DNA of 60,397 nucleotides from positions 1 through 60,397 of IMG/VR virus record IMGVR_UViG_3300038560_000015; one strand, written 5' to 3'. A program made the translations under genes and the position numbers. Shown here piece by piece: positions 1-60,397 of this stretch. The notes below the pieces were generated by a model. That model saw nothing but the letters and a program-made list of their open reading frames with translations, made no database searches and had not been told where the DNA came from. Numbering within the stretch: the first letter of the stretch is position 1; the number at the start of each line of letters is the position of its first letter. The DNA comes from a virus.

Positions 1-207
1 GTAGGCGGCGGCGTAGGCGGCGGCGTAGGCGGCGTAGGCGGCGGCGTCGGCGGCGGCGGCGGCGGCGTCGGCGGCGGCGTCGGCGGCGGCGGCGGCGGCG
101 TCGGCGGCGGCGGCGTAGGCGGCGGCGTCGGCGTAGGCGTCGGCGGCGGCGTAGGCGTAGGCGTCGGCGGCGGCGGCGTAGGCGTCGGCGGCGGCGTAGG
201 CGTAGGC
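1..207. repeat. GGCGGC/GTAGGC/GTCGGC triplet-based tandem repeat, left part
   Basis: The tract is built from GGC, GTA and GTC triplets and encodes Ala, Tyr and Asp on the minus strand. It continues in 60258-60397. Bases 1-40 equal bases 60358-60397 exactly. Short-read assembly would be expected to stop or collapse here, so the true copy number is uncertain. Confidence 0.9.
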
Positions 208-720
208 GTTCCGTTTTAGCTCAATGAAAAATTGTCGCGCTTCGCGCGGGGTTATTTGTTCGGGCGCTGCCTCGCAGCGCGCGGCGAGGTCGCTCCACTT
301 CGCTTTCCGACCCTCATCTTTGATGACGGCAGCGACCGCGCGGAAGGCCGTCGGGAAAGTCTTGCGGATGACAACGCCCAGGACGCGCTTGATGAACTCG
401 CTCTCGTCGAGAAATCCGGCAGAACCGAGCTGTGCAATGGCGAGACGACGAAGCCCTTTGGCGCGCGCCTGGTCGGATGACCAGGCGCTGTCGTTGAGCC
501 TGATTTTCAGCGAGCGCAGCGCGCGCGAAACGCAGTCCGGATTATCGCCGTGCGGCAATCCCATCGCGTAGCAGACCGCGGCTTCGACGCACATCTGACC
601 CGGCTTGGGATTGCCCATCCCGCTCGTCAAACCGGCGTCGACCACTTTAAGAACGCGCTTGGCGACCGCGCGGGTGATCTTGGTGACGGGTTTCTTGCTG
701 CGGTTCGGATGATTGATCAC
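1..720 (-). CDS. Alanine-rich AYAAADA-repeat protein, N-terminal part (gene runs through the contig ends)
   Basis: The reading frame opens at GTG 720 behind AGGGGCGGAG and runs off base 1. It overlaps the upstream stop by GTGA. Residues 1 to about 171 are an ordinary globular-looking domain containing MCVEAAVCYAMGLPHGD. From base 207 downward only Ala, Tyr and Asp codons occur (GCC, TAC, GAC). With one copy of the 40-bp terminal overlap removed, the frame continues without a break into 60357-60133, giving about 314 residues: the domain, about 100 residues of A/Y/D repeat and a 41-residue tail. Such Ala-rich repeat proteins occur in phages of this host group; the N-terminus vaguely recalls Imm-5-like repeat proteins. 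No function is assigned. Confidence 0.75.
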   Translation of the reverse strand, partial: MINHPNRSKKPVTKITRAVAKRVLKVVDAGLTSGMGNPKPGQMCVEAAVCYAMGLPHGDNPDCVSRALRSLKIRLNDSAWSSDQARAKGLRRLAIAQLGSAGFLDESEFIKRVLGVVIRKTFPTAFRAVAAVIKDEGRKAKWSDLAARCEAAPEQITPREARQFFIELKRNAYAYAAADAYAAAADAYAYAAADAYADAAAYAAAADAAAAAADAAADAAAAAADAAAYAAYAAAYAAAY

Positions 721-1004
721 GACGATTGCTCCGCCCCTGAAAACCGCCGAGGCGCGCGGTGAAAGAGTGCTGCGGCAAGACGAGTGCCGGCGATGCTCAA
801 GCTGACGAACGGGCCGCGCAGCGCAAAGTCGTCGCCCATGGCTTGGCGATACCAGACCTCGATCAGGCCGCGCCGAGACAGCGAAGGCGTGAATTCGCGC
901 TGCCAGTCGCGCTCAAGTGAGACGGGGCGAACCGCGGCGCCGCGAGCAAATAACGAGCGCAGGATGACGATCTGAGATCGGCCAAGGAGGGAGCGTTCGC
1001 TCAT
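717..1004 (-). CDS. Small winged-helix-like hypothetical protein
   Basis: The 95-residue protein starts at ATG 1004 behind CCGGAG and ends by a GTGA overlap with the start of the Ala-rich repeat gene, so the two are probably translationally coupled. The stretch RRGLIEVWYRQ followed by LRGPFVSLSIAGTRLA has the helix-then-beta-wing look of small phage winged-helix proteins. This is a fold guess from pattern only. It lies second in the leftward operon that begins near 1406. Confidence 0.6.
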   Translation of the reverse strand: MSERSLLGRSQIVILRSLFARGAAVRPVSLERDWQREFTPSLSRRGLIEVWYRQAMGDDFALRGPFVSLSIAGTRLAAALFHRAPRRFSGAEQSS

Positions 1005-1022
1005 GCGGCGCTCCGGAAAAGT

Positions 1023-1406
1023 TCAATCGAGCGGCCGCAGCATTTCCTCATCGGCGGCCAAGAGAACGCAGGCCGGCACGTCGAGCTCGCCGCGCAAGAT
1101 GCGCCGGCCGGTGCGCGGGTCGCACTTGGCGATGGTCGCGATAGCGACGTCGGGCTTATCCCAAAGGATTTTGGCAACCTCGCCGAATTTGCGCCGCACG
1201 ATCTTGGGAGTGCCGGTTGGAGCAGTGTGACGGACAGAAATGTCCTTATTTGCTGGCTCGGCGCCATCTGTCGGGACAGAACTGTCCGCGATCGGCGGCG
1301 AGCGCATCTCACGTTGGACATTTTCGTCCGCGAGCGGGCGGGAACGTCCGTCGATTTTTGCTGCAGGGAACTCGTTCGACGGTAGTGATTCGACAGGGGC
1401 TGACAT
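1023..1406 (-). CDS. Probable HTH regulatory protein, first gene of the leftward operon
   Basis: ATG 1406 has a good Shine-Dalgarno (GGTGGAG, 7 nt away), which favours it over the ATG eight codons upstream. The product is 127 residues. The first 70 residues are polar and low in complexity. The C-terminal half (VAIATIAKCDPRTGRRILRG) resembles the helix-turn-helix of small XRE-type phage proteins that end near a leucine/acid-rich tail. As the first gene downstream of the divergent intergenic region it occupies the position of an early leftward regulator. The function is inference. Confidence 0.6.
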   Translation of the reverse strand: MSAPVESLPSNEFPAAKIDGRSRPLADENVQREMRSPPIADSSVPTDGAEPANKDISVRHTAPTGTPKIVRRKFGEVAKILWDKPDVAIATIAKCDPRTGRRILRGELDVPACVLLAADEEMLRPLD

Positions 1407-1441
1407 GACGAAACTCCACCAACACACAGAACTGCAGCGAA

Positions 1442-1487
1442 GCGCGCGCGAGCCTGGAGGGTACAGCGTCGAAAGGCTCGCGCGCGC
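1442..1487. promoter_or_regulatory. 14-bp perfect inverted repeat in the divergent control region
   Basis: GCGCGCGCGAGCCT (1442-1455) and its exact reverse complement (1474-1487) are separated by 18 nt. A second 7-bp hairpin (GTTCGTC/GACGAAC) follows at 1490-1507. Both lie in the 218-bp gap between the leftward gene starting at 1406 and the rightward gene starting at 1625. They could form an RNA hairpin in the leftward leader or be a protein site. On the minus strand TTGTGA (1559-1564) and TTAACG with 17-nt spacing is a weak upstream promoter candidate. Confidence 0.5.
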
Positions 1488-1624
1488 CGGTTCGTCGCCT
1501 GACGAACGACCGAATTCTTTTGCCCCAGCGAACTCGCGTTAACCGCACCCGCAGATGCGTCACAACCCTGACACGCTCCCTGGTAGGATTTTTTCGCGCA
1601 TAAGACGCAAGAGGGAGCAAAACC

Positions 1625-1882
1625 ATGTCGGAATTCGAGAATTCGAGGTTGATCGAGCTTGGCCCGATTACCGATTTCTATGTCGACGGTCTCGGCAAGA
1701 TGGAGCTGCTCGGCGAGAACGTGCGTATGATCTATTTCCGCTGGCGCTTTTTCGACGGATGCTGGCAAAAGATCGCAGTGGAATTTGCGAGAGTTTGCCC
1801 GATCACGAGCTTGATGATGCCAATCGAGCGCTATCCCGCCGTGGCGATCGCAAGGCCGGAGCCGGCGAATTTGCACAGCTAG
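1625..1882 (+). CDS. Hypothetical protein, 85 aa
   Basis: ATG 1625 follows GAGGGAG at an ideal distance. The protein begins MSEFENSRLIELGPITDFYVDG and is mixed alpha/beta in appearance, with no membrane segment or motif that I recognise. It is the only plus-strand gene between the leftward operon start and the repressor, and converges on the repressor gene with only 2 nt between the stops. Expression from the prophage is possible because it lies in the immunity region. Confidence 0.55.
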   Translation: MSEFENSRLIELGPITDFYVDGLGKMELLGENVRMIYFRWRFFDGCWQKIAVEFARVCPITSLMMPIERYPAVAIARPEPANLHS

Positions 1883-1884
1883 GC

Positions 1885-2136
1885 TCATTCGGCGGCCTCC
1901 GCTGGCGCGGCTTCAGTCTTTCCCATCAGCCGCGCCAGATCGGGCCGCAACACGGCCTGTGGAATTCCGGTTTTTTCAGAGACGAGCGGCAGTCTGTCGT
2001 TGTCGACGCGCCGCTTGCCGGATTCCCAGCGCGCCCAGGTTTCGCGTGCGACGCCGACCAGCGCCGCCGCGTCTTGCTGCGACAGGTGCGGCTCGTGGGC
2101 TTCGCGAAATGCCTTAAGGGCGGGAATCGCTTCCAT
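1885..2136 (-). CDS. XRE-family (Cro/CI-like) repressor
   Basis: A small HTH_XRE protein: LSQQDAAALVGVARETWARWESGKR is the helix-turn-helix, with the recognition helix ending in the typical WESGKR. No dimerisation or self-cleavage domain is present. ATG 2145 lies 1 nt from the promoter -10, so I prefer ATG 2136 (83 residues), which would sit about 3 nt from the predicted transcript start and make the mRNA nearly leaderless, as for lambda cI from PRM. Its promoter is overlapped by a 19-bp operator that recurs at the early promoter near 3100, so it is the best candidate for the lysogeny repressor and is probably autoregulated. Confidence 0.8.
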   Translation of the reverse strand: MEAIPALKAFREAHEPHLSQQDAAALVGVARETWARWESGKRRVDNDRLPLVSEKTGIPQAVLRPDLARLMGKTEAAPAEAAE

Positions 2137-2145
2137 GATTCGCAT

Positions 2146-2173
2146 GTGTAACCTATTTGGTCACAGCACTCAA
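2146..2173 (-). promoter_or_regulatory. Repressor promoter (leftward)
   Basis: On the minus strand TTGAGT (2168-2173) and TTACAC (2146-2151) are 16 nt apart. The 19-bp operator at 2147-2165 covers the -10 and most of the spacer. The architecture matches the rightward promoter at 3075-3102 almost base for base. Confidence 0.65.
2147..2165. promoter_or_regulatory. Operator O1 (TGTAACC-N5-GGTCACA)
   Basis: 19-bp imperfect palindrome, one mismatch between half sites, over the -10 of the repressor promoter. It is one of four related sites. Confidence 0.7.
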
Positions 2174-2180
2174 TATGGGA

Positions 2181-2199
2181 TGTGACCATGCCGGTCATC
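2181..2199. promoter_or_regulatory. Operator O2 (TGTGACC-N5-GGTCATC)
   Basis: 19-bp site with one perfect and one slightly degenerate half site, 15 bp from O1. It lies just upstream of the repressor promoter -35 and ahead of the plus-strand HTH gene, so it could control both directions. Confidence 0.6.
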
Positions 2200-2222
2200 A
2201 GACTGTGGAAGGACGCACCCCT

Positions 2223-2552
2223 ATGCTTCTCGCCATGGGCATCCGTCCCCGAAAGCCCCCGCGCGGGCACCTGTTCCTCAAGGAACATCGCAACGCCAAG
2301 AAGATTTCGGCCACCAAAATGGCTGAGATGCTTGGCATCGAGCGGGAGAGCGTCTATCGCCTTGAGCGGCAGCCCTGGCGCGTTAATTCCGCCAAGCAGG
2401 CAGATTGGGCCCAGGCCTTGGGGATCGAGCCAGAAGAGCTCTGGCGCCCTCCTGGGGCCGTTTCCTTGGACGCCCTGGTCCGGACGGCACCGGATGACGT
2501 CAAAGCCATGGCGGCCGATATCGTACAGCGTATCGTTAAGGGTGAGCGATAA
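2223..2552 (+). CDS. XRE-family HTH protein (Cro-like or second regulator)
   Basis: About 109 residues from ATG 2223. The HTH spans ISATKMAEMLGIERESVYRL, followed by LEPxELWRPP-type residues common in phage HTH proteins and a helical C-terminal tail. An upstream ATG at 2157 would extend it through the operator region, so 2223 is preferred; ATG 2235 is also possible. It is divergent from the repressor across the O1/O2 operators, the classical cI/cro geometry, but the second operator pair lies further right at 3039-3100, so its role may differ from Cro. Confidence 0.7.
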   Translation: MLLAMGIRPRKPPRGHLFLKEHRNAKKISATKMAEMLGIERESVYRLERQPWRVNSAKQADWAQALGIEPEELWRPPGAVSLDALVRTAPDDVKAMAADIVQRIVKGER

Positions 2553-2588
2553 AATATAAGTATTATCAATACGTTATAGGGGATGGCA

Positions 2589-2993
2589 ATGCGCACCACA
2601 ATTAGCCTCATTTTGGCGGCGGCACTAGCAGGATGCGCGGCCTCCGGCGTCAAGGTCTCCGAGCAGCAGGCAGAATCCTTCAAGGTCGGATCGTCGACCT
2701 ATGCCGACGTCACGGCCGCGTTGGGCGCGCCGACCACGGCGAATGTGATGCCCGACGGCACCCGGATGGCGATCTACAGCTATACCGCCATAAGGTCGCA
2801 AGCGCAGAATTTTATTCCCTATATCGGGCCATTGGTAGCAGGATATGATACGCAAATGTCGGCTGTTACCTTCAATTTCGACCGAAACGGTGTCCTGACA
2901 GGCACATCATCGAGCCAAACCGGCGTTGGAACCGGGGCCAACCTTGCAGCCGGCACCAGCGCCGCGACCCAGCCCTATCAAGCCCCGCGCTAA
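2589..2993 (+). CDS. BamE/SmpA-like outer-membrane lipoprotein
   Basis: ATG 2589 is preferred over ATG 2583 because AGGGG lies about 6 nt before it. The N-terminus is a lipoprotein signal with lipobox LAGC (Cys16 as the lipidated residue, Ala-Ala following, so outer-membrane sorting is expected). The mature part contains FKVGSSTYADVTAALGAPT, the characteristic opening of the SmpA/OmlA/BamE fold. It ends in a Ser/Gly/Thr-rich tail. It sits between the repressor region and the repressed early promoter and is preceded by an A+T-rich stretch with a small inverted repeat (2560-2572), so it could be expressed from the prophage, for instance as a superinfection-exclusion or envelope-altering protein. 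That role is inference. Confidence 0.7.
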   Translation: MRTTISLILAAALAGCAASGVKVSEQQAESFKVGSSTYADVTAALGAPTTANVMPDGTRMAIYSYTAIRSQAQNFIPYIGPLVAGYDTQMSAVTFNFDRNGVLTGTSSSQTGVGTGANLAAGTSAATQPYQAPR

Positions 2994-3038
2994 AGCGGTC
3001 CACCGCATATCCCCTTGAGTTGCAACGCAGCTTCGGCT

Positions 3039-3057
3039 TGTGACCAATTCAGTCACA
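3039..3057. promoter_or_regulatory. Operator O3 (TGTGACC-N5-AGTCACA)
   Basis: 19-bp palindrome with one mismatch, upstream of the -35 of the rightward early promoter. Same half sites and spacing as O1, O2 and O4. Confidence 0.7.
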
Positions 3058-3074
3058 TTGACGTGACTGCCGTA

Positions 3075-3102
3075 TTGACTTTGTGACCGCTTCGGTTACA
3101 TT
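3075..3102 (+). promoter_or_regulatory. Early rightward promoter
   Basis: TTGACT (3075-3080) and TACATT (3097-3102) are 16 nt apart. Operator O4 covers the spacer and part of the -10, and O3 lies 17 bp upstream. The predicted start near 3109 leaves a short leader before ATG 3127, which has GGGGAAAG as ribosome binding site. Confidence 0.7.
3082..3100. promoter_or_regulatory. Operator O4 (TGTGACC-N5-GGTTACA)
   Basis: 19-bp palindrome with one mismatch, inside the early rightward promoter. Binding here would block RNA polymerase directly. Confidence 0.7.
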
Positions 3103-3126
3103 CTCCCCCATCGGGGAAAGACCTCC

Positions 3127-3438
3127 ATGGCCCACGCCAACGCCGTCGAAGAAACCGTCGCCATCCTCCGCGACCATCCCTTCCCGACGCGCGCGCCGCT
3201 GCCCGCGCCAATCCCGTTGCCGGAACTCAATACCCGCGCCGATTTCGATCTCGCCTACGCCTGCGCCCATTGTGACGCGCTAGAAATCGAGACGCTTGAG
3301 CGCGAACACGCCCGCGCCTGGCGCCGGCGCCGGCAGCACGACTGCGCCGCGATCTATAAGCGGATCAAACAACTCAAAGGCCAAGCCTATGCGGTGCGCA
3401 CCCGCGTATTCGCCGACGGCTGGTTTACGACGTGGTGA
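3127..3438 (+). CDS. First gene of the rightward early operon, hypothetical
   Basis: 103 residues behind a strong ribosome binding site and the repressed promoter. A Pro-rich N-terminal third is followed by a helical, basic region (EREHARAWRRRRQHDCAAIYKRIKQLK) that looks capable of coiled-coil or nucleic-acid contact. No family is recognised. Position suggests an early lytic function. Confidence 0.65.
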   Translation: MAHANAVEETVAILRDHPFPTRAPLPAPIPLPELNTRADFDLAYACAHCDALEIETLEREHARAWRRRRQHDCAAIYKRIKQLKGQAYAVRTRVFADGWFTTW

Positions 3439-3443
3439 CGATC

Positions 3444-3521
3444 ATGACCCGGCTCGCGCGCCTCTGGCGCAACATCAAACGCATTTTCGTCGATCCGCAT
3501 TCGAACGAACGGGAATGGTGA
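3444..3521 (+). CDS. Possible 25-aa basic peptide
   Basis: MTRLARLWRNIKRIFVDPHS... starts 5 nt after the preceding stop and overlaps the next start. Arg/Lys-rich amphipathic peptide. Supported only by its fit in the tightly packed operon. Confidence 0.3.
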   Translation: MTRLARLWRNIKRIFVDPHSNEREW

Positions 3522-3637
3522 TTGCCATGGGCCACACTGCTGTCGCGCTCTCGCTGATCGTCGGCGTTGCTATCGCCCTCGTCGCGGTTTCGCCCTACAT
3601 CGCCGGCACCGTGCTGATCATCGGGTGGCCGTCATGA
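3515..3637 (+). CDS. Small single-span membrane protein
   Basis: 40 residues from ATG 3515 (or 36 from ATG 3527, which is better separated from GGGA). Almost entirely one hydrophobic helix (VALSLIVGVAIALVAVSPYI). It ends by an ATGA overlap with the next gene. Function unknown. Confidence 0.5.
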   Translation: MVIAMGHTAVALSLIVGVAIALVAVSPYIAGTVLIIGWPS

Positions 3638-3825
3638 GTGTGGGCCTTGCAGACCGGAGGTTGATCGAAGAGTTCGTTTTGGAGGAACTCGACGCCCTTG
3701 AAAATGCCGGCGACGAATTCGCCTGCCTTGACGACAACGATTGCGACAGCCCCAGCGGTCATCTGTTCAAGACGTCGTGCGGTGAGACGAAGTGCCGATA
3801 TTGCGGCTTGGTGGTATGGTCATGA
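3634..3825 (+). CDS. Small acidic protein with a C-terminal zinc-knuckle-like CxxC
   Basis: 63 residues; ATG overlaps the preceding stop (ATGA). The N-terminal half is strongly acidic and helical (RLIEEFVLEELDALENAGDE). The tail has HLFKTSCGETKCRYCGLVV, which could bind zinc through Cys-x4-Cys-x2-Cys and a His. Function unknown. Confidence 0.6.
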   Translation: MSVGLADRRLIEEFVLEELDALENAGDEFACLDDNDCDSPSGHLFKTSCGETKCRYCGLVVWS

Positions 3826-4106
3826 GCGACGGCTCGGGCATTCCTCTCGATCGCGATGCCGTCGCCATGTTGGCCAAGGAGCTACTTGAAGACGTCCGCG
3901 ATCACTACCTTCGCCGTCCGACCTCCCGCGCCACAGCTCAAGAGGTCTTGAACGCGCTGGCCATCAATGTCGCCATGATCGTGGCCGCGGCCCGCGCGTG
4001 CGGCGATGAAGATGGCGCCCGCCAGTTTTTTGACGACGCGCTCGAAGCGCAGCTCGACGAGGCCAACCCAACGACGCTCGGCGAGCTTGAGCGAGTTGTG
4101 CGATGA
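3822..4106 (+). CDS. Hypothetical helical protein
   Basis: 94 residues from ATG 3822, chosen because it overlaps the preceding stop as ATGA, like its neighbours. It is largely helical, with no motif that I recognise. Its stop overlaps the next start in the same way, consistent with coupled translation. Confidence 0.6.
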   Translation: MSDGSGIPLDRDAVAMLAKELLEDVRDHYLRRPTSRATAQEVLNALAINVAMIVAAARACGDEDGARQFFDDALEAQLDEANPTTLGELERVVR

Positions 4107-4564
4107 TTATATTTCCTCAGCGCATCGTGCCGATCGAGCGTCCCGGAACGCTGCTCAAGCGCGCCTTTGCGCTTCGCGACGCGATGAAGTCCGAAGGCCC
4201 GGAGCGCGGCGAAGCCTATCTCGACCATATCCGCGCCTGCCCGTGCCTGCACTGCGGCCAGGATCCGTGCGGCGAAGCTTCTCACCTAAGATCAGCGAGC
4301 GGTGCGCACGGCAAAGCCAGCGGCACCGGCAAGCGCCCTGACGATCGCTGGGCGTTGCCAGTTTGCCCCGAACACCATCGCCTAGCGCAGCGCGCGCAGC
4401 ATCAGATCGGCGAGCGGGCGTTCTGGTCTGACTTGGGCATCGATCCTTTTTTGACCTGCCAGCGCCTATGGGCGCAGCGAAACGACCTTGTTGCCATGCG
4501 TGCGGTTGTGTTTGCCGTGATCGGCGAACGTCATCAACGGAGCGCGCCATGGCTCACCACCTGA
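4103..4564 (+). CDS. DUF968/Ref/YbcO-like HNH-type nuclease
   Basis: 153 residues. A zinc/HNH-type core is visible: CPCLHCGQDPCGEASHLRS, then GKRPDDRWALPVCPEHHR, then an EFxxxxG-like end (ERAFWSDLGIDP). This Cys-Cys/His-Gly-Lys-Asp/Cys-His-His order is that of the DUF968, YbcO and Ref recombination-associated nucleases, which act on DNA near recombination intermediates or with RecA. The coupled small operon position is typical of nin-region-like genes. Nuclease activity is inferred from the family resemblance. Confidence 0.65.
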   Translation: MIIFPQRIVPIERPGTLLKRAFALRDAMKSEGPERGEAYLDHIRACPCLHCGQDPCGEASHLRSASGAHGKASGTGKRPDDRWALPVCPEHHRLAQRAQHQIGERAFWSDLGIDPFLTCQRLWAQRNDLVAMRAVVFAVIGERHQRSAPWLTT

Positions 4565-4743
4565 TCGAGTTTTTGATCTTCTGCTGCGGCGTCTCGGTCG
4601 GTTTCCCGATCGGCGGTTTCTTCGCCGGCTGCAAGGATCAATGCAATTGCGGCGCATCATCGTTCCAGGCGCCACAATGCGGCGAGCCCTCGGGGAAACG
4701 CGAAACGGCAGAGGGCTCGCCGCTTCCTTATCTGGTCAAATGA
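4549..4743 (+). CDS. Small Cys-rich membrane protein
   Basis: 64 residues from ATG 4549, which follows ACGGAG. An N-terminal hydrophobic helix (FLIFCCGVSVGFPIGGFFAG) is followed by a short Cys-rich cytoplasmic or periplasmic tail (CKDQCNC). It overlaps the end of the preceding gene by 16 nt. Function unknown. Confidence 0.55.
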   Translation: MAHHLIEFLIFCCGVSVGFPIGGFFAGCKDQCNCGASSFQAPQCGEPSGKRETAEGSPLPYLVK

Positions 4744-4756
4744 GGGGGAAGATTTC

Positions 4757-4963
4757 ATGAACGCCACACGGGAGCAGATACTGGCGGCGGTCAATGCCGC
4801 GCCGAGAGGCGCCACCACCGCGCAGCTCGCCCATCGGCTCGGCGCCGCGAAGTACAACGTCGGCAGCATATTATCGAAGCTCGCCGCCTACGGCCACATC
4901 CGCAAGCTCGATCCGCCGCCGGGCAATGTCGGCTTTATCTGGTCGCCGAAGGCGCCGGCATGA
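4757..4963 (+). CDS. Winged-helix DNA-binding protein
   Basis: 68 residues behind GAGGGGGAAG. REQILAAVNAAPRGATTAQLAHRLGAAKYNVGSILSKL is a complete wHTH: helix 1, helix 2 and a recognition helix, followed by a two-strand wing. It resembles MarR/replication-type winged helices. Probably an early regulatory or replication accessory protein. Confidence 0.65.
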   Translation: MNATREQILAAVNAAPRGATTAQLAHRLGAAKYNVGSILSKLAAYGHIRKLDPPPGNVGFIWSPKAPA

Positions 4964-5178
4964 GCGCGGCCCGGCACCATTGGCGCATGAGCGCGCGAGG
5001 CGACGCCGACGGCAAGTGCCTGTTCTTCGGCTGTCCGTGCGGGTTTTCGGTGCTGCAGGCATCCGGCGCCGAGGCGTTTCACGAGCCCTTCATCCGCGCC
5101 GTCAACGATCATCTGCGCCAGATCGCGCTTGAGAATACCGAACGACCCGGCGCGCACCTGAAACTCGCGAGAGGATGA
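4960..5178 (+). CDS. Hypothetical protein, 72 aa
   Basis: Coupled by ATGA to both neighbours. CLFFGCPCGFSV suggests a small Cys cluster. No known family recognised. Confidence 0.55.
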   Translation: MSAARHHWRMSARGDADGKCLFFGCPCGFSVLQASGAEAFHEPFIRAVNDHLRQIALENTERPGAHLKLARG

Positions 5179-5447
5179 AATTGTCTGTTCTGTTGCGTTT
5201 GCGTCAGCAAATAATCCAGTCGGCAGGATGCCGGCGCAGCAATGAGATCAGCGTGGAGTTACAGTTCCATATCAGAGAGATTTGCCCGGTGTGCCATAAG
5301 CCAAGCGTGCGGCTGGCGACCATCGAGCCACACCCGACGCGGGATGACATCGCGCTGCATAACTTCAATTGCCTCGACTGCGGGCCCGTTAGGACGAGGG
5401 AACTCTCGTTGCGACCGAGGGCCGCGGTAATGGAGAGCGCCGCTTGA
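5175..5447 (+). CDS. Zinc-ribbon-like protein
   Basis: 90 residues. CPVCHKPSV and, 28 residues later, CLDCGPV form a Cys4 zinc ribbon; the rest is basic. The ATG overlaps the upstream stop. Small Cys4 proteins of this kind are common in phage early regions. Function unknown. Confidence 0.6.
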   Translation: MKLSVLLRLRQQIIQSAGCRRSNEISVELQFHIREICPVCHKPSVRLATIEPHPTRDDIALHNFNCLDCGPVRTRELSLRPRAAVMESAA

Positions 5448-5647
5448 GCGAGCCTGCGCAAATTTACGCACCCGATCGCGACGTTCTTGATCGTCTCGGC
5501 GAAGCGCTGCGGCGCTATCGGCACGGGCTGATGCGGCCGTTGTGGGCGGACATGACCGAAGCCGATCGGGAAGGCTGGCGCAATCTCGCCGCGACCTTCG
5601 TCATGGACTTGAAGAACGTCGGCATTCGCATCGAGGTCGAGCGGTGA
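5444..5647 (+). CDS. Hypothetical protein starting with TTG
   Basis: 67 residues; TTG 5444 overlaps the upstream stop (TTGA) and is the only start that preserves the coupling. The N-terminus MSEPAQIYAP is encoded by a one-mismatch copy of the dispersed palindrome (5455-5470). The remainder is helical. Function unknown. Confidence 0.6.
   Translation: MSEPAQIYAPDRDVLDRLGEALRRYRHGLMRPLWADMTEADREGWRNLAATFVMDLKNVGIRIEVER
5455..5470. repeat. One-mismatch copy of the TGCGCAAATTTGCGCA palindrome
   Basis: TGCGCAAATTTACGCA, one base away from the perfect sites at 18859-18880, 35806-35833, 50833-50848 and 59216-59231. Confidence 0.5.
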
Positions 5648-6048
5648 CCGTCGCCGTCTATACCATTGCCGAGGCGGCTGCGGTGCTCCGCAAAACCCCT
5701 CGATGGCTTGTCAACTGGCTGCGGGATAACCCGGTCGACGCGACCGGAACGCCGTTCTACACTCCGGCCGGCCGCACCAAGACATTCGACGATAGCGAGC
5801 TGTTCCGGATCCGTGTGGCGATGCGTGAGGCAGAGCAATGCCGCTTAAGATCATCACGTCCCGCAACAAGAAAACGAAAAACCTCTATATCCGCGGCTCG
5901 TACCTCGGAGTCCGAGTGGACCAAAGCTGCAAGACTGGCAAACGATCCGTCGCTGGCGGAATTCTCAAGCGGCTCGAAGCCAGCATCGAAAGAGGCGAGT
6001 ACCCACCGCGTGAAGCTGGAACTCGTAGCGACGAACCGACATTCTTGA
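5644..6048 (+). CDS. Excisionase-like HTH protein overlapping the integrase gene
   Basis: 134 residues from GTG 5644 (GTGA overlap with the preceding stop). The first 65 residues form an HTH_17/MerR-type domain: YTIAEAAAVLRKTPRWLVNW, then a loop, and KTFDDSELFRIR, as in phage excisionases and AlpA-type proteins. The last 70 codons lie inside the start of the integrase gene in another frame and look low in complexity (Ser/Arg/Lys). Lambda xis and int also overlap, but by fewer codons. Role as recombination directionality factor is inference from fold and position. Confidence 0.65.
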   Translation: MTVAVYTIAEAAAVLRKTPRWLVNWLRDNPVDATGTPFYTPAGRTKTFDDSELFRIRVAMREAEQCRLRSSRPATRKRKTSISAARTSESEWTKAARLANDPSLAEFSSGSKPASKEASTHRVKLELVATNRHS

Positions 6049-6881
6049 CCGCGGCAAACGCCTACATGGAAGCCGGAAGGCCGGCGCGCTACGTCGCGCC
6101 GCTGATCAAACATTTTGGCGAGACGCCAATCGCCGCGATCGATCAGGCCGCGATCGATGCCGCAGCCGTCGCCTTAGTGCCGAACGGCACGCCGATGAAC
6201 CGGACGCGGCTGGTCTACACGCCCGTCTCGGCGATCATGCACCACGCCGGCGACAAGCGGCCGATCAAGCGGCCGAAGGGTTTCCAGGGCCGCACGATCA
6301 CCGACTGGATCGTGCCGGAGGACGCGTTCGGCATCATAGCCGGCGCCGACACGTTCGATCCCGAATTCGGCACGCTCCTGTGCTTCCTACTCTACACTGG
6401 GCCGCGGATCAGCGCCGCGCTCAGCCAGCAGCGCGAGGATTTCAGGCTCGATGACGGCCGTGCGTGGGCGCGCAACCAAAAGGGCCAGCCGCACATGGAC
6501 ATCCGCTTACGCGCCGACCTCTGTGATCGCTTTAGAGCGCTGCTGGCGAGCCATGACCGCCATCGCGTGTTTCGGTGGCACTACGGCGCGCACCTCGCCC
6601 ACTTGCTCACGCGCGCCAAGCTGGCCTATCTGGGCATTGAGTGTCCCGTGCGCCGGCCGATCGGATGGCGGCAGCCGCCCAACCGTCTTAAGTGGGTGAC
6701 TTTCCACATCTGGCGCCATACTTGGGCGACTTGGATGCGGCATACAGGTGTTGACGTGAAGGGTCTCGTCGCCACCGGAAACTGGCGCTCGGAGAAAGCG
6801 GCATCACGCTACGCCCATGCCGTGGCGCGCCAGGAGTGGGATCACGTCGAGAAGCTGCCGGGGATGAAGGTGAAGGCATGA
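5838..6881 (+). CDS. int: Tyrosine integrase
   Basis: 347-residue tyrosine recombinase for site-specific integration and, with Xis, excision. The catalytic set is visible: Arg190 in YTGPRISAAL, His290 and Arg293 in FHIWRHTW, Trp316 in GNWRSEK at the usual His/Trp position, and nucleophile Tyr325 in SRYAHAV. The N-terminal arm-binding and core-binding parts are short. ATG 5838 opens the conserved-looking N-terminus MPLKIITSRNKK. The stop is coupled by ATGA to the next small gene. The last 60 bp are duplicated at 7111-7170. No tRNA gene is visible next to it, so the attachment site is not identified. Confidence 0.93.
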   Translation: MPLKIITSRNKKTKNLYIRGSYLGVRVDQSCKTGKRSVAGGILKRLEASIERGEYPPREAGTRSDEPTFLTAANAYMEAGRPARYVAPLIKHFGETPIAAIDQAAIDAAAVALVPNGTPMNRTRLVYTPVSAIMHHAGDKRPIKRPKGFQGRTITDWIVPEDAFGIIAGADTFDPEFGTLLCFLLYTGPRISAALSQQREDFRLDDGRAWARNQKGQPHMDIRLRADLCDRFRALLASHDRHRVFRWHYGAHLAHLLTRAKLAYLGIECPVRRPIGWRQPPNRLKWVTFHIWRHTWATWMRHTGVDVKGLVATGNWRSEKAASRYAHAVARQEWDHVEKLPGMKVKA

Positions 6882-7087
6882 GCGATCTGCTGAACGGGGA
6901 TTTTCTCGGGCCGGTCATCGACCGCCTTTGGCCGCGCACCTTTGGCCTCTCGCCTTGGCGAAAACGTATCGCTGTTGCGCTGCTTGATCCGATTGAGCTG
7001 CAGGCTTCTGCGGAGGCCTTGATTAGTTTTTGCCGCGCTATTGGACCATTGATGGGTCCGATGGGGAAACATAGGGGAATTGAATGA
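6878..7087 (+). CDS. Hypothetical protein with GKHRGIE tail
   Basis: 69 residues, ATGA-coupled to int. One hydrophobic stretch near the middle. The 3' end (GGGGAAACATAGGGGAATTG) is nearly repeated at the end of the gene at 8205-8414 and seems to double as the ribosome binding site for the following gene. Confidence 0.55.
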   Translation: MSDLLNGDFLGPVIDRLWPRTFGLSPWRKRIAVALLDPIELQASAEALISFCRAIGPLMGPMGKHRGIE

Positions 7088-7170
7088 TGCCGTCCGCCAG
7101 CTCAATTGCCGTGGCGCGCCAGGAGTGGGACAACGTCGAGAAGCTGCCGGGGATGAAGGTCGCGAAATGA
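7084..7170 (+). pseudogene. 28-codon duplicate of the integrase 3' end
   Basis: After eight unrelated codons the frame reads VARQEWDNVEKLPGMKVAK and stops, matching the integrase C-terminus VARQEWDHVEKLPGMKVKA. Start and stop are both ATGA-coupled to neighbours, so it could still be translated. It is a remnant of an integrase gene or a recombination duplication. Confidence 0.7.
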
Positions 7171-7301
7171 TTGAGACGTCAGAGATCGAAAACGCCGCCG
7201 CCGTTCTCGCCTTTTCCCGGTTCAAAATCCCGATCGACGAAGCGCGAAAGCTTGTATCTGAAATCATGCTTATCCGGTTGACGCATACAGGTCGAAAATG
7301 A
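7167..7301 (+). CDS. Small hypothetical protein, 44 aa
   Basis: ATG 7167 overlaps the preceding stop. MIETSEIENAAAVLAFSRFK... is helical and soluble. Its last codons are the left copy of the 28-bp inverted repeat that flanks the methyltransferase cassette, so this gene may have been truncated or extended by insertion. Confidence 0.45.
   Translation: MIETSEIENAAAVLAFSRFKIPIDEARKLVSEIMLIRLTHTGRK
7265..7292. repeat. Left 28-bp inverted repeat of the methyltransferase cassette
   Basis: 28 bp that are exactly reverse-complementary to 8086-8113. Core CCGGTTGACGCATACAGG. A 9-bp direct repeat ACATCTAGT lies inside each arm (7306-7314 and 8077-8085). Confidence 0.9.
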
Positions 7302-7321
7302 CACCACATCTAGTGTTCCCT

Positions 7322-8080
7322 TCATGGTCTACCTGTAGAGTTGAGCGCGAGTTCCAGCGTCTCGACCGGCCGGGCGCGCGCGGGCCGGTCAACGAAAAGG
7401 TCGGGGCGCGCCAGCGCGTCACTGATGCGTCGGCGCGCCAAATCGAACCACTTTTGGTCGATCTCAATTCCAGTGAACCGGCGGCCCGCCTGAACGGCGG
7501 CAACCCCGGTCGTGCCCGAACCACAGAACGGGTCGAGGATGGTTTCACCGGGTTCCGAAAACGCCGCGACCCACTGGCCTACCAAGCCGAGCGGCTTTTG
7601 CGTGGGGTGTTCGCCCTGTTCGATAGGGCAATGCCAAACGGCATGGTGACCGCCGTTATTCCATCGCTTTTTGCCCTCGCGATGCAAAATAGCGATGGCT
7701 TCCCAGCCTGTTCCGGGGCGATCCACAGTAAACTGCGGCGCGCCGTTCGGCTTAATCCACACGCCAAGGCGCACCAGGGGCACGCCAGCGGCCTCAAGGC
7801 TCGCGGCGTGCCGCCACTCGCACGTCATGACGACCCAGCGATTGGCGGCCTCTACAAAGGCACGGCAGAGCCCCGCCAAATCTTCGCTTGTGATGCTCGG
7901 AAAGTCGATTGTCGTCCGGTCGAGCGAGTTTGCGGAGCGCGCGCCAGCATGAGTCACGTCGCCATAAGGCGGGTCCGTCATGATGACATCCGCGCGCGGG
8001 AGCGTAGGCAGAATCTCGCGGCAATCCCCCATATATATAGTGATGCCTTCCGCCAAAGTTTCCGTGCGCGTCGTCAACAT
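7322..8080 (-). CDS. DNA N6-adenine/N4-cytosine methyltransferase (DPPY, beta-class order)
   Basis: 252 residues. DPPY (residues 36-39) is the catalytic motif IV and comes before the AdoMet motif I ILDPFCGSGTTG (182-192), the beta-class order. The DPPY form points to N6-adenine methylation. It stands alone on the minus strand inside a plus-strand operon and is framed by exact 28-bp inverted repeats; no restriction endonuclease is near. The A+C-poor N-terminus MLTTRTETLAEGITIYMGDC is typical of solitary phage methyltransferases. Likely role: protecting phage DNA from host restriction. ATG 8080 overlaps one of the 9-bp direct repeats; AGGT precedes it. Confidence 0.9.
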   Translation of the reverse strand: MLTTRTETLAEGITIYMGDCREILPTLPRADVIMTDPPYGDVTHAGARSANSLDRTTIDFPSITSEDLAGLCRAFVEAANRWVVMTCEWRHAASLEAAGVPLVRLGVWIKPNGAPQFTVDRPGTGWEAIAILHREGKKRWNNGGHHAVWHCPIEQGEHPTQKPLGLVGQWVAAFSEPGETILDPFCGSGTTGVAAVQAGRRFTGIEIDQKWFDLARRRISDALARPDLFVDRPARARPVETLELALNSTGRP

Positions 8081-8085
8081 CTAGT

Positions 8086-8113
8086 ACCTGTATGCGTCAA
8101 CCGGATAAGCATG
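8086..8113. repeat. Right 28-bp inverted repeat of the methyltransferase cassette
   Basis: Exact reverse complement of 7265-7292. It lies between the methyltransferase start and the plus-strand small gene, whose ATG (8111) is its last triplet. Confidence 0.9.
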
Positions 8114-8191
8114 TCTGAAATGATCAACATCGTCGACACGATGCGCGGCTACGCTCGCCAGAATCGCGATATCAATGGCGTCCCGCTGTGA
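8111..8191 (+). CDS. Small hypothetical protein, 26 aa
   Basis: MSEMINIVDTMRGYARQNRD... begins at the very end of the right inverted repeat. Helical and soluble. May be a truncated remnant. Confidence 0.35.
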   Translation: MSEMINIVDTMRGYARQNRDINGVPL

Positions 8192-8204
8192 TGAAGGTGA
8201 GGGC

Positions 8205-8414
8205 ATGAGCAACCAAGCTTTAGCTGCGAGCTTTGAGACCGGCAACCATGATCAGATAGCGCGGTGGAACCATCAGCTTTATATCGGCGAGCCAGCCATC
8301 ATCATCCTCGATGGAAAGCAGATGCGAATAACCGACCTCACTGAGACGCCGGATGGCCGATGGGAAGTGACGTGCGTCGAGTGGTTGCCGGGGAAATATA
8401 GGGGAATTGAATGA
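8205..8414 (+). CDS. Hypothetical protein with GKYRGIE tail
   Basis: 69 residues from ATG 8205. The sequence before its start (GATGAAGGTGAGGGCATGAG) nearly repeats the integrase 3' end at 6864-6882, and its own end repeats the GKHRGIE end of the gene at 6878-7087. The middle (GEPAIIILDGKQMRITDL) has a small beta-barrel look. Function unknown. Confidence 0.55.
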   Translation: MSNQALAASFETGNHDQIARWNHQLYIGEPAIIILDGKQMRITDLTETPDGRWEVTCVEWLPGKYRGIE

Positions 8415-8635
8415 CGACGCCGGCTAACCCATTGAACAAAAACACGTCGGCGACTTCTATCCGAAGATTACGCCGCAGTTCGGCGAATGCTCGAAACCCG
8501 CGCGAATACGGCACTTCTGATGTCCGCTCACGACGCAAACTGACGGAACGAAGCGCGAAACTCCCCCAATCGCACGGGGAATATACGGGGACTTCGGACC
8601 CGTTACGTTCCGGCGTGCCTCGAACGGAGAACAAA
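8411..8635 (+). other. Uncertain coding stretch upstream of 8636
   Basis: A frame opens at ATG 8411 (ATGA overlap) and is continuous with the gene starting at 8636, but its composition is Ser/Arg-rich and unlike its neighbours. Another frame here encodes a more protein-like stretch (VGDFYPKITPQFGE) without a start. It may be a decayed gene or a long extension. Confidence 0.3.
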
Positions 8636-8821
8636 ATGGGTTACTTCATTGTCAGTCGAAATCCGCACGACAATAAGCCGCTCGTCGCCACAGACGAGCA
8701 TGGAGAGATTGCCGAATTCGATACGGAGCAGGCGGCGACAAATGCCGCCAAAGAAATCATGATGTGCAAATGGGGCTTTGAGATCGTCGAAGTACCAGCG
8801 CAATGCTCTCGCACGCCTTAA
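8636..8821 (+). CDS. Hypothetical protein, 61 aa
   Basis: ATG 8636 follows GGAG at the right distance. MGYFIVSRNPHDNKPLVATD, then DTEQAATNAAKEI, is a small alpha/beta protein of a type common in phage early regions. Function unknown. Confidence 0.55.
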   Translation: MGYFIVSRNPHDNKPLVATDEHGEIAEFDTEQAATNAAKEIMMCKWGFEIVEVPAQCSRTP

Positions 8822-8836
8822 CAACAGAAAGAGCTA

Positions 8837-8959
8837 ATGAAAATGAAACTGCGCTGCATCGTCTGCAAGCACACCGAGACGCGCGAAGCGCCGACCGAGC
8901 AGCCTATGTGCCCAAAATGCTACGGGATGATGATATGCGAAAAAGTCTCCTCTCGCTGA
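8837..8959 (+). CDS. Cys4 zinc-ribbon mini-protein
   Basis: 40 residues: CIVCKHTETR and, about 15 residues later, MCPKCYG make a Cys4 zinc ribbon. AAGAGC precedes the ATG. It overlaps the next gene by 25 nt. Confidence 0.55.
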   Translation: MKMKLRCIVCKHTETREAPTEQPMCPKCYGMMICEKVSSR

Positions 8960-9183
8960 TCCGTCCGGCCTGCCCATATTGCGACGGCGCTGGCGGCTTC
9001 ATGGATGGCTACTACGAGCCGGAATGGTCGGGCTGTCGGTGTTGCGATCCGAACGAGGAACGAATGGATGAGCCAGTCACGCGGGTATGGCGCTGGCATT
9101 GGTGGGCGTTTCGGTTCGGGGAATGGCGGGAGAACCGCCGTCTCGATAAGTGGATTGACCAGCAACCGGAAGTGCGGCCTTAA
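8935..9183 (+). CDS. Zinc-finger-like hypothetical protein
   Basis: 82 residues. CPYCDGAGG and CRCC resemble half of a DnaJ-type zinc finger. The C-terminal part is rich in Trp and Arg (VWRWHWWAFRFGEWRENRR). No family is recognised. Confidence 0.5.
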   Translation: MRKSLLSLIRPACPYCDGAGGFMDGYYEPEWSGCRCCDPNEERMDEPVTRVWRWHWWAFRFGEWRENRRLDKWIDQQPEVRP

Positions 9184-9206
9184 CGCGGCGCACGCAACGA
9201 ACAACA
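9179..9206 (+). repeat. 28-bp start-associated direct repeat, copy 1
   Basis: CTTAACGCGGCGCACGCAAC... (28 bp, 9179-9206), containing the stop of the preceding gene and leading into the ribosome binding site of the next. The identical copy is at 9501-9528. Confidence 0.85.
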
Positions 9207-9216
9207 GGAAAGAGTT

Positions 9217-9495
9217 ATGACTGAACCAACGACCTGCGCGCATACGAACTTCAAATCTCTCGTCCGTGTCGGCCGACTTACTGAGGGCGGCGATGGCCCG
9301 GTGACCGGATACTCCGCTGACGTTCGGATTGAATGCACCGATTGCGGCTTGGCGTTTCGGTTCCGGGGCAAAGACTATGGCTCAAGTCCAGACCGGCCGA
9401 TGCTATCTGCGGACGGCTTGGAATTGCGTGCACCGATTGAGCCGGCGCACGTCGCGGAGATTCTCGGGATGCCGTTGGTTGCTGGAAATGCGTGA
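9217..9495 (+). CDS. Phage hypothetical protein with zinc-ribbon half (CTDCGLAFRF)
   Basis: 92 residues behind GGAAAGAG. The region DVRIECTDCGLAFRFRG and the closing AxDGLELRAPIEP pattern are familiar from a widespread family of small phage proteins of unknown function. It is flanked by identical 28-bp leaders. Confidence 0.6.
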   Translation: MTEPTTCAHTNFKSLVRVGRLTEGGDGPVTGYSADVRIECTDCGLAFRFRGKDYGSSPDRPMLSADGLELRAPIEPAHVAEILGMPLVAGNA

Positions 9496-9500
9496 TTGGT

Positions 9501-9528
9501 CTTAACGCGGCGCACGCAACGAACAACA
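9501..9528 (+). repeat. 28-bp start-associated direct repeat, copy 2
   Basis: Identical to 9179-9206 and in the same position relative to the downstream start. Confidence 0.85.
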
Positions 9529-9541
9529 ACAGGGCCGAGAC

Positions 9542-9847
9542 ATGACCAATAGCGAACGTGGAACGGGGCGCACCAAAGCGCAGATGCTTGATGCTCCGCA
9601 CAAAGCTATCTTTGTGTGGTGCAACGGCCAGCTCCACTATCCGCGCGTCCTCGCTAGACATCTCGGGCGGACCGATCTTGAAATAGTCAGTCCGGAGCAG
9701 ATCGAGCATTGGCAAAATTTTATGGGACGCGAGTTGACTGGCGTCGTCGTAGATCACGCGACGCATTTCCACGGTCGGCAGTTTGAAGGCATCCAGCACA
9801 TTCTGGATCGCGTTCGTGACCCGGCACTGACGCGGCGGGAGGGTTAA
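9542..9847 (+). CDS. Hypothetical protein, 101 aa
   Basis: GAGAC precedes the ATG. Begins with a GTGRTKAQMLDAP segment, then an alpha/beta body (ELTGVVVDHATHFHGRQFEG). It looks like a P-loop-free remnant of a nucleotide-handling protein, but I recognise no family. Confidence 0.55.
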   Translation: MTNSERGTGRTKAQMLDAPHKAIFVWCNGQLHYPRVLARHLGRTDLEIVSPEQIEHWQNFMGRELTGVVVDHATHFHGRQFEGIQHILDRVRDPALTRREG

Positions 9848-10225
9848 ATGACCAAAATGAGCAATGCCGAAAGAGAGGCCATCGCCGCTATAGCGGAATC
9901 GCTGATGGTCATTCCGTCGATCAGCCTCGATACCGCGAGGCGCGCTTTAGAGGTCCACGAACGCCACGCCTGCTCCAATGTCGGTGCCGCGGGGACTGAT
10001 AACGATATTCGTTTCCTTGCTCTCGCCATGGCTGGTGAAGCCGGCGAGGCGGCAAACGTCGTCAAGAAATCTTGGCGTGATGGAAAGCCAGTTGATCGAG
10101 CCAAGTTGGCCGAGGAAATAGCCGGAACGGCTTGTTACCTTATCGGTCTTGCGGCGGCGATCAAGCTCAACCTCGACGGCGAAATGCGCGAACAGATGGC
10201 GGCATTTGAAGCCCGCTATCGCTAA
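9848..10225 (+). CDS. MazG-like all-alpha NTP pyrophosphohydrolase-type protein
   Basis: 125 residues. FLALAMAGEAGEAANVVKK followed by LAEEIAGTACYLIGLAA has the MazG helical layout with the ExxE metal pair. The usual second motif is EEIAD; here the Asp is Gly (EEIAGT), so one metal ligand is missing or displaced. MazG proteins hydrolyse non-canonical or excess NTPs; phage versions can also counter (p)ppGpp signalling. Starts directly after the preceding stop. Confidence 0.65.
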   Translation: MTKMSNAEREAIAAIAESLMVIPSISLDTARRALEVHERHACSNVGAAGTDNDIRFLALAMAGEAGEAANVVKKSWRDGKPVDRAKLAEEIAGTACYLIGLAAAIKLNLDGEMREQMAAFEARYR

Positions 10226-10255
10226 TGGGGAGTCCGCAGACGCGGCGATAGGCTC

Positions 10256-10468
10256 ATGAAAACGATTGCGAAAGCGCACTTTGAAATGTCTGGCGCAGAC
10301 CTCAAGGCCGCCTATCGAGAATTGAAGGCGCGCGAGGTGGCTGAGATCGAGCGGCTGATCGACGCCGCCATGGCTGTTCTTCATCACGATAGGTCGGAGG
10401 GTACCGAAGTTGACATTTACGAACGCAATCAACTGCGCGAGCGGTTCGCCGAAATACTGCGTCGATGA
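10256..10468 (+). CDS. Small helical hypothetical protein
   Basis: 70 residues, strongly helical and charged (DLKAAYRELKAREVAEIERL), possibly a coiled coil. The same start context (GGCTC ATGAAAACG) is not seen elsewhere. Function unknown. Confidence 0.5.
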   Translation: MKTIAKAHFEMSGADLKAAYRELKAREVAEIERLIDAAMAVLHHDRSEGTEVDIYERNQLRERFAEILRR

Positions 10469-10484
10469 CATTTATGGGGAGCAA

Positions 10485-10889
10485 ATGATGCCACAGCGAA
10501 TCCAGCGCCAGCGTGCGAAATGATGGCGAATGCCGCCGGGCGCAATCTACGTAGGGCGCGGCTCGCTATGGGGTAATCCCTTTGTAATTGGTAAACCGAG
10601 TGGGCTATTCTTCGAAGGTGAAGGTGGTGCGCGTAAGGCCGAAATCCTCATACCGGAATTGTCGCTCGATCAAGCTATCGAGTTTTACCGCGAATTGATC
10701 TCTGGAATTTTGCGTCCGGAAATGTATCCCGCCGGTCACGCTTGGCGCAATAAGTTTGATCGGCGTGTGTGTGCCAATCCAGAGGAAGTGGCGAGCGTAG
10801 TACTCGGCGGCCATGATCTAGCTTGTTGGTGCGCACTCGATCAACGCTGCCACGCTGACGTACTTCTAGAAATCGCGAACCGCCGTTGA
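10485..10889 (+). pseudogene. DUF4326 gene with an in-frame TGA at codon 13
   Basis: The strong ribosome binding site GGGGAG precedes ATG 10485, which reads MMPQRIQRQRAK, then TGA (10521-10523), then WRMPPGAIYVGRGSLWGNPF. DUF4326 proteins usually have a Gly at the stop position (…KGW+MP…), so a GGA-to-TGA change is the simplest explanation. Restart at ATG 10530 could still give a 119-residue protein with the core domain, including CWCALDQRCHADVLL near the end, but without a good ribosome binding site. Function of DUF4326 is unknown. Confidence 0.7.
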
Positions 10890-10908
10890 CGTGTCGTAGG
10901 GGTTAAAT

Positions 10909-11034
10909 ATGAATCTCGCGGAAGCCGTAGCCAACCGGCCGACACCACCCCGGACTATAACGGGATTAAGTTGCCCGCTCTGGTCACTGGAAACCGCCGT
11001 TATCGGGAAAAAAGAAACGGCGTTGTCAGGTAGC
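10909..11034 (+). CDS. Small hypothetical protein, 41 aa
   Basis: ATG 10909 follows TAGGGG. MNLAEAVANRPTPPRT... is Pro/Thr-rich in the middle. No family recognised. Confidence 0.4.
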
Positions 11035-11071
11035 GCCTGGCCCGCGAGGCCACTTTTCAGTAGAGAGAGCT

Positions 11072-11299
11072 ATGCCCACAAAACGTAAAAGACAGATAGC
11101 GCCGCTTCCCTGGAAGGTTGATCGCGAATCTGCGGGCAAGCAATGGACTGATAGCTGTTCCATTCTTGATGCCGAGGGCGGCCACGTTTGTCATCTAACG
11201 AGGGGCTACCAGGGCGACGCTGAGGGAGACGGTTGCCCATCCTGGGACAATGCCGAAATGATCGTGGCCGCTGTCAACGCCCATAACGGATCGAGCTAA
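11072..11299 (+). CDS. Phage hypothetical protein (PWxV…NAxxIVxAVN type)
   Basis: 75 residues behind GAGAGAG. PLPWKVDRE at the start and DNAEMIVAAVNAHNG at the end are the signature of a very common small phage protein family of unknown function. Confidence 0.6.
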   Translation: MPTKRKRQIAPLPWKVDRESAGKQWTDSCSILDAEGGHVCHLTRGYQGDAEGDGCPSWDNAEMIVAAVNAHNGSS

Positions 11300-11346
11300 C
11301 ATCACAATAGTCGCACGCCGCCCGTTTCCGCCCTATATAAGAGGCC

Positions 11347-11604
11347 ATGGCGCCTAAGCGAGCGAACTGGCAGCAACCGCTGCCGCGGACCCTTGTCATT
11401 CCCGGAATCATGAAACTCAAGACGCTCGCCGACGTGTGCGAGCTGTTCCGGCTTATTCCCGACGATCGCCGCGCGCGTGATACTTGGCAGGCGGTCGCGC
11501 GGACCGCGGCAGAAGCCGCCCTCGGCGCCATCGGCACCGAACACGTCGAGGCGGCGCTATGGCTGATCTTCCAGCTCGAGGGCGGCGAATGCCGGCCGGA
11601 ATAG
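11347..11604 (+). CDS. Hypothetical helical protein, 85 aa
   Basis: AAGAGG lies just before ATG 11347 and TATATAAG upstream could be part of a local promoter. The product is helical (LADVCELFRLIPDDRRARDTW). It overlaps the next gene by 16 nt. Function unknown. Confidence 0.55.
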   Translation: MAPKRANWQQPLPRTLVIPGIMKLKTLADVCELFRLIPDDRRARDTWQAVARTAAEAALGAIGTEHVEAALWLIFQLEGGECRPE

Positions 11605-11825
11605 GCGCCGAAGAAACCGATGATCCGGTCTATGCCAATGTGCGCAATTTCTACAAGGTCGAGCAATGGACCGATGACGATCAGCATATTAAACGGCTGC
11701 TATGGGCCGGCAACAACATCCAAAAAGCGCGATCGATTTTCGATGCCGAGATAAAGCGCGAGCCGCGCGGCCGCTATACGATCCGGCAGCGGGCGCGCGT
11801 GTTGGCGCGGCATCCGGACAAATAA
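11589..11825 (+). CDS. Last gene of the rightward operon, hypothetical
   Basis: 78 residues from ATG 11589. Contains VRNFYKVEQWTDDDQHIKRLLWAGN and a basic tail. No family recognised. Its stop lies next to the terminator that ends the convergent late operon. Confidence 0.55.
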   Translation: MPAGIGAEETDDPVYANVRNFYKVEQWTDDDQHIKRLLWAGNNIQKARSIFDAEIKREPRGRYTIRQRARVLARHPDK

Positions 11826-11857
11826 AAAGCCCCTGCAAGCTTGCGCCGGCCGGGGCA
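11823..11857 (-). terminator. Intrinsic terminator ending the leftward late operon
   Basis: On the minus strand GCCCC and GGGGC pair around an inner GCAAGCTTGC hairpin and are followed by TTTTTATT. It lies between the last late gene (ends 11946) and the end of the convergent early operon. Confidence 0.65.
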
Positions 11858-11945
11858 AGTCTGGGGAGGAAACACCAACAGGATGTTGGCAGTCACCGTC
11901 CGGCGAAGATGGTGTCAACTCCGGACAGCTTCTCGTTGGCGGTGA

Positions 11946-12431
11946 TCAGCCGCCGAATTTCATGCCGAGGAAATGTCCGACCATCCAGGTCATGCCGGCC
12001 TCGAGCAGGCGACCGACAATCCACAGCGTGAGGAGACCTAGCCCGGCGAGCGCCACCAATCGGTTGCGCGACATTTGCGCCGACACGTCAGAAGCCGCCG
12101 CCCGGGCATCGCGTATTTCGAGCTTCTTGGCTTCGGCCGCCTGAATCCGCGAGACCGCGGCGGCATGATCGCGAAGTTCTGACGTCAGGCCGTCGAGCGC
12201 GCGTTCTATGCCTTCATAGCGTTTGGACGCTGTGTCTTTTAATTCCGAGATCGCCTTTTGGGTGCTCTGGCGAAACTCGCCCATCGATAGTTGGTTGGCT
12301 TCATGGTGATGGCGCTGAGTTACGCGATCTTCGTCGGCACGCTTGAAGAGCGTAACGAGCGACGACTGAATCCGCCCGATGTCCTGACTTACTTGGCGTT
12401 CAAATCGTCGCGCCTCGTCATCGCTCGTCAT
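11946..12431 (-). CDS. Coiled-coil protein with C-terminal membrane anchor
   Basis: 161 residues from ATG 12431. Residues 1 to about 115 are charged and helical (SQDIGRIQSSLVTLFKRADE), likely a coiled coil; residues about 128-150 (LVALAGLGLLTLWIVGRLL) form one membrane helix. Last gene of the late operon. A tail-anchored topology suits a lysis-regulating or envelope-associated factor, but no family is recognised. Confidence 0.6.
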   Translation of the reverse strand: MTSDDEARRFERQVSQDIGRIQSSLVTLFKRADEDRVTQRHHHEANQLSMGEFRQSTQKAISELKDTASKRYEGIERALDGLTSELRDHAAAVSRIQAAEAKKLEIRDARAAASDVSAQMSRNRLVALAGLGLLTLWIVGRLLEAGMTWMVGHFLGMKFGG

Positions 12432-12433
12432 AT

Positions 12434-12925
12434 TCAGCCCTGAATTGCCATTCGACCTGATAGCCAGAACAACACATCGCGCGGCGACGTGGCGTGCGGC
12501 GCCGCAGCGAGCGGAAAGACAAACTCGCCGCCGGCCTTGAGTGCCAACGTCACGAAGGCCGAACAGATCAGGTGCCGCGTTTCGTGCAGCGCCAATGGCA
12601 ACAGATAATCGACTATTGCTTCCCAATCGTAGGGCTCGCCGATCTTGGAGCGGGCAAACTTTTCGGCCGCCGCTTCGTCGGGCAACGCCACGTCGACGAA
12701 CAACTCGTGCAGCATCGTCGCCTTGTCGTAACCAGCCGGCCGGATCTGGACGCCAGGCGCAGCGCCGCCTTCGCGGTCGTCGAGCGCACCGAGATAGCCG
12801 AGGGAGCCATCCGGGTTTTGCACGACGATCTCGACATGCGAGGGAACGAACGGAGCGACCTCGCCTTCGCGATCGCAAATCAGACCGGAGGCGAGGTCGG
12901 AGTGCCTGACGAAGCGTATGCGCAC
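12434..12925 (-). CDS. Permuted NlpC/P60-like (YiiX-type) papain-fold protein
   Basis: 163 residues from GTG 12925, the first start after the upstream stop. The order His first (PSHVEIVVQNPDG) then Cys (THLICSAFVTLAL, here HLICSAFVTLALKAGG) is that of permuted NlpC/P60/YiiX enzymes, which cleave amide or ester bonds in cell-wall or lipid substrates. KIGEPYDWEAIVDYLL between them fits. Enzymatic class is inferred from this arrangement only. Confidence 0.55.
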   Translation of the reverse strand: MRIRFVRHSDLASGLICDREGEVAPFVPSHVEIVVQNPDGSLGYLGALDDREGGAAPGVQIRPAGYDKATMLHELFVDVALPDEAAAEKFARSKIGEPYDWEAIVDYLLPLALHETRHLICSAFVTLALKAGGEFVFPLAAAPHATSPRDVLFWLSGRMAIQG

Positions 12926-12933
12926 GGCGAGGT

Positions 12934-13470
12934 TTAGCCTTCGTTCGGCGTCGCCGCCGAGACGGCCTGCGTCGCGGTCGGCGATGCCGCGGTGAGCTGG
13001 GCAATGGCCGCCGACGCCTGGGCCGCGAGGCCCGAAAGCGTCTGCACGGAATTGATCGCCGTCACCGCGGTCGAAACCACTTGCGGATCGCCGGCGGTCG
13101 AGCCGGACGACAGCGACTGCGACAAAGCCGCCGTATCGTTTGCCGCCGTAGTCAGGTCGCTGACGACCTTCGCGACGTCGGCGTTGTTCGGTGCGATGAC
13201 CGCCGCCGCAGTGCCCACCGCGCTGATCGTCGAGTTGATGATGGTCAAATGCGCAGCGACGTAAGCGGCGGCAGCCTCGATATCGGAAACCAGGATCGCG
13301 GCGCCGCTCGCCACCTTGGACAAGAACGTCGCGACGTTGGCTTCGGCTTGCTTGAAGAAGCTGACGGCATTCTGCCAATCGGCCGAGAGCGTGGCTTCGA
13401 TCTGGGTGAAGATTGTGCTGGTGCTGGTTGTCGCCGCCGGGGCAGTCGTGGTCGTGTCGGTTGAGGTCAT
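12934..13470 (-). CDS. Ala/Thr-rich helical hypothetical protein
   Basis: 178 residues, about half Ala, Thr, Ser and Val, with mildly hydrophobic stretches (AAAAYVAAHLTIINSTISAVG) that are not clear membrane helices. Lies between lysis-region membrane genes. Homologous-looking proteins are common in phages of this host group, but the role is unknown. Confidence 0.6.
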   Translation of the reverse strand: MTSTDTTTTAPAATTSTSTIFTQIEATLSADWQNAVSFFKQAEANVATFLSKVASGAAILVSDIEAAAAYVAAHLTIINSTISAVGTAAAVIAPNNADVAKVVSDLTTAANDTAALSQSLSSGSTAGDPQVVSTAVTAINSVQTLSGLAAQASAAIAQLTAASPTATQAVSAATPNEG

Positions 13471-13476
13471 AACGCT

Positions 13477-13812
13477 TTAGTCTCCTGGTTTGAGGTCTGG
13501 GTTGGAAATTTCCGTCACGCTGCCATCAGCGGCATAGCCGGGAATCGTCAGAGGCGCGCCTTCGTTGAAATGCTTAAATAACGCGTCCGCTGCGCCCTTT
13601 TTGTCCGCGCCCTTCTCCACAGCGGTGAGAAAGGTCTTGATCGCCGGATGCAGCGCCTTGATGGCGGCGACAATCTGCGGCTCGGCGGTCAGCGCTTGCG
13701 CGGCGATCGTCACCCATTGCGCCACGGTCACTGAGCTTAATGCCGCGGCGACGGTATCGCCGGCGACGGCGTCCTGAATGAGCGGAAGCAAAGCGACCAG
13801 AAGTGCGCCCAT
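13477..13812 (-). CDS. Hypothetical protein with hydrophobic N-terminus, lysis region
   Basis: 111 residues from ATG 13812, chosen over an upstream TTG because it starts the hydrophobic segment MGALLVALLPLIQDAVAG. The rest is helical and soluble, with a C-terminal TIPGYAADGSVTEISNPD. Resembles small proteins adjacent to holins. Role unknown. Confidence 0.55.
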   Translation of the reverse strand: MGALLVALLPLIQDAVAGDTVAAALSSVTVAQWVTIAAQALTAEPQIVAAIKALHPAIKTFLTAVEKGADKKGAADALFKHFNEGAPLTIPGYAADGSVTEISNPDLKPGD

Positions 13813-13814
13813 GA

Positions 13815-13953
13815 TCAGAACACCTTGTTCAAGAGGAAAGCGATCCAGCCGACGACGTCGACGAAGGTCAGCAGCAAAAAACCGGCGGCCCAATAGCTGT
13901 GATTGGCTTGCTCACAGCGCGACGACGATCGTGTAGCCAGTGAGGAAATTCAT
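13815..13953 (-). pseudogene. Small membrane protein split by a +1 frameshift
   Basis: ATG 13953 overlaps the upstream stop (ATGA) and reads MNFLTGYTIVVAL, then TGA at 13914-13912. Skipping one C after the GCG codon gives ...VVACEQANHSYW and then a complete membrane helix (AAGFLLLTFVDVVGWIAFLL) ending at 13815. This would be one about 45-residue membrane protein. A sequencing or assembly error, a mutation or programmed frameshifting cannot be told apart here. Confidence 0.45.
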
Positions 13954-14060
13954 GCGAAGCTGTCGGTCGGTCCGACGTTTGACGGCGGCTGTTTCGGGAC
14001 GCGGCGCTTTTTGACGACGCGCTTGCGGGCGGCCTTGCGCTTGGCTTTACGTTTCTTCAT
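13950..14060 (-). CDS. Very basic 36-aa peptide
   Basis: MKKRKAKRKAARKRVVKKRR... begins at ATG 14060, ATGA-coupled on both sides. More than half Lys/Arg in the first 22 residues. Could bind nucleic acid or acidic membrane lipids. Function unknown. Confidence 0.55.
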   Translation of the reverse strand: MKKRKAKRKAARKRVVKKRRVPKQPPSNVGPTDSFA

Positions 14061-14392
14061 GGGGCTGCCCCACAATTGGCGTCGTGCCAGCCGTCGGCCT
14101 TTAACAGAGGCGCGCTACATAGGATGGCGGTTTGCCGTCGCGTCGCATTTTGCATGGCCGCCAGGTCTCTTCGGCGGAAGGCATCAAGCCATTCGTCCGC
14201 GATCTTGTTGAACTCGCCAAAGGCGTCCATTTGCTCGTCAAAAGCTTTCCGATCGAAGTCGCCTGCCGTCGGCGCTGGAGGCGCTACAGACCGCATATTC
14301 GAGATAACTAACGGCATCGCGACAAGCACAACAAATTCTGCGCCCAGGGCGATCACGCCCGTCAAGAGAAGCAGCTTGCGCAGCATCGTCAT
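14057..14392 (-). CDS. Single-span envelope protein, possible i-spanin
   Basis: 111 residues. N-terminal membrane helix (LLLLTGVIALGAEFVVLVAM), then a periplasmic helical domain with two Cys near the C-terminus. Size and topology fit an inner-membrane spanin, and a tiny lipoprotein gene lies two genes upstream (14892-15002). Spanin assignment is inference. Confidence 0.5.
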   Translation of the reverse strand: MTMLRKLLLLTGVIALGAEFVVLVAMPLVISNMRSVAPPAPTAGDFDRKAFDEQMDAFGEFNKIADEWLDAFRRRDLAAMQNATRRQTAILCSAPLLKADGWHDANCGAAP

Positions 14393-14895
14393 CGCGGCAC
14401 CGCCGCGATCACCCTCGCCCGTACCCGCGGATCGGCGGCATAGCCGATATGGCCGTAGCTCGAGGGAATGTGCACGTTCTTCGCCCCGCGCATTTCGAAG
14501 CCTTGGCCCCAGAAGCAGATGCAGTCGACGCCCGGGCCGCAGCTCGCGCCCGTGAACAGCGGATCGATGCCGATCACCTTGACGCTATAGCCGCGGCGCT
14601 TGAGATCGGTGCCGACGTCGCCAGCAGCCTTGGCGCCCATCGAGTGGCCGATCAGCACAATGCGGTCATGCGGATGGCCGAGCGCGTCGCGCTCGAAGGC
14701 CGCGGCATCGCTCCAATCGCCGACACCGATGGTGCGGCCGCGGCCGTGAAGCCGGGCGCCGATCTGATCCATGGCGTCGGACAGCAGCAAGCCGCCGAGC
14801 CCGCGCATCAGATAGATGCGCGTTGCCGCATGCGCGGACGCGGTCATGCCGGCGGCAATGAGCATCGCCGCCGCGCTGGCGCGAAGCGTTTTCAT
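14389..14895 (-). CDS. Secreted alpha/beta hydrolase (lipase/esterase-like)
   Basis: 168 residues from ATG 14895, which overlaps the upstream stop. Residues 1-23 are a Sec signal ending AHA. The fold is shown by the nucleophile elbow GHSMG (Ser85), an acid candidate Asp111 in GIDPL and a His149 in SSYGHIGY, in the canonical Ser-Asp-His order. It would act in the periplasm on a lipid or ester substrate. Lipases in lysis modules are established in mycobacteriophages (LysB on mycolyl-arabinogalactan); here, in a Gram-negative host, outer-membrane lipids or lipoproteins are possible targets. Four Cys suggest disulfides. Confidence 0.8.
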   Translation of the reverse strand: MKTLRASAAAMLIAAGMTASAHAATRIYLMRGLGGLLLSDAMDQIGARLHGRGRTIGVGDWSDAAAFERDALGHPHDRIVLIGHSMGAKAAGDVGTDLKRRGYSVKVIGIDPLFTGASCGPGVDCICFWGQGFEMRGAKNVHIPSSYGHIGYAADPRVRARVIAAVPR

Positions 14896-15002
14896 TTCTG
14901 CCAGGCACAATGTTCGTGCGCCGTTGCCTGGCACGCCAGATCGACGATGGCGCAGCCAGACAGCGACAGGCACAGGATCGCGAGCGCGAAGATGCGTTTC
15001 AT
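14892..15002 (-). CDS. 36-aa lipoprotein, possible o-spanin
   Basis: ATG 15002 follows AGGA. MKRIFALAILCLSLSGC is a lipoprotein signal with lipobox LSGC; the mature peptide has only about 20 residues. Its stop overlaps the hydrolase start (AAATGA). Small outer-membrane lipoproteins of this kind serve as o-spanins in many phages. Confidence 0.6.
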   Translation of the reverse strand: MKRIFALAILCLSLSGCAIVDLACQATAHEHCAWQK

Positions 15003-15088
15003 GGCGAGTTGTCCTGTGGAAAGGTGCCGGGGCTTTTCGTGAGCCGCCCGGCGCGGCTCAAATCGGCGCTGTGGTGCGCCGTGTGTTC

Positions 15089-15455
15089 TTAGCGCGCCGT
15101 CGGGTTGGGCACGTCCTTGATCGGGACGACCTTATCGCTCGGCACCGCATTCGCCGTTGCCGCCGTGGTCACAACGACCTGCTTGACCTCGGCGTTCTTG
15201 GCCACGGCCAGAAGCTTGCGACAGCGGGCTCGACGACCATGCGGCATAGAGACCGGCGGCGACGCTAACGATGGTGGCAATGCCGCCGGCGATCGAGGTG
15301 ACGCCGTTGGCGATGTTGCTGACGGCCGTGGTCAGCGAGCTCGCGTCCTGACCGTTGACGACGTGCACGGCCGCGGCCATCGTGATGGCGCCCATGGCGT
15401 AACTGACGACATGGCGGCCAAAGGCGGACGCCTGCCCAAGCGTTGGCATCTTCAT
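15089..15455 (-). pseudogene. Holin-like membrane protein with a +1 frameshift
   Basis: ATG 15455 opens MKMPTLGQASAFGRHVVSYAMG with membrane helices at residues about 15-35 and 57-75 (GGIATIVSVAAGLYAAW). After Ser79 the frame goes wrong; skipping the C at 15218 enters the frame KLLAVAKNAEVKQVVVTTAA and ends ...DVPNPTAR at 15089. The combined 121-residue product matches in layout a family of small phage membrane proteins of this host group (two helices and a V/T-rich soluble tail). Without the shift the tail is replaced by an Arg/Gly-rich sequence to 15132. Holin role is inferred from context. Confidence 0.55.
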
Positions 15456-15478
15456 TTCCAGTCTCCCTCTGTGATGAA

Positions 15479-15703
15479 TCAGATCAGCCACGCGAGCGCG
15501 AGCGCTATGGCGGCGATGGCCACGGTCATTGCGAGCCCGATCAGCATGTTGTGTCTCTGCCGCGCGTCCCATTCGGCGGCGGCGTCATCGCAGGCGCATG
15601 GCGTATCCGCGCCCATGCGCAGAAAGTCCGGATGGTCGAGATACCACCAGCACGGACTGCGCCACGCGGGCGATTTGCAGTAGCGGCAGGCGCGGCCGGT
15701 CAT
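15479..15703 (-). CDS. Tail-anchored protein with CxxC motif
   Basis: 74 residues: CRYCKSPAW near the N-terminus, CWW and CACD, then a C-terminal membrane helix (LIGLAMTVAIAAIALALAWLI). The Cys-rich head faces the cytoplasm or periplasm depending on orientation. ATGA-coupled to its upstream neighbour. Function unknown. Confidence 0.6.
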   Translation of the reverse strand: MTGRACRYCKSPAWRSPCWWYLDHPDFLRMGADTPCACDDAAAEWDARQRHNMLIGLAMTVAIAAIALALAWLI

Positions 15704-16086
15704 TCAGCGTCCAGGACCGCAGCAAATAAATCGTCGGCCGCGACCATGACGATGATTTCATAGATAAGATCGTCGACCTTGAGCTTCCGCGCGGCCGCGG
15801 CGGCTTCAAGCGTGGCCCTGGTTTTCGGCGGAAAGGTCGGCTTTGATTTCGGTAGGGCTCCGTCCATCAGTCTTTGATATCGCTTACGGAGATCGTCCAG
15901 TTCGTTGCACAGGACTTTGATGCGGCTCGCGTCGGCGCTGGTCTCGCCATTGATGCCTAGCTCGACAATATCGGCAACGATCTCGACCGGCTCGCGCTTG
16001 CGTTCGCTCGCGAGTTTGAGCAGCCGTTCGGCGAGCGGGCCGCGAAAGGTCGTGATCGTCTCGATTTCCAAAGTCTCAGCCATCAT
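15700..16086 (-). CDS. Possible tandem ribbon-helix-helix protein
   Basis: 128 residues from ATG 16086 (ATGA overlap with the endolysin stop). Both ends have a strand-helix-helix pattern: ETITTFRGPLAERLLKLASERKREPVEIVADIVELG and TRATLEAAAAARKLKVDDLIYEIIVM. This could be a DNA-binding regulator in the lysis region. Alternative: an unrelated helical protein. Confidence 0.45.
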   Translation of the reverse strand: MMAETLEIETITTFRGPLAERLLKLASERKREPVEIVADIVELGINGETSADASRIKVLCNELDDLRKRYQRLMDGALPKSKPTFPPKTRATLEAAAAARKLKVDDLIYEIIVMVAADDLFAAVLDAE

Positions 16087-16853
16087 AAAAACCAATGCGC
16101 GACCTTGGCCCAGAAGCCTTCGCTGATGCCGGGGTCGACGTGGCCGCCGAGATCAGCTTCGGGAGGCTGAACCGCTTGTGCGATGATCTCGCCGCGCCAC
16201 ACCTTGGCGAGCTGATCGCGCGTGCCGTTGAACAGCGACAGGTCGGCGCTGGCCTGCAGGCCGTCGAGCGTGTGCGGCTGGTTGCCGACGCCGTCGCCGG
16301 TGAACTGCCAGAGGAACGGTGCCGGCCATGGCAGCGGCTTGCCGTTGGCGTCGACCATCTTGCATTCCGGACCATATTCCGGAATCCACGGCGCGTGATC
16401 GGCGAGGAAGTCCCGCTGCGCATCCGTCGCGCCGACGATGAGCGACTTGATCCAGTCGCCGCTATAGAGCGTGGTGGCGCGCCCGAAGGCCTGGTCGACG
16501 CGATCGAGGAATTCGATCGCGCCGGAAAGCGTCATCTGCGCGCCTTCGGGATTGCGTTCGAAGTCGAGCGCGCGCAGCAAATTCGGAATATCCGGCGACG
16601 TCGCCTTGATGAAGCGCGCGGCCTGGATCGCGGCGGTCTCGCCGGTATTGAAGGCATAGGCGCCGGGCAGCAATCCCGCAGCGATGATCTGCGGCAGCCG
16701 CGTTCCGTAGGCGACGTCGACCGCGCCGTTCGATCGCGTGGCGCGATGAATGACGCCGGCGCATTTGATGCCGTTGTAGCTCGCCGCCGCCAGCTTCTTG
16801 AAATCGACGGTATTGAGCGAGCCCAGATCGGCGACATAACAAAGATCGGTCAT
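16083..16853 (-). CDS. GH25/DUF1906-type endolysin
   Basis: 256 residues. A TIM-barrel glycoside hydrolase of the GH25-like group: an Asp in strand 1 (YVADLGS), IKCAGVIHRA in strand 2, GLLPGAYAF, and the DxE pair ALDFE (Asp97, Glu99) that carries out muramidase hydrolysis of peptidoglycan. WQFTGDGVGNQPHTLDG is the usual closing strand with the WQ motif. No signal peptide is present, so export would need a holin. ATGA-coupled on both sides. This is the best endolysin candidate of the genome. Confidence 0.85.
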   Translation of the reverse strand: MTDLCYVADLGSLNTVDFKKLAAASYNGIKCAGVIHRATRSNGAVDVAYGTRLPQIIAAGLLPGAYAFNTGETAAIQAARFIKATSPDIPNLLRALDFERNPEGAQMTLSGAIEFLDRVDQAFGRATTLYSGDWIKSLIVGATDAQRDFLADHAPWIPEYGPECKMVDANGKPLPWPAPFLWQFTGDGVGNQPHTLDGLQASADLSLFNGTRDQLAKVWRGEIIAQAVQPPEADLGGHVDPGISEGFWAKVAHWFL

Positions 16854-17044
16854 GAATAACTCCCGAAGGGAAACGGGAAATCGTTGTCGGGCAGGAACAC
16901 GCTCGGCAGACGGCCGGCGTGACGCTCGATCGGTACCGTCGGCAGAATGATAATGACGGCGTCGGACGGATCGCGCGGCGACACGGCGTCGGCATCGCGG
17001 CTCTTGCGTTCATAATCGGAGAAGCGGACGACGTTTTCGCTCAT
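16850..17044 (-). CDS. Hypothetical protein, 64 aa
   Basis: ATG 17044 overlaps the upstream stop. A basic N-terminus (VVRFSDYERKSRDADAVSP) precedes a short hydrophobic strand and a Pro/Phe-rich tail. Small proteins beginning with this type of N-terminus are common next to phage lysins. Function unknown. Confidence 0.55.
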   Translation of the reverse strand: MSENVVRFSDYERKSRDADAVSPRDPSDAVIIILPTVPIERHAGRLPSVFLPDNDFPFPFGSYS

Positions 17045-17241
17045 GCGCGATTCGCCCTCCACAATTTCTCGCGCTGTTCCTTGGTCGACGTCACGATCAG
17101 ATGATGATCGGCTTCATTGAGCACGGCCGTCATGCCGTAATCGCGGAGGATGCGCATCAATGCCGTGAGCAGTTCGGTTCGGCCGCCGCCGGCATCGCCG
17201 CGCGCCTTGAGCTTGAAGGTTTTGATGTCCTTCGCGGTCAT
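17041..17241 (-). CDS. Hypothetical protein, 66 aa
   Basis: Soluble alpha/beta protein (LKARGDAGGGRTELLTALMRILRDYGMTAVLNEADHH split here as a helix and strand pair). ATGA-coupled to the next gene. No family recognised. Confidence 0.55.
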   Translation of the reverse strand: MTAKDIKTFKLKARGDAGGGRTELLTALMRILRDYGMTAVLNEADHHLIVTSTKEQREKLWRANRA

Positions 17242-17265
17242 AGGCGCGCGGCGCGGCAGTCGCGA

Positions 17266-17499
17266 TTAGCTGTTCGGCGCTTCGACGATGTCGAAGTAAT
17301 AGTATTTGCCGATGACGAGCTGGTCGGCCGCCTTCGGATTGTCAATCTGGAATTCCGCCATGCCGCTCGGCGTAGCTTTCTGGAACGAGCGATCTTCCTC
17401 GCAAAGCTTGCTGTCATAGATGCAGCTAAACAATGCCTTCGCGCCGCCCCAGCTTTGGGCGAACACGTTCTCAAGTCTCATCTTGCAACGAATGGCCAT
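17266..17499 (-). CDS. Hypothetical protein, 77 aa
   Basis: ATG 17499 is preferred because AGGGAG lies 7 nt upstream. Beta-rich: MRLENVFAQSWGGAKALFSC, then VIGKYYYFDIVEAP. Similar small proteins occur in phages of this group; function unknown. Confidence 0.6.
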   Translation of the reverse strand: MAIRCKMRLENVFAQSWGGAKALFSCIYDSKLCEEDRSFQKATPSGMAEFQIDNPKAADQLVIGKYYYFDIVEAPNS

Positions 17500-17548
17500 G
17501 ACACGGCTCCCTTTGTTTGAGTGACAAACACGCCAACTACGCGGACGC

Positions 17549-17701
17549 TTACTGATGCTTTTTGGCGATGGCTTCGAGCGAATCTGCGATCCGATGGAGA
17601 TCGCCAAGAACGGTGCCCGCGATCTCCGCAGCGATCTCGATCACCGCGTTTTCATCCTCGGCCTTGATGGCCGCAAACAGCTTCTTGATCTGTTCGTTCA
17701 T
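17549..17701 (-). CDS. Helical 50-aa protein
   Basis: MNEQIKKLFAAIKAEDENAV... continues helical to the end; heptad-like spacing suggests a coiled coil. ATGA-coupled to the upstream gene. Function unknown. Confidence 0.55.
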   Translation of the reverse strand: MNEQIKKLFAAIKAEDENAVIEIAAEIAGTVLGDLHRIADSLEAIAKKHQ

Positions 17702-17901
17702 GCGTCGCCCCGCTTCAATCGCTCGATCACTTCGCCGAGCGTCATGTTTTCATCGAGCGGCCCGTAACAGTCGTCGCAAGGCTTGGCCTTGGCGCGATGC
17801 TTGTTTCGAGCGCAACCTTTGCCAGCGCCGCGGCACGCCCACAGCCGGAATTCGCCCGACGCATCCTTGGCGAGAATTGTTTCGAGCTTCGGCTCGCTCA
17901 T
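17698..17901 (-). CDS. Cys4 zinc-binding-like protein, 67 aa
   Basis: CRGAGKGCARNKHRAKAKPCDDCYG gives Cys-x6-Cys-x11-Cys-x2-Cys, a probable zinc site. Ends with a short helix. ATGA-coupled. Function unknown. Confidence 0.55.
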   Translation of the reverse strand: MSEPKLETILAKDASGEFRLWACRGAGKGCARNKHRAKAKPCDDCYGPLDENMTLGEVIERLKRGDA

Positions 17902-18023
17902 GTGTGCAACACGATCTCGCGCGGTCGTTGATCTTCCAAGCGCCGTTCACGTTCGATAGCAGGTCTCACGGCTTCCCGGGCGCGGGCCAGAATGTTTTCG
18001 ACCTCAGCCTGCGTGAGCTTCAT
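17898..18023 (-). CDS. Helical 41-aa protein
   Basis: MKLTQAEVENILARAREAVR... is a single amphipathic helix. ATGA-coupled on both sides. Function unknown. Confidence 0.5.
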   Translation of the reverse strand: MKLTQAEVENILARAREAVRPAIERERRLEDQRPREIVLHT

Positions 18024-18427
18024 GCGCCCGCTCCCGGCAGAAAGCACCTGATTTGCGTCACACCCTGATAGTCCTGATACGGCCACACCACGGCGGGACC
18101 GAACTTGTTCGGCTCCGTCACCACCGCATCCGGCGGCACATTGATCCATTGCTTGTTGAGCCGGACCCGATAGGTGGCGTTGCCCTTGTCGTCTTTCGGC
18201 CCGTTGGTGTCCCAATCGACATCCTCGATCGAGACGCCGTCCGCGAACGAACAACAGAGCCCCTTCCCTGACGCGAGCTGATCGAACCAAGCGTGCAGTT
18301 TGGGATCTTGCGCGGCGAAGTGACCATCGTCATGCGCGATAGCGGCGCGGGCGAAGAACGCCAGGAAGCCCAGCACCACGATGATGCCAGCCGTGAAGGC
18401 GAGCGTGAGAGCGCGGCGGGTCGTCAC
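18020..18427 (-). CDS. Exported or membrane-anchored hypothetical protein
   Basis: 135 residues from GTG 18427. N-terminal hydrophobic segment (TLAFTAGIIVVLGFLAFFA) serves as signal or anchor; the exported domain has HAWFDQLASGKGLCCSFADG and VDWDTNG and ends CFLPGAGA. I associate this pattern with a family of periplasmic proteins in Rhizobiales and their phages, function unknown. It lies directly after the CHAP-like peptidase gene. Confidence 0.6.
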   Translation of the reverse strand: MTTRRALTLAFTAGIIVVLGFLAFFARAAIAHDDGHFAAQDPKLHAWFDQLASGKGLCCSFADGVSIEDVDWDTNGPKDDKGNATYRVRLNKQWINVPPDAVVTEPNKFGPAVVWPYQDYQGVTQIRCFLPGAGA

Positions 18428-18428
18428 G

Positions 18429-19097
18429 TCACGGCTCGCGGAAGGCGATGGCGCCGGCCAGCGACCGCGGTCGCTCCCGAACCGCATGGCCGTCGTTGCC
18501 CGACAGCACGATCCACCGGCCGCGATCTTGTCCGACAATCCGGCCGACATGGTGCGGCCAGACGACAAGGGCGCCGACATGCGGCGACGTTGGACGTCCA
18601 TAATGCGCCCAATTGCGCGCGAGGTTATAGGAGCGGTCCGACACGCCGAGCAGATGGCGCATGTAGCAGCCGCACCACGGAATGCCGCGACAATCGCTTG
18701 GCCGGTAGCCGATGACGCGCGAGACGCCTTCGACGACATGCGAGGTCATGCCGACCGCGACGTTCTCAGCGGTATCGATCGCGCCCTGCGCGGCGCCAAA
18801 GGCCATTGAAAACGGCCCCGGCTCGAACGGTGTGAAGGCGGCATCGAGCGCGATGCGAGGCTGCGCAAATTTGCGCAGCCGATACGCGGCATAGCGATGA
18901 CCGCTCCGGCGGTGGGCAACGTAATGCCTCTCATGAACCGGCTGCTCATTCCGCCGCACCGATCGCAGCATGTGGATCAGGCCATGGCCGATCCCTTGCA
19001 CCATCGGATTGCCCGGATGGCGGACATGAGCTTGCGCCGGACCGGCGAAGATCGCCGCGAAAACGCAAAAGATCAGCGTCGAGACGAACGCTCGCAT
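18429..19097 (-). CDS. Secreted CHAP/TIGR02594-like cysteine peptidase
   Basis: 222 residues with a Sec signal (FVSTLIFCVFAAIFAGPAQA). The C-terminal domain starts SDCRGIPWCGCYMRH (candidate nucleophile Cys in WCGC), followed by PTSPHVGALVVWPHHVGRIV, with the general-base His in the HHVGRIVGQD strand, and GNDGHAV: the layout of CHAP-like amidases. It would cut peptidoglycan peptides in the periplasm. A 22-bp perfect palindrome (18859-18880) lies within the coding sequence between the signal and the catalytic domain. Confidence 0.7.
   Translation of the reverse strand: MRAFVSTLIFCVFAAIFAGPAQAHVRHPGNPMVQGIGHGLIHMLRSVRRNEQPVHERHYVAHRRSGHRYAAYRLRKFAQPRIALDAAFTPFEPGPFSMAFGAAQGAIDTAENVAVGMTSHVVEGVSRVIGYRPSDCRGIPWCGCYMRHLLGVSDRSYNLARNWAHYGRPTSPHVGALVVWPHHVGRIVGQDRGRWIVLSGNDGHAVRERPRSLAGAIAFREP
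18859..18880. repeat. Palindrome GGCTGCGCAAATTTGCGCAG-CC (22 bp)
   Basis: Perfect 22-bp palindrome around the shared 16-bp core TGCGCAAATTTGCGCA, inside a coding region. Confidence 0.85.
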
Positions 19098-19205
19098 GAA
19101 TTATCCCCTCGATTGTGGACGGTTGTGGACAGGCCGTGCCGCTATTGGCGCGGAGTCTTTATCGCGCTAAGGTCGCACTCTTTCAAAAAAAGGAATGTAA
19201 TCGCC

Positions 19206-19403
19206 ATGACTGACGTCATCGAAGACCTGATCGAGCTAGCCAGAAAGCATTCCGGTGCCCAAAGTCTCGTTGAAGGGCTAAATCGCGCGATCGTGGAGAT
19301 TAGAGGGTCACGCGCAATGCTCGGAGACGTTCGCCGCAGCCTCGGCGTCGACGCCAAGGACCCAAAGCCGCCCGGCTTTCGCGGCGATTATTCGGACGCC
19401 TAG
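19206..19403 (+). CDS. Lone plus-strand gene inside the late operon (moron candidate)
   Basis: 65 residues from ATG 19206; AAAGGAATG precedes it. Helical N-terminal half (VIEDLIELARKHSGAQSLVEG) and a basic, Pro-rich C-terminus. It lies in a 302-bp gap between two minus-strand late genes and opposes them; its stop overlaps the end of the fiber gene. The upstream 100 bp are locally less G+C-rich and could carry its own promoter (TTGTGG near 19123 and CTATTG further on are weak matches). Such insertions often are prophage-expressed genes. Confidence 0.5.
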   Translation: MTDVIEDLIELARKHSGAQSLVEGLNRAIVEIRGSRAMLGDVRRSLGVDAKDPKPPGFRGDYSDA

Positions 19404-21040
19404 CCTACCGACCTCAACTTGCCGTCATCGTTCGCCGGCGTTTCGAGCCAGCTCGTGATTTCTTCAAGCAGGAAAGCAGCCGTCGGCGTGCAGGTGAACG
19501 TGCCGTTGGAGCATGTGACCGAATAAGTCGTCGATGATGTAGTCGCAGGATTATCCAGAATCCCAAATCCAAAGGGAAGATCGAGCGTGCCAGAAACTGG
19601 GTAGTTACCGCTGGAGTCCTGCGTCGCAATCGATGTTGATCCGCGCTTTAAGGTAGAGAGATTTGTATAGACCCCAGCGGATGAGCTATTGGTCCCCGCG
19701 TTATAGCCGGTGGCGATGACATGAACGAGATCAGTCGCATCGAACGGCGTGATCGAGGCGCCCATGCCGCTGTTGCCCGCCGGCTCGCCGGGCTTGTGAA
19801 CGCCAGGGCCGAATAATCGCACGGCCGTAATGCCGGTCCAGCCGGTCCCCGACGTCCACGTCGCCTCGATATAACCGAGACGGCGGACCGCCTTGGCACT
19901 CACGGCCGAGATATTGCAGTAGAGGTTCTGCGCGTTTGCGCCGCCGCCGGTGCCAGACTGGCTCGTCTGGTTGAGCGTCTCGTTAAGATCGAGGATATTG
20001 TTGCCGCTCACAGTATTGTAGACGCAGACCCCGAGCGTGCCTCCGTTATTGATCTCCCACACCCACAGCTTGCACAGCACGCCGGTGGCGCAGCCAAAGG
20101 AATCCGACGTCGCGCCGGTCGTGAAGCTCTGCGCCGCCTGCAGCGATACGATGACCGGATCGCCGTAGTAAAGATTGGCGGGGTCGGGGAACGAGAACAG
20201 GATCGGATTGGTCGAGGAGGCGTTGTTGCAGGTGTTGCTGCCGGAATTGGTGGTGCAGACCGCAACCGTCAATTCATCGGACGCGATCGAGGCGTTGAGT
20301 TGCAGATTGGTCGGCACCGTGAAGGCGAGCGCGGAATTGCCGAGCGCCGACGCGCCGATATTGAGGCCGACGGTGGAGAGGGCCGAGCCGTTGCCTTTGA
20401 GATAGCTGACGGGATACCAATTCGCCCCGGCATAAGCGAAGATGCCGATATCGGTTGCCGCGGTTGTATAATCAGCAAACGTCGGCGGATAAATATTGCC
20501 GCTGTTGGTCAGCGGCGTCGCCGAGTTGAACAGCACGATCTTGATCGACCCGACAGCACAATTCGTGCCGAACGAATTAATCGTTGTCGTTCCAGTAATC
20601 TGGACGAACGAGACGACGGTCGAGCCGGTGGTAGAGGGGCAAAGATTTGTCGTTGAGGCCGCCGTCAGGGAACCGACCTCGCCGCCGCCGAGGATCGGCA
20701 CCCAGATATGATTAACAATATCAAGATAGGCGACAGGCAGCCAATCCGTGCCGTCATAGATGTTGTAGGTATTCGGCGTGGTCGACGTATTGATCCAGCA
20801 ATTGCCGAGAGATGGCACGCCCGACAACTGATTGGTCGGCGCACTCGCACCGGAATTGCAGGTGTTGAGGCTGTCGAGCGCGGAATTATAATTGTTGGTG
20901 AGCGAAAGGCCGCTGACCGAGCCCGTGGTTGGCGACAGCAACGCATTCTGCGATGCCCGCGCCATATCGAGCGCCGGGCTGAATACAGTGAAGGCATAGA
21001 CGACAATAGCCGTCAGGCACGCCGTGAAGCGTCGCAGCAT
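19400..21040 (-). CDS. Tail-fiber-like protein with signal-like N-terminus (fiber 1)
   Basis: 546 residues, rich in Ser, Thr, Asn and Gly, with repeating strand patterns typical of beta-structured fibers. Residues 1-29 (CLTAIVVYAFTVFSPALDMARA at its end) look like a Sec signal. The segment GNCWINTSTTPNTYNIYDGTDWLPV resembles ECWINTTSNPWVFSYTPDGTHW in fiber 3, so the two share a domain. It is the last tail gene. Probable receptor-binding or adhesin-type protein. Confidence 0.65.
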   Translation of the reverse strand: MLRRFTACLTAIVVYAFTVFSPALDMARASQNALLSPTTGSVSGLSLTNNYNSALDSLNTCNSGASAPTNQLSGVPSLGNCWINTSTTPNTYNIYDGTDWLPVAYLDIVNHIWVPILGGGEVGSLTAASTTNLCPSTTGSTVVSFVQITGTTTINSFGTNCAVGSIKIVLFNSATPLTNSGNIYPPTFADYTTAATDIGIFAYAGANWYPVSYLKGNGSALSTVGLNIGASALGNSALAFTVPTNLQLNASIASDELTVAVCTTNSGSNTCNNASSTNPILFSFPDPANLYYGDPVIVSLQAAQSFTTGATSDSFGCATGVLCKLWVWEINNGGTLGVCVYNTVSGNNILDLNETLNQTSQSGTGGGANAQNLYCNISAVSAKAVRRLGYIEATWTSGTGWTGITAVRLFGPGVHKPGEPAGNSGMGASITPFDATDLVHVIATGYNAGTNSSSAGVYTNLSTLKRGSTSIATQDSSGNYPVSGTLDLPFGFGILDNPATTSSTTYSVTCSNGTFTCTPTAAFLLEEITSWLETPANDDGKLRSVG

Positions 21041-21080
21041 GGCAACCCCGTCGAGTGTCAGGAGGAAAGAGGGAGGAGTC

Positions 21081-21566
21081 TTACGAACGGCGATATTTGC
21101 CGATGAAGATCGTCACGTAGCCCTTGGCGCTCGGACCTTTTTTGATCGGCGGATCGAGCACGCCATTCGTCGCACTGCGAAGAGCGCCGATCGCCGTTTG
21201 CGCGGCGACCAAGTCGTCGCCGTTGACCTGCACATAGGCGCCGTAACCGAGGGGCCCGAGCGCGCGATCGAGCACGCTGTCGACGCCGGCTTGTTCGCAG
21301 GCATCGTCGATGTCGGCGGCGAGGTCGGAACAACCGGCATCGTTGCAAACGATGTCGAACTTGATGCCCTTCGGCAGCGTCTTGAGCACGGCGGCGAGTG
21401 CCACCTTTTGCGGATCGGTCAGATCGGGCCACGCATGCTTCGACGCATAGACGGTGGCCGCAACCTGCTCGATCTTCGGTGCCTTGAGCGTGACCGCACC
21501 GCCGGCAATCGCCGTTGCAATCGCTGCGGATAGCGCGTGATGCTTGACCATAGGATGTAACGGCAT
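21081..21566 (-). CDS. Hypothetical protein with DIVCNDAGCSDLAADID motif
   Basis: 161 residues starting 4 nt after the upstream stop. A mildly hydrophobic N-terminal segment (ALSAAIATAIAGGAV) precedes a soluble domain with IKFDIVCNDAGCSDLAADID and a closing strand GYVTIFIGKYRRS. I recall similar proteins in Rhizobiales prophages near tail-fiber genes; function unknown. Confidence 0.6.
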   Translation of the reverse strand: MPLHPMVKHHALSAAIATAIAGGAVTLKAPKIEQVAATVYASKHAWPDLTDPQKVALAAVLKTLPKGIKFDIVCNDAGCSDLAADIDDACEQAGVDSVLDRALGPLGYGAYVQVNGDDLVAAQTAIGALRSATNGVLDPPIKKGPSAKGYVTIFIGKYRRS

Positions 21567-21569
21567 GAG

Positions 21570-21836
21570 CTAGACCTTCGGCTTGAGGGCTTCGATATCT
21601 TTAACGACGCTGTCGAGCGCGCCGGGCAGGTGCGCGGCAAACTTCGCGGCTTTCGGATCGCGGGTGCGTAATTTCAGGCCGCCGAGCACGTCGCCGACTT
21701 CGGTTCTCAGATCCGCGATCACCGCACCGACCAACGACGGATTTTGCATAAGCATATGCCGCGCCACGACCTCGGCAAAAATGCCGCGCACCAAGAGATC
21801 GGCCATGCTTGATTTTTCGCTGACGTCGCGCGGCAT
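21570..21836 (-). CDS. Hypothetical helical protein, 88 aa
   Basis: Helical protein (MADLLVRGIFAEVVARHMLM, then VIADLRTEVGDVLGGLK). Lies between the glycine-rich fiber gene and the preceding small gene; could be a fiber-assembly helper, but nothing in the sequence shows this. Confidence 0.5.
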   Translation of the reverse strand: MPRDVSEKSSMADLLVRGIFAEVVARHMLMQNPSLVGAVIADLRTEVGDVLGGLKLRTRDPKAAKFAAHLPGALDSVVKDIEALKPKV

Positions 21837-21858
21837 GCTTTGACCTCGAAAAAGTGTG

Positions 21859-22770
21859 TTAGCCGGTGTAACTGCCGGACGCGGTGAATTCCATGATCGT
21901 GTTCGACCCGCTGGTCGTCACTGTCGGCGATCCAGTCGTTGTGCCGCTATAATGCGCGGTCGGGACTGAAATAAAGACGACACCTTTGCCGCCGGCGCCG
22001 CTGCTGCCGGTATAACTGCCGCCGCCGCCCGCGCCGGTATTTGCTGTGCCGGCAGTCGCATTCCCGCTTGCCCCGGCGCCGCCGCCGCCAGTACCGCCGC
22101 TGCCCGGGGTAGTCGCGCTGGAGCCTCCGCCGCCGCCGGCATAAGTTACTGCACTGCCGGTGATGCTGGAGGAGAAACCATTCCCGCCGGTGCCCCCGAC
22201 GCCAGAGGCTGCATTCCCGCCAACGGCCCCCGCACCGCCGCCACCGCCGGCGCCGTTAGAGGCAGCACTGCCACCGGCATTGGCATCGCCGCCGGTGCAA
22301 GAGGAAGAACCGCCGGAGCCGGTGTTACCGCTGTTCTGGCCGCCACCGCCGCCGGAACCCCCACTGCCGCCATTCGTGCCGCTGGAAGCGTTCAGCCCGG
22401 GACCGCCAAAGCCACCTCCGGGCGCCGTGACCGTCGTGATACCCGAACCGGAGATGCTGGAGGAGCTGCCGGGATTCCCGGCAATTCCGGTTCCCGACAC
22501 ACTCGTTCCGCCAGGGCCGACGGTGACCGTGTACGTCGTACCTAGAACGGCAGTGAACGTGCTTGGGATAACGCAGCCCGCACCGCCGCCGCCCGCGCCG
22601 CCCTGTGTGCCGCTGCTGCCAGTGCCGCCGCTGGCGCCGCCGCCGATGACAAGATCGGTCGCGGTATAGCTGGTCGGCGACGTCGTCGGGTAGCGCCCGC
22701 TCGACGGAAACGCCCCGATCAGAAATCCGGCAAGAGCGACAATAAGCGCCGGAGCAAAAAGCCGGCGCAT
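21859..22770 (-). CDS. Glycine-rich (polyglycine) adhesin-like fiber protein (fiber 2)
   Basis: 303 residues from ATG 22770 (TGATG overlap with fiber 3). A signal-like N-terminus (FAPALIVALAGFLIGAFPSS) is followed by TATDLVIGGGASGGTGSSG and about 200 residues of Gly-Gly-x repeats (residues about 45-260), then KGVVFISVPTAHY and a final beta segment. Gly-rich regions that pack as polyglycine-II helices are known from phage adhesins such as S16 gp38 and from many alphaproteobacterial tail proteins. Likely at the tail tip or as an adhesin on a fiber. Confidence 0.65.
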   Translation of the reverse strand: MRRLFAPALIVALAGFLIGAFPSSGRYPTTSPTSYTATDLVIGGGASGGTGSSGTQGGAGGGGAGCVIPSTFTAVLGTTYTVTVGPGGTSVSGTGIAGNPGSSSSISGSGITTVTAPGGGFGGPGLNASSGTNGGSGGSGGGGGQNSGNTGSGGSSSCTGGDANAGGSAASNGAGGGGGAGAVGGNAASGVGGTGGNGFSSSITGSAVTYAGGGGGSSATTPGSGGTGGGGAGASGNATAGTANTGAGGGGSYTGSSGAGGKGVVFISVPTAHYSGTTTGSPTVTTSGSNTIMEFTASGSYTG

Positions 22771-23759
22771 CAGTTGATGCTCCACTGCGAGCCGGTGTAG
22801 GTGACCGAGACGCTCTGGTAGTTCGTGCTCATGACGTAGGTCGATGCGCCGTCGATGTTCCCTGAGTTCGGCGTGATCGTGATGCTATGGGTTGCCGCGG
22901 TCCCACCGCAGTCCTTGATCAGATAAGTGTCGCCGGTTGCCGGGCTTGCCGGCAGATTTTCAGTAGCCGCACCGCCGGAATTATCCGCGCAGACGAAGTA
23001 GTCCGTCGTCGCGCTGATGCTGTCGGTCGTACCCGTCGCGGTCCGCGACGCCACCTTGATGTGACCGGTGGCGTTGAGCGGCGTGAACGATCCCGCCGCC
23101 GGCGTGGTGCCGCCGATCGCGGGAGGCGATGCCGAATTCTGCGTCGCGAAGGTGCCAAGGCCGAGATTGGTCCGCGCGGTCGAAGCCGATGCCAGATCGG
23201 AAAGGTTGCTCGCCTCGGCGAGCGCGCCGATATTGTTCGCGGCCGTCGCCCCGGCAGAGGTGGCCCCGGTGCCGCCATTGCCAACGCCGAGCGTACTGGT
23301 GACGCCGCCGTTGCCGCTCGAGGAAAGACTGATCGCCGGAATATCGGCGCCGACCAGCGCCCGAAACGTCGGCGCCGCGGCGCTCCCCGACGACGGTCCG
23401 GCGAAGATCGTATTCGCGCTCGCCGTCGTGCCCCAAACCGGCGTCCATAAGAACGACGAGGTATTGAGCGTGCCGAACTCGACCCAGTGCGTGCCGTCAG
23501 GCGTATAGCTGAACACCCACGGATTCGATGTGGTGTTGATCCAGCACTCGCCGGCGAACGCGGCACCGCCGGTGCCGTTGGCCGGCGCGGCATTGCCCGC
23601 ATTGCACGATCCGATCGACAAGAACGCCGAGTTCAAGAATGACGCCAGCGTCGTCATCGGCAGCGGCGCACTCGGCGTCACCAGGCTCGACTGCGATGCC
23701 GCGCACGGCAGCACGGCCGCGAGCAACACCCATGTCGATATCAGCAGCCGCTTGAGCAT
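22770..23759 (-). CDS. Tail-fiber-like protein with signal-like N-terminus (fiber 3)
   Basis: 329 residues from ATG 23759, which overlaps the megatron stop (TGATG). MLKRLLISTWVLLAAVLPCA looks like a signal peptide. The body is Ala/Ser/Thr/Gly-rich with the NLSDLASASTARTNLGLGTF motif that is widespread in trimeric tail fibers, and it ends in a compact beta domain (TGDTYLIKDCGGTAATHSIT). Probable trimeric fiber. Confidence 0.7.
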   Translation of the reverse strand: MLKRLLISTWVLLAAVLPCAASQSSLVTPSAPLPMTTLASFLNSAFLSIGSCNAGNAAPANGTGGAAFAGECWINTTSNPWVFSYTPDGTHWVEFGTLNTSSFLWTPVWGTTASANTIFAGPSSGSAAAPTFRALVGADIPAISLSSSGNGGVTSTLGVGNGGTGATSAGATAANNIGALAEASNLSDLASASTARTNLGLGTFATQNSASPPAIGGTTPAAGSFTPLNATGHIKVASRTATGTTDSISATTDYFVCADNSGGAATENLPASPATGDTYLIKDCGGTAATHSITITPNSGNIDGASTYVMSTNYQSVSVTYTGSQWSIN

Positions 23760-26700
23760 CAGAAGCCCTCTGCGAACAGCGTGAGTTGCCGCGATACCAT
23801 CGCGCCGGAATTCCATACCGCAAACGTCACCGCCGAATTCGACAGCGCACTGATGATCAGATCGTCGCCGGCCTGGGCATTGGTGATGCCCCACGACATC
23901 GCCGGGAAGCCGCCGGGCGCCGAGCCGCCGTTGAACGGCGACGATGTTCCGGTCAGCGGCGCCGTCGAGGTGACGCCGGCCTGCCCGAAGGTGACCGTGG
24001 TCGCGGCCGATGCCGATGTGGTCAGCGGATACTGATCGATGCGCGGCGGGATCGTCGCGGTGATGGCGAATTCGAGGTTATAGCCCTCGGTATTCGGGTC
24101 CATCGTTTCGAGGAAGAACGCGAAGTTGAGGAACTGCGCCTGATAGGTGCCCGGTGCGAACTTCTGATAGGCACCCCAATTCGCCGCGGTGACATCGTAG
24201 AGGTCGGTGTACTGATAGAGGTCGCCGAGCGTGTAGAGATCGCCTTCCCCGGTTGCCGTCTCGATCAGCGGATATCCCGTCACGAAGGCCGCCGATGCCG
24301 AGCCCAAGATATCCGGCGTCTCGAGGATGTTGGCGATCGTCAGGATATCCTGCCCGACCGGCACACCGGTCGGCTGGTATTTGATCGAGATCGAGACGTT
24401 GGCGACATAGCCGACGTCGATGGTTGCACCCGACGGGAAATAGGTGCCGCCCGTCGTGCTTTCGCCACCATAGTTGAGGACATCGGCGACCGAGAAAACG
24501 ATCTCATCGCCGCTCGATACTCCCGGGCTCGCGACATTGCCCGAGAGCGTGACAGTGGCACCCGTGAGCGTCGCCGTGCTCGATTCGACTAGCGTTCCGC
24601 TGGGAATCGCGGACGGATTCGTCGTGTCGTTGACAGCCAATCCTGCGGCGACGCCGGGGAGGAAACTGATGATAAAGTTGGAATAGTTAGCCGAACCGGA
24701 ACCGCCGGTCGGTGCGAAGGTCTGCGCGGTCGAGGCGGCCTTATAACCAGTAAATATACCACGCGCCGTTCCGTAGTTGACGGGACCGGTAGACCACCCG
24801 GCGGGCTCGACAAGATTATCCGCGCCGCTCGTCAGCACGCTCATGTTTGCCATGAGCAGGCCAACCGTCAGCTCGTTGGTCGCGGCGGGGCTTCCGCCCG
24901 TGACGGTGGGCGAAGCACCGTTCGCCGAATTGATCGCCGTTACTGCGGCGTCGATTACAGTTCCGGAAGAAACCCCGGTGACATAGAACGCGACCAGCGT
25001 CATGTCGCCATTCACCTGCGGCGGCAGAGCGCTTTCATAGGTGATGGTCGATCCGGCCGGAAGGTCTTCCGACGCCGTCGCGGTCCAGACAGTGCACAGC
25101 GGATTTGATGATCCGCCTATCTGAGCGTGAGCGATCCCGGTATAGCCGTTGGTGCCGTCGCTGACGGTGCCGTAAGTTGTCCAGAACTGGCCGTTCGTGT
25201 TCGCATCGATCGTGCCGACGCAGATCGTCGCGCCTTTAGGAACAGTGGCGGTCGTTGTCAGGCTGACGCTGGTCGTCGTTCCACCTGCATTCGGCGCGGC
25301 CGCGCTGCCGAGGCTGGTGAATGCGGGAACCGGAAACGACGCAAAGCTCAGAACATTGCCGCCGGCGCTCGTTCCGGCATTGGTCGCCAGCTCTTCGAGG
25401 AACGGCGACGCCGCCAGAATATCGCCCGCGCCTCCCGTACGCAGCGCATTGAGCGTGGTATCGACGCCGATCGAGCCGGCGAACGTCCCCGGCCATTTCT
25501 CGGCCGCGAGATCGATCGTGAAGATCACATTCTGCGTGATCACCGCGCCGGCGATGGTGACGCTCTGCGGTTCCTCCGAATAGACCGACAGTCCCGATGT
25601 GGGTTGTGCGAAGGCCGATACCCAATAGGTGCCGTTACCCGGCACGGTAAACGGTGAAACGGCATCCGATGACAGTGTCGCGCCGGCCGCCCATGACGCG
25701 CCGACCCTTACCTCATAGGACGGACTACGGAAGTCGCTGACGTCGTCCCAGATGAGCTGCTCGAAGCCCGTGTTGACATTGAACACGGTGCGCAGGTTGG
25801 TGACGTTCGGCAAAGGCGATGCTAGCGCCGCGCCGGTGATGGTGTACGGATAGGCGGCACATTCCGATAGTTCCTGGACTCCGCCTTGATACTGATTGAA
25901 GCCCTGGAACTTGATATAGATCGTCGAACCGATCTGGTTCTGGTTGTAGGCGTATTTGAAGATGTTGCTGGCGAGCCATGCGAATGGCGTACCTACCGGA
26001 TGATCGACGATCTCGCTTTCGGTGCCGAACGCGCCCCGCACCAGATAGGTCAGATCGTAATTGTAGGGCGACGTCAGCGTCGCATCTTCATAGGACGCAA
26101 TCTCGCCGCCGACGTAGCACGCCATCGCCAGTGACAGCGCATCGTTGAGCGTACCGGATATTAGTGTGCCTTCGCTCTCCGACAGATTGACCGCGAGCGT
26201 ATTGGTCTGATCGATGGTCTGCCCGGTCGGATTGACCGAAACTGCCGGGAAATCCGCCGTGGTGACGCCCATCGTCGCCGCGCCGAGGATCTGGCCGGCC
26301 TTGGTGTAATTCTCGCCGTCAGTCGATATCCAGACGTTGCAGCCGCCCCAAGTGGCAGTATCTGCGCCGGACACCGCCGCCCACACTTCCAAGCCGCCGC
26401 CGAGCTCGTCAGTCGGCTCGAAGATGATCGGCGGATTGGCGTTGCCCGGCGAGCCGTTGAAGTTCGGCACAAACCCGGAATTGGCCTGGATGTTGTAGAG
26501 CGGCGCCGTCGCGGTGCCTAAGAATTCCTCCGCGGTGAACATAAGCGAGAAGTCTTCGTTCTCCTGAATCTCGGTAATCCGCACCGCCTGGTTGACGATG
26601 CCTTGGCCCGGATCGGAGACCTCGACGATGTCCATCACGTCGAGCAGGATGAATTGCTTGCCTGACGTCCACTGGAACGTGCGCGCGATCTGCTCGCGCG

Positions 26701-28093
26701 CTAGCCGCAGCGTCGCGCTCTGCTGCGCCGCGGCGGCGAGACAGAAGAAATCGTATTGCTTGGCGGTGTCGGCGCGCCAGCGGCCGAAGGCCTGCAGCGC
26801 GGCCTCGTTCTTCGCCTCGATGGTGACCGGATTATAGGAGTTGTTGCGGTCAAGATAAGTCAGCTTGACCACGTTGAGCATCTGATCGCGGGGCTTGCGC
26901 ACCACGATCAAAGGCGAATTGTTGATGGCGACGCCCTGCCCAATCGTTCCCTGGTTGGGCAGGAAATTGTCGAGCGTCAGCGCATAGACCGGCGTGACGT
27001 TCGGCGTGTAGGAGGCGACCTCGGCATAGGTATAGGTGATCGAAACCTGATTGCCAGCATCAGCAGAATTGAACAGATAATATCCCGGCGCCGGGCTGAT
27101 ACCGGGACCGCCGCCGATATTGTACTGCCCTGGCCCCGGCAGCGCCGACCCGTAGACCTGGGTCAGGGGGTTGCCGCTCGTCGTGTAGACGACCTGCGTG
27201 TTGGCGACGAACTGTGCCGCAAACTCGACTTCTATCTGATCGTAGGAGCCGCTGCCGACGCCGACCAGATATTCTTCGGTCGACGGCGTGATCGTTCCCG
27301 CCGTGATTTGCTGATCGCCATAGGGAATGACCGACAGCAGCCCGGCCGACCACCGCGCGTTCGAGTTCGTCGCCTCGATCAGATCCTTAGCGAATGATGA
27401 TGCCGTGACTGCGGACGCCAGAACCGGCGACACCACCATGCCTGTCGCGAGGCAATACTGCTGGTACGCCGTCAGGCTTCCCATCCGATACGACGGAAAG
27501 CCGAGCCCGCGCAGCGGGTCGGTGAAGAACTTGGTCCAGCATACCGACGGATCGCCGTCAGGCTGGCCGGCGAGGACTCCGGAATTGGTCGAGAGGAATT
27601 CCAGGTTGATCTGCGGCAGGCCGGCCGACGAGCCGAGCGGATAATTGAAGAAATCGGCGTGCGCCAGTCCGCGGTAGTAATTGACGACGCCGATCGCTGA
27701 GCCATCCGGCCAGACGTCCTGCGCATAGGTGCCCAGGAACACATCCTGCGGGATTGGCTGTTCGCTTTGCAGATACTGCGTGCCGTTGACCCATGTCGCG
27801 ACCAGCTCGGATAGATCGGGGCCTTCACACGCCGCGAGCATGAACGAGGCATAATACTGATAGCCGTTGCCGGCCGAGCCGCCGGAGAACAAACCTTTGC
27901 CGCCCGACGATGAACTGGCATTGACGGCATAGAACGAGCCATACCAGATCAGGTTACCGGGTAGCCTCTGCTGTCCCCCCAACAGCCATGGGATCGGCAC
28001 GCCTTGCAGCGACGTGGTGACGCGCAGCGCCGCAGCCGGCTGCTGTGTCTGTTTGCCACGGCCGCCGAATAGCCCGGTTAAGTATGAGCCCAT
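23759..28093 (-). CDS. Large tail-tip/host-specificity protein (J-like, megatron)
   Basis: 1444 residues. The N-terminus (LRVTTSLQGVPIPWLLGGQQ, RLPGNLIWYGSFYA) is that of the large baseplate/tip proteins found after NlpC/P60 genes in alphaproteobacterial siphoviruses and gene transfer agents. Residues about 400-560 resemble a J-like core (QMLNVVKLTYLDRNNSY). Beyond residue 760 come fibronectin-like and jelly-roll-like beta domains. It forms the tail tip and contacts the receptor. Its first 140 nt overlap the NlpC/P60 gene. Confidence 0.8.
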   Translation of the reverse strand: MGSYLTGLFGGRGKQTQQPAAALRVTTSLQGVPIPWLLGGQQRLPGNLIWYGSFYAVNASSSSGGKGLFSGGSAGNGYQYYASFMLAACEGPDLSELVATWVNGTQYLQSEQPIPQDVFLGTYAQDVWPDGSAIGVVNYYRGLAHADFFNYPLGSSAGLPQINLEFLSTNSGVLAGQPDGDPSVCWTKFFTDPLRGLGFPSYRMGSLTAYQQYCLATGMVVSPVLASAVTASSFAKDLIEATNSNARWSAGLLSVIPYGDQQITAGTITPSTEEYLVGVGSGSYDQIEVEFAAQFVANTQVVYTTSGNPLTQVYGSALPGPGQYNIGGGPGISPAPGYYLFNSADAGNQVSITYTYAEVASYTPNVTPVYALTLDNFLPNQGTIGQGVAINNSPLIVVRKPRDQMLNVVKLTYLDRNNSYNPVTIEAKNEAALQAFGRWRADTAKQYDFFCLAAAAQQSATLRLAREQIARTFQWTSGKQFILLDVMDIVEVSDPGQGIVNQAVRITEIQENEDFSLMFTAEEFLGTATAPLYNIQANSGFVPNFNGSPGNANPPIIFEPTDELGGGLEVWAAVSGADTATWGGCNVWISTDGENYTKAGQILGAATMGVTTADFPAVSVNPTGQTIDQTNTLAVNLSESEGTLISGTLNDALSLAMACYVGGEIASYEDATLTSPYNYDLTYLVRGAFGTESEIVDHPVGTPFAWLASNIFKYAYNQNQIGSTIYIKFQGFNQYQGGVQELSECAAYPYTITGAALASPLPNVTNLRTVFNVNTGFEQLIWDDVSDFRSPSYEVRVGASWAAGATLSSDAVSPFTVPGNGTYWVSAFAQPTSGLSVYSEEPQSVTIAGAVITQNVIFTIDLAAEKWPGTFAGSIGVDTTLNALRTGGAGDILAASPFLEELATNAGTSAGGNVLSFASFPVPAFTSLGSAAAPNAGGTTTSVSLTTTATVPKGATICVGTIDANTNGQFWTTYGTVSDGTNGYTGIAHAQIGGSSNPLCTVWTATASEDLPAGSTITYESALPPQVNGDMTLVAFYVTGVSSGTVIDAAVTAINSANGASPTVTGGSPAATNELTVGLLMANMSVLTSGADNLVEPAGWSTGPVNYGTARGIFTGYKAASTAQTFAPTGGSGSANYSNFIISFLPGVAAGLAVNDTTNPSAIPSGTLVESSTATLTGATVTLSGNVASPGVSSGDEIVFSVADVLNYGGESTTGGTYFPSGATIDVGYVANVSISIKYQPTGVPVGQDILTIANILETPDILGSASAAFVTGYPLIETATGEGDLYTLGDLYQYTDLYDVTAANWGAYQKFAPGTYQAQFLNFAFFLETMDPNTEGYNLEFAITATIPPRIDQYPLTTSASAATTVTFGQAGVTSTAPLTGTSSPFNGGSAPGGFPAMSWGITNAQAGDDLIISALSNSAVTFAVWNSGAMVSRQLTLFAEGF

Positions 28094-28550
28094 TCGTGCG
28101 GCCTACCATCCATCGCGTGAAAAACCTCGGGGCCCGGATCGATTTGACCAGCGTGCCTTGGCGGCCATGCGTGCAAATAACGCAGCGCTTCGGTCCCGGC
28201 GCGTGGATCACAGCGTGCGGCCAGCCCGGCGAAACGATGATGGCGCCGTGACCGTAAGCCAGTCCCATCTTGTAGAGCACGACGTCGCCTGGCTTCGCCT
28301 CGCTCTCAGGAATCTCCCGCGTATATTCGAGGACGTTCTCGAGGAACACTTCCTTGGCGCTGTGCATCCAGAACTGCGGCGACACGAATGTGCGGCGGAT
28401 TTTGCCGAAGCCGGCTTCCTCGAACACGAGAGCCAGCAGCCGTCCGCAGTCGACACCGACGCCCTTGATCTCGGCGTGAACGTGATACGGCGTCCCAATC
28501 CAGCTCCGCGCGATTGCCTCGATCCGCGCCCGTTGCTCGGCCTCATTCAC
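27954..28550 (-). CDS. NlpC/P60 tail-tip peptidase
   Basis: 198 residues. Catalytic Cys35 in GVGVDCGRLLA and His101 in YGHGAIIV; the opening RSWIGTPYHVHA is typical of phage NlpC/P60 proteins that cut murein peptides during DNA entry. Family members end soon after the FFTRWM segment (residue about 148); here the frame runs another 50 residues, overlapping the megatron gene, so the last part may be a stop-loss extension. Confidence 0.85.
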   Translation of the reverse strand: MNEAEQRARIEAIARSWIGTPYHVHAEIKGVGVDCGRLLALVFEEAGFGKIRRTFVSPQFWMHSAKEVFLENVLEYTREIPESEAKPGDVVLYKMGLAYGHGAIIVSPGWPHAVIHAPGPKRCVICTHGRQGTLVKSIRAPRFFTRWMVGRTNGLILNRAIRRPWQTDTAAGCGAARHHVAARRADPMAVGGTAEATR

Positions 28551-28551
28551 G

Positions 28552-29547
28552 TCAATTGCCCGATGCCATCGTTTCGGGAACTGGAATTAGCGGCTCGCCG
28601 CCAAACTGTGGGAAGTTGTTGAACGCCGTGCAGGTCGCTTCCGTCTTGTCACACCCGGGATAAGCAACAAACGTATCGCCCGGCGCCACCGAGAACGGCA
28701 TCGGCACGATCAGCGACAGCGTCGAGACGCCGTCCCACTGTTTGATGAAGCCCCAGAAGTTTTCGTTGAGCCCCGAGGTGAACTGCAGCTTGCCGAGCGA
28801 GAAGGTCCCCGACGAATTCGCCGGCGGCGTGATGCCGGGGATGACGATCGACGACTGCGTGGAGCCGGCCCCTGCCGTACAGCTTACCGCAAACGTCGCC
28901 GGATTCATGTTGCCGTTGGCGTTGCAGCCGACATCGAAGAGCTGATGGCGGCACATGCCCTGGAAGTAATGCCGCGGCATCGAGAACGAGGTCAGACTGC
29001 GATAGTCGTTGATCGTGACGACCGCGACCGCATCAGTCGTATCGACCTCGGCGACAAGTCCCGCGAAGATAGTGATCGTTCCGACCGGCACCGCACCGCC
29101 GGCCGGCATCGGCCAGGTCGGCACACTCGAGAAGTATGCCCGGTCAACCTGCACGTCGGCGGCGTCCCATGCTCCGGCCTGCAGCGCCTGCAGGAACGGC
29201 ACGCTGCCGATCATGTCTGGGAAGGTCGCTCCGGTCACGAGGTCGAATGGCCGCGGCATCATCACCACGGTCCATTGATCGGCGTCCAAGCCGACCTTCC
29301 AGTGCGCCTGCGTCTTCGACGATCTTTGATCGACGCGGACGCCGACCGGTGAGTAAACCCCCGAAGGCTGCGGCAAGCCGCCCGCATTAGTGCCGGAGCC
29401 GCAATTGATCGGGAAGTCCGCCGTCGTGTAGCGATAAACGTTGCCGGCGAAATCAGTGACCGTATAGAGATCCCAGTCGCACATCGCCGCGGTGCCGGCG
29501 ATCACCGTATTTATAAGACTGACCAATGCCGGGACCGCCGGCTTCAT
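28552..29547 (-). CDS. DUF2163 (BR0599-family) tail-tip protein
   Basis: 331 residues. CDWDLYTVTDFAGNVYRYTTAD at the N-terminus (seen in two parts: CDWDLYTVTDFAGNVYRY) and the C-terminal YPGCDKTEATCTAFNNFPQF, with three Cys, match the DUF2163 family. In gene transfer agents and related phages it sits between DUF2460 and NlpC/P60 proteins and forms part of the tail hub. ATGA-coupled to its upstream neighbour. Confidence 0.85.
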   Translation of the reverse strand: MKPAVPALVSLINTVIAGTAAMCDWDLYTVTDFAGNVYRYTTADFPINCGSGTNAGGLPQPSGVYSPVGVRVDQRSSKTQAHWKVGLDADQWTVVMMPRPFDLVTGATFPDMIGSVPFLQALQAGAWDAADVQVDRAYFSSVPTWPMPAGGAVPVGTITIFAGLVAEVDTTDAVAVVTINDYRSLTSFSMPRHYFQGMCRHQLFDVGCNANGNMNPATFAVSCTAGAGSTQSSIVIPGITPPANSSGTFSLGKLQFTSGLNENFWGFIKQWDGVSTLSLIVPMPFSVAPGDTFVAYPGCDKTEATCTAFNNFPQFGGEPLIPVPETMASGN

Positions 29548-30152
29548 GGCAGCTTTTCCGTCGAAAACTTGAGCGACTTCAGGTTGAAGAAGCCCGACAG
29601 ATTGTTTTCGAACTGCGTAACTTCGTCATCGAACCGGCACGGCCAATAATACGACCCGCTCCAGGTCAGCGCAGCGCCGTTCGCCGGCGCGCTGTTGAAG
29701 GTGACGTTGCCATAATTGTCGAGTGTATAGGCCGCGGTCGGCGTGCCGGCGACGGAGATCGTCGGCGTGCCGTTGAGCAAAAACACCGGTTCGGTAAAGC
29801 CACCGAAGGTCCGCACCAGCTGGAACGGCCCTGTCGTCGTTCCGTTGCCGGCACCGAAGTTCTGATTGGTGACCGTGTTGTCGTTGGGATCGGTGTAGCC
29901 CCACAACAATGCCGGTCCATAGACCGAATTGATGAAGCCGCGCAGCGTCTGCAGCTCGGCCAGGGCCGACGCCGTGCGCAGCACGTTGAAGGAAATCTCG
30001 TAGCCGTAGCTCGGATAACTGACGAGCGGATAGCGCACGCGCTTGAGCGACAGCGCATCATGTTTGACCGTCGGCCAGTTCGGCGAAGGCCCTTTGATCG
30101 GGAATGCGAGCCCGATCAGGCTCGGCAGCACCGCCCCGCTATATGTCCCCAT
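29544..30152 (-). CDS. DUF2460 distal tail protein
   Basis: 202 residues. RVRYPLVSYPSYGYEISFNV, then LLWGYTDPNDNTVTNQNFG and YWPCRFDDEVTQFENNLSGF, are characteristic of DUF2460 proteins, the distal tail (Dit-like) ring of this tail type. Located directly after the tape measure gene as expected. Confidence 0.85.
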   Translation of the reverse strand: MGTYSGAVLPSLIGLAFPIKGPSPNWPTVKHDALSLKRVRYPLVSYPSYGYEISFNVLRTASALAELQTLRGFINSVYGPALLWGYTDPNDNTVTNQNFGAGNGTTTGPFQLVRTFGGFTEPVFLLNGTPTISVAGTPTAAYTLDNYGNVTFNSAPANGAALTWSGSYYWPCRFDDEVTQFENNLSGFFNLKSLKFSTEKLP

Positions 30153-30158
30153 GTCCGG

Positions 30159-32126
30159 CTAGGCTGCGCTCGGATTGAGCGCCTGAAACCCGCTCAACGC
30201 GCGGGTGAACTGCGGCATCATCTGATTGATCCAGGCCTGCGTGCCGATGACGGGGCCGTTGAAATGGAATTGGATCGGATTGCCGCCGCCACCGCTTCCG
30301 CCCCCGCTATACGGAGTATTGACACTCGCCGGCACCACCGTCTCACCCTGGTGCACGATCGCCAACCCGCTCGACTGCACAAAGCCACCGACGTCGAGCG
30401 CCGACATGCCTAGCGCGGTTGCTTCCACCGTCGCGGCAATTCCCGCAGCCGCGGCTGGTGCCGCCGGGCCGAGCGTGAGCGCCATATTGGCGACTTCGCC
30501 GGCATAGACCACGCCAACATTGGCCTGGATCGATTTTGCGGCGTTGGCGAGCAAGGACGCCGGAGCGCCGACCGCCATCGCGAGCTGTGCCGCAATCCAT
30601 TCGACGACGATCTTCTCGATGCCTTCGATGAAGGCAATAACCAGATCGCCCATAATCTTCTTCATCGCCTGGCCCCAAGTCTCGGTGCCGGCGAGCAGCG
30701 CGCGAAGCTGCGAGTTAAAGCCGCTCTCGATCGGCTGCAGTACGGATTCCCAAGCCTTGGTATCGTCCTTGAGCTGTGCCTGCGTCGCCTGCTCGTGCTC
30801 TTTCAGATAAGCCTGATAGGCCGCCTGCTCGTTTTTGAGCACCGCGTTATATTGTGCCGAACCTTGCGCATAGAGCGTCTTTTCCCGCTCGAACAGCGCC
30901 TGCTCGATCGCCCAACGCTCGTCGAGCGCGGCGAGAAGCGCCGCAGTTTCCTGGTCGACTGTGATCTTGTGCGCGGCGACGTCGCCGGAATATTGCTGCT
31001 TCAACAGCGCGTAGGAATCCTGCGCCGTCTTGATCATCGACTGATATTGTTCGGCGACAGCCTTTTCGGCGCCGGCATTCGGCGCGGCGGACGATGGCGC
31101 AGCCGGCCTATTATCATTCGAACCGGACTGTGCCGCCAAGAGGTCTCCGTAGGCGACCTTGGCGTGCGCCACCATGGCGTCGAGTTCGGCGACATAGTTC
31201 TGGTCGGCATCCTCGATATGCGCCATGCCGGCCGCATAATCGTTGGCGAGCGTCGCCGGCGAGGCGACGAAGAAGTCCTTCATCAGGGTCGCGGCCAGCG
31301 ACACGTCGCGCCCCAGCCGCTCCCACGCTTCCGACGCTACCTTTGCGACGAAAGTGCCAAGCGTACCGGCGGATGCCAGCGCCGTCATATCGCTCGCCGC
31401 CGTGGTCAACCAATCGGCCGCGCTATCCAGGCTGGTCGAGAAATAGCCGACCAATGTCCCGCCAAGCGCCGTTAGGGATGCCCGCAGCGTAACGCCTTTT
31501 AGCTCGACGCCGTCCAGCGCCTTGACCATCTGTGTCGTCATGACGGTGCCGGCACTCACGGCAGCCTCAGTCAAAGCCTTGACGCCTTCGCTGCCTTTAT
31601 CGAGAACCGGCAGTAACGTCTGAGCGCCGTTCCTCACCAACTCGTTCGCCAGCGCCGCCTTCTGGCCGCCGTCGGCATACTTGGCGAACGCATCGGCGAG
31701 CTTGAGTATCTGCTGATCGATCGGCAGCGCGGCCAGTTCCTTGGCCGACAATCCCATCGCCTGAAGGGCGCGCGCCGTCGGGCCGAGTCCGCTCTGCGCA
31801 AGCTGCAGGTTCTGCTGCAGCCGCGCCAGCGTCTGCACGAGGGTATCGGAATCGACGCCGGAGGCCTTGGCCAGGTAGCCGTATTTCTGCACATCGACCG
31901 CGGAGAGCCCTAGCACCGTCGACGCCGTATCGACCTTTTCGCCGAGCTCGGCCATCGCACTGACGAAGCTCTCAATGCCGCTGATGCTAAAGCCTATGCC
32001 GAACGCCTCGGCGAGGCTTCGCGCCGCCTGGCCGATGCCGTCGATCGACGACTTGACCTGCTCAACGCCGGCGACCAGCGGGGCGATGTTGGCGCCGAAT
32101 GTGACCTGGACGTCGCTGCCAGCCAT
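30159..32126 (-). CDS. Tape measure protein
   Basis: 655 residues. It opens VQVTFGANIAPLVAGVEQVK, as do lambda-type tape measures, continues through long helical regions, has a hydrophobic stretch near residues 500-560 and a Gly-rich C-terminus ending in QFHFNGP. Length sets tail length; by the usual proportion 655 residues would give a tail near 100 nm (inference). It follows the frameshifted chaperone gene as in other siphoviruses. Confidence 0.85.
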   Translation of the reverse strand: MAGSDVQVTFGANIAPLVAGVEQVKSSIDGIGQAARSLAEAFGIGFSISGIESFVSAMAELGEKVDTASTVLGLSAVDVQKYGYLAKASGVDSDTLVQTLARLQQNLQLAQSGLGPTARALQAMGLSAKELAALPIDQQILKLADAFAKYADGGQKAALANELVRNGAQTLLPVLDKGSEGVKALTEAAVSAGTVMTTQMVKALDGVELKGVTLRASLTALGGTLVGYFSTSLDSAADWLTTAASDMTALASAGTLGTFVAKVASEAWERLGRDVSLAATLMKDFFVASPATLANDYAAGMAHIEDADQNYVAELDAMVAHAKVAYGDLLAAQSGSNDNRPAAPSSAAPNAGAEKAVAEQYQSMIKTAQDSYALLKQQYSGDVAAHKITVDQETAALLAALDERWAIEQALFEREKTLYAQGSAQYNAVLKNEQAAYQAYLKEHEQATQAQLKDDTKAWESVLQPIESGFNSQLRALLAGTETWGQAMKKIMGDLVIAFIEGIEKIVVEWIAAQLAMAVGAPASLLANAAKSIQANVGVVYAGEVANMALTLGPAAPAAAAGIAATVEATALGMSALDVGGFVQSSGLAIVHQGETVVPASVNTPYSGGGSGGGGNPIQFHFNGPVIGTQAWINQMMPQFTRALSGFQALNPSAA

Positions 32127-32132
32127 TTGCCG

Positions 32133-32755
32133 TCACCTGATCACGCCGGCAGGAAACATCGCCAGCAATTCGGTAAAGTTCTTGGTGGCCTTGGGCTTCG
32201 GCTTGAAGCCAAGATAGGCGCCGACCATCCGCCGCAGCGGCGGCACCTCGGCCAACGCTTCGAATAGATCGTCGAGGAAGTCGACGTCGAGATCGAGGAC
32301 CCGCTCCCGGTCCCAGCCCAGATCGATTACGAGGTCGGCGACGAGGCGGCGCCAGTCGGATTCGTCGAAAGGCTCGTCGCTTGTGGTTCCCCCGCGGGGA
32401 TTCTCCGGCTGCGTCCCTGCGCCGCGATAATCGGAATGGCCGCCATCAGCTCGAGAAGATCGGTAGGGATATCGAGCACGTCCTCGCGCGTGATCTTCGG
32501 ATAGAGCGGCTTGAGCCCGAAATAGATCACGTCGACGAACGCCAGCGAGACATCCTCCGGAAACTCGACGGTCGCCCCGGCCTGGATCGCATCGATGCCC
32601 GGCAGTTTCTTGATGGCCTCGCCGATCTTCGGCAGCACCGCGGTGATGCCGATGCGGCTGCGCAACGGCAGCCGCGCCACGAAGTAAGGCTCCCCGTCGA
32701 GCGTGATGGTCGGCAGCCCCTCCGTCTCTGCGCCCTCTTTCAATTCAAGCGACAT
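32133..32755 (-). CDS. Tail assembly chaperone, G/GT-type -1 frameshift product
   Basis: The unshifted protein runs from ATG 32755 to the TAA at 32327 (142 residues). In the -1 frame after the run GGGGGAA (32393-32387) an open frame continues (GTTSDEPFDESDWRRLVADL...), ending at TGA 32133 with the typical second-half sequence GAYLGFKPKPKATKNFTELL. Slippage at GGG would give a 207-residue G-T fusion. Programmed -1 shifting between two chaperone halves just before the tape measure gene is the rule in siphoviruses; the exact slip codon here is inferred. Confidence 0.75.
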
Positions 32756-32758
32756 GAA

Positions 32759-33538
32759 CTACTCCGTGGTCGAGAGATATCCGATGTTGTTCGACGAGTC
32801 CGCGATCGCCTGCCAGTCAAGCTCCGAGATATTGAACTTGCCCATCGCGAACGGCAGCGACAGCTTCGGCGAGAAGCAGGCGTTGAGTTTCACATTGAGG
32901 ATCTTCGCCACGCCGAAATAGGTGAAACTTTCCTGGAAATTCAGTTCGAACATCGGCAGCGGTCCCATCAGCGCATTGGCGAGCGCAGTCTGGTTGCCCG
33001 ATCCCGACGTCGTGTAGCGGTAGTACACCGTATAGGCGACGTTCTCATCGCCAGAGGCAAAGCCATAGGCGCCGGTCGCGGCAACACCAGGAACGTAGGA
33101 CACGCCGGCCACCGGGCCGGAGGCAACCGGCGTCAACTGCACGCCGGCGGCGGTGAATACGCCCAAGTCCTCGACGAAGGTCGAGCCGTTCGTCACCGTA
33201 AAGCCGATGCCGCTGGCCGGACCGCCCGACGAAGTGACCGTATCGGTCTCGCCTGTCGCAGTGATCAGATTGAGCGCCGTCGTCTGCGTCGCGTTCGGGC
33301 CGAGGAACAGATTGTTGAGCTGCGTCGCCTGCAAGCGGGCGAACTTGGCCTTGCCGCTGATCTTGAACTCGCCGGCGCCGACCGCGACCGCCATGTTGTA
33401 CTGACCGAGCAGCGTCTCGATCTTGCGGTCGAATTCGATCGAGTTGTCCTGCAGCGTGCCCATCAAGGCCGGCTGCGTGTTGGCGACGTCGGTGCGCTTG
33501 AGGATGAGCGTACCCGTCGAGAACGAATATTGCGTCAT
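32759..33538 (-). CDS. Major tail (tube) protein
   Basis: 259 residues, beta-rich. MTQYSFSTGTLILKRTD and NSIEFDRKIETLLGQYNMAV, with FELNFQESFTYFGVAKILN later, fit a phage tail tube protein, and the place between the tail terminator and chaperone genes supports it. It should polymerise into the tail shaft. Confidence 0.8.
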   Translation of the reverse strand: MTQYSFSTGTLILKRTDVANTQPALMGTLQDNSIEFDRKIETLLGQYNMAVAVGAGEFKISGKAKFARLQATQLNNLFLGPNATQTTALNLITATGETDTVTSSGGPASGIGFTVTNGSTFVEDLGVFTAAGVQLTPVASGPVAGVSYVPGVAATGAYGFASGDENVAYTVYYRYTTSGSGNQTALANALMGPLPMFELNFQESFTYFGVAKILNVKLNACFSPKLSLPFAMGKFNISELDWQAIADSSNNIGYLSTTE

Positions 33539-33582
33539 GGCCGAGGCTCCTTTGGCGTTTTACGGGTACGAGTTGAGGATGA

Positions 33583-34035
33583 TCAGTACCAAGGGGCGAG
33601 AATCTGGAACTTGACCGTCGCCACGCCCTTGCCGTCGATATCGCCGGCATCGACGAAGACGTCGCCGAGCGCGTAGCAGTGCGAAACCAACCCGCCGAGC
33701 GTCTGCTTGCCCCATACCAGCGCGTCGCTGCCGGTCGGCGTCACCGCCGCATCGATGGCGTCGAGCAGCGTGTTCATCGCGGTTTCCGGCACGTCTTCCG
33801 GATCCTGCCCGGCCGAGGTGTAGACGAACACATGATAGGTCAGCGCGATGATCGGCAGGCCCTCGTCCTGCCGGCTGCGTTCCTCGCCGGTCTTCAGCAT
33901 GGTCAGAAACGGCATCTGCGTTTCGTTGACGCTATCCCAATGGATGAAGCGCCGGCTCGATGCCTTGAATCCGGAGGCCTGTGCGATCAGCGCGAAGAAC
34001 GCATCGGCAATCTGTTCGCGTGTGGTTGCGCTCAT
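33583..34035 (-). CDS. Tail terminator/completion protein
   Basis: 150 residues, ATGA-coupled to the neck protein gene. EQIADAFFALIAQASGFKASSRR and a central strand ALTYHVFVYTSAGQDP followed by MNTLLDAIDAAV have the alpha/beta layout of gpU-like terminators. The assignment rests on layout and gene order. Confidence 0.7.
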   Translation of the reverse strand: MSATTREQIADAFFALIAQASGFKASSRRFIHWDSVNETQMPFLTMLKTGEERSRQDEGLPIIALTYHVFVYTSAGQDPEDVPETAMNTLLDAIDAAVTPTGSDALVWGKQTLGGLVSHCYALGDVFVDAGDIDGKGVATVKFQILAPWY

Positions 34036-34514
34036 CGCTTCGCCACCGCACCATCGACCGCATCTTCAAGGGCGCCGGCGATCTGGGCTTCCATCGGATC
34101 GAACGCGCCGTGAATGATGTTGCGCGCGGCGTAAGTGCCACCAGGGTGATGAACGCCAGCGAAAAACGACGTCTTGCCGCCGATCGTGAACATCAGCGCC
34201 TGCGCCTTGTTGGGCAGGATGTCATGGGCGCCGGTCTTGCCGCCCCATTCAAACAATGCCGCCGTCGGATCGGATGAATAGACGCGCCCGGCGATGGTGT
34301 TCTTGCGCCGCTTGAGCCCGAAGCGGATGCGGCTGACGAACTTTCCGGTCTTGACCTGTAAGAGTGTCTCGGCGCGCGAACGCGCCAAGTCGACCAGCGT
34401 GCCGCCGAGATCGATGACCGTATCGAGCAGCGCCGCCCGCACGTCCTCGGGCATCTGCTCGAGCTTGAGGTTGACGCGCGAGGCATCGACCTGGACGACG
34501 GCATCGTCACTCAT
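34032..34514 (-). CDS. HK97 gp10-like neck protein
   Basis: 160 residues. VVQVDASRVNLKLEQMPEDV, GKFVSRIRFGLKR, ALFEWGGKTGAHDILP and the closing helical segment are those of the HK97 gp10 family, which joins head and tail. ATGA-coupled on both sides. Confidence 0.8.
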   Translation of the reverse strand: MSDDAVVQVDASRVNLKLEQMPEDVRAALLDTVIDLGGTLVDLARSRAETLLQVKTGKFVSRIRFGLKRRKNTIAGRVYSSDPTAALFEWGGKTGAHDILPNKAQALMFTIGGKTSFFAGVHHPGGTYAARNIIHGAFDPMEAQIAGALEDAVDGAVAKR

Positions 34515-35383
34515 GCCGTAGCAACGGCCTTATAGGGATCGAGCGAGGCCTTGATGAAATCCGGCACACCCTTGAGCGAATAGGCCGAGGTCATCTGCCC
34601 GGTGACGGTCTGCGACGATTGCCCGACGCGGCTGCGGTAGCGGTAGCGCTCCGCAACCCACTCGATGCAGGCATTGTTGATCGACGCTGGAATAAAGCCG
34701 TAGGAGATCAGCACCGCCGCGCCGGCATCAGCCGCCGCGAAGGTATAGGCAATACTATAGGCCGGCGGCGAGGTATCCGGCGTGTTGGTGATGACGACCT
34801 GATACTGCCCTTGCGTGGGCGCAGAGGTGACAGGCGTGAGCGCCGTGCCGTTGGCGTAGGTCACGCCCTGGTCGCTGCCCCACGGACCATAAGGCGCTGC
34901 CGGCGTGCAGGTATAAGGCCCCGGATTAGCCGGAACGGTCGCTGGCTCGCCGACAACCTGGTACCCCGCCGCGTAGGACACCAGCACGTTCTGCCGGCCG
35001 GGATGAAAATGATGACCGCGCAGATCGAGCGCCTGCGGCCAGCCCGGAGGCGTGCCGTCCCATGGGTCGAGCAGATAACCGGCCTGCCATGAAACGCCGA
35101 CGCCTGGCGTCGGCGCAGCAGTGATCGCAGTCTGTCCGATGACCAGCGAGGAGATCGCGGTCACCGGGTAGTTGCGCAGATAGAGCCGCTCCTTGCCGTT
35201 GCCGTCATAGCGCTCGTTGACCACACGCGGCAGCAGCGTCGAGCGGCACAAATAGGCGTAAATCGCGCCGGAGACGTCCGTGATCAGCCGCGCCAACAGC
35301 GCATCATCGGACGAACCAAGCCCGCTCGATCCGGCGAGCCACGTCTTGACATCCGACAGAATGGCAAGGTCCGACGCGGCCAT
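34511..35383 (-). CDS. Head-tail connector (gp6-like)
   Basis: 290 residues. The N-terminal part (DLAILSDVKTWLAGSSGLGS, LLARLITDVSGAIYAYLCRS) is the helical head-tail connector of the gp6/Gp15 type. It is longer than usual because of a roughly 120-residue beta insertion (residues about 90-225). The C-terminal IEWVAERYRYRSRVGQSSQ completes the helical core. Binds under the portal. Confidence 0.75.
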   Translation of the reverse strand: MAASDLAILSDVKTWLAGSSGLGSSDDALLARLITDVSGAIYAYLCRSTLLPRVVNERYDGNGKERLYLRNYPVTAISSLVIGQTAITAAPTPGVGVSWQAGYLLDPWDGTPPGWPQALDLRGHHFHPGRQNVLVSYAAGYQVVGEPATVPANPGPYTCTPAAPYGPWGSDQGVTYANGTALTPVTSAPTQGQYQVVITNTPDTSPPAYSIAYTFAAADAGAAVLISYGFIPASINNACIEWVAERYRYRSRVGQSSQTVTGQMTSAYSLKGVPDFIKASLDPYKAVATA

Positions 35384-35386
35384 CGC

Positions 35387-35773
35387 TTAGGCAGTCTTGC
35401 CGTCTTTGCCGTCGCCCTTGGCCAGCTCGGCGCGCACCGCGTCTTCGGCCGCTTTGATCTTGGCCGACACGCCGGCGACGTGTTCCTTCACGGAATCGAC
35501 CAGGACGTCGGCGATGCGCGCATCGGCATAGTCAGCCGGCACGGCGACGCCCAGATGCTTGAGCGCGCCAAGCACGCCGTCGCGCAGCGCGGCGCTGTTG
35601 ACGCCGGTCGGTGCCGCCACCTTCGGCGGCGCATCGACGTCGATATAGCCGAAGGCTTCGACCAGGTGCCTGCCGTCGGCCGTATCGACGTCATAGACGC
35701 CCTTGCTGTTCGGCTTGATCTCAATGCCGCGAATGACGGGATTGCCGCGGCCTTCCGGAGCTTTCAATCGCAT
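35387..35773 (-). CDS. Hypothetical head-region protein, 128 aa
   Basis: Begins with a small beta part (GIEIKPNSKGVYDVDTADGR, then FGYIDVD) and ends with an acidic/basic helix. Position directly after the major capsid gene suits a minor head or connector-associated factor. No family recognised. Confidence 0.55.
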   Translation of the reverse strand: MRLKAPEGRGNPVIRGIEIKPNSKGVYDVDTADGRHLVEAFGYIDVDAPPKVAAPTGVNSAALRDGVLGALKHLGVAVPADYADARIADVLVDSVKEHVAGVSAKIKAAEDAVRAELAKGDGKDGKTA

Positions 35774-35805
35774 AGGTCACCCATTGTTTGGAACGGATTT
35801 GACGA

Positions 35806-35833
35806 CGAGGCTGCGCAAATTTGCGCAGCCTCG
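35806..35833. repeat. 28-bp perfect palindrome after the major capsid gene
   Basis: CGAGGCTGCGC-AAATTT-GCGCAGCCTCG, the longest copy of the dispersed palindrome and the only one outside genes. It could fold as an RNA hairpin between the capsid gene and the next gene, but no T run follows, so a terminator is unlikely. The remaining bases of the 85-bp gap show nothing else. Confidence 0.85.
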
Positions 35834-35858
35834 CTGAAGACATTCCAGCAGCAGTCTG

Positions 35859-37430
35859 TTAGCCGTTGCCGATGTTGTTGATCACCGCCATGGACGGCGG
35901 GAAATAATGCTGCAGAACTTCGTCGGCATAGACGCCGGATTCCCATTTGCGGGACTTTAACGGCCACTGGATCTGGTAGTAGTCCTGCCGCGTCCGGATC
36001 TGCATGACGTTGCCGACGCCCGACATCGGATAGGGCAGCCGCTTCGACGTCATCAGGATGGTGCCCGCGGGCATGTTCGGGTGGATGCGGATGCTGAGCA
36101 CCTGCCCTCCCGCCAGCGAGAACTTGTTCTTGTAGGTCGACACCATGATGCCGCCGCCGATGTCGTCCTTGTTGGTGGCAAAGACGAAGCGCTGTGCGGC
36201 CGTGGTGCCTCCGGCAAGGATCTTCTTGCCGATATTCTCGGCTTCCTGCGAGTTGCACCAGATGGTGTCGGGAGAGAGCCGGTAGTTGTCCCAGCGGTTC
36301 TTGAGCGCCGCATCGATCTCGACCACGCCGCCGGCATTGTCCGCGGTGAGCGGCGTACCGGTGCCGGCCGTACCGGTCGCCTGCGAGGCGACATAGGCAT
36401 TCGACCCGGATTTCATCGCTTGTGTCAGCAACCCGTCGAACGCCAGCGCATTCGTCGAGTTGTCGTTGGCGCCGAGCGATGCGGCCGTCTGCGCACCGGT
36501 CGCGTTCGCCGAGGCCACCAGCGAGTTGATGGTGGTGATGGCGCCGAGCACTTCGGAGCCGGCAACCCCCCAGAACCAGGCGTAGCCCATGGCGCCGGAG
36601 ACTGCCGTGACGGTCGCGGCCAGCGTGCCGTTGCCGCCCATGGCGATGGTGGCGTTGGCGCTCTGCTTGCCGGCGCCACCGCCGAACGTATCGGACGAGC
36701 CGTCGGCATTGACGCGGGTGATCTGGCCCTGAATACCGCCGGAGACGGTGCCGTTGAGCAGGCCGTCGAGCGACAGTGGAACGCAGATCACCGACACCGT
36801 GCCCGTCAGTGTACCGCCGGACGAGCTCGACAGCGACGGCTGCGAGGGTTGCCCCAACGCCACCGAGGTGTCGCCGCCGAGGATCATCGCCTCTTCGCCG
36901 AGCATGCAGGCTTCCAGCCCGACCTTGGCCGCGATGGCGCGGATGTCGTCGAAGCCCATGCCGGCATATTGCGCTTCGAAGTCGACATTGGTCTCGATGC
37001 CGATCCCCTTATACGCTGCCGAGTAGTCGGCATAGGTGATGGCCTGCACGCCGCCGCGATTGCCGACCGAGACGCCGACACGCTGACCGGAGGTGTTGAT
37101 CCCGGTCGCGGCGCGCCAGTTCGCCTGGATGCCGCCCTTGCCGGACATGCGCGGGATTTCGTTGCGGAGCGGCGTGAGCACCGGATAGAGAAACTTCGCC
37201 CCGGTCTCGAGATCGTAGTAATTGAGGCCGTCCGTGGCAGAGCCCGGTTGCGTGAACGTCGACTTGATGAACGACAGCGGGTCGCCGGGCAGCGGCGAAT
37301 TGAAGGCCTTCTCGACCGAGGCGATGAACGCATCGATCGCGACGTCCTCCTTCAGCGAAGGCACCCAGGTGCCCGCCGATTTCATCAGCAGGTCTTTCAC
37401 GCTGGGCGTGAGTTTGATCATTTGCGACAT
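35859..37430 (-). CDS. Major capsid protein
   Basis: 523 residues, an HK97-like capsid protein by position and pattern: a helical N-arm, NEIPRMSGKGG, ADYSAAYKGIGIETNVDFEA (E-loop region), and a C-terminal P/A domain with YRLSPDTIWCNSQEAENIGK, NVMQIRTRQDYYQIQWPLKS and YADEVLQHYFPPSMAVI. Residues about 190-330 are a Gly/Ser/Thr/Ala-rich insertion that is unusually large and may be an added surface domain. The gene follows an XkdF-like protease/scaffold gene. Confidence 0.85.
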   Translation of the reverse strand: MSQMIKLTPSVKDLLMKSAGTWVPSLKEDVAIDAFIASVEKAFNSPLPGDPLSFIKSTFTQPGSATDGLNYYDLETGAKFLYPVLTPLRNEIPRMSGKGGIQANWRAATGINTSGQRVGVSVGNRGGVQAITYADYSAAYKGIGIETNVDFEAQYAGMGFDDIRAIAAKVGLEACMLGEEAMILGGDTSVALGQPSQPSLSSSSGGTLTGTVSVICVPLSLDGLLNGTVSGGIQGQITRVNADGSSDTFGGGAGKQSANATIAMGGNGTLAATVTAVSGAMGYAWFWGVAGSEVLGAITTINSLVASANATGAQTAASLGANDNSTNALAFDGLLTQAMKSGSNAYVASQATGTAGTGTPLTADNAGGVVEIDAALKNRWDNYRLSPDTIWCNSQEAENIGKKILAGGTTAAQRFVFATNKDDIGGGIMVSTYKNKFSLAGGQVLSIRIHPNMPAGTILMTSKRLPYPMSGVGNVMQIRTRQDYYQIQWPLKSRKWESGVYADEVLQHYFPPSMAVINNIGNG

Positions 37431-37552
37431 GGGATGTGTCCCGTGTTGAGGTGGTGCATGCGCACGCTTGGTGCGCGGTTCGCGGCGCCGTCCCCGGCGG
37501 CCGTAGGCGATACGCGGCAGACCGTCCCCGGCCCGCGATGACTGAATTTCTG

Positions 37553-39451
37553 TTAGCTGCGCTGCGCGACGCGCAACGCCGTCGAGGCGAGCCGGCTCAG
37601 GCCGTCCGTCTCCGACGAGGCCGCGCCGAGCTGATCGGCCACGGCGCCGAAGTCGTGTGACTTCTCGACCGTGCGCAAGGTCACCGACGTGGTGCCCATC
37701 GGCAGCGGCTGTGCGGCAATCTGCTTAACGACCTCGTGAATGGCCGAAAGCTCGGCAGCAAACGCCTTGCGATCGGCATCGCGTTCGGCGGTCAAGGCCT
37801 TGACCAGCTTCTCGGCATCCTCGTCGCCTTCATCGTCGGCGGCATCGCAACAATCCGGATCGAGCTCGACCAAAAGATCGTGCGCTTGCGCGATGCGGTC
37901 CTTGTCGGCCTTCGAATGCTTCGCGCCAGCCTTGATCAGCGCCGCCCCGACGACAGCCTTGACCAGGCCGGCGGTTTTGACGGATGCCGCCACTTCGTTC
38001 GCCGCCTCGGCGTCTTCCTCTTCCTTCATCGAGTTGAGGACGATGTCGAGCATTTCGGCTGCGATATCGCCGAGCTCGACCAGCGCTGCGCCAAAGCGAT
38101 CGCACAGGTCTTTCGGCAGATCGACGGAATTGCCGAAACTCCACGCCGGCAGCTCGGCATTGTCTTCCATGCGCGAGACGCCGTCGAGCAACAGCAACAG
38201 ATCGCTGATCGACCACAGATCGGCACCCTTCGAAAGCCCGCCGTCCCCGGCGACTTTCTTGGACTCCTTATCCTTGGTCGAACCGGCCCAGTCGGCCGGC
38301 AGCAGATCGGTCAGCTTCAATGCCTTGGCGCGCTTGGTGATGTGCCGCTTCGCCGCGGCCTTGTTCTTAGAACGGCCGTAGGCCTTGACCGCATTTTCCA
38401 GATCGTCCTTGTCTTTGATCGGAAACGATCCGTCCTTCATGGCCTCACCTTTGTCTGCCATGTCCTTACGCTCGTCGTCGCTATAGTCTTTCTTCGCAAC
38501 CGTGCCGTCCCCGGCGGTCGCGGGATCGACCTTTGCAACGACAGTCTCGCCCGGTTTTGCAGCCGCAGCGTCCCCGCCGTTCTGCTTTTCGAGCATGGTC
38601 TTGATGCCGGCCAGCGCTTCGAGCACGGGGCCGGCTTGTTTCCTCGCCGCCGTCTCGGCGTCGAGATCGACCAGCGCCTGGCGCAGATCGGCTTTTTTCT
38701 TGAAAGTCTTGCCGGGCAGCCGTTCGTTGACCCAGACCTGCTCGCCGACTTCGTTGTCGTTCGGCGTCTCGACCTTGGCGACCGGCGCGGCAACAGGCGC
38801 AACCGCGGTCACCGTGAGCGCCTTGGTCGCCGCCTCGATCTGCTCGGCCCACTTGCTTTCGTCGCCGGCGGCCTTCGCCAGTTCCTGCGCCTTGACGACG
38901 ATCTCGGCCGCGGTCGGCGCCGGCTTTTCCGGTTCGACCGCCTTGAACTTGCGCATCTCGACCGAGCCGTCGGCCTTGATGATCTCGAAGGTTGCCTCCT
39001 TGAGGCACGGAGAATCCACCAGCGAGACCTCGAAAGGCTCGGCGGTATATTTGGTCACCTCGCCATCCTTCCAGCGCTTGACGTATTTGCCGCCCTGCGA
39101 GAAGCCGGTATAAACGCCCTCTTCGACTTTCTTCCACTCGGCGTCGTCGACCACCTTGCCGCAGATTTCGATCTTCTTCGCCTCGTCGTTGAAGTTGATC
39201 GTGGTCAGCTTGCCGGCGGCGACATTGCCGTGCATGGCGCGCAGATTGCCGACGCTCTTGCCGTCGGTGTTCTTGGCAAACTCGCCGGACCATTTTTCGT
39301 AAAGCGGCTTGGTCGTGGCGTAATCGCACACCTCGCCGGCAACGTCCGGCAGCTCGGCTGTCGCCACGCCATAGACCAGGCGCTTGGCCGCATCGACCTT
39401 GGTGATCGGGATAAACAACTTGAGCGCGTCGTTGGTGGCCGTGGCAGTCAT
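37553..39451 (-). CDS. XkdF-like prohead protease fused to a scaffold-like region
   Basis: 632 residues from ATG 39451, chosen because GGAG lies 7 nt upstream; ATG 39568, overlapping the portal stop, would add 39 residues. Residues 1 to about 165 (GEVCDYATTKPLYEKW, NLRAMHGNVAAGKL, EWKKVEEGVYTGFSQGGKYV, PFEVSLVDSPC) are a putative serine protease of the XkdF type with candidate His and Ser in the MHGN and SLVDSPC strands. Residues 165-632 are acidic and helical like scaffolding proteins and include FPIKDKDDLENAVKAYGRSK. It should mature the prohead. Confidence 0.8.
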   Translation of the reverse strand: MTATATNDALKLFIPITKVDAAKRLVYGVATAELPDVAGEVCDYATTKPLYEKWSGEFAKNTDGKSVGNLRAMHGNVAAGKLTTINFNDEAKKIEICGKVVDDAEWKKVEEGVYTGFSQGGKYVKRWKDGEVTKYTAEPFEVSLVDSPCLKEATFEIIKADGSVEMRKFKAVEPEKPAPTAAEIVVKAQELAKAAGDESKWAEQIEAATKALTVTAVAPVAAPVAKVETPNDNEVGEQVWVNERLPGKTFKKKADLRQALVDLDAETAARKQAGPVLEALAGIKTMLEKQNGGDAAAAKPGETVVAKVDPATAGDGTVAKKDYSDDERKDMADKGEAMKDGSFPIKDKDDLENAVKAYGRSKNKAAAKRHITKRAKALKLTDLLPADWAGSTKDKESKKVAGDGGLSKGADLWSISDLLLLLDGVSRMEDNAELPAWSFGNSVDLPKDLCDRFGAALVELGDIAAEMLDIVLNSMKEEEDAEAANEVAASVKTAGLVKAVVGAALIKAGAKHSKADKDRIAQAHDLLVELDPDCCDAADDEGDEDAEKLVKALTAERDADRKAFAAELSAIHEVVKQIAAQPLPMGTTSVTLRTVEKSHDFGAVADQLGAASSETDGLSRLASTALRVAQRS

Positions 39452-39567
39452 CGTTGTCTCCGTTTCACCGGATGGGGATTTGCGCCGTTTACGCCGGCGC
39501 CTGGAACCTTCAAGGTCGTAGGATTGCAAGCCGTCAGTCGCACTCGTGGGCGCAGAGAACGTCGACA

Positions 39568-41079
39568 TCAGTCGACGACCTCTTCCTCGGCCGGCGTCGG
39601 CTCCTTGCCCTCGGTCTCGGTCGGCGCGGCGATTTCGTCGGACGCCGCCGGCAGCGCCGGCTTCGCACCGTTAGCGCCGAACGGCGACGCCCCGATATTG
39701 GCTTCGACCGGAACGTAGCCCTGCGCCGTATAGGCCATCGGCTTGTCGGCGGCCGGATCGTTGTAACGCTCCATGCCGATATTGTCGCGAAACTCATTGA
39801 GCGTGATGGCGCCGGCCTTGACGCGGCCTTCGAGCACGGTTTCCTGCTTGACCGGATCGGTGTCGTCCTCTTCGATCCACACCAGTTCGATGTCGGAGGA
39901 ATCCAGTTCGTTGGCGACGATGTCGTCGATCAGATCCTTGATCCACTCCTTGGTCGGCTCAAGACCCTCTTCTTCAGAGGTTGTCGAATGTTCCTTCGCC
40001 GTCGCACGGTTCATCATGCTGACGGCCCATTGCGGATTGACCGAAAAGGCGTAGCAAATGACCCGCGCCAGCCACTCGTCGAACACGCTTTTCTGATCCG
40101 GCTCCTTGGTCTGATGCACCTTCATGGCGACGTCGCCGGGCACGAACTTCGCCCGCCGCCGCTTGCCGAGATCACCTGAGAATTCCGTGTCCCAATATTC
40201 CTGGAATTGCTTGATCTGCTGCACCGTCCAGGTCGTCGGCACGCCGATCAAGGCGTCGGGGATCGAGCCTTCGGTGTAGTAATCGAGCTGCCACAACTGC
40301 CGGCGCAGCGCGATCTGCACGGTGATCAGCACCTGCTGCACCGGCGAATAACCATAGGCACGATGCGAGCGGATGTTACGCGGCCGATAGATGATATCGC
40401 GGGTCGAATAGTTGACGGCAGGAAGGCCTTTGAGGATTTGCTGATAGGCCGGCGGATAGACCATGCCTTCCGGACCGCGATACGGCAGCGGCGTGCGGCC
40501 CCAATCGTCGATCACGCGCTTGATGGTGCCGCCGTCGATCTGATGCAGCGCCAGCAACTGGCCGCCGCGGCTGCGCTGGCAATAAAGCGTCGCCGCGTCG
40601 ATGACGAACATGTCTTCGAGCAGCGAGCGTATCCAACCTTTCCAGCTCGTAAAGCCGTCCGGCCGGCGCAAGAAGCTGATGACCTTGTCGATCCGGCCCT
40701 GCATGTCCGCCGGGCGCTTGCTCATGCGGCGGAGCACCGGATCGCGCGGCTTGACGGTCCAGCGCAGGCGCTCGACCTGGTCCTTGCGTGTCTCGATGAC
40801 GAGCCGCAGCAGATCGCAGGCATCGGCGAACCAGCGCAGCTCGGAAAACCCGATCGGCTCGAAGGCCCGCGGCCGGGTCTGCAGGTTGTAGCCGGGTGCG
40901 TAATCGAAACGCCGGCCGGCGACCTCCGGTGGCGCCGTCGGCGCCATAGGATCGAGCGGCCCGAACCAGTCGGCACCAGTGCCGCGGGTGATGCCGGCCG
41001 AGGCGCCGTACTGCACATTGACCGTATAGGGATCGAGCGCCCAGGTCGGTCGCCCGGCGCCGCGCTGCGGATCGGCCAT
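39568..41079 (-). CDS. Portal protein
   Basis: 503 residues. Portal hallmarks: RWFADACDLLRLVIETRKDQ, helical stem, IIYRPRNIRSHRAYGYSP, and the wing/clip region EWLARVICYAFSVNP. The acidic tail (EGKEPTPAEEEVVD) is common in phage portals. It forms the dodecameric DNA channel. Followed after a TGATG overlap or a 117-nt gap by the protease gene. Confidence 0.88.
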   Translation of the reverse strand: MADPQRGAGRPTWALDPYTVNVQYGASAGITRGTGADWFGPLDPMAPTAPPEVAGRRFDYAPGYNLQTRPRAFEPIGFSELRWFADACDLLRLVIETRKDQVERLRWTVKPRDPVLRRMSKRPADMQGRIDKVISFLRRPDGFTSWKGWIRSLLEDMFVIDAATLYCQRSRGGQLLALHQIDGGTIKRVIDDWGRTPLPYRGPEGMVYPPAYQQILKGLPAVNYSTRDIIYRPRNIRSHRAYGYSPVQQVLITVQIALRRQLWQLDYYTEGSIPDALIGVPTTWTVQQIKQFQEYWDTEFSGDLGKRRRAKFVPGDVAMKVHQTKEPDQKSVFDEWLARVICYAFSVNPQWAVSMMNRATAKEHSTTSEEEGLEPTKEWIKDLIDDIVANELDSSDIELVWIEEDDTDPVKQETVLEGRVKAGAITLNEFRDNIGMERYNDPAADKPMAYTAQGYVPVEANIGASPFGANGAKPALPAASDEIAAPTETEGKEPTPAEEEVVD

Positions 41080-41081
41080 GC

Positions 41082-42494
41082 TCAGCCTCGAATGACTACA
41101 GCGCTATCGGCCATCGCCGCGATGCGTTGCTTGATGGCCGCGAGCGGCGCGCGCCAGTTTTCGGGCGCAACCTGATCGAAAAGCTCGACCGACGGATACC
41201 AGGGTGCCGCACCCTTGCACCAGCGCCAGCACGGATTGATCGGATTGAGCATGAAACAAGGCTTGCCGAGTGCGCCGGCCACATGGACCGCCGCGGTATC
41301 GACCGCGACGACAAGATCGAGCTTTTGCACCACTGCTGCCGTGTCGGCGAAGTCACTGATGCCGGCCGTCGCGTCACCGACGAGATATTCGGCACCGCTG
41401 TCAATCCGCTCTTGTGCATAGGGTCCGATCTGCAGCGACCACAACCGGACGCCGGGAATGGTGCCGAGATCGAGCAGGTCGCCGACCGGGACCGACCGCT
41501 GTCGGCTCCGCTCGTGACCGGGCGAAGCCGCCCATACCAGACCGACGGCGAGCTTCGCGCCGCCATCACGGAAGGACCGATCGCAGTGCACTTGCGCCGT
41601 CAGGTATGGCGCCGAAGGTATTGTTTCATAACTTGGCTTGCACAGCGCCACGGCGGAGATCAGCGGGCAGTGAAAGTGTGCATCACGCGCGGCGCATACG
41701 ATGTCGCCCGGGCTGTCGATATCGATGATCAGATCGATCTTGCAGTGGCCGCGCAGCAATCGATGGAGCGCCTTCGGCGCAGCCAACACTATGCGAGCCG
41801 GTCCCGTCGCCTGTTCTCCGGCAAAGCGCCTGATGATCTCGGGGATGAAGCGAACGAACTGCAGCGTGTCGCCGAAGCCCTGCTCATGGTGCAGCAGCAG
41901 CGTCTTGCCGCCGAACTCTTCGCCGTTCCATTTCGGCAGACCGCAGTCCCAGATCGGGTTCTTGATCAGCATCCCCGCCCAGCGCACCTCGAGCAGATCA
42001 AGACCGAGCGCCAGATCACCGGACTTGAGCACGGCATGGGCCAAGTCTGACAGGCAGTTGACGGCATCCGGCTTGATCGCCAGCGCCCGCCTGAATGATG
42101 CTATCGCGTGGCTTGATCGCCCAGTCGCATAGTACAGCAAACCGAGATTGTGATGCGGCCCGTAATGGTCCGGCAGCAGATCCCGCGCCCGCGTCAGTGC
42201 CGCTTCCGCCTCGGCAAAGCGCTGAGCCCGCCACAGCGTATTGCCGAGGTTGTCCCAGACGTGACCGTTGTCCGGCTCGCTCGCCAGCGCGCGGCGAGAC
42301 AGCGCGATCGCGGCATCGTAACGGCCGGCACCGCAGACCATCACGGCGAGGTTATGATAGGCCTGCGTATAGTCGACGTCGCTGTCGAGCGCGGCCTGCA
42401 GCAACGCAAAGGCGTTGCCGCTGTCGCCGGCCGACATGCGTTCGGCGCCGAGCCGCAGAAGATCTGCGGCTCGGCTATTCAGTGTGCCGTGCAC
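41082..42494 (-). CDS. TPR-containing glycosyltransferase-like protein in the head operon
   Basis: 470 residues. Residues 1 to about 170 are at least four TPR units (for example AYHNLAVMVCGAGRYDAAIA, HVWDNLGNTLWRAQRFAEAE, HHNLGLLYYATGRSSHAIA). Residues about 185-465 form a GT-B domain like GT9/heptosyltransferases and TPR-GTs: LLLHHEQGFGDTLQFVRFIP at the start and LDLVVAVDTAAVHVAGALGK plus APWYPSVELF at the end, the nucleotide-sugar and catalytic regions. Bacterial homologues act in flagellin or protein glycosylation. It lies between a putative decoration protein and the portal gene with 3-nt gaps, so it should be made with the virion proteins. Confidence 0.8.
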   Translation of the reverse strand: MHGTLNSRAADLLRLGAERMSAGDSGNAFALLQAALDSDVDYTQAYHNLAVMVCGAGRYDAAIALSRRALASEPDNGHVWDNLGNTLWRAQRFAEAEAALTRARDLLPDHYGPHHNLGLLYYATGRSSHAIASFRRALAIKPDAVNCLSDLAHAVLKSGDLALGLDLLEVRWAGMLIKNPIWDCGLPKWNGEEFGGKTLLLHHEQGFGDTLQFVRFIPEIIRRFAGEQATGPARIVLAAPKALHRLLRGHCKIDLIIDIDSPGDIVCAARDAHFHCPLISAVALCKPSYETIPSAPYLTAQVHCDRSFRDGGAKLAVGLVWAASPGHERSRQRSVPVGDLLDLGTIPGVRLWSLQIGPYAQERIDSGAEYLVGDATAGISDFADTAAVVQKLDLVVAVDTAAVHVAGALGKPCFMLNPINPCWRWCKGAAPWYPSVELFDQVAPENWRAPLAAIKQRIAAMADSAVVIRG

Positions 42495-42497
42495 TGC

Positions 42498-43220
42498 TTA
42501 GCCCGGGAAGGTGTAGGTATACCCGAAGCTGAGCTGATGCGTGCCGTCTGGTGCCTGTGTCGGCGCGATCAAAGCGCCCGCTGCGGTCACCGTGCCGATC
42601 GTCTCGTCGGCCGGCACCATCAGACCGAGCGTGCCGGCGGTCGGCGTCAGCTTGGTCTCCTTGATCACCGCAAAGTCGACGAATCCCGGATCGACCGGAA
42701 CCGCGATGGTGCCGTTGGTGCCGACTTGCACGCCGGGCGACGAACCGCCGGAGACGCCGGAAACGACGGCACTGGTCAGATGCACCACGCCCTTCGATGT
42801 CTGAAGCGTCGCCGTTCCCGACGAAGCGATGCCGCCGAAGTTGAGCGTGTCGGTCTGGGTCGTTGAATCGTTCGCCGTATAGGTCAGCGCGAGCTGGCCC
42901 GCGACCAGCGACGCTGCGCCGGCATTGACCACCGCCTGCAACTGCCGCGGCACATCGGGCTGTGCCGCGATCGACAGCGTGCCGTTCGAAAATCCGGTCG
43001 ACGCGACCGTGACCGCAGCCGCAGCGATCGCCGGCGCACCCGGCGTGCTGTAGACCCGCTGCGCCGTGACGGCCCACTGGAAGCCGTCATTCATCAGCGC
43101 GTCGACGTCGAGAAAGCTGACGCCAGAAATCGTGCCATCGGAGCCGATGGTATAGTTGGTGCCGCTGCGGCCCATGACGACGCCGCCTACGCCAGCCGGT
43201 GCGATCAGTTTGATGCTCAT
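42498..43220 (-). CDS. Putative head decoration protein
   Basis: 240 residues, Gly/Ala/Ser/Thr-rich and beta-like. The N-terminal about 45 residues (IKLIAPAGVGGVVMGRSG, TIGSDGTISGVSFLD) are related to the C-terminal 54 residues of the large terminase. A central part (LSIAAQPDVPRQLQAVVNAG) and C-terminal strand follow. Position after TerL and before the TPR-glycosyltransferase suggests a surface protein and possible glycosylation target (inference). Confidence 0.55.
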   Translation of the reverse strand: MSIKLIAPAGVGGVVMGRSGTNYTIGSDGTISGVSFLDVDALMNDGFQWAVTAQRVYSTPGAPAIAAAAVTVASTGFSNGTLSIAAQPDVPRQLQAVVNAGAASLVAGQLALTYTANDSTTQTDTLNFGGIASSGTATLQTSKGVVHLTSAVVSGVSGGSSPGVQVGTNGTIAVPVDPGFVDFAVIKETKLTPTAGTLGLMVPADETIGTVTAAGALIAPTQAPDGTHQLSFGYTYTFPG

Positions 43221-43235
43221 AGCCGTGGTTCTCCT

Positions 43236-45146
43236 TTAGGTCGTGGCGAGCGCCACGGATGAAACGCGTTCAAACCCGATGTCGATAAGCGAAGCACTGT
43301 CCTGTTCGTCGACTTCAATGGTGCCATCGGCGCCGACGATGTACTGGCGCCCGGACATGCTGGACACATTGGAAATACCCGCCGGGGCGCGCAGGCAGAT
43401 TTCCTTTTTCGATCCCGCCGCGACGGTCGCGACAGCCGGCGACTTGGCGGCTTCCGACGCCGCACGGTAGAATTCCAAGATACCGCGGGCGCCTTTCGGC
43501 TCCGGATTGCGGATCATCACGTCGGCGGCGTCCCACAGCGCGAACACCGGATCGACCTTGGCATCGCCGGCGCTCTGCTTGGTCGCCGCTATCCCGGAGC
43601 GGCCGGCTTCGATCTTCACGTTGCCGACGCACCAATTCATCAGCGCGCTGGGCGAATGCAGGAGGGAGCCGTTCTCGAGCTTGCGTTCCGTCGTCTTGAT
43701 AGCACGCATCAAGCGCCAGCCCTGACCGATGCCGACGATCTGCTCGCTTGCCTCGTTGACGCCGATCTTGTCGAGCTCGTCGACGAGCTCCCCGTAGGGG
43801 CCCTCGTTGTCGATCGCGACGGCGGCGAGCAAGCCCGCGTCGTTCACCTTGGCGATCAGATCGACGACGGCGAGGATGTCCTGGTCGGCGCTGTCGATGA
43901 AAGTGAGGTCGCCGAGCTTTTCGAAGTCCTCGAGCAGCGAGGCGATGGCCTTGCGCCGTTCCAGCACCTTGCGATGGCACCAGGCGTGTGACCACAACAG
44001 CCAGCGCTTGGTTTCCCTTTCACGCCCGAGAGCCGCAAAGCCGAACAGATCGTCGAGCCCACCGCCATCGAGACCGATCACGATCGCCTCGCAGCGCGCG
44101 ATCAGGTCATCAAGCCTCAGAACCTTTTCGTCTTCGGACGTTGACCAGAACTCGGCGCCGGCCCACGATTCCGACTTGAGCCCGATGCCGATCTCGATGT
44201 TGAGATGCTGCGAGGCCCAGATCCGCTTCGCCTGCTCGTTCTTGGACTTCTCGGTTTCCCAGTCCGGGATCAGGCTCGTTAGGTGCATCGACCGGCCGAG
44301 GTTCGGCATCACCATCGGCCAGTTGACAGGATTGCTCCACTTGTCCTGGTCCTTGGCGATGTCGGCCGGGAACTCGTAGATGATCGGCAGCATGGACCGC
44401 ACCTCGCGATCCTTGAACCGGCCATCGCGGATCCCGCGCGCCATCGCGAGCTCGTCCTTCATCACGCCGGCGGGAATGTCGTCGCTCGCCGTCGTGGTGA
44501 TGAGAAGCAATCCCTCCTGCGTCTTTTCAAGGCCGCCGCGGATTTGCCGCAGCACCTTGGCCGCGTAGGGCAATCGGCCCAGCAAGTGCAGCTCGTCGAC
44601 CAGCGCCAGAAATAGGATCGAGCCGGTCAGGATATTGACGTCGAAGGTCTTGACCCGAAGCTCGGAGCCGGTGACCAGGTCCTCGATCGTTTTGACGTGG
44701 TCGCGGGTGCGAAACCGCCGCTTCAGGTCGACCGAGGCCTCGATCATGCCGGTCGCCTTGTCATAGGCGTTATCGGCGATGGCTTGTGTCGGCCCGACGA
44801 ACAGCGCCTCGGCGCGCGGCCGTCGGTTCATCAGCATGCCGACCAGTAGCAGGCCGGCAGAGTAGGTCGTTTTCGACTGCCCCTTCGGCAGCATCGCGAA
44901 GATGTCGCGGATGTAGCGGACCCGGGCGACCGGGTCCCACGATCCGAAGGCGACGCGGACGATGTCGCGAAACCACTGCCCGGCGGCGTCGCGCATCCTT
45001 GGCAGGCCGGGCTGATCGGGAAGCTGCAGCTCGTCGAAGAACTGCAGCCCGATGTCCGCCTCGCTCTCGATCAGCGGCAGCTTCGGTATGAGCGACCGGC
45101 CGGCCCGGATGCGGGCCTCCCAATCGACGCAGGAGGTGTCCCACAT
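43236..45146 (-). CDS. terL: Terminase large subunit with an extra C-terminal module
   Basis: 636 residues. ATPase: Walker A-like PKGQSKTT (87-94) and Walker B ALVDELHLL (Asp184, Glu185). Nuclease: VIGLDGGGLDD and, further on, TFIDSADQDI with metal-binding Asp residues. Residues 583-636 (ICLRAPAGISNVSSMSGRQ, IVGADGTIEVDEQ) are not part of the usual terminase but resemble the N-terminus of the next gene product. It cuts concatemers and pumps DNA into proheads. Confidence 0.9.
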   Translation of the reverse strand: MWDTSCVDWEARIRAGRSLIPKLPLIESEADIGLQFFDELQLPDQPGLPRMRDAAGQWFRDIVRVAFGSWDPVARVRYIRDIFAMLPKGQSKTTYSAGLLLVGMLMNRRPRAEALFVGPTQAIADNAYDKATGMIEASVDLKRRFRTRDHVKTIEDLVTGSELRVKTFDVNILTGSILFLALVDELHLLGRLPYAAKVLRQIRGGLEKTQEGLLLITTTASDDIPAGVMKDELAMARGIRDGRFKDREVRSMLPIIYEFPADIAKDQDKWSNPVNWPMVMPNLGRSMHLTSLIPDWETEKSKNEQAKRIWASQHLNIEIGIGLKSESWAGAEFWSTSEDEKVLRLDDLIARCEAIVIGLDGGGLDDLFGFAALGRERETKRWLLWSHAWCHRKVLERRKAIASLLEDFEKLGDLTFIDSADQDILAVVDLIAKVNDAGLLAAVAIDNEGPYGELVDELDKIGVNEASEQIVGIGQGWRLMRAIKTTERKLENGSLLHSPSALMNWCVGNVKIEAGRSGIAATKQSAGDAKVDPVFALWDAADVMIRNPEPKGARGILEFYRAASEAAKSPAVATVAAGSKKEICLRAPAGISNVSSMSGRQYIVGADGTIEVDEQDSASLIDIGFERVSSVALATT

Positions 45147-45147
45147 C

Positions 45148-45675
45148 TCAGTTGACGGGCTGGCCCTGCCGCTGCGCCATCAGTTCGCCAAGCGGCGTCC
45201 CGGTATCAGGCCGCTGCGCATCCTCGAGCGCCTGCTCTTTCTTGCCCTTCGATGGCGGCTTCGGCTGATGCGCCGGCTGCGGCCGCTCGGTCTGGCCGTA
45301 CATCATCAGGTCGTTACGGCGGACGAGATCGCGGAATTCCTTCATCGCCGGCACGCTGCCGTCTTCGACCAGGCGCCATAGCCGCATCGCCAGCGCCGCA
45401 TCCATCCGATCGCGCTGCTCGTCGCGGCGCTTGAGCTCGGCCTTGTAGAATTTACGAAGCGTCGGCTTGGTGATGTAGAGCGCCCGAGCGATGCGCTCGT
45501 TACCCCATCCCAGTGCCAAGAGCAGGATGACCTTATTGCGGTTTTCCGAAGTCGCGATGTGCTGCGGCCGGCCGCGCAGTCCAAAGCCGTCAGGCACCGG
45601 GTCGCCGAACAGGTCGACCCGCTGCGGCGTGCTGCTCTCGGACTTGGCCTCTGGAACTTGCTCGTCGGGCGCCAT
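45148..45675 (-). CDS. terS: Terminase small subunit
   Basis: 175 residues from ATG 45675 behind GGTGG. An HTH (VILLLALGWGNERIARALYI, then TKPTLRKFY) recognises the packaging site; helices and a Pro/Gln-rich tail follow. It ends 1 nt before the TerL start. Longer upstream starts would reach into the terminator region and are not favoured. Confidence 0.75.
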   Translation of the reverse strand: MAPDEQVPEAKSESSTPQRVDLFGDPVPDGFGLRGRPQHIATSENRNKVILLLALGWGNERIARALYITKPTLRKFYKAELKRRDEQRDRMDAALAMRLWRLVEDGSVPAMKEFRDLVRRNDLMMYGQTERPQPAHQPKPPSKGKKEQALEDAQRPDTGTPLGELMAQRQGQPVN

Positions 45676-45784
45676 GTTGACCACCGGAAAACAAATGCTG
45701 GCATTGGCCCCGCCCAACCGGGAAATCCTCCATAGTTTCAACGGCACAAAGGCTGCACCGGTTCGAAAAAATATCACTCGGAAG

Positions 45785-45815
45785 AAAAAAAATCCGCCGA
45801 TGTTGGGTCGCGCGG
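45785..45815 (-). terminator. Intrinsic terminator upstream of terS
   Basis: On the minus strand CCGCGCGA pairs with TCGGCGG (one bulge) around CCCAACA and is followed by ATTTTTTTT. It lies between the HNH gene and terS, so late genes would need readthrough or a promoter of their own. A GGCGGC-TCT-GCCGC hairpin lies just upstream. Confidence 0.65.
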
Positions 45816-45841
45816 TTACAGCGGCAGAGCCGCCCGAAAAT

Positions 45842-46186
45842 TTAACCCCCTACCCCCCCAGACCTATTTTTTCGAGCAGCGATGCCTTTGAGCGTGTTGT
45901 GTTGCACGCAGAGACAAGCGCCGTTGGCTGGGTCGAAGAGTGCGCCGCCGTCCTGGCGTTCGACGATATGGTCGGCGATCATCCGATGCTCGGGCGCCGC
46001 GCGTTCGCAACGCACGCCATCCTCAATCCACTGGCAGCGCCAGTCGGCCCGGCTGCATACGATCTCACGGAAGCGCCGGTGCTGCTGCGTCAGCAGTTCC
46101 TCATCGGCCGTCTTTGGGGATGGCTTGACGATACGGCCATCAAAGCGACCGACAAGCGGCTTGAGCGTCGGCAGCTTTGTCGCCAT
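45842..46186 (-). CDS. HNH endonuclease next to terminase
   Basis: 114 residues from ATG 46186. CQWIEDGVRCERAAPEHRMI, ADHIVERQDGGALFDPANG and LCVQHNTLK form a Cys4/HNH unit (His in DHIV, Asn in the DPANG loop and His in QHN). HNH proteins beside terminase genes assist DNA packaging cleavage in HK97-type phages. Located between two terminators. Confidence 0.8.
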   Translation of the reverse strand: MATKLPTLKPLVGRFDGRIVKPSPKTADEELLTQQHRRFREIVCSRADWRCQWIEDGVRCERAAPEHRMIADHIVERQDGGALFDPANGACLCVQHNTLKGIAARKNRSGGVGG

Positions 46187-46398
46187 CACACACGCCGCGG
46201 CGAACGGTTCCAAGGCCTGCCGTGTGCCGGCGGCAGACGCCTTAAGCGTGTGATCAGGTCGTGGCGATAGCGCCGGCAGACGTTCCCGCCTTGTTGGCCG
46301 CGCCAGCGTTCCATCCGATGCTTGTTCGGATTTAGCTGAAAACGGTGAAAGCGCCGGCCATCTGAGCGGAGAGCATAGAGCATACACCCTATGACAAC
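46187..46398. other. Gap between the HNH gene and the terminator after nusG-like gene
   Basis: No convincing gene. A minus-strand frame from ATG 46446 to 46186 (MLYALRSDGRRFHRFQLN within it) is very Arg-rich and runs through the terminator, so it is probably not coding. Nothing else is seen apart from the terminator at 46399-46425. Confidence 0.4.
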
Positions 46399-46425
46399 AA
46401 AAAAGCCGAGGCGTTTGCCCCGGCT
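46399..46425 (-). terminator. Strong intrinsic terminator after the NusG-like gene
   Basis: On the minus strand AGCCGGGGC-AAAC-GCCTCGGCT, a 9-bp stem with one G-U pair, followed by TTTTTTG. The best intrinsic terminator in the window, 86 bp after the NusG-like gene and ahead of the HNH and terminase genes. Confidence 0.8.
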
Positions 46426-46510
46426 CCATGGCTTCGCTTTGGCCACGGACCTCGCTTGGCCCGATCATCCGCCAGTCGCCGTTCCCACGTCCAATCGCTT
46501 GGCAGGTACG

Positions 46511-47161
46511 TTAAGCGAGGCCCAACGCTCGTCGCAGTGCCTGATTCCTTCCGTCGTCGTCAAGCGTCTCGATCCCAGTCCAGTAGGACTTGGTGTAGAC
46601 GGCGACGATCTCATTCTCGGTAAAGCGTTCTTCGCGCAAGCGTTCTTCCTGAGTTTTGTTGCTATTGCGCCAGCGCTTTTTCTTCTTGGGATAACCGATC
46701 AGTTCGAGGGTGATGCTAAGTGGGCGATGCTTGTTTTCGACGGCCTTGATTCGGGCAATGTCGGCATCGCTGATGATCGCGGGGTTGTCTTCGATCAGCA
46801 CAAAGCGCAAAACGCCGGGACAGGCGAGCACGCGGCCATAATGCCGGTTGATGCCCCACAAGAATACGAAAATATATCCTCGAAACATCGGATGCAGCGA
46901 TTTGACACGACGACCGCGGCGCATTTCGTCGGTTTCGACCTCCGGGACGTAAATGCCGAAGCGGCGAGCGCTCAGATGGGCCGCGGCGATCTTCTGATGG
47001 CCCGGTGTTGTCTCGATTACATACCACGCCGGAGTGACGCCAGCGACGATCTCCGCATCGAGCTTGTTGCGTCCCTCATAATCGACGATCTGTCCATTCG
47101 AAGTTGCCGCCCGGACCATCGCCATATTCCCGCCCGTCGTGGTCTCGCTCGCCATCAGCAT
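46511..47161 (-). CDS. NusG/RfaH-like transcription (anti)termination factor
   Basis: 216 residues from ATG 47161 (GAGGGGAAC before it; the upstream ATG 47200 lies within the preceding gene). The NGN domain is clear: WYVIETTPGHQKIAAAHLSA, then GIYVPEVETDEMRRGRR and PMFRGYIFVFL, ending with GVLRFVLIEDNPAIISDADI. NGN binds RNA polymerase beta' clamp. No clear KOW domain follows; the C-terminal 70 residues are basic and helical. Standing just before two terminators and the terminase operon, it is a candidate late-gene antiterminator. Confidence 0.85.
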   Translation of the reverse strand: MLMASETTTGGNMAMVRAATSNGQIVDYEGRNKLDAEIVAGVTPAWYVIETTPGHQKIAAAHLSARRFGIYVPEVETDEMRRGRRVKSLHPMFRGYIFVFLWGINRHYGRVLACPGVLRFVLIEDNPAIISDADIARIKAVENKHRPLSITLELIGYPKKKKRWRNSNKTQEERLREERFTENEIVAVYTKSYWTGIETLDDDGRNQALRRALGLA

Positions 47162-47174
47162 GTTCCCCTCGCTT

Positions 47175-48344
47175 TCACTTGAAATCCGCAAGTTCTTCAT
47201 CGCTGCAGCCGATATCGGGTGCAGTTATCGAAATCGTTCCGTCTTTGCGCGGCGGCCATGGCCACGGCGCGCGGGAGCCTTCGGTCAACCGACGCCAGAT
47301 TTCGATTTCCAGATGTTCCGCGAGCAAGCTATTCCAGGCGCCAGCCTGTTGCCGCGTCAGCGCAACCCACTCGCGATCAGGCTTTGCCGATGCCAGCGCC
47401 AGCAATTGCGGCGTGATCGGCTTTCGATACCAGATGCCGCCGTCAACGGCGTGTTTCGAGCCGAAAATCAGGTTTTCCTTGCCGGCGATCTTGTGCAGCG
47501 TGGCGACGGCGGTCCATTCACGGCTGCCACGCGGAAGCGGCGTCGGAACAGGGTCGCACAACCCGTCGAAAATGCGATCACGAAGGAACTTGTGGGCGTC
47601 CTTGGGACGGCGGGCAAGCTTCTCGCATTCCGGGCCATAGCGACCGGCAGCAACGACGGCCTTTTCCTGATCGATCTCGGAAAGCGCCTTGAACCACGGC
47701 CAAGCGGCTTTCCAGTCGTTCACCTTGATCGGATATTTGCGTTTGAAGCGTTCGAAGCGCTCGTAGGCCGATTGCTCTTTCTCGCCCACCTGCAGCGGCT
47801 CGGCTTGGGAAGGGCTTTGGGTAGGGTTTAGGTTCCTAACAGGTTCCTCTATAGGCTGCCGCTGTAGAGCGGTAGCGTCGACCGCTGGTGGCGGCAGCGT
47901 AGAGCCGGAAACGCTGCCGCCAGTTGCGGTAGCGTCAGGGCCGGAATCATCCGTTGGCGCGCGGCTTTCTTCACTATCAACGCTGCCGCCAGTTGCGGTA
48001 GCGTTTTCAGCCTCGCCGAGGATGTCGCAGCCACTTGGGAGGTGTGGCAAAATCTCGTCAACCGGCGCGCCGAACAGCGGCGACGGCTTCAAAATCAGGA
48101 AGTCATGCGTGCGCCGGCCGAACCGCTTGAGCTTCACCCGCCGCACGAGGCCGGCTTCGACCAGGTCGCTGAGATAGCGCTGCACGCTGTCAGACGATTG
48201 CTCGCTTTCGTCGGCGATCAGATCCTGCTTCGGATAGGCGAACCACAGCGGCCCGGCATAGTTGGCGATCGACCACAAGACGCACTTCGCCCGCGGCGAG
48301 CCCGTCTTTTGCTCGATCGCCCAAGTCATGGCCTGGAAGCTCAT
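47175..48344 (-). CDS. Helix-turn-helix replication-type protein
   Basis: 389 residues. The N-terminal 90 residues are a winged helix of the replication-initiator/DnaD-like type: RAKCVLWSIANYAGPLWFAY, SDSVQRYLSDLVEAGLVRRV. A Pro/Ser/Thr-rich linker (residues about 105-185) leads to a helical C-terminal domain (WPWFKALSEIDQEKAVVAAG). This layout is that of lambda O-like proteins. The origin is often inside such linkers; here the DNA of the linker (47880-48010) has repeats encoding TATGGSV twice. Role as origin binder is inference. Confidence 0.65.
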   Translation of the reverse strand: MSFQAMTWAIEQKTGSPRAKCVLWSIANYAGPLWFAYPKQDLIADESEQSSDSVQRYLSDLVEAGLVRRVKLKRFGRRTHDFLILKPSPLFGAPVDEILPHLPSGCDILGEAENATATGGSVDSEESRAPTDDSGPDATATGGSVSGSTLPPPAVDATALQRQPIEEPVRNLNPTQSPSQAEPLQVGEKEQSAYERFERFKRKYPIKVNDWKAAWPWFKALSEIDQEKAVVAAGRYGPECEKLARRPKDAHKFLRDRIFDGLCDPVPTPLPRGSREWTAVATLHKIAGKENLIFGSKHAVDGGIWYRKPITPQLLALASAKPDREWVALTRQQAGAWNSLLAEHLEIEIWRRLTEGSRAPWPWPPRKDGTISITAPDIGCSDEELADFK

Positions 48345-48812
48345 TTACCGGCCTGTGGATAAGCGGGAATAGCGGGGATTGACGGCAGGGGAATCGTCAT
48401 CGCAGCGCGACGGCGAGACGGGCGCACCGTAGGATGGTTTCGTGGGCGAAGTGGTGTCCGCGCCGTTTTTACGGTCGAGCGCGCTATAGCCCGGCGGCGG
48501 GTCGCCGAAGAATTCCTGCGTCGGCGTCCGACGATTTATCGCCTCGATGCGGCGCTCGCGTTCGGCGATGACGTAATCTGGCGCTTTTCCTTCGGCGTGC
48601 TCGGCGACATGCATCCGCGCCCTTGAGAAAGCGCCGCCGTTATTCACGAACCGATTTTCGACGCTCGTCTTTTGACGGCCAAGTTTTTTGGCGATGGCGC
48701 TAAAGGCACGGCTTTTCCAGCCGAAGCCGCCGCGCGCCTGCGCTTCGGTAAATATCTCCGTCGCGATTTTCGCTTCGCTATCGGACCAGGCATTGCGGCG
48801 GTCAAACCTCAC
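48345..48812 (-). CDS. GcrA/SANT-like small DNA-binding protein candidate
   Basis: 155 residues. NAWSDSEAKIATEIFTEAQA and FSAIAKKLGRQKTSVENRFV give a three-helix Myb/SANT-like unit with the last helix as recognition helix. The rest is polar and Pro-rich. It ends 1 nt before the replication gene. Probably a DNA-binding accessory factor; exact family uncertain. Confidence 0.55.
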   Translation of the reverse strand: MRFDRRNAWSDSEAKIATEIFTEAQARGGFGWKSRAFSAIAKKLGRQKTSVENRFVNNGGAFSRARMHVAEHAEGKAPDYVIAERERRIEAINRRTPTQEFFGDPPPGYSALDRKNGADTTSPTKPSYGAPVSPSRCDDDSPAVNPRYSRLSTGR

Positions 48813-49012
48813 AGCATCGCCTCCCCGGCCAAAACAACCGCAACCGGCACATGCTCGATGAGCTCAATGAATGCGCGCGGCACGCATCGTTGCCGTTCCG
48901 GCAGGCTTTGGCAGGCCTCATCGGCGAGCGCGAAGGCGCCGCAGAATTGGCAGCGCGACACGATGATGCCAAAGTCGAGATCGCGGAGCAGCGGGAGTGC
49001 GGTTTGTCTCAT
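48809..49012 (-). CDS. Small protein with CxxC, 67 aa
   Basis: MRQTALPLLRDLDFGIIVSR, then CQFCGAFALADEAC, a zinc-knuckle-like beginning, and a hydrophobic end. ATGA-coupled on both sides. Function unknown. Confidence 0.5.
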   Translation of the reverse strand: MRQTALPLLRDLDFGIIVSRCQFCGAFALADEACQSLPERQRCVPRAFIELIEHVPVAVVLAGEAML

Positions 49013-50859
49013 GCGCGGCTCCGCAGCATCGCCAGCACGCTCGCCATGTGTTCGCTCGCCGCTTGCTTGGCGTCGCGCCGGTCATCGTCGGTTTCGCTCT
49101 TGTCCTGCATCAAGCCTGTGAATTGGCTGGCCTTGAGATTGAGCGTCGACATGACGAACGGATCGGTGCCGAGATCGGTGACGAGGTAGTAAGCTAAAAC
49201 GCTGTCGCGCTGGCCCATGCGGTGGGCGCGATCTTCCGCCTGCCGATGAATGGCCGGCGACCAATCAAGCTCGGCAAAAACGACGACGCGGGCTCGCGCC
49301 TGCAGGCCGTCAAGGCCGGTCGCGACCCGCAGCGAGATCAAACAAAGGTTCGTCTCGTTTTCGACAAAGCGCCGCTGGGAGTCGTCCTTGACGTTTTTGT
49401 CTTCGCGACCGGTGATGCACGATGGCTTGAATTCGTCGAGCGCTTCGAGGATGCCGTCGACAATGGCGTGATGGTGCACGAAGCACAGCGTCGGTTCGCC
49501 GGCTTCCATGAGACCGCGCAGAAACCCAATAACGGCGGGCAGTTTTGCCATCGCCGTCGCACGCCGCGTTTCGCGGATCGCTTCGGCTTCCATCCGCGCG
49601 CGGTCGAACGGATCGTCGATTTCGGCGGCTTCGCGCGCGAGCTTTGCGGCATTGGAAACCAGATCGGCGAAAATACCGGCATCGCCGGCAATCGGTTCGA
49701 TCACGCGACGTTTCGCCGGCAGTTCCAGTTGCACGTCGGCCTTGCGCCTTCGCAGCATCAGGCGCCGATCGGCAAGATACTCGCCCAGCACTTCCGGATT
49801 ATCGACGACAAGCTTGCGGTCGACATAGACGCACCACGCGCGCTCGAAATCGGCGCGCGTCGACAGCGCGCCGCGGCAGAGCGCGTTCATCACGGTGTGC
49901 ATTTCCGGGCCGTGGTTATAGATCGGCGTGCCGCTCAATCCGGCGACGTTTTCCGCGGCGCGCGACAGATCAGTGCACGCTTCATGCTTGCGCGTGCCGG
50001 GGTGCCGAAGTTCCTGACATTCGTCGAAGATGACAGTCTTGACGCCGCGCTCGATCAGAAACGAGGACCATGCGTGCAGCACCAAATAATGCACGATGTA
50101 GATATCCGCTGTTGGCGTGGCATCGAGACGCTTTGCGCCGTTGAGCGATATCCAGCGCAGCGCGTCGGGATTGGCCGGCAGCGCGTCGCCGGCATCGCGC
50201 ACGCGCATGAATTCCGGCAGCTTCTTTTCCCAATGGCGCTGGACATGCGACTGCACCACGATCGCCGCCGGATAGGCGTTGATCCGATCGAGGAAGCCGA
50301 AGGCCTGGACGGTCTTGCCCAGGCCCATATCGTCGGCGAGCAACCCCTTCCGCACCGCGCAGAGCCATGCGACGCCTTCGGTTTGGAACGGCAGGAGATT
50401 GCCGAGAAAGTGCCGTCCCGCAGCGGTTTCTGCCGGTACTGACGCGGCGATATGGCGCTCGGCGACGAGCTGGCGATAGAAGCGATCGAACATTGCTTGC
50501 GCCGCGTCAGTCATCTTGAGCGGGAAGCGATGCAGCAATAGCAATAGCTCGTCGAAATTGCCGAGCGTCGCGGCGAACGAGTGCCGGTTGATCGAGGCGT
50601 CGCTGTCGTAACCAAACAGCTTGCGCGCCATCAGCACGGCATGCGCCGATCCCGATATCTTCCATTGCGGCCAGCGCGGCGATTTCGGATCGTCCGGCTC
50701 GGAATAATCGAGCGTGCCGACCGTGCTTTCGAGCGGCGGGCGCGTCAGAACCGTCGGCAACTTGACCGCCGGCTCGTCGTCCTTCCAGGCAAGCTTGTCC
50801 GCAAGCTTAAGCATCCAGTCAGGATCGTCGGCTGCGCAAATTTGCGCACGCTCGTTCAT
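49009..50859 (-). CDS. SNF2-type helicase/translocase (helicase 2)
   Basis: 616 residues. ATPase motifs: DDMGLGKT (176-183, Walker A), IFDECQE (Walker B, DECQ), SGTPIYN motif III, and QAEDRAHRMGQ, the SNF2 motif VI. It starts MNERAQICAADDPDWMLKLA; the peptide DDPDWMLKLA-KLAWKD is shared with helicase 1. SNF2 enzymes translocate on duplex DNA and move or strip proteins; phage ones are poorly known. ATGA-coupled to the small gene downstream, 1 nt from the GapR gene upstream. Confidence 0.85.
   Translation of the reverse strand: MNERAQICAADDPDWMLKLADKLAWKDDEPAVKLPTVLTRPPLESTVGTLDYSEPDDPKSPRWPQWKISGSAHAVLMARKLFGYDSDASINRHSFAATLGNFDELLLLLHRFPLKMTDAAQAMFDRFYRQLVAERHIAASVPAETAAGRHFLGNLLPFQTEGVAWLCAVRKGLLADDMGLGKTVQAFGFLDRINAYPAAIVVQSHVQRHWEKKLPEFMRVRDAGDALPANPDALRWISLNGAKRLDATPTADIYIVHYLVLHAWSSFLIERGVKTVIFDECQELRHPGTRKHEACTDLSRAAENVAGLSGTPIYNHGPEMHTVMNALCRGALSTRADFERAWCVYVDRKLVVDNPEVLGEYLADRRLMLRRRKADVQLELPAKRRVIEPIAGDAGIFADLVSNAAKLAREAAEIDDPFDRARMEAEAIRETRRATAMAKLPAVIGFLRGLMEAGEPTLCFVHHHAIVDGILEALDEFKPSCITGREDKNVKDDSQRRFVENETNLCLISLRVATGLDGLQARARVVVFAELDWSPAIHRQAEDRAHRMGQRDSVLAYYLVTDLGTDPFVMSTLNLKASQFTGLMQDKSETDDDRRDAKQAASEHMASVLAMLRSRA
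50833..50848. repeat. Palindrome TGCGCAAATTTGCGCA near the helicase 2 start
   Basis: Perfect 16-bp palindrome encoding part of AQICA in the helicase 2 N-terminus, 11 bp from its ATG. Confidence 0.85.
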
Positions 50860-50860
50860 T

Positions 50861-51139
50861 TCACAGCATCCCCAGCGCGTGCAGATAGGTTTTTAAGATC
50901 GCCTCATGCTCCTTTCGCTCGGCGACGTCCTGCTTGCGGAGCCGCACGACGACGCGAAGCGTTTTCACGTCGAAGCCGTTACCCTTGGCTTCGGCATAGA
51001 TGTCGCGGATATCGTCAACGATGGCTTTTTTCTCTTCCTCCATGCGCTCGATGCGCTCGACGAAGGCCTTGAGCTGATCCCTAGCAGACTTTGTTGCGCC
51101 GCTGTTATGGCCTTCGCCGGGGTTTGTTTGCTCGCTCAC
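50861..51139 (-). CDS. gapR: GapR/DUF2312 family nucleoid protein
   Basis: 92 residues. [20 protein letters not shown] and [20 protein letters not shown], then [17 protein letters not shown], are the GapR signature. Host GapR in Caulobacter clamps around overtwisted DNA ahead of forks and RNA polymerase and stimulates topoisomerases. A phage copy between two helicase/methyltransferase genes points to a role in phage replication or transcription. The fold is certain, the role is inference. Confidence 0.9.
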
Positions 51140-51152
51140 GTTTCAGCTTCCT

Positions 51153-52181
51153 CTAATTCGAGGGGGGGGGTGCGTTGGCTTCGTCGAACTTGGCGAGGTC
51201 GAAGAGTGCCGGCTCCATCGGCGTTTCTTCCGGCACATAGCGGGCTTTAAGATTGAGAACTGCCTGGCGGAAGTACGATGGCTTTAATTCAGCGCCGACC
51301 GCGCGGCGTCCCATCTGCACGGCGGTGACCAATTCGGAGCCGATGCCGGCGAATGGCGAAAACACCACGTCATGCTCGTTGCTCCAAAGGTCGACGCAGC
51401 GGCGGATGACGGTCAGTTGCAGGGGTGAGATATGGCGCTCGTCTTTTTCATCGCGAACACCATCGCGCGACAGGACGTCACTCGGCGCAATGTCGCTCCA
51501 CACCGGCTCGGCGTAGCGCTGCCAGACGGCGATGCTGTAGCGCTCGTCCCCCGGCCACAGCGTCTGCCGTCCGTGCATTCGCGATTCCTGCACGATCGGC
51601 CCGTGCGGCGTCGTTTCCGTGCCGAAGTAGCAGTCCATGATGCCGCTGATTGGCTCAGGATTTTCGCCGGGCTTGCGCATTGTGACGATGTAATCGGCCA
51701 CAGCCATGCGGGAGAGTGCTGAATCCTTGGCAAGCTGTTTATGCAGAAGCCCAATGTGTTTGGTGCGCTGCATCGCCTGCACCGGGTCTTTTCGGATGCA
51801 AACTTCCGAGTGGTAGATAAAACCGGCGCCAACATGTGCCCGGATGATCTCGCCGCGGAAATCGCGCAAGCCGATATAGCCATCGCGCGTCTTGCTTGTA
51901 GGCAGTTGCATGCAGTGGATCGATATGAGCCGGCCGGGCTTTGTGATCCGAAAGCATTCCTCGATCAGAAACTCATAATGCGCCCAAAACTCAGCGAACG
52001 ATGTGCAATTCGAGATGTCGCGAAGATCGTCAGAGAAGGTAAACAAGCCCGGGAATGGCGGGCTATAGATCGTATAGTGCACGGACGCATCGGGAAGTCC
52101 GCGCGCAACCTCTACGCAATCGCCGTTCCAGATCGCCCAGTCGTCGCCGATAACCTGATCGGCCACTGTCACGTCAGCCAT
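51153..52181 (-). CDS. DNA amino-methyltransferase, beta-class, SPPF motif
   Basis: 342 residues. Motif IV is YSPPF (40-43), as in many N4-cytosine enzymes, ahead of motif I VVFSPFAGIGSELVTA (about 272-287). The region between carries the target recognition part. It overlaps helicase 1 by 13 nt, a pairing common in phages. The 3' end contains a run of nine C (coding strand) 7 codons before the stop. Probable role: modification of phage DNA. Confidence 0.85.
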   Translation of the reverse strand: MADVTVADQVIGDDWAIWNGDCVEVARGLPDASVHYTIYSPPFPGLFTFSDDLRDISNCTSFAEFWAHYEFLIEECFRITKPGRLISIHCMQLPTSKTRDGYIGLRDFRGEIIRAHVGAGFIYHSEVCIRKDPVQAMQRTKHIGLLHKQLAKDSALSRMAVADYIVTMRKPGENPEPISGIMDCYFGTETTPHGPIVQESRMHGRQTLWPGDERYSIAVWQRYAEPVWSDIAPSDVLSRDGVRDEKDERHISPLQLTVIRRCVDLWSNEHDVVFSPFAGIGSELVTAVQMGRRAVGAELKPSYFRQAVLNLKARYVPEETPMEPALFDLAKFDEANAPPPSN

Positions 52182-54619
52182 TGCGGCACCTGCATAGGCT
52201 TGTCGTGGATTGAGATCGTGCGCTGCGGTCGCAAATTGACGGCCGTCAAATCGCGCATGTGCTCGGCCATCGATGCCGCCATGTAGTCGGCAGCCTCTTC
52301 CTTGGCTTCGAGATTAGCGACGACCGCGCCTTCCACGTCGGCGGCGACGAGATGAACATTGACCGCCCTGGTTTGACCGAAGCGCCAGCAGCGGCGGATC
52401 GCTTGATAAAGCTGCTCAAAGCTGTCGTTAAGCCCGACGAACACCATGTCGGCACAGCGCTGAAAGTTCATGCCCCAGCCGGCAATGCTCGGCTTGCTGA
52501 TCAGTATTTGATGTTCACCTCTCGCAAAGCCTAGAAGGCGCGCGGCCTTCACATCCGGATCGTCGCTGCCGCGAACCTCGATCGCGCCTGGGATCGCCTG
52601 CGTGAGCGCGGAGGATTCATCGTTGAGATTGCACCAGACGAGCCATTGTCGGTCACGCGCGCTGTTGACTATCGCCGCAGCGGCGGCCACGCGCTCAGTC
52701 AAGGTATTGCGTCGGGCGGCAAGTCGCTCTTGAAGGGTCCGTGCCAGTTGAGGTTCAAGCAACCCCTCGCTGCCCTTGGTCTTGATCGTGACCGGGAATT
52801 TGTTAAGCGCGGGCAGATCATAACCCGCCTCTTCGTAACCGAGATCGCGCGGATGGCGGATCAGGACCGACCATGACGCCAGCCAGCGCCAAAAATCATC
52901 CTCGGCATGCCCCTTAAGGCGCCAGTCGCTGCCCTGCCGAAGGCCATGGTTCTCGATATTTGTGGCGCGGCTCGATCCGTCATGGACGAACCAAGTAGCG
53001 AGCATTTCCTTGTGCTGCAAAATGCCGAGAAATTCGGCATGGTTGCCGAGTTCGACGTAATCGTTAGGTGCCGGCGTTGCCGTGCAGCACAGCCGATATT
53101 GTGTCTCTGCGAATGTCTCGATCAGAGATTGGCGCGTCTTGCCGTCAAACGCTTTGAGGATGCTCGATTCATCAAGCACGATGCCTGCAAATTTAGAGGC
53201 ATCGAATTTTTCCAGCCGCTCGTAGTTCGTCACAACGATGCTGCTGGCAGCCTCGGCTTGGCTTCGCGCGTAGGCGACAGACGCTATTGAAAATCTCTCC
53301 GCCTCCGCGACCGTCTGTTGGGCAACGGCAAGCGGCGTCAGGATCAGAACAGGTCCAGCAAACCGGCTCACAATCTGATCGGCCCACGATAGCTGCTGTA
53401 TCGTCTTTCCGAGACCGGTGCCGGCGAATATTGCCGCCCTGCCGCGCTTAAGCGCCCAGCGCACGATATCGCGCTGGAACGGCTTTAGCGCGGGATTGAG
53501 AGCGTCGCCCGTTATATCGAAGCCGTTCGCAATCGGCAGGCGAATCTTGCTTTCGAGAAAGTGCCGGTACTCGCCATTGCGTTTGTGGCCTATAGCGGGC
53601 GCGTCATCCTCATCCTTCCAAGCCAATTTCTCGGCCAGCTTGAGCATCCAATCCGGATCATCGGGAAGCGAGCCGGCAAGCGCTGGATTCGCGACAGCGC
53701 CTGCCGTCTCTGGCGCTACGGATTGGGCTGGCGGGCTCGCCTCCGTAGCGATCGGTTCGTCCCCGCGAGCTTCTGCCCGCTCCTCACGCGGCGCAGCTTC
53801 CGCTTGTGTTTGCAGCGCAGGCTCTTGGTGGACATGGTCGTCTCCTTTATCGAACTTCTGCCAATGCGCCTCGATCGCGGCGTCCATTTCGTGATGCTGC
53901 GATGGCCGATAGGCAAACGATGCGCCGCAGTCGCAGGCGCCGATGCTCATCGGCTTGTCGGGATCGGAATAATCGATGGTGTGGTGAACGACGTGGCCGG
54001 CTGGATAGACCTTGCGGGCTTTGTTTTGGGCGACGAGTTCGGCGACGACCGGATCGGTTATATGCGCCGGCGGCCCGGCGCTTTCTTTTTCAGCGTCGCT
54101 CGCTTCGCTTTGCGCGCTGTGTGCGGGCCGAGGATGTCGCGCTCTTTCAAGATGTTCTTCATCCTGAGAACGTTCCTGCTGGCACGAATCGGCTTGTGTT
54201 TCGGCTTGCGGCTCATCGGCACTCTCCGACTTTATCCTAGCGACGGACGGCTTGAGCGACAACGCCCATTCGATCATCCGGCCCGCGGCGCCGGCGTCCC
54301 AATGGATGCCCTGGTCGGCAGACTGTCGCGCAAAGCGCCGGAAATCCTTGATCTTGCGCGCGATCGAGCAGCGCAGCGCCGCTTCTCTTGTCGGGAATTG
54401 CGGATTGTCGATCGAGAAGCCGTTATGGCGCACAAGCCATTGGCCGTTATCGAGAGGCAGTACGCCGATGATCGCGACCGCCGAGCGATGCTGCGGATTG
54501 TCGGGCTCGAATATCTCGCCCTGATCGTCGCGGAAGAAACGGCCCATGCCGGCTTGCGGCGGCTCGCCGGTGGCCGTCTGCAGAAGCGGAGCGATCAGGT
54601 TGGGGTCGTGGGCGTTCAT
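52169..54619 (-). CDS. DEAD/SNF2-like helicase with long N-terminal extension (helicase 1)
   Basis: 816 residues. Helicase core from about residue 355: AIFAGTGLGKTIQQLS (Walker A, about 398), VLDESSILKAFDG (Walker B as DESS), CCTATPAPND (motif III), and QAIRRCWRFGQT (motif VI). N-terminal 330 residues are composite: a part starting GMGRFFRDDQGEIFEPD, a charged linker, a Cys/His segment (GACDCGASF), then DDPDWMLKLAEKLAWKDE as in helicase 2. The gene joins the methyltransferase at both ends by overlaps, so the proteins probably act together. Confidence 0.85.
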   Translation of the reverse strand: MNAHDPNLIAPLLQTATGEPPQAGMGRFFRDDQGEIFEPDNPQHRSAVAIIGVLPLDNGQWLVRHNGFSIDNPQFPTREAALRCSIARKIKDFRRFARQSADQGIHWDAGAAGRMIEWALSLKPSVARIKSESADEPQAETQADSCQQERSQDEEHLERARHPRPAHSAQSEASDAEKESAGPPAHITDPVVAELVAQNKARKVYPAGHVVHHTIDYSDPDKPMSIGACDCGASFAYRPSQHHEMDAAIEAHWQKFDKGDDHVHQEPALQTQAEAAPREERAEARGDEPIATEASPPAQSVAPETAGAVANPALAGSLPDDPDWMLKLAEKLAWKDEDDAPAIGHKRNGEYRHFLESKIRLPIANGFDITGDALNPALKPFQRDIVRWALKRGRAAIFAGTGLGKTIQQLSWADQIVSRFAGPVLILTPLAVAQQTVAEAERFSIASVAYARSQAEAASSIVVTNYERLEKFDASKFAGIVLDESSILKAFDGKTRQSLIETFAETQYRLCCTATPAPNDYVELGNHAEFLGILQHKEMLATWFVHDGSSRATNIENHGLRQGSDWRLKGHAEDDFWRWLASWSVLIRHPRDLGYEEAGYDLPALNKFPVTIKTKGSEGLLEPQLARTLQERLAARRNTLTERVAAAAAIVNSARDRQWLVWCNLNDESSALTQAIPGAIEVRGSDDPDVKAARLLGFARGEHQILISKPSIAGWGMNFQRCADMVFVGLNDSFEQLYQAIRRCWRFGQTRAVNVHLVAADVEGAVVANLEAKEEAADYMAASMAEHMRDLTAVNLRPQRTISIHDKPMQVPQWLT

Positions 54620-56673
54620 TCCGCAGCCTCGCGCGCGAATTCCGGAACGCCGTTATCGTTGACTTCAAGCGGAGCGAAGTTCGCCTCGACCAGCGCCCGC
54701 GACATGGGCGGGCAGACGCTGTTGCCGCATTTCGAGACCTGATCGGTTTTGCTGATCGGCCGCTCGATCAGCTTGCCGACGTGACCGGCACTGATCTCGA
54801 TATGCTGGCCGCGATTGATGATATAGCTGTCGGGAAATCCTTGCGCGCGGAACAGTTCGCGCGGCGTCAGCATCCGCATGCCGATGTCGGCGATGACGTA
54901 AGTCTCGCCTTTGATCTCGACCGTCACGGCCGCGTAGCGGTCCTTGCAATCGATCGTGTGCAGAGGATCATCAGCCGCCTGGTGCTGCCCGCCGGAGCCG
55001 TGCGCTTTCGTCAGGAACGCGCTGACGGCCGCCTGGTGACCGCCTTGCGCACTGACGGTCGCCGCCGGACTTTCGACAGGACGCGGCATGAGCTGATCGT
55101 CGGCCGTGCCGCGCATGTTCATAAGGCCGGCCGAGACGACGGCCTGATGCGATCCGCTCTGCAGAATCGTTGACGCCGGCTCGCGCGCATCGCGGCCGGG
55201 ATTTTGCACGCCGCCGCGGCTGACGTTGTGCTGGGCGAGGAACGCCGCGACCAGACCGAAGCGGTTATATTGCGACGTCGCCGTATGCAGCGGCTCGGCG
55301 GCGCCGGATGCCGGCTTGTCGCCGAAATTATTCTTGGTGACGTGTGCGGCGATGACGGCGTGCCGAGGATCGCCGGTCACCGTGCGGATCGGCTCTTCGG
55401 CGCTCGCCGAGCGGTCCTTGCCTCCGGCGCCATCGCCAAAGAATGCAGAGAGGTGTGCGGTCACCACATTCAAATGCGCGCCGCCGGCAGTGACGACGTG
55501 TGTCGGCTGGTCCGCGCCGTTGAACGGCTTTTGCGCGTTGCGGTTCGTGTTCAGGTGTGCTGCGACCAGGCCATGCTTGACGCCGCCGGCGACGACAGTG
55601 CCGAGGGGCTTGTCGAGACCGGGGACGCGAGGATCCTGTCCGTCCCGCTCGCCGTAGCCAGTTTGAATGAGCGTCGGCGCGATAATGGCGTTGGCGTCTT
55701 TGCGCGATGCCGTGACGGTGTGCAGCGGCTCCTCCGCTGATCGTACCGCGCCTCCTTGCTGCGCGTAGGTCACGACTGGCGAGACGATAGCTTTTTCGCC
55801 GCGATGCGCGCCGGTTACCGTCATGAACGGCTCGGTTACCGCCTCACCTCGTTCGCCGCCCTGATGCGTCAACGAGACGATGAACGGCTCTTTGGCGTCG
55901 ATCACATAGCGCTTCACGCCCTTGGCGATGCGCGCCATCGTGGCCGGCGCCAGCGGGCGCTTGATGCCGAAGGGTTTGGCTTCCTCTTTCGTCAGGAAGA
56001 TCGAATAGCACGGGAGCGACCAATCGATGACCTCGGCGGCCGTGCGCCAGGGCAGAAGCTTGCCGGATTTCACGGCATCGGCTTTCGGATCGCCGTGCGT
56101 CGGCACCGGCCAGATGATCGGCAGGCCGTCGCGGCGGGCGATCAGGAACAGCCGCTTGCGGATGGTCGGCGCGCCGTAGTCGCAGGCGCGCAGCTCGCGC
56201 CATTCGACCTTGTAGCCGAGCTTATTAAGCTCGCCGATGAAGCGGTTGAATTCCTCGCCCTTGCGCAGCTTGCACGGACGGTTGTCGTCGCCGAGCGGCC
56301 CCCAGGTTTTGAACTCTTCGACGTTTTCCATCATGATGACGCGGGGCGCGACCTGGCGCGCCCACTTCACGATCACCCAGGCGAGGTCGCGGATTTTCTT
56401 CTCGACCGGCTTGCCGCCCTTGGCCTTACTGAAATGTTTGCAATCCGGACTGGCCCACAATAGCCCGACCGGGCGGCCCTGGCAGACGGCGGACGGATCG
56501 ACCTTCCAGATATCGTGCGGGATGTGCATCGTCGCCGGATGATTGATCCGGTGCATCGCCATGGCGGTCGCGTCGTGGTTGATCGCGATGTCGGGAGAAA
56601 TCCCGAGCGCCATTTCGATGCCGGTCGAAGCACCCCCGCCGCCGGCAAAGCTATCGACGATCAATTCCCGCAC
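54616..56673 (-). CDS. dcm-like: C5-cytosine DNA methyltransferase with a nine-repeat recognition region
   Basis: 685 residues. Motif I DSFAGGGGASTGIE (7-20), motif IV ASPDCKHFS with catalytic Cys78, motif VI MMENVEE (115-120), motif VIII PTIRKRLFLIARR (169-181), motif X KCGNSVCPP near the C-terminus. Residues about 268-600 contain nine units of the pattern (E/D)-P-(L/x)-x-T-(V/A)-T-x4-H-x-(V/L)-V-x-A, for example EEPLHTVTASRKDANAI and EEPIRTVTGDPRHAVIAA. Usual members have a single recognition region of much smaller size. It methylates cytosine C5, with perhaps several targets. Confidence 0.85.
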   Translation of the reverse strand: MRELIVDSFAGGGGASTGIEMALGISPDIAINHDATAMAMHRINHPATMHIPHDIWKVDPSAVCQGRPVGLLWASPDCKHFSKAKGGKPVEKKIRDLAWVIVKWARQVAPRVIMMENVEEFKTWGPLGDDNRPCKLRKGEEFNRFIGELNKLGYKVEWRELRACDYGAPTIRKRLFLIARRDGLPIIWPVPTHGDPKADAVKSGKLLPWRTAAEVIDWSLPCYSIFLTKEEAKPFGIKRPLAPATMARIAKGVKRYVIDAKEPFIVSLTHQGGERGEAVTEPFMTVTGAHRGEKAIVSPVVTYAQQGGAVRSAEEPLHTVTASRKDANAIIAPTLIQTGYGERDGQDPRVPGLDKPLGTVVAGGVKHGLVAAHLNTNRNAQKPFNGADQPTHVVTAGGAHLNVVTAHLSAFFGDGAGGKDRSASAEEPIRTVTGDPRHAVIAAHVTKNNFGDKPASGAAEPLHTATSQYNRFGLVAAFLAQHNVSRGGVQNPGRDAREPASTILQSGSHQAVVSAGLMNMRGTADDQLMPRPVESPAATVSAQGGHQAAVSAFLTKAHGSGGQHQAADDPLHTIDCKDRYAAVTVEIKGETYVIADIGMRMLTPRELFRAQGFPDSYIINRGQHIEISAGHVGKLIERPISKTDQVSKCGNSVCPPMSRALVEANFAPLEVNDNGVPEFAREAAE

Positions 56674-56741
56674 CGAATTTCCCCTCAGACGAACGGTGAC
56701 CGAGTCCGGTCTCTCAGTTCGCGTTGCCCTCTCGTGACGGC

Positions 56742-56912
56742 TTACTTGCAGCCGCGCCTCTTGCCGCGCCCGACGGCGCCGATGGCAGTCTTGGCGTAAG
56801 CGCGAGCAACCTCATGCGGAGGGCGATGGTCGGCGAAGTTCTTCCATTTATCGCTGATCGCCCGCGTCACGAACCGCACCAACGTCCCCGGATTACTCTT
56901 TCGCTTTGCCAT
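56742..56912 (-). CDS. Basic 56-aa hypothetical protein
   Basis: MAKRKSNPGTLVRFVTRAIS... from ATG 56912; basic at both ends, helical in between (DKWKNFADHRPPHEVARAYA). It overlaps the next upstream gene by 20 nt. 68 nt without a feature separate it from the methyltransferase start. Function unknown. Confidence 0.5.
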   Translation of the reverse strand: MAKRKSNPGTLVRFVTRAISDKWKNFADHRPPHEVARAYAKTAIGAVGRGKRRGCK

Positions 56913-57069
56913 GATTGCCTCCCTTGCGTGGTGAAACCCCGTAGTGAAACCGCGCGTGAATCTCGTTGACGAATTGGCCCTTGGTGACTTCGACCATCAG
57001 CATGCCGTCATCGCGCTTGTAGAAAGCGCCGGGGACGAAATCGGATGCCGGTTTTTGTTTGGTCGCCAT
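56893..57069 (-). CDS. Hypothetical protein, 58 aa
   Basis: ATG 57069 (GGGA 9 nt away) fits better than ATG 57078. Starts MATKQKPASDF; that opening is encoded by a 21-bp repeat also found at 57300-57320. SH3-like small beta content (GAFYKRDDGMLMVEVTKGQ). Function unknown. Confidence 0.5.
   Translation of the reverse strand: MATKQKPASDFVPGAFYKRDDGMLMVEVTKGQFVNEIHARFHYGVSPRKGGNHGKAKE
57046..57066 (-). repeat. 21-bp start-associated direct repeat, copy 1
   Basis: TGCCGGTTTTTGTTTGGTCG-C, identical to 57300-57320; both copies encode the N-terminal ATKQKPA of different small proteins. Confidence 0.8.
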
Positions 57070-57084
57070 TTGGATCATTCCCGA

Positions 57085-57249
57085 TTAATAGCTAGATGGG
57101 TCCCGGAGAAACCGCTCAAATTCCTTCCGTGTGACCTGCTTCACTCCGTCGGGTGTTGGCACATAGAAAGGCGTCGGCGATATTTTCTCCGCAAGCAAAA
57201 TCAGAAGGAAAAGGAGCAAGAGCCCTGCCAATGCTATCAACTCGCTCAT
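57085..57249 (-). CDS. Single-span membrane protein, 54 aa
   Basis: MSELIALAGLLLLFLLILLA is one membrane helix with the N-terminus short outside or inside; the rest is soluble (PFYVPTPDGVKQVTRKEFER). ATGA-coupled to the tiny gene upstream. Function unknown. Confidence 0.55.
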   Translation of the reverse strand: MSELIALAGLLLLFLLILLAEKISPTPFYVPTPDGVKQVTRKEFERFLRDPSSY

Positions 57250-57326
57250 GCTGCGACCTTCAATGCCGGCAGCAGCTTCGCCGCACGCGTGGAGCCATGT
57301 GCCGGTTTTTGTTTGGTCGCGGTCAT
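57246..57326 (-). CDS. Tiny basic peptide, 26 aa
   Basis: MTATKQKPAHGSTRAAKLLP... ATGA-coupled on both sides. Its opening is encoded by the 21-bp repeat. May be a remnant of a duplication of the gene at 56893-57069. Confidence 0.4.
   Translation of the reverse strand: MTATKQKPAHGSTRAAKLLPALKVAA
57300..57320 (-). repeat. 21-bp start-associated direct repeat, copy 2
   Basis: Identical to 57046-57066. Confidence 0.8.
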
Positions 57327-57955
57327 GTGCCGAACTTTTCGAACTTGGAAACGGTCTCGCGCACCGGCGAAGCCTGGACGCCTGACGTGGTGACCGGAGA
57401 TTTCGGGCGCGGACCGCCGGAGGGCTGATACCCGCCTTGCACAAGGCGCTTTGGCTTCGGCTTGCGATTGCGGTCGAACTTCTCACCTTCGGCGATGATC
57501 AGAGCAGCGCCACGAACGAGGTCACGGCGCAGCCCTTGAGGCTTCCACCATCCATTCGACCAGGGCCACCTGAGCGGCACCCGCGGCATGATCGGGTCGG
57601 CGGCATGATCGGCATAGCAGGCGCCAGCAATCGCAAGCTCGCCGAGCGCATGCTGATCGTCATGCTCGATCGACCAGCCCTCAGCCTCGACCTGCCGGAA
57701 CCGCTCGGCGATGACGGCCTGCATGAACGGCGACAGCGGCCGGCGGATGTGCAGCGCCTCGAAGACGCGGCGCAGCGTGAACTGGCGCGCAATCGAAACG
57801 GCCGTCATGGCGACCGCGAACAGGAAATTCGCCCGCCACGGAATTGCGACGCCAAGCGCCGGAAGGATGAAGGCCTGGCACAAGATCGAGAGGCCGAAGC
57901 CGACGACGATGTTGACGAGGGATTCAAATAGTGAAGCGGCGCGGGATTGTTTCAT
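57323..57955 (-). CDS. DUF7220-like membrane domain fused to a phage ERxRQVxxEGW domain
   Basis: 210 residues. MKQSRAASLFESLVNIVVGF and SILCQAFILPALGVAIPW, with two membrane helices and TAVSIARQFTLRRVFEAL, match DUF7220. From residue about 85 AERFRQVEAEGWSIEHDDQH and GELAIAGACYADHA is a second, soluble domain seen in many phage proteins, sometimes linked to nucleotide metabolism. The two usually occur in separate genes. Basic tail. Function unknown. Confidence 0.6.
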   Translation of the reverse strand: MKQSRAASLFESLVNIVVGFGLSILCQAFILPALGVAIPWRANFLFAVAMTAVSIARQFTLRRVFEALHIRRPLSPFMQAVIAERFRQVEAEGWSIEHDDQHALGELAIAGACYADHAADPIMPRVPLRWPWSNGWWKPQGLRRDLVRGAALIIAEGEKFDRNRKPKPKRLVQGGYQPSGGPRPKSPVTTSGVQASPVRETVSKFEKFGT

Positions 57956-57959
57956 GGCG

Positions 57960-58319
57960 TCACCATTGCTTGCCGTTGGCGCGCAATCGCGCTTCGGCTT
58001 TGTGGTCCGCCCGCTGTTTGTTGTAAGCCCGTTTCTCAGCGACGGCCGCGTCCAGGTCGTAACCGAAGGCGCCGCAGTAATCGAAAATTCTGATTAGAAC
58101 GTCGGCGAATTCCACTTCCGCCATCCGCCGATGCGGCAGATGGTCGTCCATTAAATTCTTGCGCTCGCCTTCCATGGCCTCCGACAGTTCGGAGTGCATG
58201 AGGCAGATCATCTCGCCCTTGTTGCGATTGAGACGCTCGCCGGTCGCGGGATTGCGCCACCAATGCTCGTTCTCAGTATGACATTCGCGCGCGAGATCGT
58301 TGAGCGGAGTATTGCTCAT
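57960..58319 (-). CDS. MazG-like nucleotide pyrophosphohydrolase
   Basis: 119 residues. GEMICLMHSELSEAMEGERK and RRMAEVEFADVLIRIFDYCG supply the ExxE and ExxD metal-binding pairs, intact here unlike in the protein at 9848-10225. Acts on (d)NTPs; in a phage it may cleanse or bias the pool. ATGA-coupled to the ParB-methyltransferase gene. Confidence 0.75.
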   Translation of the reverse strand: MSNTPLNDLARECHTENEHWWRNPATGERLNRNKGEMICLMHSELSEAMEGERKNLMDDHLPHRRMAEVEFADVLIRIFDYCGAFGYDLDAAVAEKRAYNKQRADHKAEARLRANGKQW

Positions 58320-59596
58320 TCTGCCGCTTCCGCAGGTAAGAGGGATTGCTGTTGCGGGACGTTGGCTTCGTTGCCCCAGCCGAACCACGTTTCCGGAAGC
58401 GCACCGTTGATGCGCGGGAACAGCTCGACCTTCGGCAGATCGGGGTAGTAAGCGGTGATCAGATCGCGGAAATATTTCGGCTTGGCCGAATGCTTGCCGC
58501 GCGCCTCGCGATAGAGCGACGGCCGCAACAGCGACGGCTCCGGCGCCGGCATCTTGCCGCGCGTCGCGATCAGCAAACACTCATGCGCGCTGCGGTTCCA
58601 GAAGCCCATGCCGAGCGCGGCCTTGTCCCAGGCGAACTCGGAGACGTATTCAAAACCCCAGCCCTCGATCAGCCGCATGGTTTTGCGGAGCCACGGCACG
58701 GTCGACCAGATGAAGAGAACCGCGTCAGACGTCGCCAGCGCGCCGATCGGCAGCTTGGCGATCTCTTCCTCGGTCATGGTCGGATAGTGGTTTTCGGTCG
58801 AGCGGTCGCTGTCGCCGGCGGCGAATTTTGTCGGCGGATCCATGTAAAGGACCGGGAATTTACGCTCGGTCGGCAGTTCGCTGTTGCCGACGGAGATCGC
58901 CGCAAGCTTGCCGATGCGTTCGCCGCGGCGCTTTTCGTTTTGCTCCTTGCGGATTTTCTTGGCCGCTTCGAGGATCTCTTTTTCCGAGAGCTTGGCGACT
59001 TCGCGCTGTTGCTCTTGCGGCAGGCTGGCGAGATCGGCTGCCGTCGAGACTGCAACGCGCCCTTCGTCGACGGCTTGCTGCAGCTCTGGCGCGCCCTTTT
59101 CCTGCACCGCTGCCGCGCTTTGCAGGCTGCGCCGACTGACATTGAGCAGCTCGGCCGCCTCGCCTTGCGCCACGATCGGCACCGGCTCGGAGGCCTCGAC
59201 GCCGGGCAGCGTGGGTGCGCAAATTTGCGCAGCCTCGCGGGTGTGCTGGTTGGAGCCGACCTTGAACTTGGCGAGCCGCGCCGCCACCATGGCGCGCTGG
59301 CTTTCGTCCATGTGCCGGCGCTTGAGATTCTTCGAGACGACGTAATTGAGCGCAGCGCGATCGTCGCCGACGAAAAGCTCGGTGCGCACCGGAAGTGTTT
59401 TAAGCGCGCACGCCCGATAGCGGTTGCGGCCATCCAGGATCATTCCGCGATGCAGCTTGACCGTCTCTGCCTGGCCGTTGGCGGCAATGTCGTCGGCGAG
59501 CTCGGCAAGCTCGGACGCCGGCAACGGCGGGAATAAGTTCGCCATCGGATGGTCTTTAAGCGGCGCATGGCCGGGCATGAGGGTCGAGCCGGTCAT
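58316..59596 (-). CDS. ParB-like/MT-A70 adenine methyltransferase fusion
   Basis: 426 residues. N-terminal ParB/sulfiredoxin-like domain (residues about 25-120: RGMILDGRNRYRACALK, SKNLKRRHMDESQRAM), a middle HTH-like region (AQGEAAELLNVSRRSLQSAA) and C-terminal MT-A70 domain (about 250-420): VLYMDPPTKFAAG, ENHYPTMTEEEI, AVLFIWSTVPWL, NRSAHECLLIATRGK. MT-A70 motif IV is normally DPPW; here DPPT. It should methylate adenine N6. The 16-bp palindrome lies inside the gene (AAQICA). ATGA-coupled on both sides. Confidence 0.85.
   Translation of the reverse strand: MTGSTLMPGHAPLKDHPMANLFPPLPASELAELADDIAANGQAETVKLHRGMILDGRNRYRACALKTLPVRTELFVGDDRAALNYVVSKNLKRRHMDESQRAMVAARLAKFKVGSNQHTREAAQICAPTLPGVEASEPVPIVAQGEAAELLNVSRRSLQSAAAVQEKGAPELQQAVDEGRVAVSTAADLASLPQEQQREVAKLSEKEILEAAKKIRKEQNEKRRGERIGKLAAISVGNSELPTERKFPVLYMDPPTKFAAGDSDRSTENHYPTMTEEEIAKLPIGALATSDAVLFIWSTVPWLRKTMRLIEGWGFEYVSEFAWDKAALGMGFWNRSAHECLLIATRGKMPAPEPSLLRPSLYREARGKHSAKPKYFRDLITAYYPDLPKVELFPRINGALPETWFGWGNEANVPQQQSLLPAEAAE
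59216..59231. repeat. Palindrome TGCGCAAATTTGCGCA inside the ParB-MT-A70 gene
   Basis: Perfect 16-bp palindrome, encoding AQICA of AAQICAPTLPG between the ParB-like and HTH-like parts. Confidence 0.85.
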
Positions 59597-59898
59597 GCCG
59601 CCCTCTTCTTCCGCGACAGCGACAAGCCGCGCACCAGGCTGACGAACGACAGCGCCAGGCGGTTATAGGCATCGCGCTGCCGCCCATCGCGGGTGAAGGC
59701 CCAGCGCGCCGTGTAGCCGCATAGGTGATGAACCGTCTCGGCGAGATCATTGGCGCGGTTCTGTGCCCCCCAACGTGCCAGGTCGGCCATGACGTCGGCA
59801 TTCCTTGAGATCACCTCGGCACGGCTCAGGCGCTTGGCGGCATAGCCTTCCGCATTGGCGACGGCGCGAGCGGCGATCAGGGTGAGATCGGGGCTCAC
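59593..59898 (-). CDS. Helical hypothetical protein, 101 aa
   Basis: GTG 59898 overlaps the upstream stop (GTGA). Helical (DLTLIAARAVANAEGYAAKR, DLARWGAQNRANDLAETVHH), basic end. Function unknown. Confidence 0.55.
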   Translation of the reverse strand: MSPDLTLIAARAVANAEGYAAKRLSRAEVISRNADVMADLARWGAQNRANDLAETVHHLCGYTARWAFTRDGRQRDAYNRLALSFVSLVRGLSLSRKKRAA

Positions 59899-60005
59899 GG
59901 GGCGATCCCCGTATGCCGGCGCGTTTCGAAATAGATGCAGCCGCACACGACCAGGATCAGCGCAAGGCCGATGCCGATGATGGCGGCGATAAAGCAAGCT
60001 TCCAC
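59895..60005 (-). CDS. Small membrane protein, 36 aa
   Basis: GTG 60005 behind GAGGA. MEACFIAAIIGIGLALILVV... is one membrane helix with two Cys, then a short basic tail. GTGA-coupled downstream. The 127 bp upstream to the Ala-rich gene show no gene or clear promoter. Confidence 0.55.
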   Translation of the reverse strand: MEACFIAAIIGIGLALILVVCGCIYFETRRHTGIAP

Positions 60006-60132
60006 AGTGAATCCTCACCCGTCGTTCGGAGTTGGACCGGACGCAAGACGCAACCAACGCTGACTGACAGGAAACAACTAAGACTGGATCATTCGCGATT
60101 GGTGCGAGCGGTTAGGCCCTCACCTTCATTCA

Positions 60133-60397
<265 letters not shown>

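Follow-up and report, generated by a model that had tools for sequence, protein, structure and literature searches.

A 16-bp palindrome repeated along a phage genome is very probably the sequence-specific, parS-like site of the phage's own ParB-like protein, as judged from comparative sequence evidence. Among the sequences compared, changes in the helix-turn-helix (HTH) of this protein are matched, residue for base, by changes in a palindrome that lies some tens of codons upstream within its gene, and the extra copies found in some genomes match the variant carried by their own gene.

The window, i.e. the whole stretch of 60,397 bases that was analysed, is an IMG/VR virus record harbouring terminase, portal, capsid-like and tail genes. 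One and the same low-complexity repeat of the GGCGGCGTAGGCGGC type forms both of its ends (1–60 and 60338–60397), which would suit a circular record or one that breaks off within a repeat. The palindrome TGCGCAAATTTGCGCA is found in four exact copies, starting at 18862, 35812, 50833 and 59216, and in one copy with a single mismatch at 5455; nothing further appears in the whole window with up to three mismatches. The copies, to which no strand is assigned, are the following:

5455–5470: one-mismatch copy TGCGCAAATTTACGCA, codons 4–9 of the small ORF 5444–5647
18859–18880: 22-bp palindrome with the exact 16-mer at 18862–18877, within ORF 18429–19097 (minus strand)
35806–35833: 28-bp palindrome with the exact 16-mer at 35812–35827, intergenic
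50833–50848: exact 16-mer, codons 4–9 of the helicase gene 49009–50859 (minus strand)
59216–59231: exact 16-mer within the ParB-like gene, encoding residues 123–127 (AQICA)

The 28-bp and 22-bp extensions are the two longest perfect palindromes of the window. The initial annotation had listed these four perfect copies with their extensions and the imperfect one, and the same positions were recovered. It had also judged their number to be beyond chance, in agreement with the 9e-6 to 1.1e-4 exact copies expected under Markov models of order 0 to 4 and with the failure of all 100 dinucleotide shuffles to reach five matches to TGCGCAAATTTGCGCA. Its assignment of four copies to coding sequences and one to an intergenic region holds for the ORFs as located, family support being weak for those at 5455 and 18862 (none from family searches for ORF 5444–5647; a weak PHROG match, 8e-4, for ORF 18429–19097). 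The helicase genes 49009–50859 and 52169–54619 both belong to PHROG 62, and a C5-cytosine methylase gene (54616–56673) adjoins.

The copy at 59216 lies in the gene of the proposed reader, whose features are:

58316–59596, minus strand: gene of a 426-aa protein with a ParB-like N-domain, an HTH and an MT-A70 domain, the proposed palindrome reader
59186–59254, minus strand: loop holding the palindrome, codons 115–137, predicted to be disordered (pLDDT <50)
59096–59134, minus strand: predicted recognition helix, codons 155–167, in which R155, R156, Q159 and S160 co-vary with bases
58367–58855, minus strand: MT-A70 domain, residues 248–410, matched by a Pfam profile

The ParB N-terminal (ParB-CTPase) fold was recognized by HMMER with a profile of the family N-domain, which matches Spo0J (1vz0, E 6.9e-6) and Noc (7nfu, 1.1e-5). 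As methyltransferases alone were among the matches listed for the predicted structure of the whole protein, the N-domain was folded and searched separately; its best matches are then ParB (several structures with bound nucleotide), Noc and KorB, including 7bm8 (Z 11.2, rmsd 2.1 over 86 residues), 8qa9 (Z 10.5, rmsd 5.7 over 186 residues) and 8qa8. The AlphaFold model and the HMMER alignment to Spo0J place a central HTH next, with its recognition helix at residues 155–167. Seven residues (D55, G56, R57, R59, N90, R93 and R94) are invariant across 38 homologues, a conservation compatible with NTP (CTP) binding and clamp closure.

The MT-A70 domain of the window protein (PF05063, 56.5 bits for a cut-off of 23.9) has METTL3 and MTA1 as structural matches (Z 18–20, predicted structure). 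In the protein alignment, the window has the motif DPPT, L293 and L301 have DFEW and L182 has DPPW, the catalytic motif of MT-A70 methyltransferases. Since MT-A70 is patchy (26 of the 38 homologues scanned, a few others carrying other methyltransferases and some none at all), methylation cannot be the role shared by the family. The Pfam matches of the 38 homologues include no ParB C-terminal dimerisation domain, the window protein ending in MT-A70 instead. No ParA-like ATPase was detected either: the window, a possibly incomplete record, gives no hit to PF13614, a profile that does find matches in each of the 14 control genomes.

The exact motif was found in 87 IMG/VR stretches, and many of these copies occupy a homologous position in ParB-like genes, where they encode AQICA, after the helix ESQRAMVA and ahead of the HTH; L025 and L028 have identical DNA at this loop in another reading frame (CANLRK). 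A blastn search with the bare motif gave no matches, the motif probably being too short. ParB-like loci were gathered not only through the motif but also by protein similarity (the best 80 of about 570 relatives per scan), using search patterns outside the loop, to give a discovery set of 112 ORFs, which form 61 clusters at 80% identity. Relatives devoid of the window's motif carry other palindromes at the same loop, just before the HTH. These palindromes vary among phages (19 six-base half-sites) and can lie in different reading frames. They reach at least 12 bp in 48 of the 61 clusters and at least 16 bp in 37, many extending to 22–26 bp, for an average of 7.5 bp after synonymous recoding of the same loop peptides. 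The subset of 46 clusters retrieved through protein similarity only behaves similarly (at least 12 bp in 34 and at least 16 bp in 23). For single AQICA-type peptides, the recoding test is mostly non-significant (p 0.07 for the window, for example), as AQICA itself can encode a palindrome; its strength lies in the whole set. The centre is AATT in 50 of the 57 loop palindromes of at least 8 bp. AlphaFold places the residues encoded by the palindrome in a loop of pLDDT <50, a part of the protein that can probably tolerate them.

The loop palindrome is not universal. One of 12 bp is missing in 13 of the 61 discovery clusters and in 13 of 58 held-out clusters. Among 16 records of plasmid relatives (pCAR1 and others) and distant named phages, no loop palindrome of at least 10 bp was detected, with the exception of TGCAAATTTGCA in Sinorhizobium medicae pMl3, and none was found in the loop of three more named phages.

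The relationship between palindrome and protein was examined by numbering the HTH from its conserved alanine (A148 of the window = 0), so that residues 7, 8, 11 and 12 correspond to R155, R156, Q159 and S160. The rules were drawn from the 50 discovery clusters that have an AATT-centred palindrome. Because the rule for residue 12 was first seen by eye in this set, it was tested on 58 new clusters from two further scans, each less than 80% identical to all earlier ones, of which the 42 with an AATT palindrome of at least 10 bp were counted. An arginine at residue 12 coincides with a G at base 3 of the half-site in 30 of 30 clusters, for 0 of the 62 lacking this arginine (discovery 9/9 versus 0/41; held-out 21/21 versus 0/21; 92 clusters in all). 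L498 and L526, which stand outside this count as their loop palindromes are centred on CCGG and not on AATT, also combine an arginine at residue 12 with a G at base 3. For residues 7, 8 and 11, the association is tighter among the discovery clusters than among the held-out ones: arginine at residue 8 goes with GC at bases 4–5 (discovery 44/44 versus 0/6; held-out 26/28 versus 1/14), glutamine at residue 11 with GC at bases 6–7 (18/18 versus 1/32; 7/8 versus 4/34) and arginine at residue 7 with C at base 7 (19/19 versus 5/31; 9/10 versus 9/32).

On a tree built without the loop and helix columns, residue 12 and base 3 each change seven times, and branches with good support require three of these changes. 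Such branches offer only two to four independent pairs per trait, too few for a sign test; for residue 12 and base 3, all three go in the same direction. According to the HMMER alignment to Spo0J, converted by us to Caulobacter numbering, residue 7 corresponds to R173 and residue 12 to N178 of Caulobacter ParB. R173 contacts guanine 1 of parS and N178 also contacts parS, as reported in PMC7383237. By our own count, the partner of guanine 1 is base 7 as numbered from the centre, which is also the base tracked by residue 7. These data, drawn from 92 clusters, strongly support a co-variation between the palindrome and the recognition helix of the protein whose gene holds it. Binding by the ParB-like fusion, one of several possibilities raised by the initial annotation, which also named a candidate packaging or modification mark, thereby gains strong sequence-based support.

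Because a perfect palindrome can also fold into a stem whose loop is centred on AAUU, the element might instead serve in RNA, as a hairpin involved in termination, processing or stability. This is very unlikely. The palindrome at 35806–35833 does lie directly behind a capsid-like gene, between this major-capsid-like gene (35859–37430) and ORF 35387–35773, at a place where relatives have other GC-rich inverted repeats, and the length of 22–26 bp reached by many loop palindromes would also suit a stem. However, a hairpin explains neither the bases that track helix residues nor the AATT centre kept in 50 of 57 loop palindromes, and most copies of the window are inside genes. Among 47 records of capsid relatives, the motif (with at most one mismatch) was found in L212 alone, and neither of the two Brevundimonas phages included has it, indicating that the site does not follow the capsid module. 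The conservation of position considered by the initial annotation is thus seen in L212, where the motif is also behind the capsid gene, and not elsewhere in these 47 records. In several relatives (L212–L291), an unrelated inverted repeat is found behind the capsid-like gene; the versions of the window (35774–35858) and of L212 are built from the palindrome.

Copies outside the ParB-like gene point to its protein as well. Thirty full or near-full records contain 17 exact extra copies of their gene's own 16-mer, distributed over nine records, for 0.00 with permuted palindromes. Six of these records had been found through the motif itself; the other 24 contain five exact extra copies in three records (L299, L305 and L365), which have three different palindromes, one of the two extra copies of L305 being located in the same ORF. 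Most phages have the in-gene copy only; GCAAATTTGC is present in 36 of 50 records and single in 29. The extra sites are mostly at non-conserved positions. In the window's clade, three to five sites are spread across the genome, 6–21 kb apart.

The code also makes predictions for proteins whose gene is devoid of a loop palindrome. L306, 65% identical over the match, has no loop palindrome and the same helix residues (R, R, Q, R) as L299; the code and L299 thus predict TGCGCCAATTGGCGCA as its site. Its 54.8-kb record, from which the window's motif is absent, contains three exact copies of TGCGCCAATTGGCGCA and one with a single mismatch, 10–21 kb apart, the three exact copies being flanked by GCC and GGC, for 0.0 copies with random palindromes of the TGCGCCAATTGGCGCA type. 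The capsid relative L213 likewise has TGCGCCAATTGGCGCA. In three other cases, L538, L485 and L558, the prediction did not hold, their records being entirely devoid of SGCMAATTKGCS; the same pattern was searched for in L374, L357, L312 and L377, which have no perfect loop palindrome, and was absent. Copies occupy several genes and reading frames, in loops or close to the ends of proteins, as would also be expected from a mobile or selfish repeat inserting into genes at tolerant places, yet such a repeat predicts neither the co-variation with the recognition helix nor the different palindrome of L306, which makes this origin extremely unlikely.

In 117 Bradyrhizobium genomes of 4.3–10.4 Mb, only 14 exact copies of the window's motif were found, in nine genomes, and seven of them fall in two prophage-like regions: five within 54 kb in Bradyrhizobium sp. 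SRS-191 (G003) and two within 3 kb in G006. The G003 region encodes a ParB/MT-A70 protein related to that of the window, a terminase, helicases and a methylase, and the G006 region a helicase and its neighbours; as they code for window-related proteins, both regions are taken as related prophages. The frequency of the motif in host genomes, a check proposed by the initial annotation, hence gives a low count, half of it in prophage-like regions, and a host repeat was rejected on account of this rarity. The same annotation had also considered GapR or another host chromosome-organising factor as the binding protein. A gene that we presume to be GapR-like ends just upstream of the copy at 50833; set against this, the motif is rare in Bradyrhizobium outside the two prophage-like regions, the palindrome of relatives tracks their own ParB helix, and the phage L306 uses another palindrome predicted by that helix. 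A host factor is exceedingly improbable on these grounds and this earlier suggestion is not supported. In some temperate phages, repressor sites are dispersed short palindromes, and Bradyrhizobium harbours an integrated, related prophage-like region; the palindrome could accordingly be imagined as an operator bound by some phage regulator unconnected with the ParB-like protein. This is very unlikely, as it would not account for a palindrome located in the ParB-like gene of many diverse phages, with a sequence that tracks the ParB-like helix.

The exact 16-mer was also observed in other contexts. Nine exact copies are found on nine contigs of one genome, that of Pararhodobacter sp. SW119 (G007). 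In L011, L027, L069, L079 and L083, it occupies one place in another small protein (GATLAQICxxTGWQxHTVRG), which presumably resembles DUF3489, and record G029 has both a copy in a gene of this type and a ParB-like copy. This protein may represent a second self-tagged family. A further protein family (SFGRV-RKFAH/RKFAQ-P), seen in L005, L057, L060, L062 and L078, also has the motif at one place, read in another frame.

The proposed recognition of the palindrome by the phage's ParB-like protein can be compared with that of known systems. In Bacillus subtilis, a parS site may lie within the parB gene itself. The phage protein and its site share with chromosomal ParB (Spo0J) and parS the fold of the ParB N-domain, the HTH, a 16-bp palindromic site and a matching correspondence between residues and bases. 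They differ from them in that no ParA was found in the window, the MT-A70 C-terminus replaces the ParB dimerisation domain, and the phage sites are centred on AATT, differ among relatives and are either spread over the genome or single. KorB of plasmid RK2 is another ParB-fold regulator; as a clamp dependent on CTP, it is reported to slide away from distal OB sites and so to repress genes at a distance (PMC11790492). Its structures 8qa9 and 8qa8 match the N-domain model, whereas its site and partners differ. Noc shares its fold and HTH with the phage protein. The specificities of Noc and ParB are reported to be switched by a few residues (PMC7383237); however, Noc corresponds to one switch from parS to NBS, whereas the phages show many specificities, each written in the gene. 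A survey of phage fusions of ParB-CTPase folds and methyltransferases, which belong to the same broad protein class, suggests anti-defence or phage–host roles (PMC12704722); the word stem 'palindrom' is absent from its main text, and no description of a target site of these fusions was found there. No description of these palindromes was found in open-licence PMC full texts, judged by title and start of abstract. Recognition of a site by ParB is thus already known; what seems new is the presence, in a large phage family, of a variable site in the loop ahead of the protein's own HTH, together with a legible code linking residues and bases.

From these comparisons, the following model can be drawn. 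Two subunits would bind the two half-sites, as in the ParB-parS, Noc-NBS and KorB-OB complexes. By analogy with ParB, Noc and KorB, the protein would probably be loaded at this site onto the very phage DNA that carries its gene, on which it would perhaps slide as a nucleotide-gated clamp. From there, it would act in cis, by silencing, by DNA organisation or, for members carrying MT-A70, by methylation. With sites spaced by 6–21 kb, as seen in the window, in L306 and in the SRS-191 region, such clamps could cover the genome, chromosomal ParB peaks being reported to span up to 50 kb (PMC7022226). A more speculative extension, which we hold only tentatively, is that of a self-addressing enzyme: as the gene carries the loading site of its own clamp, the protein would load only on the DNA molecule encoding it, slide and mark or shield this DNA as self (for example through adenine methylation by MT-A70, Dam or N6_N4 fusions), host DNA devoid of the site being left alone.

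Phage fusions of ParB-like proteins and methyltransferases are common, and the papers found give no description of their DNA targets. As each gene tends to carry a matching site, the rule that links protein and site can be read directly from sequences. If the gene does carry its own target, DNA specificity would be readable from the sequence alone and about 90 natural protein–site pairs would be available for the ParB HTH. The role and the sites of action of orphan phage ParB proteins would thus become directly testable.

Follow-up and report, generated by a model that had tools for sequence, protein, structure and literature searches.

The window, by which we mean the whole 60,397-nucleotide stretch of DNA that was analysed, is a metagenomic-type virus record (IMG/VR) known from sequence alone. 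Its head genes lie on the minus strand in the order terminase, DEC, TPR-glycosyltransferase (TPR-GT), portal and protease (Table 1). The putative major capsid gene follows, in a position downstream of the protease that is kept in relatives. A preliminary description had placed a TPR plus GT9-like protein between a putative surface protein and the portal, with 3-nt spacing. The coordinates were right, and the spacing is correct on the upstream side, where the DEC stop codon TAA is followed by GCA and then by the GTG of TPR-GT. On the downstream side the gap is 2 nt, with the portal ATG at 41079 following the TPR-GT stop. The GTG start is backed by the starts of the relatives (MHGT/MHGN).

Table 1. 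Head genes and protein domains at the locus, in window coordinates
Feature	Position	Strand	Basis
TPR-glycosyltransferase (TPR-GT), 470 aa, GTG start	41082..42494	(-)	intact homologues in five other phages
TPR domain, N-terminal, ~residues 9-170, proposed acceptor-binding part	41985..42470	(-)	Pfam TPR families; AF2 confident for TPR helices
GT9-like domain, C-terminal, ~residues 172-462	41109..41981	(-)	PF01075 22.7 bits for the domain alone (cut-off 22); alignment A4
DEC (P0002), 240-aa all-beta protein, putative head surface/decoration protein, candidate acceptor	42498..43220	(-)	AF2 beta-sandwich, pLDDT 79; homologues between TerL and portal
Terminase large subunit	43236..45146	(-)	phrog_9, 6e-93
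Portal protein	39568..41079	(-)	PF04860 9e-15; phrog_2662 8e-74
Head maturation protease region	37553..39568	(-)	PF14550 18 bits, below cut-off; phrog_80 1e-7
Probable major capsid protein, alternative acceptor	35859..37430	(-)	by position; phrog_13692 (function unknown) 2e-128

Three further features of the window are recorded here. Upstream of the head genes, positions 46511-47200 encode a NusG-family protein (PF02357 7e-17) that is likely a phage antiterminator. A near-perfect palindrome with the core TGCGCAAATTTGCGCA is present in five copies (5449, 18856, 35806, 50827 and 59210) and is perhaps an operator. One GGCGGC-rich repeat occupies both contig ends (1-235 and 60197-60397), which may point to a circular or circularly permuted genome that was broken within the repeat.

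The TPR part of TPR-GT is strongly recognised (Pfam TPR_2 5.5e-16), and TPR domains usually bind proteins. The match of the whole protein to the GT9 family (PF01075) is marginal but meets the curated cut-off (22.0 bits, cut-off 22), and its best stretch corresponds to positions 172-205 of 247, the C-terminal part of the profile only. In alignment A4, eight of nine GT domains from phages and bacteria match the same profile. Bacterial TPR-containing glycosyltransferase family proteins (Azospirillum, Rhodovastum, Paraburkholderia) have the same domain order and are 31-37% identical to TPR-GT over most of its length. The motifs EQGFGDTL, VGLVWA and DTAAVHVAGALGKP are common to the window protein and the bacterial homologues in this alignment. 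The EQG-GD, VWA and DTA...HxAGALGxP motifs are intact in the window protein; in one phage homologue (L011), C-S replaces D-T of the conserved DTA motif. An AF2 model computed from a three-sequence alignment was good for the TPRs and too poor for use in the GT part (pLDDT mostly <50), and we infer a GT-B fold for this part from homology instead. A PDB profile search reached a GT9 chain (3tov) at E 0.038 only. Searched alone against viral contigs, P0001 and L005 retrieved nothing beyond themselves, the patterns being too strict, and P0001 gave one match among genome contigs, confined to the TPR part.

We considered whether the protein could be a TPR O-GlcNAc transferase. No GT41 Pfam family was found in TPR-GT up to E 0.1, and the matches to OGT in the PDB were restricted to the TPR part. 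With no GT41 match after the TPRs, this identity was ruled out, and TPR-GT is placed outside the GT41 family. The architecture is instead that of FlmG, with a TPR N-terminus and a glycosyltransferase C-terminus in one protein. The window was also searched for a DUF5672 protein, an epimerase and a second GT9 protein, and none was found, leaving TPR-GT as its sole GT9-family enzyme. For this reason we assume that a host nucleotide-sugar is used and consider one sugar or a short glycan likely.

DEC consists of 21% Ser plus Thr and 13% Gly. Its Ser/Thr richness had been read as the sign of an acceptor, and we dropped this argument since homologues from phages without the GT are equally rich (20-26% in GT-less DECs vs 19-27% in GT-linked DECs). 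Structure comparison of the DEC model gave matches to unspecific beta-sandwiches (VIA Z ≤8.0), among them viral surface proteins, and the cement protein of phage KHP40 (7dou, Z 6.3) falls within this unspecific range. Assignment to a named decoration-protein fold was rejected, as none of Foldseek's top chains was decisive. The DEC gene is located in the head module, within the TerL-portal interval, in the window and in several relatives. Several GT-less relatives also have their DEC homologue between terminase and portal, and the DEC of L099 lies 22 nt from the portal. From this position, DEC is probably a virion component. A module of ~50 residues is found both at the terminase C-terminus (43236-43400) and at the DEC N-terminus (43060-43220), and recurs in other TerL-portal interval proteins of relatives. 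It is also found in a small protein directly upstream of the L130 TPR-GT (E 1e-4), with a weak match in L131 (E 0.04).

The preliminary description had raised the occurrence of the same gene pair in related phages, and this was borne out in six phages, where the pair is co-inherited against the portal phylogeny. TPR-GT lies immediately downstream of a DEC homologue in the window and in five further records found by viral-contig scans (L005, L011, L115, L117 and L134), all with intact GT genes. An intact pair in five other phage records indicates that the arrangement in the window is not due to chance. Four of the six (the window, L005, L011 and L134) have the pair ahead of the portal and two (L115 and L117) have it behind, and the two genes are kept together despite these different positions. 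By profile search, the GT was detected in these five only out of 20 records with DEC homologues; the search in the other 15, several of which are fragments, gave no GT (0/15). The DEC of L116 is close to the GT-linked group, yet there is no GT within 33.9 kb. Just upstream of the portal, in the slot that TPR-GT occupies here, two relatives carry Imm52-like ORFs (L058:7932-8675, 3.5e-15; L059:6546-7307, 1.5e-15).

We compared the history of the pair with that of the portal. In the DEC tree, the six GT-linked DECs fall on one side of a branch with weak support (46/10), and their clustering was matched by none of 500 label shuffles. The portal data reject the six GT-linked phages as a clade (cost of 138 log-likelihood units, p-AU 2.1e-11), in a tree to be read with caution given the long branches of L115, L116, L134 and L117. 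Pairwise identities of DEC and GT among the six phages are correlated (r 0.93, or 0.88 given portal identity; Mantel 8/720). The portal of L006 is 73% identical to that of the window and its DEC 36% only, and L006 has no GT. Taken together, the clustering of GT-linked DECs, the rejection of the portal clade and the tracked divergences suggest that the pair moves between head modules as a unit. The DEC type and the GT seem to travel together, as expected of an enzyme and its acceptor, although physical adjacency alone could explain this co-inheritance, at least partly.

Additional sugar enzymes are encoded beside the pair in relatives. The L005 homologue is a 1068-aa fusion with the order TPR-GT9-DUF5672-GT9. 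In L115, the interval between portal and protease encodes an epimerase/dehydratase (PF16363 6e-46), a radical-SAM/SPASM enzyme and a DUF5672-type protein resembling the middle of the L005 fusion. By sequence inspection only, a small GT9-like protein and an FkbM-like methyltransferase are also present there, and DEC and TPR-GT come after these genes. In L134, the genes between TPR-GT and portal comprise those of an epimerase (PF01370 3e-44) and a DUF5672 protein, and a DUF5672 protein is found downstream in L117. This gene content is consistent with the synthesis and extension of a glycan next to its acceptor. An ORF of L072 (6077-6742) that appeared GT2-like by eye had no Pfam support and was discarded as evidence.

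We read the gene neighbourhoods of the bacterial homologues in 14 annotated plasmid records; two more records were without annotation. Flagellar or chemotaxis genes adjoin the homologues in L092 (flagellin/flaF/flbT), L093 (hook genes) and L111, and the homologues next to flagellar genes are 34-37% identical to the phage TPR-GT. Giant calcium-binding proteins adjoin the homologues in L110, L210 and L213, and type I secretion genes are also present in the first and last of these. This arrangement on Azospirillum plasmids suggests glycosylation of large secreted proteins. The L114 homologue neighbours a DUF4214 protein, L094 and L209 contain GT/methyltransferase/FkbM clusters and L212 has an FkbM gene nearby. 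The neighbourhoods in L091, L112, L113 and L208 were uninformative. No LPS-core cluster surrounds the homologues in any of the 14 annotated plasmid neighbourhoods. The possibility had been raised that homologues are always found with lipopolysaccharide genes; flagellar, secreted-protein and head-gene neighbours are at odds with it.

Relatives of the GT domain were detected in at least 561 viral contigs, and the best matches form 38 clusters at 60% identity. The preliminary description regarded a TPR-GT9-like enzyme in this position as undescribed. This stands insofar as the open literature searched describes no TPR-GT within the head operon of a phage, an absence not thereby proven, but such enzymes are not rare in phages. 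Three relatives are found among head genes, in the orders terminase, portal, TPR-GT, scaffold and major head protein (L149); portal, major head/protease, TPR-GT and methyltransferase-like genes (L140); and major head protein, TPR-GT and methyltransferase (L158). The podophage MW202512 encodes a distant homologue (25%) just past the major capsid protein region, near an annotated FkbM methyltransferase. The neighbours tallied for the phage relatives comprise methyltransferases, sialyltransferase-like proteins, terminase and virion proteins, and also exonuclease and homing endonucleases, and many of the relatives have no recognisable head gene adjoining. Head placement is therefore recurrent, not universal.

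We propose, with a probability of roughly 0.58, that TPR-GT is a dedicated, FlmG-like virion-protein glycosyltransferase that uses a host nucleotide-sugar and most likely modifies DEC. Here we infer the catalytic activity, the acceptor and the sugar, as well as the presence of DEC in the virion and a benefit to the phage, for which concealment from antibodies or attachment to host polysaccharide had been put forward. The soluble enzyme would be made together with the head proteins. Its TPR superhelix would capture a virion protein soon after synthesis, DEC from the neighbouring gene being the likeliest, and the GT9-like domain would move the sugar onto this acceptor before or during head assembly, resulting in sugar-decorated particles. 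In relatives, the second GT9, DUF5672, epimerase and FkbM-like methyltransferase proteins may build or lengthen a glycan of greater complexity. A broader reading, tentative and with the odds somewhat against it, is that unrelated phages share a mobile, modular system of virion glycosylation. A TPR-GT and its cognate surface protein would pass as a set from one head module to another and pick up sugar-building enzymes as optional additions, and particle glycans would be exchanged in the way that tail fibres are.

The preliminary description had named a head or tail protein as the likely substrate. The head-operon location and the DEC-GT pairing speak for this, although the Ser/Thr argument does not, and the pairing makes a virion-protein target, most likely DEC, more credible. 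We consider it unlikely that the target is another virion protein (major capsid, portal or tail) and DEC a mere genetic neighbour. The enzymes of L149, L140 and L158 lie next to portal or major capsid genes with no DEC recognised, and mycobacteriophage virion glycans are reported on capsid and tail-tube subunits (PMC12619734, PMC11256854). However, the GT tracks the type and divergence of DEC and not the divergence of the portal, and it comes after DEC in both gene orders. More doubtful still is a cargo gene that just happened to insert among the head genes and changes flagellin or polysaccharide on the host surface during infection or in lysogeny, superinfection exclusion being one conceivable purpose. 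Gaps of 2-3 nt amid structural genes point to late expression with virion proteins, and cargo leaves unexplained the linkage to one DEC type and the repeated arrival in other head operons, even though this phage has an integrase, flagellar genes lie near bacterial homologues and the TerL-portal slot is variable in relatives, at times holding unrelated ORFs such as the Imm52-like ones.

Two other readings concern the chemistry itself. It is improbable that TPR-GT is catalytically dead and now helps DEC to assemble, as a TPR chaperone. Such a loss could fit the marginal GT9 profile match and the homologue with the altered DTA motif, but the window protein keeps the EQG-GD, VWA and DTA...HxAGALGxP motifs of its bacterial homologues, and further sugar enzymes adjoin TPR-GT in relatives. 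We give the least credence, very little, to glycosylation of phage DNA bases, given that TPRs usually bind protein, that FlmG, the nearest analogue, modifies a protein, and that the linkage is to a structural protein and not to replication or base-modification genes. DNA-glycosylating transferases are nevertheless known in phages (PMC12619734).

Glycosylated particle proteins have been documented for only a few phages. An enzyme encoded among the head genes and inherited together with one specific structural protein provides an enzyme and a candidate acceptor that can be put to the test. The occurrence of related TPR-GTs in three further head operons suggests that sugar-coated virions may be more widespread than assumed. 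If the proposal is true, these phages would provide compact TPR-guided protein glycosyltransferases for biochemistry.

We compared TPR-GT to known systems, the closest being FlmG, the flagellin O-glycosyltransferase of Caulobacter crescentus. In FlmG, flagellin is bound by the TPR half, and glycosylation, which takes place in the cytoplasm, requires the TPR and the GT half alike (PMC7591256). FlmG is a single cytoplasmic protein with TPRs in its N-terminal half and a GT-B-type C-terminal half (PMC7591256). TPR-GT likewise has TPRs followed by a glycosyltransferase domain, for which a GT-B fold is likely, and some plasmid-borne bacterial homologues of the phage TPR-GT sit in flagellar gene clusters. 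FlmG is a cellular enzyme of 596 residues that transfers pseudaminic acid onto flagellins, whereas the phage TPR-GT has 470 aa and is tied to a structural gene. The bacterial TPR-GTs have genes for flagella, chemotaxis or large secreted proteins as neighbours, whereas the phage TPR-GT lies beside head genes. Phage-encoded virion glycosylation itself is already reported for the mycobacteriophages Che8, Rita and Maravista (Freeman et al. 2023, cited in PMC11256854 and PMC12619734). There, phage-encoded glycosyltransferases go with sugar on virion proteins, as is proposed here. Compared by description, the GT genes of Maravista are near the 3' genome end, whereas TPR-GT lies inside the head operon and is co-inherited with a structural protein. 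What is unusual here is the cassette of TPR-GT and its candidate acceptor within a head module.

Follow-up and report, generated by a model that had tools for sequence, protein, structure and literature searches.

A NusG-like gene without a KOW domain at the early/late boundary of a phage genome, a candidate regulator of late-gene read-through

The window analysed here, a stretch of 60,397 bases from an IMG/VR virus record, carries a nusG-like gene between its early genes and its packaging genes. The best explanation for this gene is probably that it encodes a specialised phage NusG paralogue causing read-through from early into late genes. The gene would be expressed last in the early operon, and the NGN domain of its product, whose fold is predicted, would bind the elongating RNA polymerase of the host. 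The bound polymerase would pass the terminator behind the gene, T1, and later stop signals, and early transcription would continue into HNH-terS-terL and the virion genes. Such a role would be like that of lambda Q or GafZ, but with read-through from an upstream promoter instead of loading at a late promoter, a mode that we propose because the promoter signature is missing at NusG loci. We infer the timing of this action.

From 60 kb down to 19 kb, all phage genes that we identified lie on the minus strand. They run from methyltransferases, helicases and an O-like initiator through the nusG-like gene, HNH, terS and terL to portal and tail genes. A sequence-only reading of the window had proposed the order NusG-like gene, terminator, HNH, terS-terL; Pfam and PHROG matches confirmed these genes, all on the minus strand. 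The features are as follows.

5838-6881, plus strand: integrase-like gene
47175-48344, minus strand: O-like replication initiator, the next gene upstream of nusG, where the early operon ends (PHROG 270, 3.8e-18)
46511-47161, minus strand: nusG-like gene, 216 aa (Pfam 7.4e-17; PHROG 6386, 1.3e-17)
46402-46427, minus strand: strong intrinsic terminator T1, 3' of nusG (pattern scan, fold against shuffles)
46385-46393, minus strand: CATAGGGTG motif just past T1, recurring behind terminators in relatives
45842-46186, minus strand: HNH endonuclease gene of the packaging module, probable extent with a deduced start (PHROG 589, 1.4e-12)
45847-45855, minus strand: GGGTAGGGG motif where HNH meets terS, candidate cos/packaging site (14 of 60 loci)
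45785-45815, minus strand: second terminator of the sequence-only reading, a T8 run without a significant hairpin, unsupported
45148-45675, minus strand: terS (PHROG 12540, 2.4e-49, and position); the ORF is open from 45777, with a likely start at 45675
43236-45146, minus strand: terL (PHROG 9, 6.2e-93)

The probable extent of the HNH gene is given as 45842-46186 because the PHROG 589 match (1.4e-12) spans residues 94-200 of a long ORF; its Pfam HNH score is just 0.095, below the cut-off. PHROG 12540 is a family without a function name, and the terS label comes from position. Between the terL-side genes and portal, a 470-aa ORF (41082-42494) resembles a TPR-repeat protein. Inside the O-like initiator gene (47862-48006) we observed inverted-arm repeats, with AACGCTGCCGCCAGTTGCGGTAGCGT present twice exactly and related copies adjoining; these repeats look similar to the iterons within gene O of the lambda-type origin. 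Judged from the named relatives described below, the hosts are probably Alphaproteobacteria.

The nusG ORF spans 46511-47200 on the minus strand, and we read the ATG at 47161, preceded by GAGGGGAAC, as the better start. The gene had been called NusG-like with this start from sequence alone, and the GAGGGGAAC-ATG arrangement bears this out together with the profile matches: the NGN domain of Pfam PF02357 scored 62.1 bits against a cut-off of 22.2 (7.4e-17), and PHROG 6386 (1.3e-17) is labelled 'transcription antiterminator'. An AF2 model built on an 18-row alignment shows an NGN domain with pLDDT 84-97, followed by a disordered linker and, at the C-terminus, two short helices. The best solved-structure matches of this model in Foldseek were RfaH chains, with E about 1e-8. 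The window protein gave no Pfam match to the KOW domain, and the AF2 model has no barrel. Its modelled C-terminus is not of KOW type, and we did not find an RfaH-type autoinhibitory alpha-helical CTD that would refold into a KOW barrel. The loss of KOW would be expected to sever the link to Rho and the ribosome.

The C-termini of the relatives are diverse. The KOW-type relative L063, when modelled, has beta strands at the KOW position, with a weak KOW match, and L107, L108, L011 and L021 have basic tails at this end. The window protein shares a basic KKKRRW-type linker and the conserved end LDxxGRNQxLxRALGL with L111, L109 and L165. These data bear on the idea that the gene is a non-functional remnant travelling with the packaging module, to which the missing KOW domain lends some support. 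Against this, the ORF is intact, the replacement C-terminus GRNQxLxRALGL is kept in the L111/L109/L165 subclade at 38-41% overall identity, and the slot is kept across diverse phages; we consider a remnant most improbable. We place the window protein in a KOW-less subclade, and its form does not suggest decay. The missing KOW domain also argues against a protein that aids termination or host shut-off, as a NusG-like termination factor or a competitor of host NusG, since it would be the part contacting Rho. NusG proteins that stimulate termination or pausing do exist (accessible part of PMC8060035), but the position of the gene at the early/late boundary and its exchange for a GafZ-like protein, described below, make this reading quite unlikely.

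Using terL as bait, we collected 80 loci with a related TerL. Pfam NusG, searched in 50 of the 80, matched in 16 records, always on the strand of terL and ending 0.96-2.08 kb before it. Our own NusG profile, run on all 80 loci, added L009, L037 and L042, which leads to 19 NusG loci with 960-2627 nt between the end of nusG and terL. Among the 34 loci with at least 2.6 kb upstream of terL, 18 carry a same-strand nusG. An identical C-terminal protein sequence was found in 3 of the 19 loci. The same order is seen in Bradyrhizobium phages ppBdUSDA122-1 and ppBeUSDA76-1 (profile matches 5e-82 and 9e-53, not annotated as NusG), in Mesorhizobium phage vB_MseS-P1 (annotated NusG) and in Sinorhizobium phage phi3LM21, where the gene after the annotated NusG encodes a hypothetical protein, not HNH. 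In Rhizobium phage PPF1 a nusG-like gene lies behind that of an HTH protein, near the record end. The order initiator, NusG, terminator, HNH, terS, terL is kept in several rhizobial phage groups, and the arrangement is a conserved system. A pattern search for the NusG protein gave no match in IMG/VR and one Paenibacillus locus in genome_contigs, with 33% identity over 60 residues. RcapNL_0001 was considered as a NusG and rejected (E 0.16).

T1 consists of 11 pairs with a 4-nt loop followed by TTTTTTG (46402-46427, minus strand). Its fold of -21.6 kcal/mol (z -3.09) was equalled by 0 of 200 shuffles, and the strong terminator proposed at 46399-46425 is thus real. The second one, proposed at 45785-45815, was not supported: it has a T8 run, but with z -0.64 it was matched by 53 of 200 shuffles, and the pattern scan did not return it. 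This unsupported site adjoins GGGTAGGGG (45847-45855), a sequence present at the HNH-terS junction in 14 of 60 TerL loci, with 0 occurrences in the remaining 918 kb of these loci, which is perhaps a cos or packaging site. Terminator number by itself is not unusual, because the pattern scan found 6 terminator-like sites in the 40-50 kb region against 8.4 expected from shuffles; T1 stands out by its stability and conserved position. Of 21 distinct loci, 14 have a hairpin with a T tract, at or below -14 kcal/mol, no farther than 300 nt from the nusG stop; the comparison sets gave 21 of 80 for other annotated CDS ends and 78 of 300 for random windows, which include coding sequence. At this cut-off, 7 of the 21 loci are without a strong terminator. 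At -18 kcal/mol the counts are 9/21, 11/80 and 27/300. The enrichment behind nusG genes is real, but moderate.

T1 could simply be the end of the early operon. The protein would then serve that operon, through processivity, anti-Rho action or interference with host NusG/Rho, and the late genes would have a promoter of their own. A long same-strand early block does end with the nusG-like gene, T1 right behind it has the normal position of an operon end, and the conserved CATAGGGTG past T1 could belong to an undescribed promoter. We nevertheless hold this explanation to be rather unlikely, in view of the lack of a consensus promoter between nusG and terL, the presence of TTGAC at the equivalent place in DUF6456-type relatives, and the association of the gene, in relatives, with a late-leader element (24 of 26 loci against 4 of 72, among the matches listed). 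The promoter and leader data are given in the following paragraphs.

A phrog_21451 protein fills the slot that separates the early genes from HNH in three loci, L005, L007 and L033; the L033 protein has a DUF6456 match as well, at 7.9e-5, which is under the Pfam cut-off. DUF6456 matches, none above the cut-off, were obtained in 7 of the 50 records searched (of 80), and also in the control Caulobacter vibrioides. NusG and DUF6456 occurred together in 0 cases, with 16 and 7 of the 50 records carrying one or the other and three further NusG loci. Only L005, L007, L033, L050 and L057 were taken as near-slot DUF6456 loci; L078, L059 and L080 were left out because the match lies about 9.6 kb upstream (L078) or at the other contig end (L059, L080). 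GafA searches match DUF6456 proteins, as stated in the accessible part of PMC9638019. For Caulobacter GafZ, which is homologous to the GafA C-terminus, the accessible part of PMC11150451 reports antitermination and a putative element between -35 and -10.

The -35 sequence TTGAC is found at -4 to +11 nt relative to the stop codon of the DUF6456-type regulator in 8 of 8 loci, a set that contains two near-identical records (L057, L059) and includes L007 by phrog_21451 only. Any TTGAC within 200 nt was found in 4 of 46 NusG loci against a shuffle mean of 5.7, in a sample that is biased, as 25 of the 46 entered via the leader motif; 7 duplicates had been dropped beforehand, and L127 and L179 have NusG far from that motif. 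A strong late promoter past the terminators would have spoken against read-through, and our scan of the window from nusG to terL for consensus-type promoters gave nothing above 8 of 12; a late promoter of non-consensus type may exist. A Q-type late promoter beside the regulator was thus found neither in the window (at most 8 of 12) nor at most NusG loci (TTGAC in 4 of 46). Of the evidence that the NusG type uses no Q-like late promoter beside its gene, the TTGAC contrast is the strongest. Since TTGAC accompanies the DUF6456 genes in 8 of 8 cases and not the NusG genes, the NusG type most likely acts by read-through from the early operon. Late-gene read-through had been the suggestion of the sequence-only reading, and it is still the likeliest reading, now with a single terminator: the conserved order, the GafZ-type swap and the lack of a consensus promoter favour it, while the single terminator and the chance that T1 just ends the operon weigh against it.

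In many NusG loci of relatives, the region past T1 holds the CATAGGGTG motif and a hairpin, together with a suhB/MmgR match in Rfam that has a terminator of its own. Matches above the gathering score follow nusG in L036, L043, L100, L106 and L110, and the leader hairpin has a mean fold of -12.1 kcal/mol over 32 loci against -5.9 for shuffles. An exact scan with CATAGGGTGTGCGGTAGCG retrieved 7 contigs, and in each of them a NusG-like gene ends 112-272 nt upstream. The suhB core occurs as an exact motif in at least 121 loci, 82 of which were taken into an earlier analysis. Among the matches listed, 26 suhB-core loci have a TAGG leader and 1 kb or more of upstream sequence, and NusG lies within 1 kb in 24 of them; without this leader it does so in 4 of 72. 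L198 and L204 have the suhB core and the TAGG leader, yet no NusG within 1 kb upstream. In the window, a search for suhB gave no match up to E = 5, and T1 and the CATAGGGTG motif are present; the suhB leader part of the system is absent from it.

Several short motifs were considered as signals. CTTGGGCGTTTCCTCCCT was rejected as a NusG-specific element, being the suhB/MmgR core in Rfam (RF00519), and CATAGGGTG was rejected as a sigma-70 -10 element, as there is no -35 at a fixed distance and its spacing to the hairpin varies. Nor is CATAGGGTG specific to NusG, because a similar motif is found in the DUF6456-type loci L231 and L233 and in RcapNL. GCGGTAGCG, found in Bradyrhizobium-type leaders, equals part of E. 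coli ops; it was rejected as an ops because it is a hairpin arm whose sequence varies while pairing stays, and it is absent there in the window. The likeness is probably accidental. The search for ops-like pause sites that had been proposed returned, with up to 2 mismatches, 15 sites in the window where 10.3 were expected, and 9 of 100 shuffles gave at least 15; the stretch between nusG and HNH had none of these sites. By eye, we observed in the Rhizobium-type loci L020, L026, L101, L103 and L104 a stem-loop with varying arms 60-170 nt past nusG, with GTGCGNAAGCTATG following or near, a candidate recruitment element. Also by eye, ATG-stop mini frames after a purine-rich stretch were seen behind the post-nusG terminator in L009, L036, L100 and L180.

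Taken more broadly, these loci may represent a widespread late switch of alphaproteobacterial phages, a proposal that we make tentatively. Proteins with NGN only, or with NGN and a new C-terminus, would pass a boundary terminator without a late promoter, often with a suhB/MmgR-type leader ending in a second terminator, and the slot would be interchangeable with GafZ-type promoter-loading antiterminators. Such a leader would be comparable to the lambda 6S leader.

The window protein resembles RfaH/NusG-SP in its NGN fold, with RfaH as best Foldseek matches, and in its likely role as antiterminator of one long operon. It differs by lacking KOW, and hence an RfaH-type fold switch, in that no suitably placed ops was found in the window, and by being phage-borne at an early/late boundary; rfaH-like genes on prophages are mentioned in the accessible part of PMC7593976. 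LoaP, also a NusG paralogue, overcomes the intrinsic terminator of its target operon (PMC12691694, accessible part), as the window protein may do at T1. LoaP is a Bacillus factor, whereas the hosts here are probably Alphaproteobacteria, and it needs a small RNA hairpin; no specific one is seen in the window, and relatives have post-nusG hairpins. Lambda Q, Q21 and GafZ share a regulator gene that sits immediately ahead of a terminator and of the late genes, but their fold is unrelated to NusG, and the DUF6456 loci of the GafZ kind bear at the regulator stop codon the TTGAC promoter sequence that NusG loci lack. A further described case is gp34 ('transcription antiterminator') of a phiLM21-like Sinorhizobium prophage, which matches our NusG profile at 8.6e-12 and precedes HNH, terS and terL. 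In the accessible text of PMC12429752 (2025), the antiterminator and HNH of such prophages close the predicted early region; gp34 is distant in sequence, and its role is assigned from sequence there. The family annotation is already known, and homologues are labelled antiterminators. The claim that no phage late regulator of this type is well described stands insofar as our literature search, with most subscription papers outside it, turned up no functional work on a NusG-like late regulator of phages; it is weakened by the NusG and antitermination annotations already in phage records.

Phage late control is known mainly via Q, N, put RNA, activators, and phage sigma factors or polymerases. 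A late regulator of the NusG family, if confirmed, would tie the sole universal transcription factor to phage timing. RfaH-N suffices for antitermination in vitro, and the KOW-less subclade offers a natural test of whether NGN alone suffices in vivo. If the broader proposal is true, two unrelated mechanisms replace each other at one genome position. This DUF6456/NusG swap is testable by regulator exchange and would join the control of gene transfer agents with that of temperate phages.
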